A stretch of DNA of 57,136 nucleotides from Lachnospiraceae bacterium. GTDB lineage: Bacteria; Bacillota; Clostridia; Lachnospirales; Lachnospiraceae. The stretch's first letter is position 1. Every line of letters begins with the position of its first letter. Below are positions 1 through 57,136 of the stretch, one piece after another. The notes beneath the pieces are model-generated. The model did not search any database. It saw only the letters and a list, made by a program, of their open reading frames with translations, and was not told the DNA's origin. A program made the translations under genes and the position numbers. Location: NCBI GenBank assembly GCA_017416465.1, contig JAFQCK010000011.1:1-57136 (forward strand), given 5' to 3'.

Positions 1-1
1 C

Positions 2-2800
2 AAAAAAAATGATAATGATGATAATCCTATTGTTATCACTGAACCCGATATTGAAAAGTGGGGACATGTGGATAACAGAGTTTCTGAAAATGGAGCAGTG
101 AATGGTGATGCTGATACATATACTTATACATTCACAGATTTGTTTATTGATGATGCAGATTATAAAGTAGAGATTAAATGTACAGATAAAGTTGGAAATG
201 AATGTGAGCCACCTAATTATAAAGGTAAAGCTACACAGGATTTTACACTAGATAATACAAAACCTGTTGTAAATGTTAAATATGACAATAACAATGTACA
301 AAATAGTAAATATTTCAATGAAAGCAGAGAAATGACTGTAACAGTAACAGAAAGAAACTTTGATGTTGAAAATACTAAGATATTCATTACAAAGGATGGA
401 GTGGAAAGTGTTATTGTTCCTAAAGTTAACGAATGGACATATGTTGATAACAAGGTAAATGGTGATGCTGATACATATACATACAAGTATAAATTTGCAG
501 AAAGTGCAAATTATACAGTAAAAATTGAATGTATGGACTTGGCAGGAAATAAATGTGCCTTATATAATTATGAAGGAGAGGCTACACAGGATTTTATAAT
601 TGACAAAAAAGCCCCTAATATTAATGATTTTAAATATGAAAATGCAAGTAAATGGGTTAAAGCTAAAAAAGAAGGAAATCATACAATGACAGTAGAGTTG
701 GCAGATGCAGACTTTGGAATTAATGAAAGTACAATTAAGTATTATTATTCATTTGCACCTGAAACTTTAAAAACTCCGGAAAAAATAGAGAAAATAGAAA
801 AAGAAGGGAAAACAGTAATAACAATTCCATTAGTAGCTAATGATAATCCATATGGGGTATATGTAACTGCAGAAGATAAAGCAGGAAATCCAAATACACA
901 AAATTCAGGAGAAATTGTATGTATTGATTATACAGCTCCAATTGTTAACGTTTCCTATGATAACAATACAGTTGATGGATATGAAAAATATTTCAAAGCC
1001 AACAGAACTATGACTTTAACAGTAATAGAAAGAAATTTTGACTCTGCTTCAACAAAATTAATCATTACAAAAGATGGAGTAGAAAGAGTAATATCTCCAA
1101 GTCTTAACGAATGGCAGCATTCCAATAATAAAGATTTATCTAATGAAGCAATCTTAAATGGTGATGCAGATACTTATACATATCAGTACACAGTTGCAGA
1201 AGATGGAGATTATACAGTAAGAATTGAGTGTGCAGATTTAGCAGGAAATGAATGTAAACAACTTAATTATGAAGGAAACGCTACACAGGAGTTTACTATT
1301 GACAAAACTATACCTACAATTAATGTTGAAGAAGTTTCAGGATATTCAAGTGAAACAATAAATATAGCATTAGGTATTAATGAACATAATTTCACACAAA
1401 ATGATGTTAAAGTTTATGTTTCAAAGAAATTAAATGGACAGGTATTATATACAAATCAGGAATATAATGCAATATGGAATGACAACGGTGATACACATAA
1501 TACTGTACTTACATTTGCAGAAGATGGAGACTATACATTCACAGTTACTTATGTTGATATGGCAGGAAACGGAGCGGTTCAATATATTTCACAGGAATTT
1601 TCCGTAGATAATATAGATCCAATACTTAACTCGAATATAAGTGCATCAAATAAAAATATTGCTAATAAAGGTGATATTAGATTTGAATATGTATATTCAG
1701 ATGTGAATTCAGAAAATACAAATGGATTAATTAACTATTCAGTTTCAACATTGTCAGGAAAAACGATTGAGTGGATACCTACAATAGAAAATGTAATAAT
1801 TGATGGTGTAAATGCATACAAAATAACATTTAATGATTTAGCAGAAAATACATCATTAAAAGATGGTATATATGTATTAAGTGTTAATGTAAAGGATAAG
1901 GCTGGACGAGTTGCAAATGATACTAAGCAGTTCTCAGTAAATAGAAGAGGTTCAGCATATGATTATGAAAAGGATTCATATGTTTCAAAGATAATTTCAA
2001 ATGGATATACAAAATCTGTTTCTGAAGATATTGTAATTCAGGTTATGAATTGTGATGATATTACAGAATATCAGGTAATTGTATTTAATAGTATGAATGA
2101 GCAGAAATTATTGAAAGAAGGAACTGATTATAAGTGGGAACTTGTAGATGAAAATATTGATATTGATTCAAATGTAGCTGAGGCAGGATATAAGAAATAT
2201 TTTTGTACAATATATAAATCAGTATTTGAGGATAATGGAACATATAGTGTTAGAATTATGACAAAAGATAGTGCTGATGATAGTTTATATGGTGAGAATG
2301 CAACACTTATATCTAATATTGATGCAGTAGATGGAAATGCAACTGATATTTCATTTACAGTTGATAACATTAAGCCGGAAGTAATTTTACTTGGTCTTAA
2401 AGATGGTGGAAACTATGACTTGGCAACAGATATGATGATTGATTATTCTGATACAAATAGTATTAAGTCAATTATTATTAGAAGATTAAATTCTGATGGA
2501 GATGTAATTGAAACTAAAGAGTATACGACAGAGGAAATTAAAGCAGCAGGTGAAAATGCCGGAAGATTAATTTTTAATGTAAAAGAGTATGCCGGTTATC
2601 AGGAAGTTGAAGTTACAGTAACCGATGTTGCAGGTAATGAACAGACAAAGACTATTAAGGTACTTATTACATCTAATGAATGGATTAAGTTTATAAATAA
2701 TACACCTTTATTAGTTGGAAGTATAGCCGGAATAATTATAATTAGTATATTTATAATTTTATTAGCTTTAAAAAAGAAGAAAAAAACTAATGAAAACTAA
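2..2800 (+). CDS. Ig-like repeat surface protein, C-terminal membrane anchor (5' end missing)
   Basis: The frame is open to the first base of the window, so the gene begins upstream; the GTG at 68 is not a convincing start. The protein is built of repeated Ig-like units of about 115 residues. Each tends to carry NGDADTYTY, then a strand like YTVKIECMDLAGN, then a closing strand ending ATQDFTID, and a new unit opens with VTVTERNF and ITKDGVE. The DNA repeats can be followed at about 101, 458 and 1157. The units between about 600-950 and after 1620 are more diverged. The last 35 residues are a hydrophobic segment (LLVGSIAGIIIISIFIILLAL) and a lysine-rich tail, a type I anchor with no LPXTG motif. 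It is most likely a cell-surface stalk or adhesin; the ligand-binding part would lie in the missing N-terminus. Function is inferred from architecture only. Confidence 0.8.
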   Translation, partial: KKNDNDDNPIVITEPDIEKWGHVDNRVSENGAVNGDADTYTYTFTDLFIDDADYKVEIKCTDKVGNECEPPNYKGKATQDFTLDNTKPVVNVKYDNNNVQNSKYFNESREMTVTVTERNFDVENTKIFITKDGVESVIVPKVNEWTYVDNKVNGDADTYTYKYKFAESANYTVKIECMDLAGNKCALYNYEGEATQDFIIDKKAPNINDFKYENASKWVKAKKEGNHTMTVELADADFGINESTIKYYYSFAPETLKTPEKIEKIEKEGKTVITIPLVANDNPYGVYVTAEDKAGNPNTQNSGEIVCIDYTAPIVNVSYDNNTVDGYEKYFKANRTMTLTVIERNFDSASTKLIITKDGVERVISPSLNEWQHSNNKDLSNEAILNGDADTYTYQYTVAEDGDYTVRIECADLAGNECKQLNYEGNATQEFTIDKTIPTINVEEVSGYSSETINIALGINEHNFTQNDVKVYVSKKLNGQVLYTNQEYNAIWNDNGDTHNTVLTFAEDGDYTFTVTYVDMAGNGAVQYISQEFSVDNIDPILNSNISASNKNIANKGDIRFEYVYSDVNSENTNGLINYSVSTLSGKTIEWIPTIENVIIDGVNAYKITFNDLAENTSLKDGIYVLSVNVKDKAGRVANDTKQFSVNRRGSAYDYEKDSYVSKIISNGYTKSVSEDIVIQVMNCDDITEYQVIVFNSMNEQKLLKEGTDYKWELVDENIDIDSNVAEAGYKKYFCTIYKSVFEDNGTYSVRIMTKDSADDSLYGENATLISNIDAVDGNATDISFTVDNIKPEVILLGLKDGGNYDLATDMMIDYSDTNSIKSIIIRRLNSDGDVIETKEYTTEEIKAAGENAGRLIFNVKEYAGYQEVEVTVTDVAGNEQTKTIKVLITSNEWIKFINNTPLLVGSIAGIIIISIFIILLALKKKKKTNEN

Positions 2801-2810
2801 TTAATAGTAA

Positions 2811-2879
2811 ACAGGATATTGTGAAAACAATATCCTGTCTTATACACGATGGATTACGTTGTGTATAAGACAGGGTATT
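2811..2879 (+). promoter_or_regulatory. Two overlapping, mutually exclusive hairpins
   Basis: A perfect 12-bp stem (2811-2822 with 2827-2838) is closed by a GAAA tetraloop. The 3' arm of that stem is also the 5' part of a second stem, 2829-2847 with 2861-2879, of 19 pairs including one G-U. Only one can form at a time. Neither is followed by a clear T run, so this is not a textbook terminator. The structure ends 17 bases before the GTG of the next gene. Confidence 0.55.
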
Positions 2880-2896
2880 AAAAAGGAAGGAATGAA

Positions 2897-3910
2897 GTGT
2901 TAATGAAAATAGGAATTTATGATACAGATACATTTTTTCTAAATAGGATTTGTATGATATTAGAAGAAAAGAAGAAAACAGAGGATATGAAATTTGTTTC
3001 ACTTTCTAGGAAAGATATTGATTTAAAAGATAGTGGTATCGATATGTATGTTGTTAGTGAAGATTTAGAAAAAATCGTAAAATCTTATTCAGTACCATAT
3101 ATGTTGTTGTCGGAAAATGAAGAAAATAACAGGGATTTTCTAATCTACAAATATAGTAATGTCTGGGAGTATTTAAAAAAAATCAGTGAATATTTTGAGC
3201 TTTATGAAAAAAATAGAAAACAAAAAAATAAAAAAATTATTAGTTTTCTAAGTCTTGGTGGTGGAATGGGGTCTTCAACTATAGCAACATCTTCAGCTTT
3301 GCGTTTGGCAAAACAAGGTAAGGAAGTTTTATATGTTAATCTGAAACCATTTTCAGGTAATGGCTATTTTAAAAATGAATTAGCTAACATATATATTGAT
3401 GAATTAGTTAAAAAAAATGTGAATACAGATAATGAAAAAATCTCCTTAAAAGAAAAACTTAATAAAAATAAAATGGGGATTACTATTTTGAATAATTGTA
3501 AAGAAGCTGGAGAGTTTTATAGTATTTCTAATGAGCAACTATGTGATTTAATAAATATATTAAGAGAGTTTAAGGGTTATGAATATATAATTATTGATAT
3601 ACAGATTAGCAATGATTCATATATTTATGAAATTCTTAATATTTCAGATACCATATGTTGTGTTCTTGACGGTGGGTATTTGGGAAATGAAAAGATAAAA
3701 AGAGCAATAACATATTTAAAGCAAATTGATGAAACTATAATGAATAAATTTAAGATTATTTATAATAAAAACAGTAGAATCATGGAAATGGACAAAGATT
3801 TAGATGTAAAAGTTATAGGTAATATAGAATATATCAAAGAGCCTTCTTTTGAGAAAGTTATTGAAAAGATTACATATATGAGTTTATTAGATGAGTTATC
3901 TAATAAATAG
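2897..3910 (+). CDS. CpaE/TadZ-like MinD-family ATPase with degenerate receiver domain
   Basis: The N-terminal ~110 residues look like a degenerate receiver (KIGIYDTDTFFLNRI). A ParA/MinD-type domain follows from about residue 115: the segment around GGGMGSSTIATSSALRLA sits where the deviant Walker A KGGxGKT should be but lacks both lysines; IIIDIQ is a Walker B-like strand. This order (pseudo-receiver, then MinD fold) is that of CpaE/TadZ proteins, which place pilus machinery at the pole. No tad pilus genes are in the window; the next gene is an FHA protein, so a signalling or localisation role is also possible. GTG at 2897 is chosen because AAGGAAGG lies six bases upstream; ATG 2903 is an alternative. 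ATP hydrolysis is doubtful given the missing lysines. Confidence 0.65.
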   Translation: MLMKIGIYDTDTFFLNRICMILEEKKKTEDMKFVSLSRKDIDLKDSGIDMYVVSEDLEKIVKSYSVPYMLLSENEENNRDFLIYKYSNVWEYLKKISEYFELYEKNRKQKNKKIISFLSLGGGMGSSTIATSSALRLAKQGKEVLYVNLKPFSGNGYFKNELANIYIDELVKKNVNTDNEKISLKEKLNKNKMGITILNNCKEAGEFYSISNEQLCDLINILREFKGYEYIIIDIQISNDSYIYEILNISDTICCVLDGGYLGNEKIKRAITYLKQIDETIMNKFKIIYNKNSRIMEMDKDLDVKVIGNIEYIKEPSFEKVIEKITYMSLLDELSNK

Positions 3911-3965
3911 ATATTTAAAAAAATATTTCTAATCTAATTAGTAAAAGAAAGGTTTGGTAGAGAAT

Positions 3966-5075
3966 ATGAATGATAAAATATCATTATTTGAAGATGGCAT
4001 TTATAAATGTCTAATATATGAAACGGATAATAAAAATAAAAATAATATATCAATAAATCATAGTGAAAGAGGAGAAATTCCATATTTGGTGGAGGGATAT
4101 TTTTCCGAAGAAAACAATATTAAAGGCGAGTATAATATAACAGATTATTGTGCTATGATGGAATTTATACCTGAAAATCCCGGACGTGATGATGTGTTTT
4201 TACTTATAAGGGATATAATAAATGCGTTAGATGAGTTGAGAAATAGTTTTATTTGTGAATCGGATGTATTATTAAAAAAGGAATATATATATATTGAGAA
4301 AGAAACAAAAACTATTAAATTTATTGGTGTTCCGGTGATATTAGAAAAATATGATACTGTATATGATTTGATTTTAGATTTATTAGGGAATATTAAATGG
4401 AAAAAAAGTGAAAATAAATCGTATTTAAATGTTATCGCTAAATTTATTTTGAATAGAGATAAATCTTATAGTGAAATAATAGATAAAATTAATGACATTG
4501 TTAAAAGTCCTGTTGAATATTTGAAAATTAATAATATTGAATATGTTGATAGCATTAATTCAAGTAGAGTTTCTTCGGGATTTTCAGAAGTATCAGCACC
4601 TCCAATTCCTCCTATTGTATCAGGAAAAACATCATTTATACCACCTAAAATACAATCAAAAAAGTCAGAAATAATAAGAAAAAATACTATATCAGATATA
4701 ATAGAGCCAAAAGAAAATATTCGAAAAGACGAAGATATGATTGGAGAAACCACTGTATTAGGAGTAACAAATCAACCGGAAATCTTCCCGGTAATGATTA
4801 GATTAAGGAATAATGATAGGGTGATAATTAATAAAGATATATTTTTGATAGGAAAAGAACAAACACAGGTAGACTATTGCATATCTGATAATAGTGCAAT
4901 AAGTCGTGTACATGCTAAGATTATATGCAAAAATGGAGAAATTTTTATTAAAGATAATAATTCTACAAATCATATATTTGTTAATGGAATGTTAATTGAT
5001 AGGGATACTGAAGTAAGATTATCGAATGGAGCAAAGATAAGATTAGGAAATGAGGAGTTTGAGTTTAGATTCTAG
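3966..5075 (+). CDS. FHA domain protein (DUF6382-like N-terminus)
   Basis: A 369-residue cytoplasmic protein. The N-terminal ~190 residues resemble DUF6382, which often precedes FHA domains in Clostridia (family assignment from memory). A Pro/Ser-rich linker with APPIPPI follows. The last ~85 residues are an FHA domain: IFLIGKE, SRVHAKI and the STNHIFVNG loop hold the usual phosphothreonine-binding Ser/Arg/His and Asn. FHA domains read phosphothreonine on partners, so the protein probably docks a Ser/Thr-kinase target; no such kinase is in the window. It lies 55 bases after the CpaE-like gene on the same strand, probably one operon. ATG 3966 is preferred; the TTG at 3954 is only one base from the AAAGG ribosome site. 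Confidence 0.75.
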   Translation: MNDKISLFEDGIYKCLIYETDNKNKNNISINHSERGEIPYLVEGYFSEENNIKGEYNITDYCAMMEFIPENPGRDDVFLLIRDIINALDELRNSFICESDVLLKKEYIYIEKETKTIKFIGVPVILEKYDTVYDLILDLLGNIKWKKSENKSYLNVIAKFILNRDKSYSEIIDKINDIVKSPVEYLKINNIEYVDSINSSRVSSGFSEVSAPPIPPIVSGKTSFIPPKIQSKKSEIIRKNTISDIIEPKENIRKDEDMIGETTVLGVTNQPEIFPVMIRLRNNDRVIINKDIFLIGKEQTQVDYCISDNSAISRVHAKIICKNGEIFIKDNNSTNHIFVNGMLIDRDTEVRLSNGAKIRLGNEEFEFRF

Positions 5076-5102
5076 ATATTAATATAATAATTAAACTTAT
5101 TA

Positions 5103-5131
5103 TTGAATTTTCTGAATAAAAGTGCTATAGT
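5103..5131 (+). promoter_or_regulatory. sigma-A promoter for the lipoprotein gene
   Basis: TTGAAT, a 17-base spacer, then TATAGT, with a TGC extended -10. It lies about 95 bases before the lipoprotein start and just after the FHA gene. Confidence 0.6.
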
Positions 5132-5224
5132 ACGAAAATGTAAATAAAATTTTTAAGAAGGGAAATACTAGAGGTTAAGATAATTAAAAGGAAAATATAA
5201 AATTATACAAGTGAGGTATGAAAA

Positions 5225-5854
5225 ATGAAAAAAAATGTAAAAAAAGTAAAAGTGTTATCTATTCTTCTGGTGACTGCTCTTGTTAGTGCATTGGTAATTG
5301 GATGCGGTTCAAAATCTGAAGATGATAGTAAAAAAACAAATAGTGAAAGCCAAATGAATTCTGAAAATAAATCAGATGCAGGAGCAGCAATAAATCCTGA
5401 AAACAAAGAAGATGCAGGAGAAGCAACAACTCCTGAAAAAGTTGAAGATACAGATAACAAAGAAGAAGTATCTGATAAAATAGTTTTAGAAGCATCTGTT
5501 ATTAATGATATAGAATCAAAACTTTCTACACATGAAGATAGCATTAAAACATTAGAAGAAAAGCTTCAGAATGCAACTACTCAGATGGATATGAATCAGA
5601 CATCAGGAGAGATAGCAGTAGCTTGGAGTGATTTTCTTGATTCTTTATTAAACATAATTGAAGAAAATGCAGAAGCTGAGGCATGGAAGAAATTCGAACA
5701 GGAACAAAGTGAATGGGCTGAAAGTAGAGAAACAGCTGTAAGAGAAGCAGGACTTGAATATGAGGGTGGAAGTATGCAAGCATTGGAAGAAAATTCAACA
5801 GCTGCAAGATTAACAAAAGAACGTGTTTATGAAATTATTGATGGTTTAAAATAA
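5225..5854 (+). CDS. Predicted lipoprotein with coiled-coil C-terminus
   Basis: A 209-residue exported protein. The N-terminus is a lipoprotein signal: a lysine-rich start, a hydrophobic core and the lipobox LVIGC, with Cys at about residue 27. Then comes a low-complexity acidic linker with repeats of the form NPENKEDAG / TPEKVEDTD, and an Ala/Glu-rich helical part that should form a coiled coil (SKLSTHEDSIKTLEEKLQNA). I do not recognise a family. Being anchored to the outer leaflet and downstream of surface and signalling genes, it is probably an envelope-associated protein. It has its own promoter and shares a two-way hairpin terminator with the convergent TIR gene. Confidence 0.7.
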   Translation: MKKNVKKVKVLSILLVTALVSALVIGCGSKSEDDSKKTNSESQMNSENKSDAGAAINPENKEDAGEATTPEKVEDTDNKEEVSDKIVLEASVINDIESKLSTHEDSIKTLEEKLQNATTQMDMNQTSGEIAVAWSDFLDSLLNIIEENAEAEAWKKFEQEQSEWAESRETAVREAGLEYEGGSMQALEENSTAARLTKERVYEIIDGLK

Positions 5855-5883
5855 AACTACATAATATAAGTTAAACAGAATAA

Positions 5884-5927
5884 AAGGTACAGTATGGATT
5901 TCGTTTGAAATACTTATACTGTACCTT
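5884..5927. terminator. Bidirectional terminator between lipoprotein and TIR genes
   Basis: A 12-bp perfect stem (5884-5895 with 5916-5927) with a small inner stem ATTTC/GAAAT. It sits between convergent genes, with A-rich sequence before it and T-rich after it. Confidence 0.65.
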
Positions 5928-5996
5928 AATTTATTTATCTGTAATTATTTTATTATTTGATAAAAATTGAATGTAGGAAAATTTTAAAATAGTGAA

Positions 5997-7466
5997 TTAT
6001 TCAGTAATAATTTTAATACAATCTGAATTTAAATCAACTGTCATAGCAGGACGAATACCAAATTCTTCAACAGAGACTAGTGAAGTATAATAAATATCAT
6101 CAAGCTTTGCTACATGACTTACTAAATAGCCCTCACAAACAGAATTTTCTAATGGTTCACGTAACCACCAAGGACAAGATTCAGTATTAAATGGAGCAGA
6201 TAAACAATAGTCACGATAAAAGAATGTTTGATTTTTAGAAATAGCTTTCTCGGTTGGAGTTGCATAATAAGAAACATTTGCTTCATCAAGCCATTTTAAT
6301 TCTTCTTTTGATAAAAAGAATACTTTATCAGTTGTTATAGTCGTTTTTTGAGGAGAAAAAGAATTACATTTTGTTGTTATAGTTGTATCTTTTATAGCTT
6401 TTAATTCTTCTAAGCTAAAATTACTTAAGAATCCGGGCTCAAGGTTATAAGAGTTTTTATGTTCACTCATTGAACTTGGAATAGGTCCATAACCATCATA
6501 TTTAACATTATCATCTTTAGAATTAAGCCAAACACGTATATCTGATGTTTCCCAACTATTATTCCCGAAGATAAGTTGTTTTAAATTGTTATCTTCTTTT
6601 ACTTCAGGGTCACTTGACATGTAAGTATTTTCTCCATCACTCCTTACAGTTCCACTTTCGGCACCTGAAAAAGCCTTGAATGATAAAATATGTTTTGAAA
6701 GAAGAATAGCTGTATTGTTTTTTTTGTCTATGTTTATTACATACCAATTAATATCTTCTTCATTATACTTTCCAAACGTAACCAAATTACCCAATTCTAC
6801 ATTTGAAATAGAAACAGTTGTAGAATAAGTGTTTTCGTTAGGGGTAGTGTTATTTTCAGTTGATGGTTTTGATTCACTATTATCTGATTTAGAAACTGCT
6901 AAAGTAATACAAATTGTTAAAATAATAACCATTGCTAATGAAACTATAATAACAGGAGTTTTTTTGAAAACATTAATTAAAGTATTATTTGTATCAATAT
7001 TTGAGGATTTTGTTTCATTAATATTTATGCTGGTATTGGTTGTTGTAATATTTACTGTACCGGCTTTTATTGCAGTTGATGTGTTATTTTTTAAGTCATC
7101 TATACATTTTAATAATATTTCATGATTATCATCTTCGTAATCTAACCACTGATGAGTCATAAGAAAATATTCTAAAGATTTTGAAAGAGTAATATTCTCA
7201 AGTTTGTATACAATGATTGGAATTGATTTACTTACAGCTCTTTCAATTTCTCTTAGAATATGTGGAGAAGTATTAGCTTCTTCTGATAGAAGGAGCAATA
7301 CTACATCAGAGCGATCAATACCATTAATAAGTTCAGCTGCATATTCATATCCGGAGCGGATATTTCTAGGAGCAATAAAACATTCAGAACCATTTGCTTC
7401 TAATATATTGCATATATTTGTAGCAATTTCAGCATTTTTTGACGAATGTGAAATAAATATGTACAT
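5997..7466 (-). CDS. Membrane-anchored TIR domain protein with DUF6273-like C-terminus
   Basis: A 489-residue protein. Residues 1 to ~115 are a bacterial TIR domain: MYIFISHSS at the N-terminus, a BB-loop region around APRNIRSGYEYAAEL, the strand VVLLLLSEEA, and LREIERAV, where Glu73 is the likely catalytic glutamate of NAD-cleaving TIRs. A Thr/Asn-rich linker leads to one membrane segment at ~171-192 (PVIIVSLAMVIILTICITLA). The outer ~270 residues match DUF6273 by pattern: ILLSKHIL, SDIRVWLN, VFFLSKEE, PWWLREP and GIRPAM, a fold related to the formylglycine-enzyme/C-type-lectin-like group. The TIR would be cytoplasmic and the DUF6273 part outside. Start ATG 7466 has GAAAGGT upstream. It stands alone between convergent and divergent neighbours. 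Whether it is an NADase, a defence gene or a scaffold is not shown. Confidence 0.8.
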   Translation of the reverse strand: MYIFISHSSKNAEIATNICNILEANGSECFIAPRNIRSGYEYAAELINGIDRSDVVLLLLSEEANTSPHILREIERAVSKSIPIIVYKLENITLSKSLEYFLMTHQWLDYEDDNHEILLKCIDDLKNNTSTAIKAGTVNITTTNTSININETKSSNIDTNNTLINVFKKTPVIIVSLAMVIILTICITLAVSKSDNSESKPSTENNTTPNENTYSTTVSISNVELGNLVTFGKYNEEDINWYVINIDKKNNTAILLSKHILSFKAFSGAESGTVRSDGENTYMSSDPEVKEDNNLKQLIFGNNSWETSDIRVWLNSKDDNVKYDGYGPIPSSMSEHKNSYNLEPGFLSNFSLEELKAIKDTTITTKCNSFSPQKTTITTDKVFFLSKEELKWLDEANVSYYATPTEKAISKNQTFFYRDYCLSAPFNTESCPWWLREPLENSVCEGYLVSHVAKLDDIYYTSLVSVEEFGIRPAMTVDLNSDCIKIITE

Positions 7467-7551
7467 AGATTATCTTACCTTTCGTTTTGATTTTAACTAG
7501 ACAAATATAACAGATTTTAGGAATAAAGTAAATTAGAAAAATTGATATTCG

Positions 7552-7580
7552 TTGAAAAAACAGGCTTTTTATGGTATGAT
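7552..7580 (+). promoter_or_regulatory. sigma-A promoter for the histidine kinase gene
   Basis: TTGAAA, a 17-base spacer, TATGAT, with a TGG extended -10; 35 bases before the start codon. Confidence 0.7.
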
Positions 7581-7615
7581 TTATTTTATTAAAAATAATT
7601 GTTGGAGATAATTTG

Positions 7616-9100
7616 ATGGGTGTAAAGGTTAAATATTCAATTCGGATGAAATTAACAATTTTATTATTATGTTTGACAGTAGGGATGGTTATTGCAAGTG
7701 TATTAATTAATCGTTTTTTTCTTGCGGATTATTATTTGGAAACTAAAGAACGAAATTTATTAAAAGGATATAGCAAAATTAATGAAATAATAGGTGATAG
7801 TGAAAAAATTAGTGAACAAGTGTCTAATGAAATTACTGCAATATGTGAAAAATATGGAATTACTCTTATTATAGTTGATAATTCAGATTACATTAAGTTT
7901 CAATATGGAAATGGAATGATATTAAGGGAAAGATTACAACAGATTAATTTTGGATTTAATCCGAGAGATTATGAGTTATTGGAAAGAACTGATGAGTACT
8001 TTCTTCATGGATATAATTTGAATTCAACAGGCACGAACAGATATTTAGAAGTTTCGGGTTTTTTGAATCCTAATATGATATTTTTGATGCGTATGGCGGT
8101 TGAAAGTATTAATGAAAGTGTTGCGATTTCAACAAAGTTTTATTTGGCAATAAGTGTTTTGGTAATGATTGTTGGTATGTTGTCAGCTTTTATTATTTCA
8201 GGTGAATTTACAAAGCCAATTTTAAAACTTGCAGGAATTTCAAAAGAAATGACTAATTTGAATTTTAAGGCAAAATATGATGTTACTACAAATGATGAGA
8301 TTGGTGTGCTTGGAGAGAGTATTAATGAGCTTTCAGACAAATTAGAAACAACTATTATTGAACTTAAGCAGGTTAATAGTCAATTGGTTTCTGATATTGA
8401 ACAGAAAGAAAAAATTGATGAGATGAGAAAAGAATTTATTTCAAATGTTTCTCATGAATTAAAGACGCCTATTGCATTAATACAAGGTTATGCAGAAGGT
8501 TTAAATGAATGCGTTGTTGATGATGATGAATCAAGAGAGTTTTATTGTTCTGTTATAATTGATGAAGCAAATAAAATGAATAAGATGGTAAAGGATTTAC
8601 TTTCATTAACGCATATTGAATTTGGAGACGGTGCGATTCAGATTGAAAAATTTGATATTTCAGGTGTTATCAAAGGTGTAATAAAGTCACTTGAATATTT
8701 AATTAAGCAAGGAGATGTACAAGTAATTAATAAAGCTGATAAAGAAATATATGTTTATGCAGATGAATATAAAATAGAAGGTGTAATAAGTAATTATTTA
8801 GTAAATGCTATTCATTATGTTAAAAATGAAAAGAAGATATATATATCAAGTGAAATTAAGAAGAATTGTGTAAGAATTTCTGTGTTTAATACAGGTGATA
8901 ACATTCCGAAAGATGAGTTAGAGAGAATATGGGAAAAGTTTTATAAGATTGATAAGGCAAGAACAAGAGAATATGGTGGAACAGGGATAGGTTTATCCAT
9001 TGTAAAAGCAACAATGAAGGCACATAATATGGATTGTGGAGTAATCAATCATAGCGATGGAGTTGAATTTTGGTTTGAAGTTCAAACGAGATTAGTTTAA
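7616..9100 (+). CDS. Sensor histidine kinase, orphan
   Basis: A 494-residue membrane kinase. It has an N-terminal membrane segment (LTILLLCLTVGMVIASVLI), an outside sensor of ~120 residues, a second membrane segment near residue 180 (LAISVLVMIVGMLSAFII), a HAMP domain (FTKPILKLAGISKEM), a HisKA domain with phospho-acceptor His280 in SNVSHELKTP, and a HATPase with NAIHYV (N box), FNTGDNIP (G1) and GGTGIGLSIVK (G2). All key residues are present, so it should autophosphorylate. No response regulator gene is next to it: the gene before is divergent and the one after is a lipoprotein, so its partner is elsewhere. ATG 7616 is preferred to the TTG directly before it, because GGAG lies eight bases upstream of the ATG. 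Confidence 0.9.
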   Translation: MGVKVKYSIRMKLTILLLCLTVGMVIASVLINRFFLADYYLETKERNLLKGYSKINEIIGDSEKISEQVSNEITAICEKYGITLIIVDNSDYIKFQYGNGMILRERLQQINFGFNPRDYELLERTDEYFLHGYNLNSTGTNRYLEVSGFLNPNMIFLMRMAVESINESVAISTKFYLAISVLVMIVGMLSAFIISGEFTKPILKLAGISKEMTNLNFKAKYDVTTNDEIGVLGESINELSDKLETTIIELKQVNSQLVSDIEQKEKIDEMRKEFISNVSHELKTPIALIQGYAEGLNECVVDDDESREFYCSVIIDEANKMNKMVKDLLSLTHIEFGDGAIQIEKFDISGVIKGVIKSLEYLIKQGDVQVINKADKEIYVYADEYKIEGVISNYLVNAIHYVKNEKKIYISSEIKKNCVRISVFNTGDNIPKDELERIWEKFYKIDKARTREYGGTGIGLSIVKATMKAHNMDCGVINHSDGVEFWFEVQTRLV

Positions 9101-9242
9101 ATTTATCTGGCATTTTATAGCAACATAATATTGCACATAAATTGAATAAATGATAAAATATTAGATAGTAGATTTTGTGAAAAAAAGATATAAATGATAT
9201 TAAAGTAATATATATTGATATCAAGGGATGAAAGGATTTTAT

Positions 9243-10007
9243 ATGAAAAATAAAAGATATATTAAGCGAGTTGCAGGGATAGCTTTAATAGGTATGTGTT
9301 CTGTAGGCTTATGTTCATGTGCAAGTTCGATTGATTATACAGAAGAACAGGAAGATGTTATTGCCAATTATGCGGCAGAAATTGTTTTAAAACATGATGT
9401 GGAGTATAAGTATAATTATTATGATTCTGTAAGCAATAAAAAATATGAAGAAGAGACTACTTTTGTTGTTGAAGAAGAACAGACTACGGTATCAAATGCA
9501 AGCACTGTACCGGATGGACAGGAAGAAACTAAAGATAATAATAATGGTAATGACAATTTAAGTCATAGCATTTCAGATTCTTCAACTATTGCATCGGCAT
9601 TTGAATTGCCTACTGGAGTTAACGCAGAGTTTGTAGATTATATGGTTACAAAAGCTTATCCTACTGATGCTTCACAGGATATTTTTGTTATGAAGGCGGT
9701 TGCTAATTCAAAATTATTAGTTCTTAAATTTAAGATAACTAATACTAATCAGACTGATACAGATGTTAATTTTATGGCGAACGAGAAAAAATACAGAGGA
9801 ATTGTTGATGATTCAAAGAAGTATAATGCACAGTTAACACTTTTGTCAGATGCACTTAATACATACGAAGGTAAGATTCCGGCAAATAGTTCTAAGGAAC
9901 TTGTACTGATTTATCAGACGCAGATAGATTCAAAAGAAGATATAAAAAGTATAGCAGTGTCAGTATCAAGTAATAATGGAGAAGGTGCAACTGTTTATTT
10001 GAAATAA
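9243..10007 (+). CDS. Predicted lipoprotein, unknown function
   Basis: A 254-residue exported protein. The signal peptide has an Arg/Lys-rich start and the lipobox GLCSC, giving lipid attachment at about Cys24. An acidic Ser/Asn/Glu-rich linker (residues ~70-115) leads to a C-terminal beta-rich domain of about 130 residues: VLKFKITNTNQTDTDVNF and ELVLIYQTQ are typical of DUF4352/DUF5067-like immunoglobulin-type lipoprotein domains, where a strand pair follows a statement of native ligand binding. That family link is an impression by eye. ATG 9243 has AAAGGA six bases upstream; an in-frame ATG at 9228 has its ribosome site too close. Confidence 0.7.
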   Translation: MKNKRYIKRVAGIALIGMCSVGLCSCASSIDYTEEQEDVIANYAAEIVLKHDVEYKYNYYDSVSNKKYEEETTFVVEEEQTTVSNASTVPDGQEETKDNNNGNDNLSHSISDSSTIASAFELPTGVNAEFVDYMVTKAYPTDASQDIFVMKAVANSKLLVLKFKITNTNQTDTDVNFMANEKKYRGIVDDSKKYNAQLTLLSDALNTYEGKIPANSSKELVLIYQTQIDSKEDIKSIAVSVSSNNGEGATVYLK

Positions 10008-10080
10008 TATCTAAGGGTGAATATTATTTAAGAAGTAAATTATGAGATGTAATAATAAAACTATCTAGGAGGACAAAATT

Positions 10081-10980
10081 ATGGAAACAAATATTTTATT
10101 GGAGAACGGAACAAATGAGTTAGAAGTACTTGAATTTATGATTGATGGAAACGTATACGGAATCAATGTTGCTAAGATTAGAGAGATTATTCCTTATCAA
10201 AAGGTTACACCGGTTCCAAATTCGCATCCAAGTATTGAAGGAATATTTATGCCAAGAGATACTATGATTTCGGTTATAGATTTACCTAAGCATTTGAATT
10301 TAAAAGAAAGCTTATGTATCAAAAATGATATGATGATTATTACAAATTTTAATAATTTGAACATCGGTTTTCATGTTCATTCTATTTATGGTATACATAG
10401 AGTTTCATGGGCAGATATTATTAAACCGGATAAGACTATTAATACAAAGGATTCAAGTATTGCAACAGGTATAATTAAGATTGATGGAAGAATTATTATT
10501 ATTCTTGATTTTGAAAAGATTGTTGCTGATATAAATCCTGATACAGGTTTAAAAGTATCTGATATTGATAAAACTTTTGATGAGAGAAAGAGAAATGAAT
10601 CTACAATTCTTATTGCAGAAGATTCTGCGCTATTAAGTTCTTTAATTACTGATTCATTACACAAATCGGGTTATGTTAATGTGATTCCAACAGATAATGG
10701 ACAGGAAGCGTGGGATTTGTTGTGTAAATTAAGAGATGAAGGTACTGTATATGATAAGGTTAAATGTATCATAACTGATATAGAGATGCCGTTGATGGAT
10801 GGGCACAGACTTACATATCTTGTAAAAACAGATAAAGTGTTAAGAGCAATTCCGGTTGTAATCTTTTCGTCACTTGTTAATGCCGAGATGCGAAAAAAAG
10901 GAGAAGCATTAGGTGCAGATGCTCAATTATCAAAGCCGGAGATTGCTAATTTAGTACATATAATTGATAATTTATTATAA
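10081..10980 (+). CDS. cheV: Chemotaxis coupling protein CheV (CheW + receiver)
   Basis: CheV links chemoreceptors to the CheA kinase and tunes adaptation through its receiver. Residues ~10-160 are a CheW domain (EFMIDGNVYGINVAKIREII, then PVPNSHPSIEGIF). Residues ~172-299 are a receiver: ILIAEDSA holds the acidic pair, IITDIEMPLMDG holds the phospho-acceptor Asp233, VVIFSS the switch Ser, and LSKPE the conserved Lys. Length 299 fits the family. AGGAGG lies seven bases before the ATG. No other chemotaxis or flagellar gene is in the window. The next gene starts within 16 bases and is probably cotranscribed. Confidence 0.93.
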   Translation: METNILLENGTNELEVLEFMIDGNVYGINVAKIREIIPYQKVTPVPNSHPSIEGIFMPRDTMISVIDLPKHLNLKESLCIKNDMMIITNFNNLNIGFHVHSIYGIHRVSWADIIKPDKTINTKDSSIATGIIKIDGRIIIILDFEKIVADINPDTGLKVSDIDKTFDERKRNESTILIAEDSALLSSLITDSLHKSGYVNVIPTDNGQEAWDLLCKLRDEGTVYDKVKCIITDIEMPLMDGHRLTYLVKTDKVLRAIPVVIFSSLVNAEMRKKGEALGADAQLSKPEIANLVHIIDNLL

Positions 10981-10995
10981 GATGAGGTGAAACTG

Positions 10996-12048
10996 GTGAC
11001 TGATACAAATAATGATGATTTTTTGGATTCATTACTACAATCTGTTGATGAAGCGGGAATTTCGAATAGTTCAGTAAATATCGATGAAATTGATGGGATA
11101 TTAGGTTCTATGTCGGGAAATAAAGATGTTTCTTTTGATGATGATAGTATGAATGAAGGTAATGCTAAGACTAAAAAATCAAAAAAGAAAGAAAAAAAGG
11201 TAAAAGAGAAAAAAACTAAAGAAAGAAAGTTTTTTAATAAAGGTAAAAAGAATAAGACAAAAGCTACAGATAACATTGATTTACAGGATGAAGCATCTAA
11301 GATATTAAGTGAAACCGGAAGTACAACTGAAGATATGGAAGGTTTTAAGTTTGATGAAAGTGCTTTGTTTAAAGAATTAGATAGTTTGGATTCTATTGAA
11401 GAAAAAACTACAAAGAAGAAAAAAGAAAAAAAACCAAAGAAACCAAAAAAAGCTAAAAAGAATAAAAATGTTGATAAAGATGGTAGAGTGTTTATTAAAA
11501 AATCTAAGCCGGTTGTACCTGCTGAGAGAATATATATTTCTCCTATAACTTATCCTATTGCATTAACATTTATAGCTGTGGCGGTGTTGTTGGTATTCTT
11601 TGGGGGTAGTATATATAGTTATAATTCTAATTTAAAAAAAGCGTCAAACTATTATGTTGCTAAAGAGTACGATAAGGCGTATAGTATTTTGGCAGGAATG
11701 GACCTGAAAAAAGAAGATGAAGATTTCTATAAACAGGTTAAGAATATAATGTATGTAAAAAAACATTTGAATGATTTTAATACTTATGCTGAGATTGAAA
11801 AGTATGGAGAGGGATTGGAAGCTTTGATACGTGGTATTAAATGCTATGATGAAAATATTGGTCTTTCTAATGAACTTGGAACTGCAGAGATATTAAATTC
11901 TATTTTGAATGAAATTGATACTTCTTTAAAGAGTTACTATAATATGTCGTTAGATGAAGCAAGAGAAATTCTTGTTATGGAAAATAAAAATGAAGCAGGA
12001 GAGTTAATTACGAAAAAGGCTCAGAATGTGAACAAAGGAGATTCGTAA
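10996..12048 (+). CDS. Lysine-rich single-pass membrane protein, unknown
   Basis: A 350-residue protein I do not recognise. The N-terminal ~185 residues are cytoplasmic by charge, with two strongly basic blocks (KKSKKKEKKVKEKKTKER near 60-78 and KKKKEKKPKKPKKAKKNKN near 140-158) separated by an acidic stretch. One membrane segment lies at about 187-208 (IALTFIAVAVLLVFFGGSIY). The last ~140 residues, outside the cell, look like paired helices of TPR type (YVAKEYDKAYSILAGM). GTG 10996 is favoured, with GAGGTGA about six bases before it; GTG 10987 would overlap that site. It follows cheV by 15 bases and overlaps hisH by one base (TAATG), so it is in the same transcript. Confidence 0.7.
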   Translation: MTDTNNDDFLDSLLQSVDEAGISNSSVNIDEIDGILGSMSGNKDVSFDDDSMNEGNAKTKKSKKKEKKVKEKKTKERKFFNKGKKNKTKATDNIDLQDEASKILSETGSTTEDMEGFKFDESALFKELDSLDSIEEKTTKKKKEKKPKKPKKAKKNKNVDKDGRVFIKKSKPVVPAERIYISPITYPIALTFIAVAVLLVFFGGSIYSYNSNLKKASNYYVAKEYDKAYSILAGMDLKKEDEDFYKQVKNIMYVKKHLNDFNTYAEIEKYGEGLEALIRGIKCYDENIGLSNELGTAEILNSILNEIDTSLKSYYNMSLDEAREILVMENKNEAGELITKKAQNVNKGDS

Positions 12049-12653
12049 TGATTGCTATTATTGATTATGATGCCGGTAATATAAAAAGTGTTGAGAAGGC
12101 AATTAATTTTTTAGGAGAAGAAACTGTAATATCAAGAGATAGAGATGAGATATTATCAGCTGATAAGGTTATATTACCAGGAGTAGGAAGCTTCGGTGAT
12201 GCTATGGAGAAGCTTAAGAATTATAATCTTGTAAATACCATTTATGATGTGGTTGATAAAAAAGTACCGTTTCTTGGAATTTGTTTAGGATTACAGCTTT
12301 TGTTTGAAAATAGTGATGAGTCTAAAGGGGTTAGTGGACTTGGTATTTTGGAAGGTGAAATCTTAAGGATACCTGATGAACCGGGACTTAAGATACCTCA
12401 TATTGGTTGGAATTCTTTAAAGTTTATGAATGATGGAAGATTATTTAAAGATATTGCAGATGATGAATATGTTTATTTTGTTCATTCATATTATTTAAAA
12501 GCTAAAAATCCACAGATAGTTAAGGCTGTTACAGAATATAGTACTATATTGGATGTTTCGGTTGAAAAGGATAATGTGTTTGCATGTCAGTTTCATCCGG
12601 AAAAAAGCGGAGATGTAGGACTAAAAATTATTAAAAATTTCATAGAAATATAG
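12048..12653 (+). CDS. hisH: Imidazole glycerol phosphate synthase glutaminase subunit HisH
   Basis: HisH hydrolyses glutamine and channels ammonia to HisF for the fifth step of histidine synthesis. The 201-residue protein begins IAIIDYDAGNIKSV, carries the nucleophile elbow GICLGLQLLFE with the catalytic Cys, and ends with QFHPEKSG, which holds the catalytic His and Glu. All triad residues are present. Its start overlaps the preceding stop by one base and hisF follows after 22 bases. The rest of the his operon is not here, which is unusual: the pair sits between a membrane protein gene and ung. Confidence 0.95.
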   Translation: MIAIIDYDAGNIKSVEKAINFLGEETVISRDRDEILSADKVILPGVGSFGDAMEKLKNYNLVNTIYDVVDKKVPFLGICLGLQLLFENSDESKGVSGLGILEGEILRIPDEPGLKIPHIGWNSLKFMNDGRLFKDIADDEYVYFVHSYYLKAKNPQIVKAVTEYSTILDVSVEKDNVFACQFHPEKSGDVGLKIIKNFIEI

Positions 12654-12675
12654 TTTAGGTTGGAAAGTGTGAAAA

Positions 12676-13449
12676 ATGCATACAAAAAGAATTATTCCAT
12701 GTTTGGATGTTAATAATAATAGAGTAGTAAAAGGGATTAATTTTGTTAATCTAAAAGATGCAGGAGACCCTGTAGAGGTTGCAAAAGCTTATGATAAGGC
12801 CGGTGCGGATGAATTGGTTTTTTTAGATATAACAGCTTCTTCAGATAATAGGTCAACTGTGGTTGATATGGTAAGAAAAGTTGCAGAAAATGTTTTTATT
12901 CCATTTACTGTAGGTGGAGGGATAAGAACTGTTGATGATTTTAAAACCTTACTTAGAGAAGGAGCAGATAAGATTTCTATTAATTCGGCAGCAATTAATA
13001 ATCCGAGACTTATAAGTGATGCTGCTGATAAATTCGGTAGTCAATGTGTTGTAGTTGCTATTGATGCTAAGAGAAGAGCTGATGGAAGTGGTTGGAATAT
13101 TTATAAAAATGGTGGAAGAGTTGATATGGGAATCGATGCTATTGAATGGGCTATGCAGGCTGACAAGTTGGGAGCAGGAGAAATTCTTCTTACGAGTATG
13201 GACTGTGATGGTACAAAAGATGGCTATGACATAGAACTTACAAGAACTATTGCTGAAAATGTGTCTATTCCTGTTATTGCATCAGGCGGAGCTGGAAAAA
13301 AAGAACATTTCTTAGAGGCGCTAAAGGATGGAAAAGCTGAAGCAGTACTTGCGGCATCATTATTCCATTATAAGGAGTTAGAGATAAATGATTTGAAACA
13401 ATATTTACATCAAGAAGGAGTACCTGTAAGATATGTCACAAATAACTAA
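12676..13449 (+). CDS. hisF: Imidazole glycerol phosphate synthase cyclase subunit HisF
   Basis: A 257-residue TIM barrel that joins PRFAR and ammonia into IGP and [21 protein letters not shown] holds the first catalytic Asp, VVAIDAKR the second, and the phosphate-binding strands GGGIRT and ASGGAG are intact. Together with hisH it gives a complete heterodimer. The last 17 bases overlap the start of ung in another frame, which points to translational coupling. Confidence 0.96.
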
Positions 13450-14107
13450 TGATTGGTTAAAGCCATTAGAACCTGAATTTAAGAAAGAGTACTATAGAGA
13501 ATTGTTTTATAAAGTAAAAGATGAATATTCAAAGTATCCTGTATATCCAAATGCAGATGATATTTTTAATGCATTTCATCTTACACCTTTTTCTAAAGTT
13601 AAGGTAGTGGTAATTGGACAGGACCCTTATCATGAACCTGGACAGGCTCATGGACTTTCTTTTTCAGTAAAACCGGGAATTGATATTCCACCGTCTCTTG
13701 TAAATATTTATAAAGAATTACATGATGACGTAGGAATTAAGATTCCTAATAATGGATATTTAGAAAAATGGGCAAAAGAAGGAGTATTGTTATTAAATAC
13801 AATTCTTACTGTAAGAGCACATCAGGCAATGTCGCACAGTAGCTTTGGTTGGCAGAAATTTACAGATGCTGCAATTAAAGCATTAAATGAAGAAAACAGA
13901 CCGATTGTGTTTATGCTTTGGGGTAAGCCGGCAGGACAGAAAGAACCAATGCTTACCAATCCTAATCATCTTATATTAAAAGCTCCGCATCCAAGTCCGT
14001 TATCAGCTTATAGAGGCTTTTTTGGTTGTAAGCACTTTAGTAAAGCGAATGAATTTTTGGTTACACATGGAGAAAAGCCTATTAATTGGCAGATAGAAGA
14101 TATATAA
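13433..14107 (+). CDS. ung: Uracil-DNA glycosylase, family 1
   Basis: The enzyme removes uracil from DNA to start base-excision repair. The 224-residue protein has the water-activating loop [18 protein letters not shown], the MLWGKPA strand and the minor-groove loop [13 protein letters not shown] with the catalytic His. Length and motifs are those of a full family-1 UNG. Its ATG lies inside the end of hisF. It is the last gene before a long two-way terminator carrying a repeat in its loop. Confidence 0.96.
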
Positions 14108-14114
14108 TTTGAAT

Positions 14115-14252
14115 AAAAAATCCATATATATTTATCCACGTCGGGACGTTCTCGCTTAGCATTCACCGTAGCGGATACTAAGCTCGGTTGCACCTCGCTA
14201 AGTACCGACGGCTCATGATACCCGTCCTAGGATAAATATATATGGATTTTTT
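14115..14252 (+). repeat. Terminator hairpin with ~85-bp repeat in its loop, copy 1
   Basis: A perfect 23-bp inverted repeat (14115-14137 with 14230-14252) begins with six A and ends with six T, so it can act as an intrinsic terminator in either direction. Its loop, about 14139-14222, is the same sequence as the loop of copy 2 in opposite orientation, roughly 80% identical by eye. Exact shared blocks include CGCTTAGCAT (14153-14162) and ACCTCGCTAAGTACC (14192-14206). The loop is far richer in G+C than its surroundings. Confidence 0.8.
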
Positions 14253-14372
14253 GCATTTCAAATAATAAAGGGATTTTATGGAAAAAGGTGTTATGTTAGA
14301 AATAGAAATATTTTGGGTATTTTTTTGGGGGAATTTAAACAATAAATAATTATATTTTTGAAGTTTATATAT

Positions 14373-14509
14373 AAAAAAAATCCTAATAATTATTTTAAGG
14401 AAGGTATCAGGAACCGTTGGTACTTAGCGAGGTTTTTCACGAACTTAGTACCATTACGGTGGATGCTAAGCGCAAGCGTCCTGACGGAAAAATTATTAGG
14501 ATTTTTTTT
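14373..14509 (-). repeat. Terminator hairpin with ~85-bp repeat in its loop, copy 2
   Basis: A perfect 19-bp inverted repeat (14373-14391 with 14491-14509), eight A at the start and eight T at the end, unlike copy 1 in arm sequence. The loop (about 14400-14486) is the reverse complement of the copy 1 loop; shared blocks lie at 14419-14433 and 14463-14472. It ends 20 bases from the stop of the convergent activase-like gene. The 120 bases between the two copies hold nothing I recognise. Confidence 0.8.
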
Positions 14510-14528
14510 GAAAAATATTTTTATATAA

Positions 14529-17500
14529 TTATTTGTTGTTTAAATTCTTTTGTGCTGTTGAAAGCATAAGTTTAATTCGATTTAACTGATTTACTTCACT
14601 TGCACCCGGGTCATAGTCAACTGCTACGATATTTGCCTCAGGATGACGTCTCCTTAGTTCTTTAATTACACCTTTACCAACGATATGGTTTGGAAGGCAG
14701 GCGAATGGCTGTGCACATACAATGTTTGGGACACCACTATGTATAAGTTCAAGCATTTCTCCGGTAAGGAACCAACCTTCTCCAGTCTGGTTTCCGATAG
14801 AAGTAATAGGTTCAGCATATTTAGCTAAGTCTTCAATATGAGCAGGTGGAATAAAATGTTCGCTCTTTTCTAATTCATCTGATAATACTTTCCTGAATTT
14901 TTCTATAAACCAAATACCGAGATTTGACATAGTTGCATTTTTTTTGCTTGAACCTAAATGTTCAGCTTTGAAATTAGTATTATAGAATGAATATAAGAAG
15001 AAGTCTAAAAGGTCAGGCATTACAGCTTCTGCACCTTCCTGTTCAAGTAATTCTACCAAATGATTATTAGCAGCAGGAAGGAACTTAACTAATATTTCTC
15101 CAACAATACCAACTCTTGGTTTAATCTCATCAGTAAGTTCAAGTTTATCAAAATCTCTTACAATACCTTTGATGTTTTTCTTGAATTCGCCACTATTGAT
15201 ACCAGGCTTTGAAATAGATTTCATACAAATATCTTTCCATTTTTCATATAAAGCGTTAGCAGAACCTTTAACTTTCTCATATGGTCTTGTTCTATATAAT
15301 ACTCTCATAAAGCAATCGCCGTATACGATTCCCTGTAATAATTTGTTAACAAGACTAAGAGAAATCTTGAATCCTGAATTTTTTTCTATACCCTGTACAC
15401 TTAATGAAATTACAGGAACATGTGAAAGCCCTGCTTTTTCTAAAGCACGTCTGATAAATCCTATATAGTTACTTGCTCTGCAACCTCCTCCGGTTTGAGT
15501 GATAATGACAGCAGTTCTGTTTAAATCATATTTTCCGGATAATAATGCGTCCATAAGTTGTCCTATAACAATTAAAGAAGGATAGCATGCATCATTATTA
15601 ACATATTTAAGTCCTACATCAACAGCTTTTTTATCATCTCTGTTCATGACTTCAAGTTTATATCCTGCTGATTTAAATGCAGGTTCAAGGAAGTCGAAAT
15701 GAATAGGAGACATCTGAGGGCAGAGAATAGTATATTCCTTTTTCATCTCTTTAGTAAATTCTACTCTGTTGATATTAGAAGGTTTAATTGTTCTTTCTGT
15801 CTTTTGATTCTCTCTAACTCTTATAGCTGAAAGGAGAGAACGTATTCTGATTCTTGCAGCACCTAAGTTATTCACTTCATCAATTTTAAGAACTGTATAT
15901 ATTTTACCGGAATTAGTTAATATATCGCTGACCTGATCAGTTGTTACTGCATCGAGACCACAACCAAATGAATTAAGCTGAATTAAATCCAAATCCTCAC
16001 GAGTTTTAACGAAATTAGCGGCTTTAAATAATCTTGAATGATACATCCACTGATCCATTACTATAAGAGGTCTTTCGACTTCTGCGAGATGTGAAATCGA
16101 ATCCTCAGTTAGTACGGCAATGCCGTATGAATTAATGAGTTCAGGGATACCATGATTGATTTCAGGGTCGACATGATAAGGTCTACCTGCAAGGACAATA
16201 CCACGTTTGTTGTTGTCCTTCATAAACTGTAAGACTTCTTCACCCTTTTTCATAATGTCATTTCTAACATTTTCCATTTCAGTCCAGCCTGCAATTACTG
16301 CATCACTTACTTCATTTTCAGGAATATCAAGTTCTTTCGAAAATACTTTTACAAGCTGTTTCTTTAATACATCCAAATTAGTCATAGCCATAAATGGATT
16401 CATAAATTTAATTTCACCATTTACAATTTCTTCTACATTGTTCTTAATGTTTTCGGCATAAGAAGTAACTATTGGACAGTTGTAGTGATTATTGGCATCA
16501 GGAATTTCATTTCTTTCGTATGGAATACAAGGATAGAAAATAAATTTTATCCCTTGCTTAATAAGCCATGTAACGTGACCATGAGCTAATTTTGCCGGAT
16601 AACATTCTGATTCACTTGGAATCGACTCTATACCAAGTTCGTAAATTTTTCTGTTAGAATTAGGAGAAAGAACTACGTTATATCCTAATTTTTTGAAAAA
16701 TACTGCCCAAAATGGATAGTTTTCATACATATTAAGAACTCTTGGAATACCAACGGTACCTCTAGGAGCCTCGTCTGATGTAAGAGATTCGTAATTAAAT
16801 AATCTTTTTAATTTATATTCAAATAGGTTTGGAATGTTTTCTTTGTTTTTTGTTTTTCCAACACCTTTTTCACATCTGTTACCAGTGATAAATTGTCGAC
16901 CACCTGAAAATTTATTAATTGTAAGAAGACAACTGTTTGTACAACCTTTACATCTTGCCATAGAAGTAGAGTATTGAAGTTTATTAATTTTATCAATTGA
17001 AAGCATTGTGGTTTCTTTTGATTCATCATATCTTTCACGAGCAACTAAAGCAGCACCAAAAGCACCCATTATACCTGCAATATCAGGTCGTACGGCATTA
17101 CAGCCTGAAATCTTTTCAAAACTTCTAAGTACAGCATTGTTGTAGAAAGTACCACCCTGAACAACAACCTTTTCACCAAGGTCCTTAGGGTCAGTGATTT
17201 TAATAACTTTATATAATGCATTTTTGATAACTGAGTAAGCTAAACCGGCAGAAATATCTGAAACTTCAGAGCCTTCTTTTTGAGCTTGTTTAACATTTGA
17301 ATTCATAAATACGGTACAACGAGTACCTAAATCTACAGGATTTTTTGCAAATAAAGCTTCATTTGCGAAATCTATAACACTGTAATTAAGTGATTTTGCA
17401 AATGTTTCTATGAATGAACCGCATCCTGATGAACATGCTTCATTTAACTGAACGCTGTCAACAGTTTTGTTCTTGATTTTAATACATTTCATATCCTGAC

Positions 17501-18764
17501 CACCAATGTCAAGGATACAGTCAACTTCAGGTTCAAAGAATGAAGCAGCATAGTAGTGTGAAACAGTTTCAACTTCGCCTTCGTCAAGCATTAAAGCAGC
17601 TTTTATTAATGCTTCACCATAACCTGTTGAGCACGAGTAAACAATTCTTGCACTATCAGGAATAATTTCATATATTTCTTTAATTGCACGAATAGTAGTA
17701 GCAAGCGGACTACCATTATTATTGCTATAGAATGAGTAAAGTAAAGTTCCGTCTTCACCTACAAGGGCAACCTTTGTAGTAGTAGAACCTGCATCAATTC
17801 CTAAGAAACAGTCACCTTCATAGTCCTTTAAGTCGGCAGAAGAAACCTTATTCTCATTATGTCTGTTGATGAATTCGTCATATTCCTCCTGAGAAGCAAA
17901 TAAAGGCTCCATTCTTTTTATTTCGAATTCCATCTTTATTCCGGTAGATAATCTTTCAATCATATCTGAAAGAGAAGTAATACAATCATCTTTACGGTTA
18001 AGGGCTGCACCTGTAGCTGCAAAAAGATGCGAATGGTCAGGTGCAATGATTTGTTCATCTGTAAGGTTAAGTGTTCGGATAAATGCGTTTCTAAGTTCCG
18101 GTAGGAAATGAAGTGGTCCTCCTAAGAAAGCAATGTTTCCACGAATTGGTTTGCCACAAGCAAGACCACTGATTGTCTGGTTAACAACTGCCTGGAAAAT
18201 AGAAGCAGAAAGGTCTTCCTTTGTTGCTCCTTCATTAATTAAAGGTTGAATATCTGTTTTGGCAAAAACACCACATCTTGCAGCAATTGGATAAATCGCC
18301 TTGTAATTTTTGGCATACTCATTAAGACCGGAAGCATCTGTTTGTAATAAAGAAGCCATCTGGTCGATAAAAGAACCTGTACCACCGGCACAGATACCGT
18401 TCATTCTCTGCTCAATTCCACCTGTAAAATAAATAATTTTAGCATCTTCACCACCAAGCTCAATAGCAACATCAGTGTGAGGTGCGTAATCACTGAGTGC
18501 TGTAGATACAGCAACAACTTCTTGCACAAATGGAACATCAAGATGTTTAGATAGTGTAAGACCACCTGAACCTGTTATTACAGGATTAAGGTCAATTTCA
18601 CCTAGTAAATCTTTAGCTTTCTTTAACAACAATGCAAGAGTTTCCTGGATGTTTGCATAATGACGCTCATAATCCGAAAATAAAATCTTATTCGTAGAAT
18701 CAAGAATAGCAATTTTTACAGTTGTTGAACCTATGTCAATTCCTAATGAATAGTTATTTTTCAT
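14529..18764 (-). CDS. Giant acyl-CoA dehydratase activase-like protein (two ASKHA domains + DUF2229 + D-subunit-like part)
   Basis: A 1411-residue cytoplasmic protein. Two BadF/BadG/HgdC-type ATPase domains stand in tandem: the first from residue ~5 ([38 protein letters not shown]), the second from ~320 ([37 protein letters not shown]). The Cys in each GxGSF region is the usual [4Fe-4S] ligand. A DUF2229 domain follows ([19 protein letters not shown], then [14 protein letters not shown]), and the last ~400 residues resemble 2-hydroxyacyl-CoA dehydratase subunits ([26 protein letters not shown]). Small activases use ATP to push one electron into a dehydratase; for this large fused class the partner is not established. 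No dehydratase subunit genes are nearby. Transcribed toward ung and ended by the repeat-bearing terminator. Confidence 0.88.
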
Positions 18765-19061
18765 GATAATTTCAACCTTTCTTTTCTTTAAACATTTAAC
18801 CTATGGTATATATAAGAAAATTTTTTCTTACAATATATGTAAATTAGTAAATTTGTTTGCTTATAATAAAACGAAACTATCCCATTATAAACTATAAGCT
18901 TACAAAATTCAACCCAAATAGACAAATAACCTGATATTAAGTAGAAATTAAAACTATCATATATAGTATTTTAAAATATATGTATCAAGTAATTATAATA
19001 TTAAATATAGATAAAAAATATAAAAAAAGTGTAATAAATTAAAAGGTATAAGGCAAAATAT
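18765..19061. other. AT-rich divergent intergenic region
   Basis: About 300 bases between the activase-like gene (minus) and the rhomboid-like gene (plus). It is very A+T-rich with no coding frame. Nothing beyond the plus-strand promoter at its right end could be recognised; a minus-strand promoter is expected here, but no convincing -35/-10 pair stood out. Confidence 0.5.
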
Positions 19062-19090
19062 TTGACAAATAAAAGATATATATCTATAAT
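19062..19090 (+). promoter_or_regulatory. Perfect consensus sigma-A promoter
   Basis: TTGACA, a 17-base spacer and TATAAT, an exact match to consensus, about 60 bases before the rhomboid-like start codon. It probably also drives lysA. Confidence 0.85.
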
Positions 19091-19152
19091 AAAAAAATCG
19101 TAACTGTTTAGAACTGTACGGTTATAAAATATTGGAAGTAGGAGTAGATGAA

Positions 19153-20016
19153 TTGAAATTTTTTAGTAAACTTGAACGGAAATATGGAAAATATGCAATA
19201 AAGAATCTTATGTACTATATTATTATTCTTTATGTTGCAGGTTGGATAATCCAAATGTTTGCACCGGGACTTTATTATAGTATGTTAGCCCTTGATGTTG
19301 AAAAAATAATAGATAACCTTCAGATTTGGAGATTGTTTTCCTTTATAATAATGCCACCGGATTCTTCGATGATTTTTATGATTTTTGCATTATACCTTTA
19401 TTACATGCTTGGAAGTAGTTTGGAAAGAGTGTGGGGAGCATTTAAGTTTAATGTATATTTTTTTATGGGAGTAATCTTTCATATAATTGCGGCATTTTTG
19501 ATTTATTTTATTTTTGATTATAATATTGGTTTGTATTTTTCGACATATTATATTAATTTATCACTATTTTTAGCATTTGCTTGTATTTATCCTGATATGG
19601 AATTATATTTATTTTTTGTAATTCCTGTTAAAATAAAATGGCTTGGGATTTTTGATGCAGTTTATTTTATTTATACAGTTGTTATGTATATTTATATAGG
19701 AATGAATACTACAGGAAGTTATAGTGCAAGTGCCTATGGTACTGCATTTTCAGCTATATTATCAATGCTTAACTTTATAGTATTTTTCTTTATGACAAGA
19801 AATTATAAAAGAATTTCACCGACAGAGATAAAACGAAAGCAAAACTACAGAAGAGAAGTTAATGTTAGTAGAGGTGAGAATCTTGTTCATAAGTGTGATA
19901 TTTGTGGGAGAACAAATGTAACTAATCCTGAGCTTACATTTAGATATTGTTCTAAGTGTGCAGGGAATCATGAATACTGTAATGATCATTTATTTACACA
20001 TGAGCATGTGAAGTAG
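19153..20016 (+). CDS. Rhomboid-like membrane protein with C-terminal zinc-ribbon-like tail
   Basis: A 287-residue protein with about six membrane segments between residues ~15 and ~215, then a hydrophilic tail. The pattern ALYLYYMLGSSLERVWGAFKF, after the second segment, is the signature seen in rhomboid/derlin-like folds. The GxSG serine motif of active rhomboid proteases is not visible where expected (SAYGTAFS instead), so it is probably a pseudoprotease. The tail has HKCDICG, YCSKCAG and EYCNDH, enough Cys/His for one or two zinc sites. TTG 19153 is chosen because GTAGGAG lies eight bases upstream; the TTG at 19132 has no ribosome site. The gene is followed by lysA after 37 bases. Confidence 0.7.
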   Translation: MKFFSKLERKYGKYAIKNLMYYIIILYVAGWIIQMFAPGLYYSMLALDVEKIIDNLQIWRLFSFIIMPPDSSMIFMIFALYLYYMLGSSLERVWGAFKFNVYFFMGVIFHIIAAFLIYFIFDYNIGLYFSTYYINLSLFLAFACIYPDMELYLFFVIPVKIKWLGIFDAVYFIYTVVMYIYIGMNTTGSYSASAYGTAFSAILSMLNFIVFFFMTRNYKRISPTEIKRKQNYRREVNVSRGENLVHKCDICGRTNVTNPELTFRYCSKCAGNHEYCNDHLFTHEHVK

Positions 20017-20053
20017 ATATATTGAATATAAAAGATACGAATGGAGAATGAAA

Positions 20054-21307
20054 ATGGAAAAAAAGACTTTTGTTACTTTAGAACAGCTTAAGGAAATAGA
20101 TAAGACGTATAGTACACCTTATCATTTGTATGATGAAAAAGGAATTAGAGAAAATGCTTTAAGACTTAGAGATGCATTTTCTTGGAATAAAGGATTTAAG
20201 GAATATTTTGCAGTAAAAGCTACACCTAATCCTTTTATTTTGAAGATTTTACAGGAATGTGGTTGTGGTGTTGATTGTTCATCACTTACAGAGTTAATGA
20301 TGGCAGAAAAATTAGGTTTTAGAGGAAATGACATTATGTTTTCTTCTAATGATACACCGGTTGAGGATTTTGAACTTGCAAGCAAATTAGATGCTCAGAT
20401 TAATTTGGATGATATTACACATATTGAGTTCCTTGATGGTATTTGTGGAATACCTGAAACAATCTGTTGTAGATTTAATCCTGGTGGAGTCTTTAAAATC
20501 AGTAATTCAATTATGGATAATCCTGGTGATGCTAAATACGGATTTACAAAAGACCAGTTACTTGAAGGATATAAGAAGTTAAAAGAACTTGGAGCAAAGC
20601 GTTTTGGTATTCATGCATTTCTTGCTAGTAATACTGTGTCTAACGAATATTATCCAACTCTTGCAAAAATTTTATTTGAAACAGTAGTAGAGATAAAGGA
20701 AAAAACCGGAGTACAGATTTCATTTGTAAACTTATCGGGTGGTGTTGGTATTCCTTATACTCCTGACAAAGAGCCTAATGATATTTATGCAATTGGCGAA
20801 GGTGTTAGAAAGGCATATGAGGAAATCTTAGTTCCGGCAGGAATTGATGTTGATATTTATACTGAACTTGGAAGATATATGTTAGGACCATATGGTTGTC
20901 TTGTAACAAAGGCTATTCATGAGAAACATACACATAAGGAATATATTGGTGTTGATGCTTGTGCTTGTAATCTTATGAGACCTGCTATGTATGGTTCTTA
21001 TCATCATATAACAGTTATGGGCAAGGAAAATGAACCATGCGATTATAAATATGACGTAACAGGTTCTTTATGTGAGAATAACGATAAATTTGCAATCGAC
21101 AGAATGTTACCAAAGATTGAAAAGGGAGATTATCTCGTTATTCACGATACAGGTGCGCATGGATTTGCAATGGGATATAATTATAATGGAAAATTAAGGT
21201 CGGCAGAATTACTTCTTAAAGAGGACGGAAGCGTTCAGATGATTAGAAGAGCGGAGACACCGGCAGATTATTTTGCTACATTTGATTTCTGTGATATTTT
21301 GAAATAG
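20054..21307 (+). CDS. lysA: Diaminopimelate decarboxylase (LysA-type)
   Basis: A fold-III PLP decarboxylase of 417 residues; the last step of lysine synthesis, also controlling meso-DAP for the wall. YFAVKATPNP holds the PLP lysine, NLSGGVGIPY the phosphate loop, EKGDYLVIHDTGAHG and GSLCENNDKF the substrate and dimer-active-site Cys-Glu pair. Related decarboxylases (carboxynorspermidine, arginine) share the fold; the CENND and HDTGAH segments favour LysA. ATG 20054 has GGAGA six bases upstream; ATG 20048 is too close. The stop codon forms part of the left end of a 134-bp palindromic repeat. Confidence 0.88.
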   Translation: MEKKTFVTLEQLKEIDKTYSTPYHLYDEKGIRENALRLRDAFSWNKGFKEYFAVKATPNPFILKILQECGCGVDCSSLTELMMAEKLGFRGNDIMFSSNDTPVEDFELASKLDAQINLDDITHIEFLDGICGIPETICCRFNPGGVFKISNSIMDNPGDAKYGFTKDQLLEGYKKLKELGAKRFGIHAFLASNTVSNEYYPTLAKILFETVVEIKEKTGVQISFVNLSGGVGIPYTPDKEPNDIYAIGEGVRKAYEEILVPAGIDVDIYTELGRYMLGPYGCLVTKAIHEKHTHKEYIGVDACACNLMRPAMYGSYHHITVMGKENEPCDYKYDVTGSLCENNDKFAIDRMLPKIEKGDYLVIHDTGAHGFAMGYNYNGKLRSAELLLKEDGSVQMIRRAETPADYFATFDFCDILK

Positions 21308-21437
21308 TTCAGGGCTATGCAGTTTTTGTAAAACAGATTTTCATACTTGTATGAGAAAATCTGTTTTATGAAAGCTATATGGCGGATACGCCACAGCGAG
21401 GAAACACGTAGTGTTTTCGAGCTGAGCTCTGAACTAT
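21304..21437 (+). repeat. Palindromic repeat family, full copy (134 bp)
   Basis: The ends ATAGTTCAGGGCT (21304-21316) and AGCTCTGAACTAT (21425-21437) pair with one G-U. Inside are a long stem around AAAACAGATTTTCATA / AGAAAATCTGTTTT (about 21329-21367), a small GGCG/CGCC stem (21381-21392) and a GAAACAC/GTGTTTT stem. Other copies are at 30470, 32371 and 37575. It starts in the stop codon of lysA. Confidence 0.65.
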
Positions 21438-21555
21438 ACATATATTATAATAAAAAACTTTTGATTTATAGAATATAAACTATGAAGCAAAAGTTTTTTT
21501 GTTATAGATATTTATGAGTGTTTGGATTGAGATAGAAGTGTATTATATATAGGAA

Positions 21556-21585
21556 TAAAAAAAAGGCGAACACAATGTGTTCGCC
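21556..21585 (-). terminator. rpmB terminator
   Basis: On the minus strand a 9-bp stem GGCGAACAC/GTGTTCGCC (21577-21585 with 21565-21573) is followed by a run of T. Confidence 0.9.
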
Positions 21586-21603
21586 ATAATAATCAAGAAT
21601 AAA

Positions 21604-21789
21604 TTAAGCTCTTTCAACTAATCCTGACTTTAAGCAAGAAGTACATACGTACATTTTCTTAGCATTTCCATTAAGATTAACTTTTACAGACTTAACATTA
21701 GATTTCCAGATTTTGTTTGATCTTCTATGAGAGTGACTTACTGCGTTTCCGAAGTGTACACCTTTACTACAAATTTCACACTTTGCCAT
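21604..21789 (-). CDS. rpmB: 50S ribosomal protein L28
   Basis: A 61-residue ribosomal protein. MAKCEICSKG, then SHSHRRSNKIWKSN and KKMYVCTSCLKSG are typical of the zinc-type L28 with two CxxC pairs (Cys4/Cys7 and the C-terminal pair). The start is ATG 21789, with AGGAGGTGCGATATAAG upstream; the longer frame to 21834 is not the real start. It is divergent from the Asp23-fakA pair, the common Firmicute order. Confidence 0.97.
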   Translation of the reverse strand: MAKCEICSKGVHFGNAVSHSHRRSNKIWKSNVKSVKVNLNGNAKKMYVCTSCLKSGLVERA

Positions 21790-21845
21790 CTTATATCGCA
21801 CCTCCTTAAGTTTCATTTGGCATAATATCGCCAAGCACGATTGCT

Positions 21846-21874
21846 ATTTTAACAGATAATAATTAGTATTGCAA
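21846..21874 (-). promoter_or_regulatory. rpmB promoter
   Basis: Read on the minus strand: TTGCAA, a 17-base spacer, TAAAAT with a TGT extended -10, about 55 bases before the rpmB start. Confidence 0.7.
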
Positions 21875-22074
21875 GTATTTTTTACATTTTATGCTTTATT
21901 TTTTTGAAAAAGATGATATAATAACACCATAATGTTAAAGTAGGTCATTGCGTCTATTTAATATTTGTGCTATTAATGTATAAAAATATCATATAAATAA
22001 TTAATCTGAATTTATGTATAATAGTTCATAAATTAGAAATTAGGAAAATTATTTGTATGAGGAATGGAGGAATT

Positions 22075-22434
22075 ATGAAAGGTAAATTAGATTCCGAATT
22101 CGGAGATATCTATATTGATAATACTGTTATTGCTAAATGTGCAGGTAATGTGGCACTTGAGTGTTTTGGTATTGTTGGAATGGCAGCAGTTAGTGTGGCA
22201 GACGGTATTGTTAAGCTATTAAAACGTGAGAGCCTTGCAAAAGGAATAAATGTTGAAGTTGATGAGGATAATAATGTAACAATTAATTTTCATGTAATTG
22301 TTTCATATGGTGTTAGTATTTCGGCTGTTTCAGACAACCTTGTATCTAATGTTAAGTATCAGGTTGAGGAGATAACAGGTTTAAATGTTAAAAAAATAAA
22401 TATTTTTGTTGAAGGTGTCAGAGTAATTGACTAA
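22075..22434 (+). CDS. Asp23/Gls24 family envelope-stress protein (YloU-like)
   Basis: A 119-residue Asp23-fold protein (GDIYIDNTVIAKCAGNVALE, then VSISAVSDNLVSNVKYQVE and KINIFVEGVRVID). Asp23 proteins are small cytoplasmic, membrane-associated proteins linked to cell-envelope homeostasis. The pairing with fakA, divergent from rpmB, is the conserved yloU-yloV arrangement. ATG 22075 has GGAGG four bases upstream; ATG 22057 lacks a site. The next gene's ribosome site begins just after this stop codon. Confidence 0.9.
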   Translation: MKGKLDSEFGDIYIDNTVIAKCAGNVALECFGIVGMAAVSVADGIVKLLKRESLAKGINVEVDEDNNVTINFHVIVSYGVSISAVSDNLVSNVKYQVEEITGLNVKKINIFVEGVRVID

Positions 22435-22453
22435 CCTTAAGGAGGATAATATT

Positions 22454-24130
22454 GTGATTACAAATATTGATGCTAAGACTCTTCAGAAAATGTTTTTAGC
22501 AGGTGCTAAAAATCTTGAGGCAAAAAAAGAGTGGATAAATGAATTGAACGTATTTCCGGTTCCTGATGGAGATACTGGTACAAATATGACACTTACTATT
22601 ATGTCAGCAGCTAAAGAAGTTGGTGGAATCGAGAATCCTGATATGGTTAGCCTCGCTAAAGCTATTTCTTCGGGTTCACTAAGAGGTGCAAGAGGTAACT
22701 CAGGTGTTATTCTTTCACAGTTATTCAGAGGATTTACAAAAGAGATTAAAGAATTTGATACAATTGATGCAGTAGTACTTGCTAATGCTTGTGAAAGAGC
22801 AGTAGAAACAGCTTACAAAGCAGTTATGAAACCAAAAGAAGGAACAATTCTTACTGTTGCAAAAGGAATGGCAGACAGAGCAAGAGAAGTTGTTCTTGAG
22901 ACAGATGATTTAGAATATATGATTGATGAAATCATCAAACATGGTGATTATGTATTAAGTCAGACTCCTGAGATGTTACCTGTTCTTAAACAGGCTGGTG
23001 TAGTTGATTCCGGTGGACAGGGACTCATGGAAGTTATCAAAGGTGCGTATGATGCATTTTTAGGAAAAGAATTAGACCTTACAATAGTAGGAGCTAAAGC
23101 ACCTTCCGGTACAGTTACAGTTTCTGCTGACGATATAGATACAGCGGACATTAAGTTTGGATATTGTACAGAATTTATTATTATGCTTGAAAAAGAGTAT
23201 GATATGGATAAAGAGCTTGAATTTAAGGCTTATCTTGAGTCGATTGGTGATTCTATCGTAGTTGTTTCTGATGATGATATAGTTAAGGTTCATGTACATA
23301 CAAATGACCCTGGACTTGCTATTCAGAAAGCTCTTACATTTGGTTCACTTACTAAGATGAAGATTGATAATATGAGAGAAGAACATCAGGAAAGACTTAT
23401 TAAAGATGCTGAAAAGGTAGCAGCAGAGCAGAAAGCTAAAGAAGAGGAAGCAAAGAAGAATGAGCCTAGAAAAGAAGTTGGATTTATTGCAGTTTCAATT
23501 GGTGAGGGAATGAATGAAATCTTTGCAGGACTTGGAGTTGACCAGATTATTGAAGGCGGTCAGACAATGAACCCAAGTACAGAGGACGTGCTTAATGCTA
23601 TTGATAAGGTTAATGCTGATAATATTTTCGTTCTTCCTAATAATAAGAATATTATTCTTGCAGCTGAACAGGCTATGAAGCTTACAAAGGATAAGAATAT
23701 TATTGTTATTCCTTCTAAGACAGTTCCTCAGGGAATTACAGCTATAATTAATTATGTTCAGGATTTAGATGCTGAAGCTAACAAAGAGAATATGATAGCA
23801 GAGATGCTTAAGGTTAAGACAGGTTCTGTAACTTATGCAGTAAGAGATACAGTAATTGATGATAAAGAGATTAAAGAAAACGATATTATGGGTATCGGTG
23901 ATGCAGGAATCGTTTCGGTTGGAACAGATTTATTCAAGACAACAATTGATATGATTTCAAAACTTGTAGATGATGACTCAGAGATTATCAGTATCTATTA
24001 TGGTCAGGATGTAACAGAGGAAGATGCGCAGGCAGTGGCTGACAAGGTTGAAGAGTTATATGCTGATGTGGAAGTTGATGTAAATTATGGTGGACAGCCA
24101 ATTTACTATTATGTACTTTCTGTTGAGTAA
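22454..24130 (+). CDS. fakA: Fatty acid kinase FakA (DAK2 domain, YloV-like)
   Basis: FakA phosphorylates fatty acids presented by FakB (DegV family), feeding exogenous fatty acids into lipid synthesis. Residues 1 to ~200 are the DAK2/DhaL nucleotide-binding part, with NVFPVPDGDTGTNMTLTIM (metal-binding aspartates) and GARGNSGVILSQLFRGF. The middle has VKVHVHTNDPG and the C-terminal ~220 residues are the YloV-type FakB-binding domain (FVLPNNKNI, VPQGITAI). Length 558 fits. GTG 22454 is chosen for AAGGAGGA eight bases upstream; the TTG at 22427 overlaps the previous stop. No fakB in the window. Confidence 0.92.
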   Translation: MITNIDAKTLQKMFLAGAKNLEAKKEWINELNVFPVPDGDTGTNMTLTIMSAAKEVGGIENPDMVSLAKAISSGSLRGARGNSGVILSQLFRGFTKEIKEFDTIDAVVLANACERAVETAYKAVMKPKEGTILTVAKGMADRAREVVLETDDLEYMIDEIIKHGDYVLSQTPEMLPVLKQAGVVDSGGQGLMEVIKGAYDAFLGKELDLTIVGAKAPSGTVTVSADDIDTADIKFGYCTEFIIMLEKEYDMDKELEFKAYLESIGDSIVVVSDDDIVKVHVHTNDPGLAIQKALTFGSLTKMKIDNMREEHQERLIKDAEKVAAEQKAKEEEAKKNEPRKEVGFIAVSIGEGMNEIFAGLGVDQIIEGGQTMNPSTEDVLNAIDKVNADNIFVLPNNKNIILAAEQAMKLTKDKNIIVIPSKTVPQGITAIINYVQDLDAEANKENMIAEMLKVKTGSVTYAVRDTVIDDKEIKENDIMGIGDAGIVSVGTDLFKTTIDMISKLVDDDSEIISIYYGQDVTEEDAQAVADKVEELYADVEVDVNYGGQPIYYYVLSVE

Positions 24131-24166
24131 GATTATTAGTTAAAGTGTTTTTATAAGTTAATAAAG

Positions 24167-24214
24167 TGCTGTTTACATTTAAGATATAAAGTCTTAAGTG
24201 TGACAGCATTTTTT
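24167..24214 (+). terminator. Terminator after fakA
   Basis: A stem of 18 pairs with one bulged T and two G-U pairs (24167-24184 with 24192-24208), followed by six T. Confidence 0.8.
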
Positions 24215-24295
24215 GATGCTATCAATACTGTTATATTTTTTTAGTTATGATATAATAGTTTTCACAAGTTAGAAACACATAGAAATGAGGATATT

Positions 24296-26305
24296 ATGAA
24301 GGTTACAGCAATTAAGGGTGTTGGCGAAAAAACAGCTTTAGCATTAGCAAAACTTAATATAAATGAAGTAGAAGATGTTTTTTTGCATTTGCCTAGAAAT
24401 TATGATATTTATGAAAGACCTATTTTAATAAAAGAAATTGATAATAAAGCAGTTGTTTCTATAGAAGGTACTGTAATTAGAAGTCTTGAGATGAGTCATA
24501 TAAAAAATTTAACAGTTATTAGTACAACTATAAGAGATGAAGCCGGTGATACTATAAAAGTTAAATGGTTTAATATGCCATTTTTACGTAATACTGTTAA
24601 ATATTCAATGAAATTTATTTTCAGAGGAAGAATAAAAAGACTTAATAATTCAATTGTGATGGAACAGCCTGAGATACTAACTTTAGGAAAATATGATGAA
24701 AAAATAAATGAGATGCAACCGATTTATTCTCTAACTAAAGGTATATCCAATAATCTTATGATTAAGACTGTTAAAGAAGCACTTAAAATGTGTAATCATA
24801 AGGATTATATGCCTGATGATATGAGAGGAAAATATGATATTTGTGAGTACAAGTTTGCAATTAATAATATACATTTTCCGGCAGATTATGAGGCGCTGAA
24901 GCTTGCTAGAAAAAGATTAGCATTTGATGAATTTTTTGCGTTTATTTATAAGATGAATAAGTTAAAGGAAAAAGAGATAGCTATACCTAATCAGTATATT
25001 ATTAATAATTTCGAATTATCTGATAATATAATTAAGAATTTGGAATTTGAACTTACTAATTCGCAAAAAAGTGTATTGGAAGATATAAGAAATGATATTT
25101 CAGGAAATAAGGTTATGCAAAGGCTTATTCAGGGGGATGTAGGAAGTGGAAAGACGATAATTGCATTTTTATCTATGTTTGATATGGCCTATGCAGGACT
25201 TCAATCAGCACTAATGGTACCTACAGAGGTTTTGGCAAATCAGCATTATGAAAGTATTAATAAAATTATTGAGGATAATAATTTAGATATTTCAGTTGTA
25301 TTATTAACAGGTTCTATGACTGCAAAGCAAAAGAAGCTTGCATATGAAAAAATCGTAAATAAAGAAGCTTTAATTGTAATAGGAACACATGCTGTATTTC
25401 AGGAAAAGGTTGTTTACGATAAGTTGGCATTAGTTGTAATTGATGAACAACATAGATTTGGTGTGATGCAAAGGGCAACGCTAATGGAGAAAGGCTATAA
25501 CCCTCATGTGATAATTATGAGTGCAACGCCTATTCCAAGAACTTTGGCAATTATTTTATATGGAGAAATGGATATTTCGATTATAGATGAGTTACCTGCT
25601 AATCGTTTGCCTATAAAAAACTGTGTAGTTACAAAGGATTATCGACCAAAAGCGTATAAGTTTATTGAAAATCAGGTTAATCAGGGAAGGCAGGCATATG
25701 TAATATGTCCGATGATTGAAGAAAATGATATGCTTGAAGCAGAAAATGTTGTTGATTATGCAAATGTTTTACGTGAAAATTTACCAAGTAATATCAATGT
25801 TCAATATTTACATGGCAAAATGAGTGCAGAAGGGAAGAATGATTTATTAACTAAGTTTTACAATAATGAAATTCAAGTGTTGGTATCAACAACTGTAATT
25901 GAGGTTGGAATAAATGTGCCGAATGCGACAGTAATGATGGTTGAAAATGCTGAAAGATTTAGTCTTGCAAGTCTTCATCAGTTAAGAGGAAGGGTTGGAA
26001 GAGGAAATCATCAGTCTTACTGTGTATTTATAAGTGCTACAAATAGTGAAGAAAAGTTAAAAAGACTTGAGATATTAAATAAGTCAAACGATGGATTTTA
26101 TATTGCTTCGCAGGATTTAAAATTAAGAGGTCCGGGGGATTTCTTCGGAATAAGACAGAGTGGAGAAATGCAGTTTAATATTGCTGATATTTATACAGAC
26201 GCTGACTTGATTGAAAAGGCAAAAAAAGCTGTCGAAGAATTTATTAGTAAGGATTATGAATTTATTGACAAAAACATGAATAATGATATATTTATAATTG
26301 CATAA
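24296..26305 (+). CDS. recG: ATP-dependent DNA helicase RecG
   Basis: RecG remodels stalled forks and branch migrates Holliday junctions. The 669-residue protein has the wedge/OB domain in the first ~230 residues, Walker A GDVGSGKT, DEQH-box VVIDEQHRFG, motif III MSATPIPRT, and QLRGRVGRG (motif VI) followed by the helical hairpin/TRG region (DLKLRGPGDFFGIRQSG). Complete and of normal length. The upstream TGATATAAT (24248-24256) is a likely extended -10. SD GAGGATA lies before the ATG. Order rpmB/yloU/fakA/recG is conserved in Firmicutes. Confidence 0.97.
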   Translation: MKVTAIKGVGEKTALALAKLNINEVEDVFLHLPRNYDIYERPILIKEIDNKAVVSIEGTVIRSLEMSHIKNLTVISTTIRDEAGDTIKVKWFNMPFLRNTVKYSMKFIFRGRIKRLNNSIVMEQPEILTLGKYDEKINEMQPIYSLTKGISNNLMIKTVKEALKMCNHKDYMPDDMRGKYDICEYKFAINNIHFPADYEALKLARKRLAFDEFFAFIYKMNKLKEKEIAIPNQYIINNFELSDNIIKNLEFELTNSQKSVLEDIRNDISGNKVMQRLIQGDVGSGKTIIAFLSMFDMAYAGLQSALMVPTEVLANQHYESINKIIEDNNLDISVVLLTGSMTAKQKKLAYEKIVNKEALIVIGTHAVFQEKVVYDKLALVVIDEQHRFGVMQRATLMEKGYNPHVIIMSATPIPRTLAIILYGEMDISIIDELPANRLPIKNCVVTKDYRPKAYKFIENQVNQGRQAYVICPMIEENDMLEAENVVDYANVLRENLPSNINVQYLHGKMSAEGKNDLLTKFYNNEIQVLVSTTVIEVGINVPNATVMMVENAERFSLASLHQLRGRVGRGNHQSYCVFISATNSEEKLKRLEILNKSNDGFYIASQDLKLRGPGDFFGIRQSGEMQFNIADIYTDADLIEKAKKAVEEFISKDYEFIDKNMNNDIFIIA

Positions 26306-26366
26306 AAAATATTGAGCTTTAAGTTAAAGCGAAATTATATAAGGAAAGGAATACAAGGCTATTAAA

Positions 26367-27416
26367 ATGAATATTGTTGTATTATGTGCTGGAACAAGTA
26401 CTGAAAGAGAAGTATCAATAGTATCAGGAAAGATGGTGTGTGATGCGTTAAGAAGTAAAGGTCACAATGCAAGAGTTCTTGATATCTATTTTGGAACATA
26501 TAAAAAAGATGAAGTGAATGCTGATAATTTCTTTGATGGAGATTATAACCTTGAAAATGAAGTTGAATTAATAAAGAGTTATACGAGTGAAATTGAAGCT
26601 TGTAAAAATTCAGGAAAAGACTTTTTTGGAAAAGATGTTTTAAATATATGTAAATTATCAGATGTTGTATTTATGGCTTTACATGGTCAGAATGGTGAAG
26701 ATGGAAAGGTCCAGGCATCATTTGATTTATTAGGAATAAAGTATACAGGAACAGGTTATCTTGGAAGTGCTTTGGCTATGGATAAAGGTTTGGCAAAACA
26801 GTTATTTTTACAAGATAATGTTCCAACTCCATTTGGAATTAAATTTATCAAAGGCGAGGATAATAAGGTCTATTTTGATAAGTTTAATGAATCAGAAATA
26901 GGATTTCCTTGTGTAGTAAAACCATGTTGTGGTGGTTCAAGTATTGGTGTGTCAATTGCTAAAGATGATGATGAATTTTATAAGGCATTAGATGTTGCAT
27001 TTGCACTTGAAGATGAGATTTTGGTTGAAAAATATATAAAAGGAAGAGAATTTTCGGTAGGAATTATTGATGGAGAAGCACTTCCTATTATTGAAATAAT
27101 ACCGCTTGTAGGTTTTTATGACTATGAGAACAAATATAAACCTGGTATGACAAAGGATGTGTGTCCGGCAGAGATTTCAGATAAGGCTACTAAGTTAATG
27201 CAAAGTGAAGCTATTCATGCAAGTAAGGTACTTAAGCTTGAAAACTATTGTAGAATTGATTTTCTAATGGATGAAGAAGAAAATGTATATTGTTTAGAGG
27301 CTAATACACTTCCGGGAATGACACCGACAAGCTTACTTCCTCAAGAGGCAGCAGTTGTAGGGATTGATTTTCCGACTTTGTGTGAAACTCTTATTGAGAA
27401 ATCGCTTTCTAGATAA
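26367..27416 (+). CDS. ddl: D-alanine--D-alanine ligase
   Basis: An ATP-grasp enzyme making the D-Ala-D-Ala of peptidoglycan. The 349-residue protein has the N-terminal CAGTSTEREVSIVSG substrate loop, ALHGQNGEDG, the glycine-rich PCCGGSSIGVSI and C-terminal EANTLPGMTPTSLLPQEA, which holds Glu and Asn metal ligands and the omega-loop. It is followed after 43 bases by murF, whose product uses the dipeptide, so the two form a wall-precursor pair. SD GGAAAGGA. Confidence 0.95.
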   Translation: MNIVVLCAGTSTEREVSIVSGKMVCDALRSKGHNARVLDIYFGTYKKDEVNADNFFDGDYNLENEVELIKSYTSEIEACKNSGKDFFGKDVLNICKLSDVVFMALHGQNGEDGKVQASFDLLGIKYTGTGYLGSALAMDKGLAKQLFLQDNVPTPFGIKFIKGEDNKVYFDKFNESEIGFPCVVKPCCGGSSIGVSIAKDDDEFYKALDVAFALEDEILVEKYIKGREFSVGIIDGEALPIIEIIPLVGFYDYENKYKPGMTKDVCPAEISDKATKLMQSEAIHASKVLKLENYCRIDFLMDEEENVYCLEANTLPGMTPTSLLPQEAAVVGIDFPTLCETLIEKSLSR

Positions 27417-27459
27417 AAAATTTTTAGAACTATAAAATCGCTCAGAATTAAGGAGAATT

Positions 27460-28863
27460 ATGAAAAATTTAACTTTGATAAATATTGCAAAAGCATGTGA
27501 TGGAGAGCTGTTTTGTAATAATGATGAAATAGCAAATACAGAAGTTAGTTGTATTGTAACAGATAACAGAAAAGTTGAAAAAGGTGGAATGTTTGTTGCA
27601 ATTAAGGGAAACAGAGTCGATGGACATGATTTTATTGAATCAGCCTTTGATAGTGGTGCAATATGCGTAATGTCTGAAAAGAAACTTGATACTGATAAAC
27701 CATATATTTTGGTAGAAAGTTCTCTTGTTGCTGTAAAAAAGATTGCGGAATTTTATAGAGAAAATCTTGATATTAAGGTTGTAGGAATAACAGGAAGTGT
27801 TGGAAAAACAAGTACAAAAGAGATGATTTATTCGGTTCTTTCTGTTAAATATAATACATTAAAGACGGAAGGCAATTTTAATAATGAACTTGGTCTTCCA
27901 CTCACAGTATTTAGAATTAGAGATGAGCATGAAATTGCAGTTCTTGAGATGGGAATAAGTGATTTTGGTGAAATGTCAAGACTTTCTAAAATTGCAAAAC
28001 CGGATGTCGGTTTAATTACGAATATTGGTCCTTGTCATCTTGAAAATCTTAAAGACTTAAAAGGTGTATTGAAAGCTAAAACAGAGATGCTTGAATATAT
28101 AAAAGATGGTGGAAGTATTATATTAAATGGTAATGATAATGAACTTAAGAATACAGTTAAAAAGGAAGGTTTGAAATATGAATATTTTTATGTTGATGAG
28201 TGTAGTGATTCTGGGAAGTTGGTTTATGCTGATTTGGTAGAGAGTGTTGGCATCAAAGGAATCAAATGCAGACTTCATTATGGTGATGAAGAAATAGATG
28301 TATTTATACATATTCCTGGAAAACATATGCTTTATAATGCTCTTGCGGGGTTATGTGTCGGTAAAAAATTTGGATTAACTAATGAAGAAATTAAGACAGG
28401 CATTGAAAATGTTAGACCGGTTACAGGCAGAAATAATATTTTTGAAACGGATGATTTAACAGTTATTGATGATTGCTATAATGCAAATCCGGTTTCAATG
28501 AAAGCAAGTATAGATGTACTTGATTATGCTATCGGCAGAAAAGTAGCAATACTTGGTGATATGTTCGAGCTTGGGGCGAATGAAAATGAGCTTCATAAAG
28601 AGATTGGAAGTTACCTTGCTAAATCTAATACAGATGTTATTGTGTTATGTGGTAATCTTATGAAAAATGCCTATATTGAATTGATTGAAGGAAAAAATAA
28701 AGATTTATGTAAAGATAAGATTATTTATTATTTTGATAAAATCAGTGATTTTTATACTGAGCTCGACAGGATACTTAAGGAAGAAGATACGGTGCTTGTT
28801 AAGGCTTCACATGGAATGAATTTTGTGAAGATAATTGATATATTAAAAGAGATAAGTTTATAG
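27460..28863 (+). CDS. murF: UDP-N-acetylmuramoyl-tripeptide--D-alanyl-D-alanine ligase
   Basis: MurF adds D-Ala-D-Ala to UDP-MurNAc-tripeptide. The 467-residue protein has the Mur ATPase loop GITGSVGKTSTKEM, the metal-binding ITNIGPCHLENL, and the C-terminal EDTVLVKASHGM. It is complete. SD AAGGAGAA lies before the ATG. It ends the ddl-murF unit, which is closed by a terminator 25 bases downstream. Confidence 0.95.
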   Translation: MKNLTLINIAKACDGELFCNNDEIANTEVSCIVTDNRKVEKGGMFVAIKGNRVDGHDFIESAFDSGAICVMSEKKLDTDKPYILVESSLVAVKKIAEFYRENLDIKVVGITGSVGKTSTKEMIYSVLSVKYNTLKTEGNFNNELGLPLTVFRIRDEHEIAVLEMGISDFGEMSRLSKIAKPDVGLITNIGPCHLENLKDLKGVLKAKTEMLEYIKDGGSIILNGNDNELKNTVKKEGLKYEYFYVDECSDSGKLVYADLVESVGIKGIKCRLHYGDEEIDVFIHIPGKHMLYNALAGLCVGKKFGLTNEEIKTGIENVRPVTGRNNIFETDDLTVIDDCYNANPVSMKASIDVLDYAIGRKVAILGDMFELGANENELHKEIGSYLAKSNTDVIVLCGNLMKNAYIELIEGKNKDLCKDKIIYYFDKISDFYTELDRILKEEDTVLVKASHGMNFVKIIDILKEISL

Positions 28864-28888
28864 AACAGTTACGAATATGTAATGGATT

Positions 28889-28921
28889 AAGAGTCTTAGC
28901 AGTGATGTTAGGACTCTTTTT
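28889..28921 (+). terminator. Terminator after murF
   Basis: A 12-pair stem (28889-28900 with 28907-28918, two G-U pairs) followed by five T. Confidence 0.85.
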
Positions 28922-29098
28922 GTAGCAAAGTCCTGTAAGCGAAGTAATGCTTGCATTTGGCTTCATTTGCGGGGGGTAAGAACTTAGAAAAGTTTTGCTT
29001 TAAGATGTTCGTGTGCGAAATAGAGTAGGAATTAGTCTGCTCGATTTAATTTTAGGTTGCAACAATAATAAAATGTTAAAATAAGTGTCAAAATAATA
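28922..29098. other. Non-coding stretch between murF terminator and the ART-like gene promoter
   Basis: No open frame, ribosome site or matching repeat was found. A G run (GCGGGGGG near 28971) is unusual for this AT-rich window. It may be a decayed gene or insertion scar; nothing more can be claimed. Confidence 0.4.
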
Positions 29099-29127
29099 TT
29101 GACGGATTATGTAAATAATAGTATTAT
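29099..29127 (+). promoter_or_regulatory. sigma-A promoter upstream of the ART-like pair
   Basis: TTGACG, a 17-base spacer, TATTAT. A second, weaker promoter is downstream, so the pair may have two starts. Confidence 0.6.
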
Positions 29128-29213
29128 GATGTATAAGTAAAAGATGAAGGGGTGATAATTATTAGTTACTATTAGTTGTAAGGTGTTAGAAATTGTATAG
29201 AGCATTTATGTAT

Positions 29214-29243
29214 TTTACAAATTCTGCAAATAATTAGTATAAT
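29214..29243 (+). promoter_or_regulatory. Second promoter for the ART-like pair
   Basis: TTTACA, an 18-base spacer, TATAAT, about 50 bases before the ATG of the 59-residue gene. Confidence 0.55.
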
Positions 29244-29293
29244 AATTTGAATAATTTATAGGAGAGGAAGATTTTTGTGGAGGTGACAGTTTT

Positions 29294-29473
29294 ATGGGAA
29301 GATATCCTGATATAAGTAGAGAAGAATATATGGAAAGATTGGATAAGTATGCTTCTGAGATTAAGAATATTGACAAAAAAACTGCAATGGAAATATTGAT
29401 AAGAACCGGTGTCTTGGATTCTGATGGAAACCCAAAAGAACAAATCTGTACGGGTGGAATGCGTGAATATTAG
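29294..29473 (+). CDS. Small 59-residue protein upstream of ART-like gene
   Basis: Starts MGRYPDISREEYMERLDKYA and ends CTGGMREY. It is a short, soluble, mostly helical protein with no family I recognise. GGAGGTGA lies nine to ten bases before the ATG, a strong ribosome site. Its last 11 bases overlap the GTG proposed for the next gene, so translation should be coupled. The size and place, directly before an ADP-ribosyltransferase-like gene, resemble an antitoxin or partner; that role is inferred from position alone. Confidence 0.7.
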   Translation: MGRYPDISREEYMERLDKYASEIKNIDKKTAMEILIRTGVLDSDGNPKEQICTGGMREY

Positions 29474-30074
29474 TTTTAATAAAATGTACTCAAAAATACC
29501 CGCGTATATTTTTGGATTTCATGGTTGTCATGAGAGTGTATATAAAAGGGTTATATATGATAATAAGCCTATGATAAAAAGTACAAATAATTATGATTGG
29601 TTGGGTCATGGCATATACTTTTGGGAAAATAGTTATGAAAGAGCTGCAGAATGGGCATATTCTCGCTATGGTAAGGATGGAAAAGTTATTGGGGCGTTTA
29701 TTGATTTGGGATATTGTTTGGATTTGACAGATTATGAATGTATACATACAATTAAACGAGGTTATGATATTTTAGTGGATTTATGTAAGGCATTAAATTT
29801 GGATATTCCAAAGAATAAAAGTGGTGGCTCAAAAACAGATATATTAGTGAGAAACTTAGATTGTGCAGTTATACAACAAGTTCATGAAAATAATAATATT
29901 AGTGGATTAAAAGAATATGATTCTGTTAGAGGCATGTTTACTGAAGGAAAAGAAATTTTTCCGGGTTCTGAAATTAAAGAGAAAACACATGTTCAAGTAT
30001 GTATAATTAATCCTAATTGTATTAAAGGGTTGTTTGTGCCTAAAGAAGCAGATTTAAAGTATGATTTACCTTGA
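29463..30074 (+). CDS. ADP-ribosyltransferase-like protein
   Basis: A 203-residue protein with features of the ART fold: FGFHGC near residue 18 (strand with the NAD-binding His20), then YDWLGHGIYFWENSYERAAEWA (Tyr52 in the G-x-G-I-Y-F turn, followed by the helix typical of this group). Candidate catalytic acidic positions lie in FTEGKEIFPGSEI. The order H ... G-x-G-[IF]-Y ... E matches that of DUF3990 and related small bacterial ARTs, which are usually toxins. Substrate unknown. GTG 29463 overlaps the small upstream gene and is preceded by GGGTGGAA; ATG 29484 is an alternative. Longer frames from 29409 overlap the 59-residue gene heavily and are less likely. Confidence 0.6.
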   Translation: MNISFNKMYSKIPAYIFGFHGCHESVYKRVIYDNKPMIKSTNNYDWLGHGIYFWENSYERAAEWAYSRYGKDGKVIGAFIDLGYCLDLTDYECIHTIKRGYDILVDLCKALNLDIPKNKSGGSKTDILVRNLDCAVIQQVHENNNISGLKEYDSVRGMFTEGKEIFPGSEIKEKTHVQVCIINPNCIKGLFVPKEADLKYDLP

Positions 30075-30174
30075 TTAAAAAAATATTATTGGACAAAATT
30101 ACCAGTTTAGTATTATGAATTCTCCATATAATATGATTGTAACAACTAATAAGAACAATTTATGGAGGTTTATT

Positions 30175-30381
30175 ATGGCTAACACAAGTTCAAACAAAAC
30201 ATCAGTACCAGAAGCAAAAAGTGCTATGAACAAATTCAAAATGGAAGTAGCAAATGAGATTGGTGTTCCTTTGTCAGATGGTTATAACGGTAATCTTACT
30301 TCCGCTCAGAATGGTTCGGTAGGTGGTTACATGGTTAAGAAGATGATTGAAGCTCAGGAAAAACAGATGGCTGGTAAATAA
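30175..30381 (+). CDS. Alpha/beta-type small acid-soluble spore protein
   Basis: A 68-residue SASP. These proteins coat and protect DNA in the spore. The family signature is complete: EVANEIGVPL, with the GPR protease site region at the N-terminal Glu, then GYNGNLTSAQNGSVGGYMVKKM. ATG 30175 follows GGAGG six bases upstream; the longer frame from 30115 is not translated. A tandem pair of stable hairpins follows at once. It shows that this is a spore-former. Expression in the forespore is expected by sigma-G, but I did not find a convincing sigma-G site. Confidence 0.95.
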   Translation: MANTSSNKTSVPEAKSAMNKFKMEVANEIGVPLSDGYNGNLTSAQNGSVGGYMVKKMIEAQEKQMAGK

Positions 30382-30411
30382 GCTTCAAATCTGATTAATT
30401 CTTAATCAGAG

Positions 30412-30462
30412 AAAACTCCTGTGATATAGATATTTTATTTATCTATAAAGCAGGAGTTTTTT
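30412..30462 (+). terminator. SASP terminator
   Basis: A 10-bp outer stem AAAACTCCTG/CAGGAGTTTT (30412-30421 with 30451-30460) with an inner 8-bp stem TATAGATA/TATCTATA, then more T. An extra small hairpin CTGATTAA/TTAATCAG precedes it at 30391. Confidence 0.85.
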
Positions 30463-30469
30463 GTATTTG

Positions 30470-30488
30470 TTCAGAGCTTTGCTCTGAA
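30470..30488 (+). repeat. Palindromic repeat family, minimal copy (19 bp)
   Basis: TTCAGAGC, TTT, GCTCTGAA: an exact palindrome equal to the two ends of the 134-bp copy at 21304 with no interior. It lies just after the SASP terminator. Confidence 0.5.
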
Positions 30489-30511
30489 TAGTTACCATAT
30501 TTATAATAATC

Positions 30512-30847
30512 TTAATTATAGTTTTTGAAAATCCTAAGAACATCCATATATTTTTTCTTTTCTTTAGCTTCTAATGTGCGGAAAATATGTATCAATTCCT
30601 GCTCATCTTCGGTTAGTACAGGACTTTCATCTCTATAAGGAGTGTTCTCAATAAAAAATTCTGACATACTTATATGTAATCCATTACACATTTTTTCTAA
30701 AGTTGATAAAGTCGGTTGATTATTGTTCTGAAAAAGTGAATTAAGTGAAGAATAAGGTATCTCTGAATTTTTTGCAAGTCGGTATAATGACCAATGTCTT
30801 TCATCTAATAATTCTCTGATTTTAAGTAATGTTTTGTTTAATTCCAT
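30512..30847 (-). CDS. XRE-family transcriptional regulator
   Basis: A 111-residue protein with an HTH_3 domain at the N-terminus: LLKIRELLDERHWSLYRLAK, then the recognition helix SYSSLNSLFQNNNQPTL is preceded by NSEIPY, and MCNGLHISMSEFF closes the motif. A short helical C-terminus follows (DEQELIHIF). ATG 30847 has AAGGA seven bases upstream; the longer frame to 30958 begins in non-coding sequence. A palindrome at 30874-30895 lies just upstream and may be its own operator. Target unknown. Confidence 0.85.
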   Translation of the reverse strand: MELNKTLLKIRELLDERHWSLYRLAKNSEIPYSSLNSLFQNNNQPTLSTLEKMCNGLHISMSEFFIENTPYRDESPVLTEDEQELIHIFRTLEAKEKKKYMDVLRIFKNYN

Positions 30848-30873
30848 ATTAATTCCTTGCCTTTCATAGTATA

Positions 30874-30895
30874 CAAATTTATTGAAATAAATTTG
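30874..30895. promoter_or_regulatory. Candidate operator palindrome before the XRE gene
   Basis: CAAATTTATT, GA, AATAAATTTG: a perfect 10-bp inverted repeat with a 2-base centre, 27 bases upstream of the regulator's start codon, where autoregulation would act. Confidence 0.45.
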
Positions 30896-31095
30896 AAAAA
30901 TGAAGTTTTGTCTTTTGTGAGTAATTTTATATATTTGAATTATATAAAATTTAGTCATAATTCACGTTATATTTTAAAATTAATATGATGTTATTATTAG
31001 ATGTAAATTTACGTTGGAAAAAAATTACAATTATAACGAATAAACATTGTAAAGAAATTAATAATCTTATGATATTTGAGGAAAATGGGAAGAGA

Positions 31096-32202
31096 CTAAA
31101 TAAATCTACCCATCACACACTTGATATACTCTTCAAACATTGTTTTCTTATCTTCATTCTTAAGAATTTCTGAAATTATATCCTCATTTATTTCAAAATA
31201 AGAAACCTTATCTTTATAATTTTCTTTAAAGGCAGGCTTTATAATCTCACTATACTGAACTAAAAATGCCCCTTCTTTTTTTACATAACAATTTTCTTTT
31301 TTTGCTTTTTCCCTGCAGTCTTTATCGACAAATTGTGCAACTGATTTATGGATTGCAGTGTCTTCATAAGGAAGATAAAAATAATCTTTATAATTTTCAT
31401 AAAAATATTTAAAGGTTCCGGTTGTAATAGGTATAAGAAGTTTTAAAGTATTTTCATATGCTTTAAAAGAAATCTTATCATTAAGGTCAAATATTTCAAC
31501 TGGAAGAGGGGTATCAATATTACATTCAATCATAGCATTATTATCTATTAAGGTTATTTTTTTTAAGCAAAAATGTCCTTCAAATAATCTTACATAAGGA
31601 AGAATATCGCAGATATCGACTAAGCCTTTCATATCATCAAGGTTATGAAGTAGTAAAAGATTCAAATATTCTTCATTGTTAGAACCTGTCTTAACATAGT
31701 TATTATAAATGTCAATCAATTCACCGCCACTATACATATCCATTCTGTTTATTCCTAAAAATTTTTCTAATGTTTTTTGTTTTACGTTAGGAATTTTGAA
31801 AAGATTTTTAAATTTTTTAATATCTTTGTAAATATCTATAGGAGCAATCTTATCAAAACTAATAGTTACGCCATTTTTTTTACCACGTTCTGTAACAAAA
31901 GGAATATCAAATGAATTTCCGTTAAACTCTACAAGGTAATCGAACCTCTTTAGAAATTCTCTGAATTTAATGAGAAGCTTCATTTCATCTTTACCAGTGT
32001 CATCAAACCATTGGATTATAGTAAAACTATCGTCATCATTTTTATATGCGGCACCGATAAGATAAATTTTATTATAGGCAGGAGATAGTCCGGTTGTTTC
32101 AATATCGAAATATGCGATTTTTTTATCAGGAAAATCTGAATTAATCATATTTTCTAAATCATATAATCTATTTGAGCGATAGTTAGCAGTTAAAGTTTTC
32201 AT
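31096..32202 (-). CDS. YprB-like RNase H-fold exonuclease
   Basis: A 368-residue protein with a DEDD exonuclease domain in the first ~200 residues: AYFDIETTGLS (Asp and Glu), EFNGNSFDIPFV (Asp), and LLLHNLDDMKGLVDI (His and Asp). The last ~170 residues have a domain of unknown function with a basic, tyrosine-rich pattern. This matches the family annotated as YprB/RNase_H_2-like 3'-5' exonucleases. The acidic residues are intact. It is followed (3' end) by the XRE gene on the same strand; the gap is ~140 bases, so an operon is uncertain. SD AAAGGATTAAT. Confidence 0.85.
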   Translation of the reverse strand: MKTLTANYRSNRLYDLENMINSDFPDKKIAYFDIETTGLSPAYNKIYLIGAAYKNDDDSFTIIQWFDDTGKDEMKLLIKFREFLKRFDYLVEFNGNSFDIPFVTERGKKNGVTISFDKIAPIDIYKDIKKFKNLFKIPNVKQKTLEKFLGINRMDMYSGGELIDIYNNYVKTGSNNEEYLNLLLLHNLDDMKGLVDICDILPYVRLFEGHFCLKKITLIDNNAMIECNIDTPLPVEIFDLNDKISFKAYENTLKLLIPITTGTFKYFYENYKDYFYLPYEDTAIHKSVAQFVDKDCREKAKKENCYVKKEGAFLVQYSEIIKPAFKENYKDKVSYFEINEDIISEILKNEDKKTMFEEYIKCVMGRFI

Positions 32203-32320
32203 ATTAATCCTTTCATAATGAAGATGAATATTTTGAATATTCTCTGTATTGTGAGTATAATAATAAAATTTTAAAATATTTTATTTATACTATATATTTC
32301 TTCCAATTGATAGTTTTCGA

Positions 32321-32349
32321 TTGTATTTTAGCATAAATTATATTAGAAT
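32321..32349 (+). promoter_or_regulatory. Candidate rnf promoter
   Basis: TTGTAT, a 17-base spacer, TAGAAT; about 100 bases before rnfC. The palindromic repeat at 32371 lies in the resulting leader. Confidence 0.45.
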
Positions 32350-32370
32350 TGTATTGTTATTTTGTAATTG

Positions 32371-32407
32371 TTCAGAGGTGTATAGTGTTTACGAGCATGG
32401 CTCTGAA
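32371..32407 (+). repeat. Palindromic repeat family, partial copy
   Basis: TTCAGAG ... CTCTGAA with the interior TAGTGTTTACGAGCATGG, matching the right end of the copy at 21304 (TAGTGTTTTCGAGCTGAG). It lies in the leader of the rnf operon, 40 bases before rnfC. Confidence 0.5.
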
Positions 32408-32446
32408 AAATTGATGTAATTTTAAATTAGAAGAGAGGTAATAAGA

Positions 32447-33760
32447 ATGTCGATATTGACTTTTAAAGGCGGTATTCACCCTTATGAGGGTAAAGAGCTT
32501 TCTGAACATAGACCTATTAGTAAGTATTATCCTAAGGGTGATGTGGTTATATCTATGTCACAGCACATTGGTAAACCTGCTACACCTATTGTTAAACCTA
32601 AAGATAAAGTTCTTAAAGGTCAGCTTATAGGTGAGGCTTCAGGTTTTATATCAGCTAATATTCATTCGTCAGTTTCAGGAACTGTCAAATCAATTGAAAA
32701 CAGACTCTTAGCAAATGGAGCAAAAGCACAGTGTGTTGTTATTGAGAATGATGGTGAATTTAATGAGGTTGAATATGAACAGCCAAAGCCACTTTCTGAA
32801 CTTAGTAAGGAAGATATAATTGATTTGGTAAAAAAAGCAGGTGTTGTTGGTATGGGTGGTGCAGGCTTTCCAACCAATGTTAAGATGATGCCTAAAGAAC
32901 CTGATAAGATTGATTATGTTATTGTAAATGGTTCTGAATGTGAGCCATATCTTACTTCGGATTACAGAAGAATGGTTGAAAATCCTGATACTTTAGTTGA
33001 AGGTCTTAAGGTTATGCTTAAGGTATTTGATAAGGCAAAAGGAATTATTGCGATTGAAGATAATAAGCCTGAGGCTATTAAGGTGGTTTCTAAGCTTGTA
33101 GAGAATGAAGATAATATTGAAGTTAAGAAACTTAAAACTAAGTATCCACAAGGTGCAGAGAGAATGTTAATCTATGCAACGACTGGAAGAAAGATTGATT
33201 CTTCAAAACTTCCGGCTGATGCAGGCTGTGTGGTTGATAATGTTGACACAGTGTTTAGTGTTTACAGAGCAGTTGTTCTTGGAAAACCACTTCTTAAAAG
33301 AGTTGTTACTGTTACCGGTGATGCTATAAATGAGCCACAGAATTTTCTTGTAAATATTGGAACAAATCATATGGAACTTATTGAAGCAGCAGGTGGATTT
33401 AAGTCTGAACCTGAGAAGGTGATTTCAGGTGGTCCTATGATGGGAATGGCTATGAGTTCGCTAGATGTTCCGATTACAAAGACTTCGTCAGCAATTCTTT
33501 GTTTTGAAAAAGATCCGCTTAATGATATTAATCAGACTAACTGTATTAATTGTGGCAGATGCGTAAGTGTGTGTCCGGGTCAGATTATCCCTACAAAGCT
33601 TGCTAAGTTATCTAATAAGGGTGATATGGAAGCATTTGTTAAGAATGATGGTATGGAATGTTGTGAGTGTGGCTGTTGCTCTTATATTTGTCCGGCTAAG
33701 ATTAATCTTACTCAAGCAATTAAATCAATGAGAAAACAGGTGCTTGCAAGTAGAAAATAA
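32447..33760 (+). CDS. rnfC: Rnf complex subunit C
   Basis: RnfC carries NADH oxidation/NAD+ reduction chemistry on the cytoplasmic side of the Rnf complex. The 437-residue protein has the N-terminal FKGGIHPYEGKELS, a biotin-like hairpin, the nucleotide site GMGGAGFPTNVK, VVNGSECEPYLT, and two [4Fe-4S] clusters near the C-terminus (CINCGRCVSVCPG and CCECGCCSYICPAKI). First gene of rnfCDGEAB, the clostridial order. SD AGAGAGG. Confidence 0.97.
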   Translation: MSILTFKGGIHPYEGKELSEHRPISKYYPKGDVVISMSQHIGKPATPIVKPKDKVLKGQLIGEASGFISANIHSSVSGTVKSIENRLLANGAKAQCVVIENDGEFNEVEYEQPKPLSELSKEDIIDLVKKAGVVGMGGAGFPTNVKMMPKEPDKIDYVIVNGSECEPYLTSDYRRMVENPDTLVEGLKVMLKVFDKAKGIIAIEDNKPEAIKVVSKLVENEDNIEVKKLKTKYPQGAERMLIYATTGRKIDSSKLPADAGCVVDNVDTVFSVYRAVVLGKPLLKRVVTVTGDAINEPQNFLVNIGTNHMELIEAAGGFKSEPEKVISGGPMMGMAMSSLDVPITKTSSAILCFEKDPLNDINQTNCINCGRCVSVCPGQIIPTKLAKLSNKGDMEAFVKNDGMECCECGCCSYICPAKINLTQAIKSMRKQVLASRK

Positions 33761-33856
33761 ATTGTAATATTTGGGCGTTATTTAAATTATAGAAAATATA
33801 AGGTTTAATAATGTCTATGAACTGTAACAGTGAATTCATTAAAAATGGAGGAAATT

Positions 33857-34831
33857 ATGGAGAATTTATTTAAAGTGTCGTCAAATCCTCATGTAAGGGA
33901 TAATCAGACGACTTCCAAGATTATGCTTGATGTATTGATAGCGCTGATACCTGCAAGTATTTTCGGTGTATATAATTTTGGTATAAGTGCTTTGATATTA
34001 ATTATTATTACTGTTGCATCAGCTATGGTTTCTGAGGCAGTATATAATAAACTTATGAAAAAGAAGAATACAGTGGGAGATTTAAGTGCTGCTGTAACAG
34101 GTTTGCTTTTAGCGCTTAATTTACCGGGTACAAATGACATTAAGGATTTAAAGGACCTTTGGTGGATAGCGGTACTTGGTGCTGTATTTGCTATTGTAGT
34201 TGTTAAGATGTTGTTTGGTGGACTCGGACAAAACTTTATGAACCCTGCACTTGGTGCAAGATGTTTTCTTTTATTATCCTTTACAAGCCAGATGACAAAC
34301 TTTTCATTAGATATAGATGGTGTTACTTCGGCAACACCTTTGTATTTGTTAAAGCATGGCGAAAGTGTTGATGTTATGAAGATGTTTATAGGTAGAACAG
34401 CTGGAACTATTGGTGAAACTTCAGCACTGGCGATTATTATTGGTGGTATTTATTTATTAGTTAAAAGAATTATTGATTTTAGAATTCCTGTATTTTATAT
34501 AGGAACATTTGCAATTTTTGCAATGATTTATACAGTGGCTAATGGTGGTCTTGATATGGTATTTGTTGCAGGACAGCTTTGTGGTGGAGGACTTATGCTT
34601 GGTGCATGGTTTATGGCAACTGATTATGTAACATCTCCTATTACGAAGAAAGGTAAGATTGTATATGGAATCTGTCTTGGGCTTGTTACAGGAATGCTTA
34701 GACTTCTTACAAAAGATACTGCAGCACCGGAAGGCGTATCATATGCAATTATTTTCTGTAATCTTTTAGTGCCATTAATTGAGAAATTTACTGCCCCTAG
34801 AGCATTTGGGAAGGAGGCAAAGGCAGAATGA
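33857..34831 (+). CDS. rnfD: Rnf complex subunit D
   Basis: An integral membrane subunit of 324 residues with about eight or nine membrane spans. SATPLYLLKHG, around Thr160, is the site where FMN is covalently bound in NqrB/RnfD proteins. ATG 33857 has GGAGGA upstream; the longer frame from 33830 is not used. It overlaps rnfG by four bases (ATGA). The gene product forms the ion-conducting core together with RnfA and RnfE. Confidence 0.96.
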   Translation: MENLFKVSSNPHVRDNQTTSKIMLDVLIALIPASIFGVYNFGISALILIIITVASAMVSEAVYNKLMKKKNTVGDLSAAVTGLLLALNLPGTNDIKDLKDLWWIAVLGAVFAIVVVKMLFGGLGQNFMNPALGARCFLLLSFTSQMTNFSLDIDGVTSATPLYLLKHGESVDVMKMFIGRTAGTIGETSALAIIIGGIYLLVKRIIDFRIPVFYIGTFAIFAMIYTVANGGLDMVFVAGQLCGGGLMLGAWFMATDYVTSPITKKGKIVYGICLGLVTGMLRLLTKDTAAPEGVSYAIIFCNLLVPLIEKFTAPRAFGKEAKAE

Positions 34832-35457
34832 AAGAAATAATTAAGAATTCATTGATTTTGTGTGCAATTACTTTGATTTCAGGACTTTTGCTTGGAGTTG
34901 TATATGAGGTTACAAAAGAACCTCGTGCAAAGCAACAGGAAAAGGCAAAACAGGAGGCATATTTTAAAGTATTTAAAAAAGCGGATTCGTTTGAAAATGT
35001 AAAATTTGATGCTAAAGAAATGAAAAAGTATCTGAAAAAAGGCGGATATGGAAGTAAGGTTGCTTTTATTAATGAGATAGTAGCTGCAAAGGATTCTTCA
35101 GGAAATGATTTGGGCTATGTGGTTACTGTAACAGATAAAGAAGGTTATGGTGGAGAAATTAAGCTTACAATTGGTATTACTAATGATGGTATTGTTAATG
35201 GAATTTCATTTTTAACATTAGCAGAAACTGCCGGAGTAGGTATGAAAGCAGGTGAGCATAAGTTTAAAAATCAGTTTGCTAATAAAGAAGCGCAGATTTT
35301 TGATTATACAAATAATTCAGCAGGACTTACAAATCATATTGATGCAATCGGTGGTGCAACGGTAACAACTAAGGCAGTTGTTAATGGTGTAAATGCAGGT
35401 GTGCTTGCATACGAGTTTATATCAGAATCTAAGGAGGGAGGAGAAGCAAATGAATAA
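34828..35457 (+). CDS. rnfG: Rnf complex subunit G
   Basis: A 209-residue membrane-anchored, exported flavoprotein. One N-terminal membrane segment (LILCAITLISGLLLGVVY) is followed by the FMN-binding domain; DAIGGATVTTKAV holds Thr178, the flavin acceptor, in the consensus D-x-x-[SG]-A-T-x-T recognised by ApbE. It overlaps both neighbours and the product shares an electron path with RnfD. A copy of apbE is downstream at 39.2 kb. Confidence 0.96.
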   Translation: MKEIIKNSLILCAITLISGLLLGVVYEVTKEPRAKQQEKAKQEAYFKVFKKADSFENVKFDAKEMKKYLKKGGYGSKVAFINEIVAAKDSSGNDLGYVVTVTDKEGYGGEIKLTIGITNDGIVNGISFLTLAETAGVGMKAGEHKFKNQFANKEAQIFDYTNNSAGLTNHIDAIGGATVTTKAVVNGVNAGVLAYEFISESKEGGEANE

Positions 35458-36136
35458 ATGTGTTGAACGTCTATATAACGGTATTATTAGAGAAAATCCA
35501 ACTTTTGTATTGATGCTTGGTATGTGTCCTACTCTTGCAGTAACCTCTTCTCTTATGAATGGTTTTGGCATGGGTATGACAACTATGGTGGTTTTAACAG
35601 CGTCTAATGCTATTATTTCACTATTAAGAAAACTTATTCCGGATAAGGTTCGTATGCCGGCATTTATTGTTATTGTTGCAAGTTTTGTAACTATCGTTCA
35701 GTTTATGCTTGAAGCATATTTACCGTCACTTAATGCTTCGCTTGGAATTTATATTCCTCTTATAGTTGTAAATTGTATTATACTTGGAAGAGCAGAATCA
35801 TATGCATCTAAGAATGGTGTATTAACTTCTATTTTTGATGGAATAGGTATGGGACTTGGATTTACTGTCGGATTATCATTCTTAGGATTTTTCAGAGAGC
35901 TTATTGGTTCAGGAACAATTTTATCAATGAGGGTTATTCCGGAAGAATATTGTATTAGAATTATAGGTCTTGCACCTGGAGCATTCTTTGTTCTTGCTGC
36001 TTTGGTTGCAACTCAGAATAAGATAAGATTATCACAGGGTAAGAAGGTTAAAGAAATTAAATGCGGTTCTGATTGTAGTAGTTGCAAACAGAATTGTTTA
36101 GAAAGAAAAGAAGAAAATGTAGAAGGAGAGGAATAG
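35450..36136 (+). CDS. rnfE: Rnf complex subunit E
   Basis: A 228-residue membrane protein of the NqrD/RnfE type (ERLYNGIIRENPTFVLMLGMCPTLAVTSS). Six membrane spans are predicted, the NP-FV-LGMCP part carrying the conserved cysteine that helps bind the [2Fe-2S] centre within the membrane together with RnfA. A soluble Cys-rich tail follows (GSDCSSCKQNC), an addition I would not call standard. ATG 35450 has GGAGGGAGGAG upstream and overlaps rnfG by eight bases. Confidence 0.95.
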   Translation: MNKCVERLYNGIIRENPTFVLMLGMCPTLAVTSSLMNGFGMGMTTMVVLTASNAIISLLRKLIPDKVRMPAFIVIVASFVTIVQFMLEAYLPSLNASLGIYIPLIVVNCIILGRAESYASKNGVLTSIFDGIGMGLGFTVGLSFLGFFRELIGSGTILSMRVIPEEYCIRIIGLAPGAFFVLAALVATQNKIRLSQGKKVKEIKCGSDCSSCKQNCLERKEENVEGEE

Positions 36137-36137
36137 A

Positions 36138-36713
36138 ATGAAAGAATTATTATTAATTGCCATTGGCGCAGCTTTTGTAAATAACGTTGTATTAAGTCAG
36201 TTCTTAGGTCTTTGTCCTTTCCTTGGAGTATCTAAGAAAGTAAAGACTGCAGGAGGTATGGGAGCTGCAGTTATATTTGTTATAACTATTTCATCTTTAT
36301 TAACAAGTTTAATTTATAAGTTTATTCTTGTACCAACAGATATGACTTATTTAAATACAATCGTGTTTATTTTAGTAATTGCAGCTTTAGTTCAGTTTGT
36401 TGAAATGGTTCTTAAGAAAATTAGTCCGGCACTATATTCGGCACTTGGTGTTTATTTACCGCTTATTACAACAAACTGTGCAGTGTTAGGTGTAGCACTT
36501 TTGAATGTTCAAAATAGCTATGGATTACTCGAAAGTGTTGTTAATGGTTTGGGTACAGCTATTGGATTTACAATTGCTATTGTAATCATGGCAGGTATCA
36601 GAGAAAAAACTGAAGATAATGATATTTCGCCTGCAATGCAGGGTATGCCTATTGTTTTGGTTACAGCAGGACTTATGGCAATAGCATTTTCAGGATTTGC
36701 AGGATTATTATAA
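36138..36713 (+). CDS. rnfA: Rnf complex subunit A
   Basis: A 191-residue six-span membrane subunit of the NqrE/RnfA type. AFVNNVVLSQFLGLCPFLGVSKKV carries the partner cysteine of RnfE; TTNCAVLGVAL and GFTIAIVIMAGIREK are conserved. It starts one base after rnfE stops, so translation is coupled. Complete. Confidence 0.97.
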   Translation: MKELLLIAIGAAFVNNVVLSQFLGLCPFLGVSKKVKTAGGMGAAVIFVITISSLLTSLIYKFILVPTDMTYLNTIVFILVIAALVQFVEMVLKKISPALYSALGVYLPLITTNCAVLGVALLNVQNSYGLLESVVNGLGTAIGFTIAIVIMAGIREKTEDNDISPAMQGMPIVLVTAGLMAIAFSGFAGLL

Positions 36714-36784
36714 AGTGAATTTTGATTAAAAATATAATTTTTATTTTGAATTATAAGAATTATTAGAAAGGAAAATTGCAAAAT

Positions 36785-37573
36785 ATGAGTATTACAGGAA
36801 TAATTGTTGCTACATGTATTGTTGCGGGAACAGGATTAATCATAGGTCTTTTGCTTGGTTTTGCAGGCAAAGCTTTTGAAGTTGAAGTGGATGAAAAAGA
36901 AATAGCCATAAGAGAGTGTTTGCCGGGTAATAACTGTGGTGGTTGTGGTTATGCCGGATGTGATGCACTTGCAAAAGCTATTGCAAATGGTGAAGCACCA
37001 GCCGGAGCTTGTCCGGTTGGCGGCCCTTCAGTTGCGGGCGAGATTGCAAAAATCGTAGGTGGAACTGTAGAGATGACAAAAAATGTAGCATTTGTAAAAT
37101 GTAGTGGAACTTGCGAAAAAGCAGGGGACAGATTTGAGTATTACGGAAACCTTGACTGTAATCAGGCGGCGTTATCAACAGGTGGCGGTCCAAAGTCATG
37201 TGCTTATGGGTGTATGGGATTTGGCTCATGCGTAAAAGTATGTGAATTTGATGCTATTAAGGTTGTAGATGGAATTGCAGTAGTAGATAAAGAAAAATGT
37301 GTAGCTTGTGGTAAATGTGTTAAGGCTTGTCCAAAGAATTTAATTGAATTAGTACCATATGAGCAGAAAACATTTGTCGCATGTAATTCGAATGATTTTG
37401 GTAAGGATGTTAAAGCAGTATGTCAGGCCGGATGTATAGGTTGTAAGATTTGTGAGAAAAATTGTGAATTTGATGCAATAAAAGTTGAAAATAATCTTGC
37501 ACATGTTGATTACAGCAAATGTACTAATTGTGGAAAATGTAAGGAAAAATGTCCGGTTAAGGTTATTATGTGA
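36785..37573 (+). CDS. rnfB: Rnf complex subunit B
   Basis: RnfB accepts electrons from ferredoxin. The 262-residue protein has one N-terminal membrane segment, then the ferredoxin-like Fe-S region CLPGNNCGGCGYAGC ... CPVGG, and further [4Fe-4S] motifs: CVACGKCVKACPKN, CIGCKICEKNC and CTNCGKCKEKCPV. Four classical clusters plus the first site can be counted. ATG 36785 is used, but TTG 36776 is closer to the AAAGG ribosome site and cannot be excluded. The repeat at 37575 begins just after the stop. Confidence 0.95.
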   Translation: MSITGIIVATCIVAGTGLIIGLLLGFAGKAFEVEVDEKEIAIRECLPGNNCGGCGYAGCDALAKAIANGEAPAGACPVGGPSVAGEIAKIVGGTVEMTKNVAFVKCSGTCEKAGDRFEYYGNLDCNQAALSTGGGPKSCAYGCMGFGSCVKVCEFDAIKVVDGIAVVDKEKCVACGKCVKACPKNLIELVPYEQKTFVACNSNDFGKDVKAVCQAGCIGCKICEKNCEFDAIKVENNLAHVDYSKCTNCGKCKEKCPVKVIM

Positions 37574-37574
37574 T

Positions 37575-37628
37575 ATAGTTCTCATGCAGCTTAAAAAAAT
37601 ATACTTATCAAGCTTGGCTCTGAACTAT
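37575..37628 (+). repeat. Palindromic repeat family, short copy (54 bp)
   Basis: ATAGTTC at the left; AAGCTTGGCTCTGAACTAT at the right, which matches the right end of the copy at 21304 (GAGCTGAGCTCTGAACTAT). It starts two bases after the stop of rnfB. Confidence 0.5.
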
Positions 37629-37669
37629 TAAATAATACTTCTTGAAAAAATTGGAGGTGTTAATCTAAA

Positions 37670-38137
37670 ATGATAGAATTTTTAAATATGACAATTAATG
37701 AACAAAAAAATATTGCTCTTATCGCACATGATGGAAAAAAGCATGATATGCTTAAATGGTGTGAAGATAATAAGGAAATCTTACAAAAGCACAAACTTGT
37801 AGGAACAGGTACAACTGCTAGAATGATAGCTGATCATGTTGGGTTGAGTATAAAAGGATATAATAGTGGTCCTTTAGGAGGCGACCAGCAGATTGGAGCT
37901 AAGATTGTTGAAGGGAAAATTGATATGGTAATTTTCTTTTCTGACCCTCTTGCTGCACAGCCTCATGACCCTGATGTAAAAGCACTTCTTAGAATTGCAC
38001 AGGTATATGATATTCCTATTGCAAATAATATTTCTACAGCAGACTTTTTGATTCATTCAACTTTGATGGATAAGAAATATACACATCAGGTAGAAAATTT
38101 TAAAAATACAGTTGAGAAAAGAGCAAAAGAATTATAA
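37670..38137 (+). CDS. mgsA: Methylglyoxal synthase
   Basis: Converts dihydroxyacetone phosphate to methylglyoxal, an overflow bypass of glycolysis. The 155-residue protein has the phosphate site GTGTTARMI, GPLGGDQQIGA with the catalytic Asp, FFSDPLAAQPHDPDVKALL and NISTADFLI. Complete and of normal size. GGAGGTG lies ten bases before the ATG. It follows rnfB with a repeat in between, so cotranscription is unclear. Confidence 0.95.
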   Translation: MIEFLNMTINEQKNIALIAHDGKKHDMLKWCEDNKEILQKHKLVGTGTTARMIADHVGLSIKGYNSGPLGGDQQIGAKIVEGKIDMVIFFSDPLAAQPHDPDVKALLRIAQVYDIPIANNISTADFLIHSTLMDKKYTHQVENFKNTVEKRAKEL

Positions 38138-38142
38138 TAATT

Positions 38143-38186
38143 AACAGCATATCAGTCCAAAGAAAACAGGCTGATATGCTGTTTTT
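38143..38186 (+). terminator. Terminator after mgsA
   Basis: A 13-bp perfect stem AACAGCATATCAG/CTGATATGCTGTT (38143-38155 with 38171-38183) ending in T. Confidence 0.9.
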
Positions 38187-38247
38187 GTAATAAAATTTGT
38201 TAGGTTAATAAATTTAATACAAAAAAATGAATCACAAAAATAAAATG

Positions 38248-38276
38248 TTGACATATTACAAAAGAAATGCTAAAAT
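38248..38276 (+). promoter_or_regulatory. Consensus promoter for the DUF3990/DUF3791 pair
   Basis: TTGACA, a 17-base spacer, TAAAAT with a TGC extended -10, 35 bases before the ATG. Confidence 0.75.
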
Positions 38277-38310
38277 GTTAAATGTAATATACAAAATGAG
38301 GAGGGAGTAA

Positions 38311-38880
38311 ATGAGGGTTTATCATGGTACAATTTTAACTAGTGCAATGGATATTTATAATAATGGTATTAATATAAAAAAGAGTAAAAGATATTTGGAT
38401 TTTGGTAAAGGTTTTTATACAACTTCGGATTATGAACTGGCGAAAAATATGGCTATAAAAGTATGTCTGCGAGAAAGTATAAGAAATCCACAAAAAAATA
38501 TGTTTCCGTCTGTTGTAACATTTGAGTTTAGAGAAGATTCATTGTTGAATGTTAAAAAATATGAGCAAAATAACATTGAATGGGCAAGATTTGTTTTGTT
38601 TAATCGTTTGGATAAAAGTTGTATATATGAATTAGGATTATCGGAATATTTTAATAATGAATATGATATAATTATCGGTGGTATATCGGATGGAAATATT
38701 GCACAAATTGCAGCCGATTTAAGATTTAGAAGATTGGATTTAAAGGATTACATATTTAAAGTACAAGATTTTTTGAAATATGATGGTACATCATACGGAA
38801 CGCAGATTGTATTTAAAAATGAAAAATCGTTATCTTGCATAGAATGTATTAAATATGATACGATATTGTATAGGAAATGA
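38311..38880 (+). CDS. DUF3990 protein, ADP-ribosyltransferase-like
   Basis: A 189-residue protein. RVYHGT (His5) starts the domain and LDFGKGFYTTSDYELAKNMA (Tyr36) follows; the pattern H ... G-x-G-F-Y-T-T and the helix after it is that of DUF3990, viewed as a divergent ADP-ribosyltransferase fold. The C-terminal part has YGTQIVFKNEKSL, a typical ending strand with candidate catalytic Gln/Glu. DUF3990 genes commonly stand before DUF3791 genes, and that is the case here. A toxin-like role is inferred. SD AGGAGGGAG. Confidence 0.8.
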   Translation: MRVYHGTILTSAMDIYNNGINIKKSKRYLDFGKGFYTTSDYELAKNMAIKVCLRESIRNPQKNMFPSVVTFEFREDSLLNVKKYEQNNIEWARFVLFNRLDKSCIYELGLSEYFNNEYDIIIGGISDGNIAQIAADLRFRRLDLKDYIFKVQDFLKYDGTSYGTQIVFKNEKSLSCIECIKYDTILYRK

Positions 38881-38892
38881 GGTGTATGGATA

Positions 38893-39111
38893 GTGGAAAA
38901 AAAAATAATAGAATATAAAAAAAGTATGGTATTTGTTTTTGGCAAAAAATATAATGTTTCAGAAATTGAAGCGAATAAAATGATTAAAGAGTATGATTTT
39001 GATAATATTTTATTTAAATGTAATTATGTAGTTCTACATGATGATCCTGAAATATGGGTTGATGAAATATTTGAGTGGGCAATTGATAATAAAGAATTGG
39101 TTGAATTATAG
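38893..39111 (+). CDS. DUF3791-like small protein
   Basis: A 72-residue acidic protein (VSEIEANKMIKEYDFDNILF, then LHDDPEIWVDEIFEW). This looks like DUF3791, the usual neighbour of DUF3990, and could serve as an antitoxin or accessory subunit. GTG 38893 is used, with GAGGTG about eight bases upstream. It starts 12 bases after DUF3990 ends and the two share one promoter and one terminator. Confidence 0.7.
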   Translation: MEKKIIEYKKSMVFVFGKKYNVSEIEANKMIKEYDFDNILFKCNYVVLHDDPEIWVDEIFEWAIDNKELVEL

Positions 39112-39119
39112 TAAAATAA

Positions 39120-39157
39120 AAAGATACTGTTTAAAAATGTTCAGTATCTTTCTATTT
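39120..39157 (+). terminator. Terminator after the DUF3990/DUF3791 pair
   Basis: A 10-bp perfect stem AAAGATACTG/CAGTATCTTT with a T-rich tail. Confidence 0.75.
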
Positions 39158-39194
39158 GTTATAATAAATAGTCCAATAGATCTTTGAAATTATA

Positions 39195-39242
39195 AAAAAG
39201 AAGCTATTACTCTTCGAAAATTATTCGTTAGAGTGATAGCTT
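39195..39242 (-). terminator. apbE terminator
   Basis: Minus strand: a 13-pair stem (39230-39242 with 39201-39213, one G-U) followed by a run of T. Confidence 0.8.
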
Positions 39243-39248
39243 TACTGA

Positions 39249-40265
39249 TTATTTTATTGAAACTACTCCATTATTAGCTTCTAATCCGCTTGTTAAATGT
39301 AATTCATAATCACAATCTATAAAAACCGCCTCAATTCCATCAAGAGATTCAATCAAATCAATTCCTTCTTCAAGTCCATATACAAAAGCAGTTGTACTTA
39401 AAATATCTCCATCAATTGAATTAGTTGAAATGATTGTAACACTTAGTAAATCATTATTTACAGGATATCCTGTATTAGTATCTAAGATATGATGATAAAG
39501 TATATCGTTTTTATAAAAATATCTTTCGTAGACACCGGATGTTACTATAGATTTATCTTTTGCTGAAACAATTGTTATAGTATTACCTTCTTTATCAAAA
39601 GGTTTTTGAATGCCAATGTTATAATTGGAATTATTTTCTTTAGAACCGATTAATAAAATATTCCCACCAAGGTTGATAATTCCTTTTTTTACCCCACGTG
39701 ATATAAGGTGTTCTTTTATCTTGTCAGCTATATAGCCTTTGGCTGAGCCACCTAAATCAAGACTGATATTAGGATTAGTTAATAAAACTTCATTTTTATC
39801 AATGGCTATTTGTTCATATCCTATATTTGAAACACTATTTTCTATATTATCTGCATCTGGAATTATGTTTTTTGAAAGTGTTCCAAAGTCCCAAAGTGAA
39901 CTTAAATTTCCAATAGTTATGTCAAATTTACCATTTGATAGTTCACAGTATTCAAGGGATTTGTTTAATAATTCTATAGTTTCATCAGATACCTTTGTAG
40001 ATAATCCTTTTTTTGAATTAGCATTTATCTTTGATATATCACTTTCAGGAATTGTATTGCTGAACAGTTTTTCGTATTTTTCACACAAAGCAAAACATTC
40101 ATCTAATACTTCTTCATTTGAACTGAAAAGAGTAATTGTTATTACTGTATCAAAATAAAAATCACTTTCGCTTATAGATGTTGATTTATTAGTACATCCC
40201 CAAAATGTTGTAAAGCAAGTAATGATTAATATAGAGATAATGGATTTTCTGAGAGATTTATTCAT
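39249..40265 (-). CDS. apbE: FAD:protein FMN transferase, lipoprotein
   Basis: ApbE attaches FMN from FAD to threonine of Rnf, Nqr and related flavoproteins. The 338-residue protein has a lipoprotein signal with the lipobox FWGC, then FYFDTVITITLFS, LDLGGSAKGYIADK (ApbE signature with the FAD-binding loop) and HHILDTNTGYPV, plus the metal-binding STNSIDGDILSTTAFV. All family motifs are present. It lies 3 kb from the rnf operon whose RnfD and RnfG carry acceptor threonines. SD GGAGA before the ATG. Confidence 0.95.
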   Translation of the reverse strand: MNKSLRKSIISILIITCFTTFWGCTNKSTSISESDFYFDTVITITLFSSNEEVLDECFALCEKYEKLFSNTIPESDISKINANSKKGLSTKVSDETIELLNKSLEYCELSNGKFDITIGNLSSLWDFGTLSKNIIPDADNIENSVSNIGYEQIAIDKNEVLLTNPNISLDLGGSAKGYIADKIKEHLISRGVKKGIINLGGNILLIGSKENNSNYNIGIQKPFDKEGNTITIVSAKDKSIVTSGVYERYFYKNDILYHHILDTNTGYPVNNDLLSVTIISTNSIDGDILSTTAFVYGLEEGIDLIESLDGIEAVFIDCDYELHLTSGLEANNGVVSIK

Positions 40266-40440
40266 TACATGTCTCCAATCTAAAGTATTTTATAAAACAC
40301 TAATATATTATACAATTAAACAAAAAAATATAATATTTGTAAATAATATATTGAAAATTAATAAATACAAGCATGATTTATTTCTTATAAAGGTTATGGT
40401 TTATCTGTCGTCTTATGTTATAATGAAGAGGCATTTTTAG

Positions 40441-40469
40441 TTGACCATATATTGTTAAAATGTTATAAT
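40441..40469 (+). promoter_or_regulatory. Promoter for the acyl-CoA ligase/ior operon
   Basis: TTGACC, a 17-base spacer, TATAAT with a TGT extended -10; start of transcription about 40476, 65 bases before the ATG. Confidence 0.75.
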
Positions 40470-40480
40470 GTACTTTAATT

Positions 40481-40498
40481 GCTAAAAGCGTTAATGCG
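40481..40498 (+). promoter_or_regulatory. Candidate operator (GCGTTAA half-site) after the +1
   Basis: GCTAAAAGCGTTAATGCG directly after the predicted start of transcription. GCGTTAA (40488-40494) is identical to a half of the palindrome at 47264. It also resembles a weak catabolite-response element. Confidence 0.4.
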
Positions 40499-40539
40499 TC
40501 AAATTGCATAAGAAAAAGTTTATTTGGAAGGATAATGAT

Positions 40540-42174
40540 ATGCCAATTACGGAATTTTTAGAGAAAAATGCCAGAGAATATCCTAATGATATATGTCTGG
40601 TAGAAATTAACCCTGAGATTAAAGAACACAGAAGGGTTACATGGAAGGAATATGAATTAATTGAGTCAAACTCTCAGACAAGCTATAGAAGAGAGATTAC
40701 TTGGGAAGTATTTAATGAAAAAGCAAATCGATTTGCTAATTTATTAATACAGCGTGGAATTAAAAAAGGCGATAAGGTTGCCATATTAATGATGAATGGT
40801 CTTGAATGGCTTCCAATTTATTTTGGAATTTTAAAGACAGGTGCTTTAGCAGTTCCCCTTAATTTCAGATACTCGTCAGATGAGATTGAGTATTGTGTAA
40901 ATTTAGCAGAGGCTGACATTTTAGTTTTTGGAAATTCTTTTATAGGTCGAGTTGAAGAAATTGCTGATTCAATCAGCAAGGGAAGATTGTTAATCTATGT
41001 TGGTGAAGGTTGCCCTAGCTTTGCAGAAGATTACAATTCACTTTCAGCTAACTGCTCCAGCAAGTCACCGGAGATAGAGATTACAGATGATGATGATGCA
41101 GCAATCTATTTTTCGTCAGGAACAACAGGTTTTCCGAAGGCGATTTTGCATAAACACAGAAGTCTTGTACATTCGTGTAAAGTAGAACAGAATCATCATG
41201 GACAGACTAAAGATGATGTATTTTTATGTATTCCACCTCTTTACCATACAGGTGCAAAGATGCATTGGTTTGGAAGTCTTTTATCCGGAAGTAAGGCAGT
41301 ATTACTTAAGGGTACAAAGCCTGAATTTATTCTTGATGCCGTATCAAAGGAAAAATGTACAATAGTATGGTTGCTTGTCCCTTGGGCACAAGAGATTTTA
41401 GAAGCTATTGAAAGTGGAAAAGTTAATTTAGATGATTATGAATTATCACAGTGGAGATTAATGCATATTGGTGCACAGCCTGTTCCTCAGAGCCTAATTA
41501 AGAAGTGGAAGAGTTTGTTCCCTAATCATGCATATGATACAAACTATGGTTTATCAGAATCTATTGGACCTGGATGTGTTCATCTTGGAGTTGAAAATAT
41601 ACATAAAGTTGGAGCAATTGGTAAACCGGGTTATGGATGGGAAGTTAAGATTGTAGACGAGAACAGACAGACTGTTAATAGAGGTGAAGTTGGAGAACTT
41701 GCTGTTAAAGGTCCTGGTGTGATGACATGCTATTATCGTGATGAAGATGCTACTAATGAAGTATTGGCTGATGGTTGGCTTTTCACAGGAGATATGGCAA
41801 TGGAAGATGAAGATGGATTTATCTTTCTTGTAGATAGAAAGAAAGATGTAATTATCAGTGGTGGAGAAAATCTCTATCCTGTTCAGATTGAAGATTTCAT
41901 TAGAACAAATGATAAGGTGCATGATGTTGCAGTAATAGGTCTTAAAGATAAACGTCTTGGAGAAATAGCAGCAGCTATTGTTGAATTAAAAGAAGGTGTC
42001 ACGATGACTAAGGAAGAGATGGATGAATATTGTCTTAAACTTCCAAGATATAAGAGACCAAAAGAAGTTATATTTGCTGATATCCCAAGAAATCCGACAG
42101 GAAAGATTGAGAAACCAAAACTTCGTGAGATGTATGGTGCAAATAAATTAATTGCTGACCAAAATATGGGTTAA
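40540..42174 (+). CDS. AMP-forming acyl-CoA ligase
   Basis: A class-I adenylate-forming ligase of 544 residues that activates a carboxylic acid to an acyl-CoA through an acyl-AMP. Motifs: YFSSGTTGFPKAILHKH (A3), NYGLSESIGPG (A5), FTGDMAMEDEDGFIFL (A7), DRKKDVIISGGENLYPVQIED (A8 hinge) split in the usual way, and NPTGKIEKP with the catalytic Lys. The substrate is unknown; being first of the ior-paaK cluster suggests aryl or branched-chain acid. ATG 40540 has GGAAGGA seven to eight bases upstream; the longer frame from TTG 40504 has none. Confidence 0.85.
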   Translation: MPITEFLEKNAREYPNDICLVEINPEIKEHRRVTWKEYELIESNSQTSYRREITWEVFNEKANRFANLLIQRGIKKGDKVAILMMNGLEWLPIYFGILKTGALAVPLNFRYSSDEIEYCVNLAEADILVFGNSFIGRVEEIADSISKGRLLIYVGEGCPSFAEDYNSLSANCSSKSPEIEITDDDDAAIYFSSGTTGFPKAILHKHRSLVHSCKVEQNHHGQTKDDVFLCIPPLYHTGAKMHWFGSLLSGSKAVLLKGTKPEFILDAVSKEKCTIVWLLVPWAQEILEAIESGKVNLDDYELSQWRLMHIGAQPVPQSLIKKWKSLFPNHAYDTNYGLSESIGPGCVHLGVENIHKVGAIGKPGYGWEVKIVDENRQTVNRGEVGELAVKGPGVMTCYYRDEDATNEVLADGWLFTGDMAMEDEDGFIFLVDRKKDVIISGGENLYPVQIEDFIRTNDKVHDVAVIGLKDKRLGEIAAAIVELKEGVTMTKEEMDEYCLKLPRYKRPKEVIFADIPRNPTGKIEKPKLREMYGANKLIADQNMG

Positions 42175-42206
42175 GATAAAAAAAATTTAGTATTTGAAAG
42201 GTTAAA

Positions 42207-43958
42207 ATGGAAAAAATAATGAGTGAAGTCAAAATAATGTTAGGTAACGAGGCGATTGCCAGAGGTGCGTATGAAGCAGGAGTTAAAGTATCTGCTGCAT
42301 ATCCCGGTACACCAAGTACTGAGATAAGTGAAAATATTGTAAACTATCCTGAAATTTATGCAGAGTGGTCACCAAATGAAAAGGTAGCTATGGAAGTAGC
42401 TATTGGTGCTTCAATTAGTGGTGTTCGTTCTATGGCATCTATGAAGCACGTAGGTGTAAATGTGGCATCAGACCCGCTTTATACAATTTCATATGCAGGA
42501 GTAAACGGTGGTCTTGTATTAGTTGCAGCTGATGACCCGGGTTTATATTCATCACAGAATGAGCAAGATACAAGATGTGTAGCAAGAGCAGCTATGGTTC
42601 CTGTTGTTGAACCTTCTGATTCACAGGAAGCAAAGGATTTTATGAAATATGCATTTGATATTTCAGAAAAATATGATACACCTGTTATTTTGAGAACTAC
42701 AACAAGATTATCTCATTCACAGGGACCTGTTACTTTAGAAGACAGATGTGAGCCGGAAGATATTGTTTATGAAAGAAATGTTGGTAAATTCGTAATGATG
42801 CCGGGAAATGCTAAACAGAGACATCTTTATGTTGAGCAGAGATTAAAAGATTTAGCAAATGACGGATATGATATGCCAATTAACAAAGTTGAGATAAATG
42901 ATACTAAGATTGGTTTTATTACTAGTGGTATTGCTTATCAGTATGTAAAGGAAGCTTGTCCTGAGGCGAGTGTGTTAAAGCTTGGTTTGGTTCATCCGCT
43001 TCCAAGAAAGCTTATTGAAGAATTTGCTTCAAAAGTTGATACATTATACATATTTGAAGAGCTTGAGCCTGTATTTGAAGAACAGATTAAGTCTTGGGGA
43101 ATTAAGTGTATAGGTAAAGAGATATTTACAGTTCAGGGCGAATATAGTGCAAATATGCTTAGAAAGGCAGTTTTAAAGGAAGATGTTGACCTTAAGAATC
43201 CGGTGCCTGTACCAGCAAGACCTCCAATTTTATGCCCTGGATGTCCACATAGAAGCGTATATTCTGTTTTAAATAAATTAAAAATTCATGCAGCAGGAGA
43301 TATCGGCTGTTATACATTAGGTGCTGTTGCTCCATTAAGTGTTGTTGATACAACAGTATGTATGGGTGCAAGTATTTCTACACTTCATGGTATGGAAAAG
43401 GCTAAAGGTAAGGATTATATCAAGAACTGGGTTGCTGTAATCGGTGATTCAACGTTTATGCATACAGGAATCAATTCTCTTATGAATATGGTTTACAATC
43501 AGGGTACAGGAACAGTTATGATTCTTGATAACTCTACAACAGGTATGACAGGTCATCAGGACCATGCAGCAACAGGAAAAACTCTTATGGGAGAAGTTGT
43601 TCCTGCAATCAATATCTATCATATGTGTAAAGCAATGGGAATTAAGAATGTAGTAGAAGTAAATGCATTTGACATTGTTGAACTTGAAAAAGTAATCAAA
43701 GAAGAAGTTGCTAAAGATGAAGTATCAGTTATTATTACAAAATCTCCTTGTGTATTGCTTAAAGGACAGAAATTTACTCATAAATGTAAACCAATTCCTG
43801 AAAAATGTAAGAAATGTGGAATGTGTTTAAGACCGGGATGTCCTGCACTTACTAAAAATGAAGATGGAACAATTTCAATTGATATGACAATGTGTAACGG
43901 ATGTGGTCTTTGTATGGGACTTTGTAAATTTGATGCAATTGAAAGAGTTGAAGCATAA
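42207..43958 (+). CDS. iorA: Indolepyruvate ferredoxin oxidoreductase alpha subunit
   Basis: With IorB it oxidatively decarboxylates aryl pyruvates to arylacetyl-CoA and reduces ferredoxin. The 583-residue protein has the core YPGTPSTEISENI, the TPP-binding ICGPGCPHRS-like loop (LCPGCPHRSVYSVL), GDIGCYTLG and GDSTFMHTGI, then two [4Fe-4S] sites at the C-terminus: CKKCGMCLRPGCP and CNGCGLCMGLCKF. Complete. iorB follows after 31 bases. AAAGG lies six bases before the ATG. Confidence 0.94.
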   Translation: MEKIMSEVKIMLGNEAIARGAYEAGVKVSAAYPGTPSTEISENIVNYPEIYAEWSPNEKVAMEVAIGASISGVRSMASMKHVGVNVASDPLYTISYAGVNGGLVLVAADDPGLYSSQNEQDTRCVARAAMVPVVEPSDSQEAKDFMKYAFDISEKYDTPVILRTTTRLSHSQGPVTLEDRCEPEDIVYERNVGKFVMMPGNAKQRHLYVEQRLKDLANDGYDMPINKVEINDTKIGFITSGIAYQYVKEACPEASVLKLGLVHPLPRKLIEEFASKVDTLYIFEELEPVFEEQIKSWGIKCIGKEIFTVQGEYSANMLRKAVLKEDVDLKNPVPVPARPPILCPGCPHRSVYSVLNKLKIHAAGDIGCYTLGAVAPLSVVDTTVCMGASISTLHGMEKAKGKDYIKNWVAVIGDSTFMHTGINSLMNMVYNQGTGTVMILDNSTTGMTGHQDHAATGKTLMGEVVPAINIYHMCKAMGIKNVVEVNAFDIVELEKVIKEEVAKDEVSVIITKSPCVLLKGQKFTHKCKPIPEKCKKCGMCLRPGCPALTKNEDGTISIDMTMCNGCGLCMGLCKFDAIERVEA

Positions 43959-43989
43959 AGTAATAATTTGAAAGGAATAGTAAACGATT

Positions 43990-44565
43990 ATGGCAAATAA
44001 TACTAAAAATATAATGATAGTTGGCGTTGGTGGACAGGGAACTCTTCTTACAAGCCGTATTCTTGGTGGAATTACTGTTGATGCAGGCTATGATGTGAAA
44101 TTATCAGAAGTTCATGGAATGGCACAGAGAGGTGGAAGTGTTGTTACATTTGTAAGATATGGAGAAAAGGTTGCAGAACCTATTGTTGAAGAAGGACAGG
44201 CAGATGTTTTAATAGCGTTTGAAAAACTTGAGGCATTGAGATATGCACATTTCTTAAAGAAAGACGGTGCAATTGTTGTTAATGACCATAGAATTGATCC
44301 GATTACAGTAGTTACAGGTGCAGCAAGCTATCCTGATAATATTATTGAGGACCTTGAAAAAGAATATAATGTATATAAAGTAAAGGCTATGGATGAAGCT
44401 ATTAATCTTGGTAATTCAAGAGTATTTAATATCATTGTTTTAGGTGTGGCTGCAAAACATATGGATTTCCCTAAAGAAGCTTGGCTTAAAACTATTGAGA
44501 AAACTGTACCTGAAAAAACAATTGAAATAAATAAAAAAGCATTTTTACTTGGATATGAAAGCTAA
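43990..44565 (+). CDS. iorB: Indolepyruvate ferredoxin oxidoreductase beta subunit
   Basis: The 191-residue gamma-type subunit of the 2-oxoacid oxidoreductase (IMIVGVGGQGTLLTSRILG, then SEVHGMAQRGGSVVTFVRYG). It supplies the interface and part of the CoA site to IorA. Size and motifs are normal. GAAAGGA precedes the ATG. Confidence 0.95.
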   Translation: MANNTKNIMIVGVGGQGTLLTSRILGGITVDAGYDVKLSEVHGMAQRGGSVVTFVRYGEKVAEPIVEEGQADVLIAFEKLEALRYAHFLKKDGAIVVNDHRIDPITVVTGAASYPDNIIEDLEKEYNVYKVKAMDEAINLGNSRVFNIIVLGVAAKHMDFPKEAWLKTIEKTVPEKTIEINKKAFLLGYES

Positions 44566-44658
44566 TATTTGCAAGTAATAAAATGTAATGAATGATATTA
44601 ACAGTGCTTGGTTAAAATTGAGCAGTTAAATATAAAATTTAAATCGGAGGTGTTTTAA

Positions 44659-45957
44659 GTGATTTGGAATGAAGCAAAGGAATGTATGAGCCGTGATGAA
44701 ATGAGGGCTTTACAGAGTAAAAGATTGGTAAAAACAGTTGACAGAGTGTATCATAATGTAGAATTTTACCGTAAAAAGATGCAGGCAGTAGGTATTGAGC
44801 CGGGTGATATTAAAGGAATTGAAGATTTACATAAACTTCCTTTTACAACTAAGAATGATTTAAGAGATACTTATCCTTTTGGGTTATTTGCAGTACCTAA
44901 TTCACAGATTGTTCGTATTCATGCATCAAGTGGTACAACAGGAAAAGCAACAGTTGTAGGATATACAAGAAGAGATATTGAGATTTGGTCTGAATGTGTT
45001 GCCAGAGCATTTGCACAGGCAGGACTTAATAGAGATGATGTTATTCAGGTAGCATATGGATATGGATTATTTACAGGTGGTCTTGGTGCACATTATGGTG
45101 CAGAACATCTTGGTGCAACAGTAGTACCTATGTCAACAGGAAATACTAAGAAATTAACAACAATGATGAAAGATTTTGGAGCAACAGCGATTGCATGTAC
45201 ACCGTCATATCTTTTACATATTGCAGAAACATTAGAAGCAGATGGAGATATTGATAAAATTAAGTTAAAAGCTGCTATTTGTGGTGCAGAGCCATGGACA
45301 GAACAGATGCGTTTACAGATTGAAGAAAAGCTTCATATCAATGCATTTGATATCTATGGATTATCTGAAGTTATGGGACCGGGTGTTGCATGTGACTGTC
45401 AGTATCATAAAGGTTTACATGTATACGAAGATCACTTCCTTCCTGAAATAATTGACCCTGAGACATTAGAGCCAATTGGAGAAAATGAAACGGGTGAACT
45501 TGTATTTACAACACTTACAAAAGAAGGTTTACCACTTCTTCGTTATAGAACAAAGGATTTAACAAGTATTAGCTATGATAAGTGTGAGTGTGGAAGAACA
45601 TTAGCACGAATCAGCAGATTTAAAGGACGTTCAGATGATATGCTTATTATCAGAGGTGTTAATGTATTCCCTTCACAGGTTGAAGCTGCACTTCTTGAAA
45701 TGGGTGAAACATCTCCACATTATATGATGATAGTTGACAGAGTTAATAACCTTGATACTTTAGAGGTTCAGGTTGAAGTAGATGAGAAGTTCTTCTCAGA
45801 TAAGATTAGTGAACTCGAGAATTTAACTAAGAAGATAGCACATGTTATTCAGCAGGCAATCGGTCTTGCAGTTAAAGTAAAACTTGTTGAACCAAAGAGT
45901 ATTGAAAGAAGTATGGGAAAAGCTGTCAGAGTAATAGATAAGAGAAAACTGTTATAA
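44659..45957 (+). CDS. paaK: Phenylacetate-CoA ligase
   Basis: A 432-residue PaaK-type ligase. Motifs: [19 protein letters not shown] (ATP loop), [42 protein letters not shown] and RSMGKAVRV (catalytic Lys). In fermenters of aromatic amino acids such ligases may run backwards in concert with Ior, making ATP from arylacetyl-CoA; that direction is inferred. The Cys-rich CDCQYHK and CECGR are the usual PaaK zinc-like region. GTG start after CGGAGGTG. Confidence 0.93.
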
Positions 45958-45996
45958 TTATTATATAATTAATTAAATAGAAATGGAGGAATGGGT

Positions 45997-46422
45997 ATGT
46001 ATCTTAATCAGTTATCAGTTTTTATTGAAAACAGAGAAGGAAGACTTTCTGATGTATTAGAAGCATTAAAAGAGGGTAAAATAAATATAATTTCTTTATC
46101 TCTTGCAGATACAAGTGATTATGGCCTTTTAAGAATGATTGTTTCTGAGCCTAAGAAAGCAAAAGAAGTGTTAAGGGATAAAGGTTTTTCGGCAATGCTT
46201 ACTGAAGTTTTGGCAATTAAGCTTTCACATCAGGTAGGACAGCTTCAGGTATTACTTGAAGAAGTATGTAAAGCAGGTATAAATATTGAATATATGTATG
46301 CTTTGGAAACAGGTACTGATGATGCTTCAATTGTATTTAAAACTTCTGATTTGGAAAAAGCTGCTGCTATATTAGAAAACACAGGAGTAGAGTTAATAAA
46401 ATCTAAGGAGTTAGAAGGTTAA
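45997..46422 (+). CDS. Tandem ACT-domain protein
   Basis: A 141-residue protein made of two ACT domains (QLSVFIENREGRLSDVLEAL, then QVGQLQVLLEEVCKAGINIEY). ACT domains bind amino acids and act as regulators. Small proteins like this are commonly beside paaK/ior genes, where they may sense aromatic amino acids; that role is not shown here. ATG 45997 has GGAGG seven bases upstream; ATG 45991 is too close. The stop is four bases before the next start. Confidence 0.85.
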   Translation: MYLNQLSVFIENREGRLSDVLEALKEGKINIISLSLADTSDYGLLRMIVSEPKKAKEVLRDKGFSAMLTEVLAIKLSHQVGQLQVLLEEVCKAGINIEYMYALETGTDDASIVFKTSDLEKAAAILENTGVELIKSKELEG

Positions 46423-46425
46423 AAA

Positions 46426-47235
46426 ATGGTTGTTGATTTTCATACACATATTTTTCCGGATGCTATAGCAGGAAAGACAATTAATTCATTAGAGAAAAAA
46501 TCAGGAATTGAAGCTGCTACAGATGGAACGTTAAATGGACTTCTAGAATCTATGGATAAGGCACAGGTGGATTTGTCTGTAATTTTACCGGTAGTTACTA
46601 AACCATCACAGTTTGAAAGTATCAATCTGTTTGCAAAATCTGTTAATGAAAAGTACAAAGGAAAGTTATTATCTTTTGGTGGAATACATCCTGACAGTGA
46701 AAACTATAAGGAAGACATTAAAAAGATTAGTGAACTTGGACTTAAGGGGATTAAGATACATCCCGATTATCAGGGTGTAATGATTGATGATATCAGATAT
46801 AAGAGAATTATAGATTATGCAAATGAACTTGGTTTAATTATAGTTACTCATGCCGGAATAGATATAGGAATACCGGAACCGGTACACTCTCCGCCTGATA
46901 AGATGAGAAAAGTATTAGATGAAATTAAGCCGTCAAAAATGGTGCTTGCTCATTATGGTGGTTGGAAACAATGGGAAGAGGTATATGAGTATCTTGCGGG
47001 AGAAGATGTGTATTTTGATACTGCATTTACATTTGATTTTATTGAACAGGAATTGTTTTTGAAAATCTTAGATAAGCATAGTAAAGATAAAATTCTTTTT
47101 GCAACGGATTCTCCATGGAGTAGTGCAAAAAAGGATATTGAAAAAATAAAGGAATTACCTATTGAAGAACGGATAAAAGAAGATATCTTATATAATAATG
47201 CTATGACATTATTGAAAATAAACCCTTGCAATTAA
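46426..47235 (+). CDS. Amidohydrolase, COG2159 type
   Basis: A 269-residue metal-dependent TIM-barrel hydrolase or decarboxylase: VVDFHTHIFPD (HxH), GIKIHPDYQGV, IVTHAG, LAHYGG and FATDSPW (metal Asp). The family includes ACMSD-like decarboxylases and various amidohydrolases; the substrate here is unknown, but the setting suggests an aromatic or acyl derivative. Its last five codons lie in the 5' arm of a terminator hairpin and contain the -35 of the next gene. Confidence 0.8.
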   Translation: MVVDFHTHIFPDAIAGKTINSLEKKSGIEAATDGTLNGLLESMDKAQVDLSVILPVVTKPSQFESINLFAKSVNEKYKGKLLSFGGIHPDSENYKEDIKKISELGLKGIKIHPDYQGVMIDDIRYKRIIDYANELGLIIVTHAGIDIGIPEPVHSPPDKMRKVLDEIKPSKMVLAHYGGWKQWEEVYEYLAGEDVYFDTAFTFDFIEQELFLKILDKHSKDKILFATDSPWSSAKKDIEKIKELPIEERIKEDILYNNAMTLLKINPCN

Positions 47236-47247
47236 TGCAAGGGTTTT
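47221..47247 (+). terminator. Terminator overlapping the amidohydrolase stop
   Basis: AACCCTTGCA, loop ATTAA, TGCAAGGGTT, then T. The stop codon is in the loop. Confidence 0.75.
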
Positions 47248-47254
47248 GTATAAT
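47226..47254 (+). promoter_or_regulatory. Symporter promoter lying inside the terminator
   Basis: TTGCAA (in the 5' arm of the terminator), a 17-base spacer, TATAAT. Transcription would start about 47261, directly before the palindrome at 47264. Confidence 0.6.
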
Positions 47255-47263
47255 AGTAAATGC

Positions 47264-47277
47264 TTTAACGCGTTAAA
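47264..47277. promoter_or_regulatory. Operator palindrome TTTAACGCGTTAAA
   Basis: A perfect 14-bp palindrome with a central CG, the form bound by LacI-family repressors, placed over the expected start of transcription of the symporter gene. Confidence 0.6.
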
Positions 47278-47287
47278 ACATAATAAA

Positions 47288-47302
47288 CTTTAATCGTTAA
47301 AG
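47288..47302. promoter_or_regulatory. Second, imperfect operator-like site
   Basis: CTTTAATCGTTAAAG, nearly the 47264 palindrome with one base less in the centre; 24 bases further on, about two helical turns. Confidence 0.4.
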
Positions 47303-47339
47303 AGAATGTTTGTATTTTACTTAAGGAGGAAGCTTAATA

Positions 47340-48866
47340 ATGGCTGTAAAGATTATTTTTTTGGTGCTTTTCTTTGCAATTATGCTTGGTGTTGGCGTAT
47401 ATTCAAGAAAACATGCTACAAATGTTAATGATTTTGTTTTGGGAGGAAGAAGTGTAGGTCCATGGCTTACAGCATTTGCTTATGGTACATCGTACTTTTC
47501 TGCGGTAGTTTTTGTTGGATATGCCGGACAGTTTGGATATAAATATGGTATAGCTGCAACTTGGATTGGTATTGGTAATGCGATAATAGGTTCACTTCTT
47601 GCATGGGTTATCTTGGGAAGAAGAACCAGAGTTATGAGTAATCATTTGTCATCAACAACAATGCCTGATTTCTTTGGAAAAAGATATGATTCAAAGGCAC
47701 TTAGAATTGCTGCATCGGCAATTGCATTTATATTCTTAATTCCATATACAGCTTCTGTATATAATGGACTTTCAAGATTGTTTGGAATGGCATTTGATGT
47801 TCCTTATGCTGTATGTGTAATTGTAATGGCAGCTCTTACCGGAGTATATGTTGTATTTGGTGGATATATGGCAACTGCTATTAATGATTTTATTCAGGGA
47901 ATTATTATGTTATTTGGTATCGTTGCAGTTATTATGTCTGTTTTAGATGGTCAGGGAGGATTTTATAATGCAGTAAAAGAACTTGCGGAACTTGAAAGTG
48001 ATGTGCCTGCAACAATGGGACAAAAAGGTGTATTTGCTTCATTTTTTGGTCCTGATTTACCAAATTTAATAGGTGTTGTTATATTAACATCTCTTGGAAC
48101 ATGGGGACTTCCACAGATGGTACATAAGTTTTACGCAATTAAAGATGAAAAATCTATCAAATACGGAACAATAATTTCTACATTTTTTGCAATTATTGTT
48201 TCAGGCGGATGTTATTTTTTAGGTGGTTTCGGAAGATTGTTTGATACAGATAAGATTCATAATGCTGACGGAAGTGTAATCTATGATGCGATTATTCCAA
48301 GTATGTTATCAACATTGCCGGATATTTTAATCGGTATTGTTATTGTACTTGTATTATCAGCTTCAATGTCTACATTATCTTCGCTTGTATTAACGTCAAG
48401 TTCAACATTAACTCTTGATTTAATTAAAGATAATATTATTAAAGATATGAACGAAAAGAAACAGCTTCTTTGTATGAGAATTATGCTTGTGTTCTTTATC
48501 GTAATAAGTGTTGTTATAGCTCTTGACCCACCAACATTCATAGCACAGCTTATGGGTATTTCATGGGGAGCTTTAGCAGGAGCTTTCCTTGCACCATTTA
48601 TGTATGGTTTATATTGGAAAGGTGTAACAAAAGCTGCAGTTTGGGCAAGTTTTGCATGTGGTGTAACTCTTACAGTTGCAAATATGTTTTTTAAATTTAT
48701 TGAATCACCAATTAATGCAGGGGCAACGGCGATGATAGCAGGATTGATAATTGTTCCTATAGTTAGTTTAATTACACCTAAGATGAAAAAAGAAAAGGTT
48801 GAAGAAATTTTTTCTTGTCTTGAAGAAACAGTAGTTGTTCATAGAAAACGTTCAATTGAGGAATAA
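47340..48866 (+). CDS. Sodium:solute symporter family transporter
   Basis: A 508-residue SSS transporter with about 13 membrane spans (LVLFFAIMLGVGVYSRKHAT region, NDFVLGGRSVGPWLTAFAYG near residues 30-50, DFIQGIIMLFGIVAV, SASMSTLSSLVLTSSS). The Ser/Thr-rich SASMSTLSS segment is the usual sodium-site region. The solute is not evident; the position just after the ior/paaK cluster, with a shared operator half-site, suggests an aromatic amino acid or acid. AAGGAGGA precedes the ATG. Confidence 0.85.
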   Translation: MAVKIIFLVLFFAIMLGVGVYSRKHATNVNDFVLGGRSVGPWLTAFAYGTSYFSAVVFVGYAGQFGYKYGIAATWIGIGNAIIGSLLAWVILGRRTRVMSNHLSSTTMPDFFGKRYDSKALRIAASAIAFIFLIPYTASVYNGLSRLFGMAFDVPYAVCVIVMAALTGVYVVFGGYMATAINDFIQGIIMLFGIVAVIMSVLDGQGGFYNAVKELAELESDVPATMGQKGVFASFFGPDLPNLIGVVILTSLGTWGLPQMVHKFYAIKDEKSIKYGTIISTFFAIIVSGGCYFLGGFGRLFDTDKIHNADGSVIYDAIIPSMLSTLPDILIGIVIVLVLSASMSTLSSLVLTSSSTLTLDLIKDNIIKDMNEKKQLLCMRIMLVFFIVISVVIALDPPTFIAQLMGISWGALAGAFLAPFMYGLYWKGVTKAAVWASFACGVTLTVANMFFKFIESPINAGATAMIAGLIIVPIVSLITPKMKKEKVEEIFSCLEETVVVHRKRSIEE

Positions 48867-48900
48867 ACATTTGTATATTTTTTGTATATTAAATGTAATG

Positions 48901-48936
48901 AAAATAAAGTAGTATTTTTTACTACTTTATTTTTTT
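48901..48936 (+). terminator. Terminator after the symporter
   Basis: A 14-bp stem AAAATAAAGTAGTA / TACTACTTTATTTT with a T run. Confidence 0.85.
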
Positions 48937-49071
48937 GTAAGAATGTTATAGGTATTTAATATAACTTGATTTTATGATAGAATGATATATGTTTAGTTTT
49001 ATTATATTTGAAATATACATAGATGTATGTTGAATTGAAAAATACTGGGATGGATAAAAGGAAAAAATATT

Positions 49072-51855
49072 ATGAATATTATAAAAAGATTGTTAAAGTT
49101 TTTAAAAAAGCCTATATTTGCAGTGATAGCACTTTTGATGGCTGTTATTTGTCTTGTAGTATATTTCATTATACCTGAATATTCATATAAACAGACGGAC
49201 GGTAAAATTCAGTTTAATAACCCTGAAAGTTTCTGTACATCTAATGATGGTTGGAAAGCAATTACAGATGACAGAAAAAACATTTATTGCATGGATGAGA
49301 AAGGTAGTTTGATTTATGCTCTTGATGAAAAGCAATTTAAGTATGAAAATGCTGAGATTATAGACATTGCATTTGATTCTGATAACAAGCTTTACTGCCA
49401 TATTGCCGTTTACAATGAAAGAGCATATCTGACTGATTCAGAAGTTATTTGTGAAATTGATAATAATGGAAAAATAGTTCGTGAAGTCATTAGATATGAT
49501 TATAGGCAAGTTGATAATCCTCCAAGTCATAAGGTGAGAATTATGGGGATTCATTTTTTTGGAGAAAATCTCTACTATCTTTATAAAGAAGATAATGGTA
49601 TCAGTATTATGGAAATGAATCCTGATAATCCACAACATAGTGGGAAGGTATTTTTGAGTAATGAAGATTACAGTGAAATTATGAAATGTCATAGTACTTC
49701 GGATGGTGATTTTGTAGTACTTAAAAATAATGGAGAAATTGGTTGGGTTTATCTTAATGGAGAATACGAAGTATTATATAAAGCTACATATGACATACGA
49801 AAAGATGAAGGGATATTTCCTTATGATGTATTTATGATAGATGATAGATTATATATGTTAGCAGGACAGGAAGAACTCACTCTTTATAAATGGGAGAATG
49901 GTGCTTTTGATATGCTTATTCCTATCAAAAAAAGTGTGAAGCTATCAGAAGATACTGACCTATATAATTTTGGGTTGGGAGAATATGAAAGTAAACTTGC
50001 TATACATATAAATGAATCACTTTATTTTTTTGATGAAGATAATAAACTGACACCATATTGTAACGGTATATCACTTCCGGCAACTATAGAATTATGTATG
50101 TGTTTAAAAACATTTCTTTTAGACATTGGGATAATATGTTTGGTTATAGGAGTGATTTTAGGAATCGGTAATTTAATGAAATGGCGTCTGTCATTATTAT
50201 CAAAACAAATGCTTTCTACCATACCTATAGTTTTTGTTATGCTGTGTGTAGTTATAGCGGTTATGTTTATAAGTATGATAAATCTGAGTAGTGAAAATAT
50301 AATTCACGAAACAATTGCTATAAATGAAATTGCTGCAGCACAGTTTACAGGAGAAGAACTTGAAATTATTACCGGATATGAAAGTGTTGATAATGGACAA
50401 GTAAAAGATTTGAGTAACAGACTTCGTAAATTCATAGATGGAAATAAGAGTGATTGGAGTCGTAACTACAGTATATCAATTTTTATAAGAGCAAAAGATG
50501 AGAAGTTCGTATGTATTGCAAATAGTGATGAATCGAATCAGTTTATGGTTAATAATTTTTCTACAGATAAACCTATTAATGAAAATTTTTATGAGAAATC
50601 TAATACGTTTGCAGCAGATGTAAGTTATGGTGAAGAGAAAAATAATCTTCAATTGGTATTGATTACACCAATTTATCTGGAAAATGGAGAGTATAATGCT
50701 GTTATGTTGCTTAATGCTTCGCAGGACAGTCTTACAGGTGAACTTATATCGGCAGGAAAAAGTTTGCTTCTTAATATAATTTTGTTAGGAACTTTGTTGA
50801 TTCTGGTAATTACGTTAGTAGCTAATCGTAATGTAAAATCATTAAAAAATGCCAAAAATGTTATAGCGAAGATAGCAGATGGCGATTTTTCTATACGTGT
50901 AGATAAATTTACAAAAGATGAGGTTGGTGAAATATGTGTGGGAGTTAATGATATGGCTGACCAACTGGAAGAATATTTTGAAGAAAAGAACAAAAATGAA
51001 CAGTTTTATTATAAATTTGTTCCGGAAAAGTTTCGTGAACTTCTTAATAAAGAGAAATTTACTGACCTTGAGTTAGGAGATGCACAAAGTGAAGATTTAT
51101 CGATTTTATTCTGTGATATTCGTGCGTTTTCATTGAATTCGGAAATGATGACAGCTAAAGAAAGTTTTGATTTTGTAAATCGAATTTATGGAATAGCCGG
51201 TCCAATTATTAGAAAACATAATGGTTTTGTAGATAAATATATCGGAGATGCAGTTATGGCATTATTTGAATCGGCAGATGATGCTGTATATGCAGGAATT
51301 GAATTATATAAGGCAATAGTTCTTAATCCGAATGCAGAAAAAGATTTTGGTATACCTGATGTTAAGGTTGGAATAGGTATTCATTCGGGAATGGCAAGAA
51401 TCGGAATTGTAGGGGAGGAAGAGAGAATGTCAGGAACGGTTATTTCAAATACTGTAAATCTAAGTTCACGTATGGAGTCATTAACTAAACGATATGGTGC
51501 AGGCATTATTATTTCAAAAGACACTTTGGAGCGTATGAAAAATCCGGATATGTTATCGACAAGATATCTGGGAATGGTACAGGTTGCCGGAGTAAAAGAA
51601 GTTGCCGGTTTGTATGAAGTGCTTGAATGTTTAGGAGAAGAACAACGTCAAAAGAAGGAAAAGACAAAACTTGAATTTAGACAAGCTATAAGATTATATC
51701 ATACTGGAGATTTAAAACAGTCATTAGATATATTTAATAAATTAAAAGAAATTGATAAAGAAGATAAAGCTTTAGGGTTGTATGCCCGGTATATTGAGGA
51801 TATGATTAGCAAAGGTAATGCTGAACATAATATTTTTCGTTTCGAAAATAAATAA
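49072..51855 (+). CDS. Receptor-type class III nucleotide cyclase
   Basis: A 927-residue membrane protein. A first membrane segment (14-34) is followed by ~300 outside residues with repeated W/Y-rich strands that look like a beta-propeller, two more segments (~345-405), a second outer domain of ~150 residues, a fourth segment (~560-582), a HAMP domain (NAKNVIAKIADGDFSIRVDKF) and the cyclase domain (~675-850). LFCDIRAFS and DKYIGDAVMALF carry the metal aspartates and the purine-reading Lys; NTVNLSSRMES the Asn/Arg pair. All catalytic residues are present. The end has a TPR-like pair (FRQAIRLYHTGDLKQSLDIF). Product (cAMP or cGMP) is not decided by sequence. A nucleotide-binding CRP-like partner is not in the window. 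Confidence 0.88.
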   Translation: MNIIKRLLKFLKKPIFAVIALLMAVICLVVYFIIPEYSYKQTDGKIQFNNPESFCTSNDGWKAITDDRKNIYCMDEKGSLIYALDEKQFKYENAEIIDIAFDSDNKLYCHIAVYNERAYLTDSEVICEIDNNGKIVREVIRYDYRQVDNPPSHKVRIMGIHFFGENLYYLYKEDNGISIMEMNPDNPQHSGKVFLSNEDYSEIMKCHSTSDGDFVVLKNNGEIGWVYLNGEYEVLYKATYDIRKDEGIFPYDVFMIDDRLYMLAGQEELTLYKWENGAFDMLIPIKKSVKLSEDTDLYNFGLGEYESKLAIHINESLYFFDEDNKLTPYCNGISLPATIELCMCLKTFLLDIGIICLVIGVILGIGNLMKWRLSLLSKQMLSTIPIVFVMLCVVIAVMFISMINLSSENIIHETIAINEIAAAQFTGEELEIITGYESVDNGQVKDLSNRLRKFIDGNKSDWSRNYSISIFIRAKDEKFVCIANSDESNQFMVNNFSTDKPINENFYEKSNTFAADVSYGEEKNNLQLVLITPIYLENGEYNAVMLLNASQDSLTGELISAGKSLLLNIILLGTLLILVITLVANRNVKSLKNAKNVIAKIADGDFSIRVDKFTKDEVGEICVGVNDMADQLEEYFEEKNKNEQFYYKFVPEKFRELLNKEKFTDLELGDAQSEDLSILFCDIRAFSLNSEMMTAKESFDFVNRIYGIAGPIIRKHNGFVDKYIGDAVMALFESADDAVYAGIELYKAIVLNPNAEKDFGIPDVKVGIGIHSGMARIGIVGEEERMSGTVISNTVNLSSRMESLTKRYGAGIIISKDTLERMKNPDMLSTRYLGMVQVAGVKEVAGLYEVLECLGEEQRQKKEKTKLEFRQAIRLYHTGDLKQSLDIFNKLKEIDKEDKALGLYARYIEDMISKGNAEHNIFRFENK

Positions 51856-51874
51856 AAGAGAAAAAGAGGAAAAA

Positions 51875-52654
51875 ATGAAATTATTTATTACTATAATTGT
51901 TTGTCTTATAGCCGGCTGTGGAGCCGGACTAGGCAACGGATTTGCAGGAATGAGTGCCGCAGTAGTGATTACACCAATATTAACAACATTTTTGGATATG
52001 CCGGTTTATAGTGCTATTGGAATTGCACTCGCAAGTGATATTCTTGCAAGTGCTGTGAGTGCATATACATATCATAAAAATGATAATATAGACATCAAAA
52101 ATGGTTTGGTAATGATGGTTGTAATTTTAATATTTACATTAATAGGAAGTTTTGTAGCCAGCTTTGTTCCAAATGATACTATGGGTGGAACATCTGTGTT
52201 TATGACCACTATAATGGGAATTAAATTTATTATACAACCTGTTACTACTACAAAAGAGGCCATGGAAGGAGTAACTCCCAAAAAACGCTTTGTACAGTCA
52301 GTTTTGTGTGGAACAGTAATTGGCTTTATATGTGGATTTATAGGCGCCGGTGGCGGAATGATGATGCTTATGATTCTGACAATGGTACTTGGATATGAAT
52401 TAAAGACTGCTGTTGGTACAAGTGTTTTTATTATGTCATTTACGGCATTAACAGGTGCTATAAGTCATTTTGTTATTGATACTAACAAGCCGGATTTATG
52501 TGTGTTAATAATGTGTATTTTATTTACTTTTATTTTTGCACGTATTGGTGCATATATTGCAAATAAAGTAAGTACTAAGACATTAAATCGTGCAACAGGT
52601 GTGATACTTGTTATACTTGGTGTATCAGTTATGGGAATTGGTTCATTAGTATAA
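51875..52654 (+). CDS. TauE/SafE family transporter
   Basis: A 259-residue membrane protein with about eight spans. GNGFAGMSAAVVITPIL and GFICGFIGAGGGMMMLMIL are the two repeated cores of TauE/SafE exporters of sulfite, sulfonates or related anions. ATG 51875 has AGAGGA upstream; the frame to 51818 overlaps the cyclase. It starts 20 bases after the cyclase, so the two are probably cotranscribed. The substrate is unknown. Confidence 0.85.
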   Translation: MKLFITIIVCLIAGCGAGLGNGFAGMSAAVVITPILTTFLDMPVYSAIGIALASDILASAVSAYTYHKNDNIDIKNGLVMMVVILIFTLIGSFVASFVPNDTMGGTSVFMTTIMGIKFIIQPVTTTKEAMEGVTPKKRFVQSVLCGTVIGFICGFIGAGGGMMMLMILTMVLGYELKTAVGTSVFIMSFTALTGAISHFVIDTNKPDLCVLIMCILFTFIFARIGAYIANKVSTKTLNRATGVILVILGVSVMGIGSLV

Positions 52655-52692
52655 TATTAATAATATAATTTTTTTGGGAGATTAAAATTGAT

Positions 52693-53280
52693 ATGACTGA
52701 AAAAGAAAAAATGCACAAGCAAATGCTTTATGATGCGAATTATGATGTGGAATTGTTGAAAGAAAGACATGTAGCAAAGGATTTATGCTATGAATATAAC
52801 AACTTACGTCCATCTGATGAAGAAGGGCAAAAGATTGTTATGAAAAAACTATTAGGAAAAACAAAAGGGGCATTTTGTATAGTTGGACCTTTTTGGTGTG
52901 ATTATGGATATAATATTGAGATTGGAGAGAATTTTTTTGCTAATCACAATACTGTGATTTTAGATTGTGCAAAAGTTAAGTTTGGAGATAATGTTTTTGT
53001 TGCACCAAATTGTGGTTTTCATACAGCAGGACATCCTATTGATTTTGAGAGAAGAAATCAGGGATTAGAGTATGCATATCCTATAACAGTAGGTGATAAT
53101 GTATGGATTGGTGCAGGTGTTCAGGTTATGCCGGGAGTGACAATTGGAAGTAATGTTGTAATTGGTGGTGGAAGTGTAGTTGTAAAAGATATCCCGGATA
53201 ACAGTGTTGCAGTTGGTAATCCTTGTAGAGTTATCAGAGCAATTACTGAGGAAGATAAAAAGGTATGTTGGGACAGATAG
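52693..53280 (+). CDS. Sugar O-acetyltransferase (maltose/galactoside type)
   Basis: A 195-residue left-handed beta-helix acetyltransferase. The N-terminal helix (KEKMHKQMLYDANYD) and the hexapeptide repeats are typical; NCGFHTAGHPID has the catalytic His, and VTIGSNVVIGGGSVVVKDIP continues the helix. Full length for the Maa/LacA group. It transfers acetyl from acetyl-CoA to a sugar hydroxyl. ATG 52693 is used with TTGGGAGATT upstream. Confidence 0.92.
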   Translation: MTEKEKMHKQMLYDANYDVELLKERHVAKDLCYEYNNLRPSDEEGQKIVMKKLLGKTKGAFCIVGPFWCDYGYNIEIGENFFANHNTVILDCAKVKFGDNVFVAPNCGFHTAGHPIDFERRNQGLEYAYPITVGDNVWIGAGVQVMPGVTIGSNVVIGGGSVVVKDIPDNSVAVGNPCRVIRAITEEDKKVCWDR

Positions 53281-53346
53281 TATACAAACTTTAAATACAT
53301 TTGCAACATTTAGTCAATATTTGGATGCTAAAAAGGTATCGTCAGA

Positions 53347-53375
53347 TTGTATAAAATAATGATTTATGATATAAT
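53347..53375 (+). promoter_or_regulatory. Promoter for the diguanylate cyclase gene
   Basis: TTGTAT, a 17-base spacer, TATAAT with a TGA extended -10; 70 bases before the ATG. Confidence 0.65.
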
Positions 53376-53447
53376 GATTTTAATAAAATTTAGATATCGT
53401 TAGAAATAAGCTATAAGAATTATAAAAAATAATTAGGGAGAAAAAGG

Positions 53448-54494
53448 ATGTTTACAGAAGAAATTGATAAAGAAGATTTTTATCAATCGAAATATGATTA
53501 TTATAAGCAATTTTCATTTTGGGTAATTGTTTTTTCATCATTGGCAAGTATTACATATTTTATTTCGGATTGTCAGTTGTTTGATAGATTTGCTATAGAG
53601 ACTTTATTACCACGAACGATTATTATTATACCAATGCTTATTTATATTTTCCTTGCTAAAAAAATACAATCTTATAAAACAATGGTGGTTATAGAGTATA
53701 TTATTATACATATGATTATGTGGACTACAATTTGGGCTATTTATTTCTTACCAATTAAAACACATGCAAGTGAAGGCTTTATTATTATGCATTTAATGTT
53801 TTGTGGTATTGGATTTTCAGCACCGTTTAAGTACTCTACTTTTTTCCATAGTTTAGTTATTGTTAATATTTTAGTATCAAATTTATTTAATCATTATGAA
53901 AATTTGGATATTATGTTGTCGTTGGGTTTACCTTGTCTTTTTGCTATATGTTTTATAAATTATTTTATGCAGAAATTATATGTAGGACACTATCTGACTG
54001 CAAAAAAGATGGAGTATATTTCGCGTTATGACCATTTGACAGATGTTTATAATAGAAATGTATTAGGAGAATTGATAGATACTGAAACAGAACAATTTTT
54101 ATCATCTATTGGTAAGCCTGTTAGTGTTATGATTTTTGATATAGATTTCTTTAAAAAAGTAAATGACACTTATGGACACGTTAAGGGAGACCAGGTTTTA
54201 AAATCACTTGCGGATACTGTGAAACCTATGATTGAGAAGAATGATTATATGTTACGTTGGGGTGGAGAGGAATTTGTATTGATTCTTTCGGAAAGAACTT
54301 TAGAAGAAGCAAGTGCTTTTGCAGAAAAAGTGAGAAAGGCAGTAGAAACTTCAGATAATGGGGTGTGCCCTGTTACTGTATCTATTGGCGTTGCTGCTTA
54401 TGATGGTAAGAATTATAAATCAGCAATTGATGAAGCGGATCAGGCTTTGTATCGCGCAAAAGAAAATGGAAGAAACCGAGTTGAGGTTAGTTAA
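53448..54494 (+). CDS. Membrane diguanylate cyclase (GGDEF)
   Basis: A 348-residue protein with about six N-terminal membrane spans (residues ~25-180) and a C-terminal GGDEF domain (~190-348). The catalytic motif is WGGEEFVLIL; DHLTDVYNRN and FDIDFFKKVNDTYGH give the metal and nucleotide sites. It should make c-di-GMP. Five residues before GGEEF is EKND, where the product-inhibition site RxxD would be, so the Arg is lost and feedback may be weaker. GGGAGAAAAAGG before the ATG. No PDE is nearby. Confidence 0.92.
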   Translation: MFTEEIDKEDFYQSKYDYYKQFSFWVIVFSSLASITYFISDCQLFDRFAIETLLPRTIIIIPMLIYIFLAKKIQSYKTMVVIEYIIIHMIMWTTIWAIYFLPIKTHASEGFIIMHLMFCGIGFSAPFKYSTFFHSLVIVNILVSNLFNHYENLDIMLSLGLPCLFAICFINYFMQKLYVGHYLTAKKMEYISRYDHLTDVYNRNVLGELIDTETEQFLSSIGKPVSVMIFDIDFFKKVNDTYGHVKGDQVLKSLADTVKPMIEKNDYMLRWGGEEFVLILSERTLEEASAFAEKVRKAVETSDNGVCPVTVSIGVAAYDGKNYKSAIDEADQALYRAKENGRNRVEVS

Positions 54495-54519
54495 ATGGAA
54501 GAGATATGATATAATGATG

Positions 54520-54567
54520 AGGCTAAATCTTTACGATTAAAAATTGTTAAGAGTTAGCCTTATTTTT
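54520..54567 (+). terminator. Terminator after the diguanylate cyclase
   Basis: A stem of about 19 pairs with two mismatches (AGGCTAA...TTAGCCT outer part) followed by T-rich sequence. Confidence 0.75.
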
Positions 54568-54591
54568 ATCTTATAGGAATGTTTTTCGAAC

Positions 54592-54612
54592 TAATATATG
54601 GACCATATATTA
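54592..54612. promoter_or_regulatory. Palindrome upstream of the frameshifted gene
   Basis: TAATATATGG, A, CCATATATTA: a perfect 21-bp palindrome with one central base. It also holds -10-like TATATT, so it may be an operator over a promoter. Confidence 0.4.
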
Positions 54613-54635
54613 TATAAAAAGAGAGGTACAAACTA

Positions 54636-55135
54636 ATGGAGATAAAAGTTGAATTTTTAGATTACGGAAAGAAGAATATATATTATTAGATGGAAGTTCA
54701 ATCTCTTTTTCTTATCGGGTGTATTTTATAGATGATGAAAAGATATATAATGAGCTGGAAGATAAAGAGGAGCAGTTTATTTACAGTTGTATTTATACAA
54801 GAAGTTGTGACGGATATGTTCGACAAAGACATATGCGAAAGATAATGGAAAATGACTTTCCACAGTGGTGTATGCCATATATATTAAAACTATCTTCAGA
54901 ATATGTGGTAGAAATTGTTGATGATATTTATAAATATATGAAAGTGAGAGATAATACATCGTTTCAACTGTTTTGTAAAAATAATCCTCATATATTTAGA
55001 AATTCATATTCAAGAATGGTAAGTTATTGGAATGAATTTTATCGATGCAGATGTTATAAGTTTCATAATTATGTAGGATATAGATTATATAAAGAATGCT
55101 TCGGATATAGCAGAAAATATAATAGATTATCTTAA
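54636..55135 (+). pseudogene. Small unknown gene with apparent frameshift
   Basis: ATG 54636 (after GAGAGGTA) opens MEIKVEFLDYGKKNIYY and stops at once. The next frame, open from about 54653, reads on without a stop as FRLRKEEYILLDGSSI and then VYFIDDEKIYNELEDKEEQF to 55135. The two parts join sensibly if one T is added to the T5 run at 54654-54658, giving a protein of about 166 residues. I do not recognise a family; the C-terminus is rich in Tyr, Cys and Arg (YRCRCYKFHNYVGYRLYKEC). It could be a decayed gene, a sequencing error, or a shift tolerated in translation. Confidence 0.5.
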
Positions 55136-55164
55136 TAACATATAAATTTGATGGAGAGATAAGT

Positions 55165-55599
55165 ATGGCAGATAGCATATTATTTAAGAAGATTAATCCT
55201 AAAGGAATAGAAGAATGGGCAGATGAATTTGAAACGATTTATGCTGTCGAAATCTATATCAATGATGTTGAAATTATTGATATATTGCGACCTATAGAAG
55301 TGCCATATGTAATTGCTGAAGATAATGAATTAGAACTTGCAGGTGCGTATGGTCATTTAACATCTGAGGAGTTATATTCAAATTTATGTAATGATCATGA
55401 GGGGGTGGAATTGTTGTGTTGTAGCGGGTGTGGTCTTAGTGGTTGTTGGTCAATTTTAATTGATATTTTTAAAGATGATAAATATGTATATTGGAAAAAC
55501 TTTAGACATAATCATCGTGATTGGAGATATGACATATCTTATAAGTTTAATAAACTAGATTATGAAGATATGTTAAAACATTTATATATGAATATTTAA
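55165..55599 (+). CDS. Unknown protein with CCxxCGxxGC motif (immunity-like)
   Basis: A 144-residue soluble protein. The first half is acidic and beta-rich (ETIYAVEIYINDVEIIDIL); the core has ELLCCSGCGLSGCWSILIDIF, a four-cysteine motif that may bind zinc; then YWKNFRHNHRDWRYDISYKF, rich in His, Trp and Arg. I recognise the type as common, unnamed small proteins in Firmicute genomes beside other such genes, probably immunity or accessory proteins of polymorphic toxin loci, but no toxin is visible here. GAGAGATAAGT before the ATG. Confidence 0.6.
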   Translation: MADSILFKKINPKGIEEWADEFETIYAVEIYINDVEIIDILRPIEVPYVIAEDNELELAGAYGHLTSEELYSNLCNDHEGVELLCCSGCGLSGCWSILIDIFKDDKYVYWKNFRHNHRDWRYDISYKFNKLDYEDMLKHLYMNI

Positions 55600-55884
55600 A
55601 TACTCGAAACTTTGAATTCTCACTTGAGTTATTTTAAGGGATTTAATAACTGTTATATCTTGTTATAGAAATCTCGGCAAACCCTTGAAAATACTAAAGT
55701 TTACGTGGGTGTCTTATTCATCACATCTTGTATCGTGTTATATCGTTCTACCCTTGTTTATGAACCCTCATAAGGGAAAAAATAAGGGAAAGAAAATCTA
55801 GTAACAACTTATAACAAATTATGAAAAAGGCAGTTGGGACTGGATGAAATGCTTGTAATACATTTCTAAGAAAGGACTGATTGA
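55600..55884. other. Non-coding stretch with repeated CCCTT/AAGGG motifs
   Basis: 285 bases without a gene. Motifs AAACCCTTG (55679), ACCCTTG (55750), AACCCTCATAAGGG (55762) and AAGGGAAA recur; CCCTT...TATGA with TCATA-AGGG can form a stem. Together with the neighbouring DUF6061-like gene it resembles a scar of an integrated element. No integrase frame is left. Confidence 0.35.
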
Positions 55885-56124
55885 ATGAATATTATATATG
55901 CAGAATACAACATTTACCATAACAGCATTGATATATGCACTTATGCCGGATATATTCTACGATTTGATTGTGCAAAGGCAGAGGAAGGATTAAAGACTAC
56001 TCCTAATTCAGAGTGTGCATTGAATGCTCTTGCGGTAGATAATTCACTTGAATATGCCAGATTGTATCTTGATGGGACTATGCAGATATGGATAGATGCG
56101 GAGGATAGTTTGGAATTGTGGTGA
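55885..56124 (+). CDS. DUF6061-like small protein
   Basis: A 79-residue acidic protein (YILRFDCAKAEEGLKTTPNS, then SLEYARLYLDGTMQIWIDAED). The pattern resembles DUF6061, a small family often found in conjugative transposons of gut Clostridia; this is a recollection, not a search result. AAAGGACTGATTGA before the ATG. It stands alone, without transfer genes, consistent with the remains of a mobile element. Confidence 0.5.
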   Translation: MNIIYAEYNIYHNSIDICTYAGYILRFDCAKAEEGLKTTPNSECALNALAVDNSLEYARLYLDGTMQIWIDAEDSLELW

Positions 56125-56246
56125 TTTTAAGGGCGGATGGTTAAGTATTGACAGTTCGCCCTTATAATCATCATCCAAATATGAGTGGAATATCAGTAAT
56201 ATGCGTGGTAAGATGAGAAGTGAAATAAAATTTATGGAGGATACTC

Positions 56247-56933
56247 ATGCAATATAGAGAGGTACAGAATATAGCAAAAAAAACAATTGAGTTCATTAAA
56301 GAGAATATACAGCCGGATATGACATTGCTTGAGATAAGGAATTTGTGTGAAACAAAAATGATAGAATTAGGAGCTGACTCTTTTTGGTATTGGGATGTGG
56401 GAGCTTTTGTTTTTGCAGGAGATGAAACAACACTGTCCGTTTCGGGAAAAGAATATACTACAAGCAAAAGAGTTGTTGCAGAAAATGACATTATTACAAT
56501 TGATTTGAGTCCACAAAATGGAGATACATGGGGTGATTATGCAAGAACCATTATTATTGAAAAAGGTAAAGTTGTTGAAAGTGACAATATGTCAAATAAT
56601 GAATGGAAGAACGGATTGTTGATGGAAAAGTATTTGCATGAGGAAATGAGCAAATTTGTTACACCTAAAACGACTTTTGAAGAACTGTACTATTATATAA
56701 ATAGTATTATAGAGCAAAAAGGGTATATAAATCTTGATTTTATGGGTAACTTGGGACATTCTATTGTAAGACGAATGAGTGACCGAGTTTACATAGAAAA
56801 GGGAAACAAAATAACTATTGGTGATGTTGCTTACTTTACTTTTGAGCCTCATATCAGCATTCCAAATTCGAAATATGGTTATAAAAGAGAGAATATTTAT
56901 TATTTTGATAATGGAGTTATTAAGGAACTTTGA
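56247..56933 (+). CDS. M24 family metallopeptidase (Xaa-Pro type)
   Basis: A 228-residue pita-bread-fold protein. The five metal ligands of the family appear in order: IDLSP (Asp), DYARTI (Asp), LGHSIV (His), FTFEPHIS (Glu) and KRENIYYF (Glu). It is shorter than full aminopeptidase P because the N-terminal domain is absent, as in methionine aminopeptidase-size forms, but the details resemble Xaa-Pro peptidases. ATG 56247 follows TATGGAGGATACTC. Active by motif; substrate unknown. Confidence 0.85.
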   Translation: MQYREVQNIAKKTIEFIKENIQPDMTLLEIRNLCETKMIELGADSFWYWDVGAFVFAGDETTLSVSGKEYTTSKRVVAENDIITIDLSPQNGDTWGDYARTIIIEKGKVVESDNMSNNEWKNGLLMEKYLHEEMSKFVTPKTTFEELYYYINSIIEQKGYINLDFMGNLGHSIVRRMSDRVYIEKGNKITIGDVAYFTFEPHISIPNSKYGYKRENIYYFDNGVIKEL

Positions 56934-57009
56934 TGTTGTTACAGGAACTCGAAAGAGTCAGACTTCTGGCGTGTCTGTAAGTATACTTTTTGAATTTGCG
57001 GAGGTGTTT

Positions 57010-57136
57010 ATGATGAAAAAATGTAATCCATATTTTTGGTGCTTCTGGCTCTGGTACAACAACGTTAGGTAAAAAAATATGTGAAGAATTAGGGTATACT
57101 CAAATGGATACAGATGATTATTTTTGGATGCCTACG
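57010..57136 (+). pseudogene. P-loop kinase-like gene, frameshifted at its start and cut by the window end
   Basis: GGAGGTG precedes ATG ATG at 57010, but the frame from there is unlike a protein. One base off, from about 57020, the sequence reads VIHIFGASGSGTTTLGKKI and then LGYTQMDTDDYFWMP, a P-loop GASGSGTTTLG of the adenylate-kinase-like type. The two frames join if one A is removed from the A6 run at 57016-57021. Either a decayed start, a sequencing error or a switching tract. The gene continues beyond the window. Confidence 0.55.

Follow-up and report, generated by a model that had tools for sequence, protein, structure and literature searches.

A dispersed family of hairpin elements with a conserved tip and variable arms in Lachnospiraceae

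Two hairpins in the window (the whole 57,136-nucleotide stretch of DNA analysed here) are members of a large, dispersed family of hairpins in Lachnospiraceae gut bacteria, a family that is apparently undescribed so far. The reading that we regard as best, and as probably correct, is that its members are small, rarely moving hairpin elements with a tip under selection, an ‘inside-out’ REPIN. The window would thereby hold an inverted pair of a Lachnospiraceae-wide, non-coding hairpin element of ~130-260 bp per copy, whose conserved tip of ~91 nt (cap hairpin, GNRA hairpin and closing stem) would be borne on long pairing arms of free sequence.

The inverted pair in the window

The two ~92-nt copies lie in opposite orientation between ung, in which Pfam finds a UDG domain, and a convergent gene at 14529-18764 that we take to be activase-like, keeping the name given in the original prediction. 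The latter is a single ORF of 1411 aa, with nothing matched by Pfam in its C-terminal 394 aa. The features below are given with the functional strand of each copy, strand B, and with scores from two covariance models, R1 (built from six sequences) and R2 (built from 62).

14115-14252, minus strand (functional strand B = minus): copy 1, whole inner hairpin with perfect 23-bp arms; core 93.5 bits by R1, 69.6 bits by R2
14115-14137: copy 1 arm, first side, pairing perfectly with 14230-14252
14230-14252: copy 1 arm, second side, pairing perfectly with 14115-14137
14137-14228, minus strand: copy 1 core, predicted three-way-junction tip (models R1/R2)
14172-14207, minus strand: copy 1 cap hairpin, CGGTACTTAGCGAGG..CGAGCTTAGTATCCG, with a U.U mismatch and tandem G.A (consensus fold)
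14146-14156, minus strand: copy 1 GNRA-hairpin position, AGCGAGAACGT, with one mispair (helix 4, paired in 99.2% of cells in the 62-sequence alignment)
14253-14372: spacer of the inverted pair, of minus-then-plus polarity as in the other tallied inverted pairs
14373-14509, plus strand (functional strand B = plus): copy 2, whole inner hairpin with 22-nt arms and one mismatch; 91.5 bits by R1, 78.7 bits by R2
14373-14394: copy 2 arm, first side, pairing with 14488-14509
14488-14509: copy 2 arm, second side, pairing with 14373-14394
14397-14488, plus strand: copy 2 core (models R1/R2)
14418-14453, plus strand: copy 2 cap hairpin (by position in the sequence)
14469-14479, plus strand: copy 2 GNRA hairpin, AGC-GCAA-GCGT (by position in the sequence)
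14331-14355: copy 2 outer arm, first side, 25 nt, 96% complementary to 14523-14547
14523-14547: copy 2 outer arm, second side, 25 nt, partner of 14331-14355

The original prediction described perfect but unrelated stems of 23 and 19 bp around one shared loop in opposite orientations. The first stem is as described, and the perfect 19 bp of the second are confirmed as the base of the 22-nt, one-mismatch stem of copy 2, which also has the outer 25-nt arm pair. The stems are better called diverged than unrelated, because both start with A6-8 TCC and finish with GGA T6-8. The shared loop is real: 74 of 97 aligned columns are identical, and the alignment scores 48 against a maximum of 14.5 over 500 dinucleotide shuffles. 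Both exact blocks named there, CGCTTAGCAT and ACCTCGCTAAGTACC, occur once per strand within 14000-14600. The internal pairs proposed earlier (CGTCGG/CCGACG and GCTTAG/CTAAGC) are present as words, yet the pairs of the covariation-supported fold are different ones.

Family spread and the fold of the core

BLAST found four copies in the source genome and matches in four of 60 genomes, the source genome included. At the loci of the other three (L006, L008, L007 and L010) the same core lies within long stems, taking a modified, repeated form in the genome G019. At L007 (1307-1719) and L010 (G019), 60-bp tandem units stand to the left of one cap and 74-bp units to its right, seemingly as a giant nested hairpin; each right-hand 74-bp unit in G019 contains a GNRA hairpin, as if the structure had grown by repeated modules. 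BOX elements are modular, boxA-(boxB)n-boxC, and the G019 array is reminiscent of them by description only.

With R1 the source genome yielded 20 copies, and of 397 genomes from the same family 193 were positive at E<=0.01, or 154 at E<=1e-5 by our own count; at most 10 candidates were scored per genome in this survey, so that its copy numbers are lower bounds, and its E-values are rough. Across a draw of the class, R2 was positive in 11 of 391 genomes at E<=1e-5, and all 11 belong to the same family. When R2 was applied at E<=1e-4 to seven genomes made up of one or two contigs, scoring 150 candidates per genome, the copy numbers were 38, 16, 6, 5, 3, 0 and 0. Most copies in the 38-copy genome (G210) are single, and the two zero-copy genomes have weak R1 matches (E 0.001-0.002).

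A consensus pattern matched at least 120 stretches and, separately, one viral contig. Among the matches listed, most of the 80 titles name Lachnospiraceae or its genera, and the remaining titles read bacterium, Eubacteriales, Clostridiales, Clostridiaceae or Clostridium, with one MAG labelled Bacteroides. A first pattern, taken from the source-genome sequence, had no match in viral or genome contigs, and searches of plasmids, phages and E. coli, each with one query of 91 or 93 nt, found none.

The original prediction knew of no family to which the loop belonged, and this multi-copy element indeed has no significant Rfam match. Rfam 15 returned nothing on the window at gathering score; sub-threshold hits to SpF36, SAM-I/IV and NsiR1 (E 1.6-3.6) touch the two hairpins. 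On 20 loci, none of the nine Rfam hits at E<=0.5 lay over a core. Elsewhere on such stretches, a ZMP-ZTP riboswitch exceeds the gathering score at L013 (2435-2569, source genome), where purine-synthesis-like genes are seen by eye, and a group II intron match does so at L264 (1707-1786), 114 bp from the core copy at 1501-1593. Our literature search found no description of the element. It may be contained, nameless, in a set of 3161 candidate structured RNAs from human microbiomes, of which 250 are palindromic (PMC8040213).

T-runs within 60 nt 3′ on strand B accompany 8 of 20 copies in the source genome, against 1 of 20 controls, while copies in other genomes are at control level (7/72 vs 6/72). 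A T-run directly 3′ of the stem, as expected of an intrinsic terminator, is a feature of part of the source copies only. Chance, or a simple duplication of bidirectional terminators, is very improbable: the window copies do both show an A-run and a T-run at the foot of the stem, and the genes on either side of them converge, but the loop similarity is far above shuffles, the element occurs family-wide, and most copies have no T-run nearby. As a general account, this explanation is refuted.

On strand B the core comprises a cap hairpin that contains tandem G.A pairs and a U.U mismatch, a lower stem, a short GNRA hairpin and a closing stem around them. Covariation supports the folding of this ~91-nt core into a three-way junction on one strand. 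In a six-sequence MAFFT alignment (A2), with the structure set by hand, 12 of 27 pairs changed on both sides and 82.7% of cells are paired, against 73.2% in shuffles. In the 62-sequence alignment, fitted to the model, 25 of 27 pairs changed on both sides (358 such cells vs 97 shuffled) and 88.3% of cells are paired (68.2% in shuffles). The GNRA-loop hairpin varies among GCGAAAGC, GCGCAAGC, GTGCAAAC, GCGGGAGC and GCGAGAGC. At L150, L168 and L170 the cap hairpin alone, ACTTRGYGAGGTNYTTTCGARCYTAGT, forms tandem short hairpins from which the rest of the core is absent; the spacing at L170 is 101 bp.

Such a fold could belong to a family of small RNA genes or to a cis-acting mRNA element, with a transcribed B strand that works as RNA. 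The GNRA hairpin, tandem G.A, U.U mismatch and strong covariation speak for this, as do the slow evolution of the core (below) and the G.U pairs of its helices, which number 40 to 18 A.C over 59 distinct, though related, rows. When core is set against arms, the Fisher p for G.U versus A.C is 0.05, and this weak preference leaves action as RNA and action as DNA unseparated. Several observations point the other way. Strand B has no sense preference relative to codirectional neighbours (16 sense and 18 antisense for the 50 named copies; 21 and 41, an antisense lean, for the other set, of 92 copies), genomes hold up to 38 copies, and no neighbour gene recurs: no Pfam family was found in more than two of the 66 neighbours scanned (of 69 ORFs). 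The arms, moreover, have no wobble preference (25 to 26). We therefore hold an RNA role of this kind to be possible but rather unlikely. Nothing clear emerged with respect to replication strand as judged by GC skew (26 to 24 and 38 to 54).

Arms, site history and movement

We measured the arms of 92 distinct copies, drawn from sets of 56 and 40 with four in common. By a flank-only score, 91 of the 92 exceed the 95th percentile of a control set of 184 mispaired flank pairs, whose maximum is itself surpassed by 86; the sole exception is L071, whose left arm appears deleted. The original prediction had raised the idea of a structure for which any closing stem would do, and this describes the element well, since 91 of 92 copies sit between self-complementary arms. 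The aligned arms contain 3509 Watson-Crick pairs, 95 G.T, 94 A.C and 233 other pairs, and 204 gaps. Isolated mispairs, with four pairs on each side, comprise 25 G.T, 26 A.C and 21 others. In a stem working as RNA, G.T should be the favoured mispair on the strand concerned, so constraint on the arms acts at the DNA level, or else they serve in both directions.

Within one genome, arms are often recognisably related and show compensating changes (by eye, in the second subfamily of the source genome and in G299, G380 and G401), although arms of same-genome copies can also look unrelated (L185, L202). A query with a G299 arm gave nine hits at five places, all nine at copies with a core; a 10-base pattern for source-genome arms was unspecific (31 matches vs 47 for the reversed control). 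The centre is conserved family-wide, and the ends differ between genomes and even inside G299. The arm sequence is free so long as the arms pair, and the tip is conserved.

The complementarity of the arms may be kept by template switching in DNA, with one arm copied onto the other, with or without selection for pairing; we infer this for the arms because they show no preference for G.T over A.C. Template switching has been described as a way to create and mend stems (PMC8794818), and it fits the arm data.

At a few sites the history of the element can be followed. The ung neighbourhood in eight genomes of the same genus contains no core, and most of these sites have a core-less long-stem terminator (by eye). 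Also downstream of ung, the long stem in L103 of the same genus encloses a structured loop of another kind, ~70 nt in length, which may represent a second family of structured caps, and L110 has a short terminator-like hairpin repeated head to tail several times (both by eye). At a first site in G238, beside an aminotransferase-like gene (by eye), G797 and G643 have a shorter, core-less intergenic stretch, and G797 has one at a second site; G763 was left out at the first site, as its two flanking genes do not lie next to each other. Inverted repeats in the element-free sister stretches of the two sites are within the shuffle range. That ungapped score is a poor detector, its best hit in the element-bearing G238 stretch lying elsewhere and below the shuffle maximum, and since it missed the element, the comparison is carried by the fold z-score: -0.6, -0.9 and -1.8 for the three element-free stretches, against -7.7 for the G238 element-bearing stretch.

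The original prediction had proposed an element that enters the loops of existing terminators and had suggested comparing orthologous sites that lack it. In this version the ~90-nt core alone would be mobile, entering the loops of existing hairpins such as terminators. All but one of the 92 copies do lie within a stem, the window arms have an A-run and a T-run, and unrelated-looking arms can share a genome. Loop entry may also apply to the window pair in particular, because the source copies have an excess of T-runs and the ung/activase site of sister species is occupied by long-stem terminators that lack a core (by eye). Nevertheless, every G299 arm match falls at a cored copy, copies within one genome have related arms (by eye), T-runs are not enriched in other genomes, and neither of the two element-free sister sites has an inverted repeat above shuffles or an unusual fold. 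On balance we consider entry of the core alone unlikely.

The element is present at orthologous sites, and its core changes slowly there. With at most 11 copies listed per genome, nine of 11 G238 copies have an orthologous counterpart in G602. The nine cores differ at 21 of 840 positions, and the flanks at 57 of 359 (1-20 nt), 75 of 336 (21-40 nt), 96 of 652 (41-80 nt) and, partly coding, 254 of 2114 (81-200 nt). Core and 1-40 nt flank (132/695) are clearly separated (Fisher 3e-28), though the low core rate may be exaggerated because copies were drawn from the best-scoring in both species. The same locus in L275 and L282 has 9 of 93 core positions changed, the most for any of the nine; its arms differ between the two species and are self-complementary in each (by eye).

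Under our preferred reading of small, rarely moving hairpins, it would be the entire hairpin that reaches an intergenic site, in rare events, after which purifying selection would hold the tip while arms and flanks drift. The arms would serve to clamp or extrude the tip for a putative protein that binds it as ssDNA, a cruciform or RNA. In the two sets of copies, 8 of 50 and 15 of 92 overlap an ORF of 80 aa or more that may be spurious, so that an intergenic location is not established for these. Single copies exist besides inverted pairs. A hand tally of close pairs, with a cut of ~1.2 kb, gave 22 minus-then-plus (the window pair among them), none plus-then-minus and six on the same strand; it leaves out an overlapping reverse match (L035), an interrupted pair (L218) and the tandem cap-only loci L168 and L170. 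In the L218 case, at ~1730-2000, another palindromic element, AGAGCGTGTTTGAAAAA..TTTTTCAAACACGCTCT, breaks up the 3′ strand of the second copy of the inverted pair. Between the inverted pairs at L198 and L185 lie a seemingly chromosomal gene and a 78-aa ORF, respectively, and we recognised no transposase there by eye.

Target-site duplications, which the original prediction had suggested looking for, can be clearly recognised in a small number of copies: the score cut is passed by 5 of 92, against 0.65% of 920 controls, and in L030 and L089, which belong to these five, the duplication does not line up with the arm ends. Two perfect 8-bp duplications, TAATAATC and TTTTCCAT, stand at arm ends in G299, where several copies end in GTAACAG..CTGTTAC or nearly so. 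GTAA ends and 8-bp duplications are typical of the IS66 family. The copies might accordingly be ordinary MITEs, non-autonomous derivatives of an insertion sequence with 8-bp target duplications, and the core an incidental cargo. This seems doubtful to us, given that clear duplications are missing in most copies, that the core is conserved at orthologous sites, and that variable ends around a conserved centre are the reverse of a MITE. As for the mover, the Y1 transposase (PF01797, E<=1e-5) is absent from five of ten copy-rich genomes (G380, G092, G147, G089, G252), and one is present in each of the other five. This absence rules out RAYT/Y1 as the mover; movement of the hairpins may instead depend on a putative enzyme acting in trans.

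Relation to known repeats and significance

The family resembles REP-BIME and REPIN sequences, which are likewise dispersed extragenic palindromes with inverted doublets, compensatory changes in the paired part and predicted folding as ssDNA or mRNA (PMC3116915, PMC3733652). Inverted doublets are found in our family too, with 22 pairs in one polarity and none in the other. REP sequences have an unpaired GTAG or CGTC tag at one end. In our family, CGTC/GTCC motifs seem, by eye, to recur both outside the inner stem and on the 3′ side of the GNRA hairpin. In REPINs, however, it is the ends that are conserved; the spacer between them is less so, and compensatory changes are seen in its hairpin (PMC3116915). 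Here, by contrast, conservation lies in the tip and variation in the arms. The core, moreover, is a predicted three-way junction of ~91 nt rather than 20-40 bp, and half of the ten copy-rich genomes lack the Y1 transposase that goes with REPIN/RAYT systems. The main text of PMC3733652 nowhere mentions Firmicutes, Clostridi- or Lachnospir-.

The BOX, RUP and SPRITE repeats of Streptococcus pneumoniae are also small, structured, interspersed and slow-moving repeats of a Firmicute, and their authors read them as parasitic (PMC3049150). Compared by description only, our family differs in its hosts and in a tip that evolves slowly at orthologous sites. Rho-independent terminators share with the window copies a long stem with an A-run and a T-run, but here the loop is structured and 85-92 nt long, and other genomes show no T-run enrichment.

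ERIC/IRU repeats differ from the present family in that their overall sequence is conserved. These enterobacterial small mobile repeats are otherwise similar in being intergenic, ~100-170 bp long and likened to MITEs (PMC2759123, PMC2229807).

We put forward, more tentatively, and as something conceivable rather than probable, that the family represents a new inside-out class: a selected three-way-junction tip on arms rewritten by template switching, read as extruded DNA or as RNA by a putative dedicated protein and kept at orthologous intergenic sites across Lachnospiraceae.

Depending on the E-value cut, 154 or 193 of the 397 genomes sampled from a major family of gut bacteria (roughly 39-49%) thus carry a structured element for which Rfam 15 has no match. 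With cores conserved across species on arms that can differ at the same locus, it offers a natural test bed for the upkeep of palindromes in DNA. If the tip binds a protein, it would belong to a chromosome-wide system of the Lachnospiraceae that has so far not been looked for.
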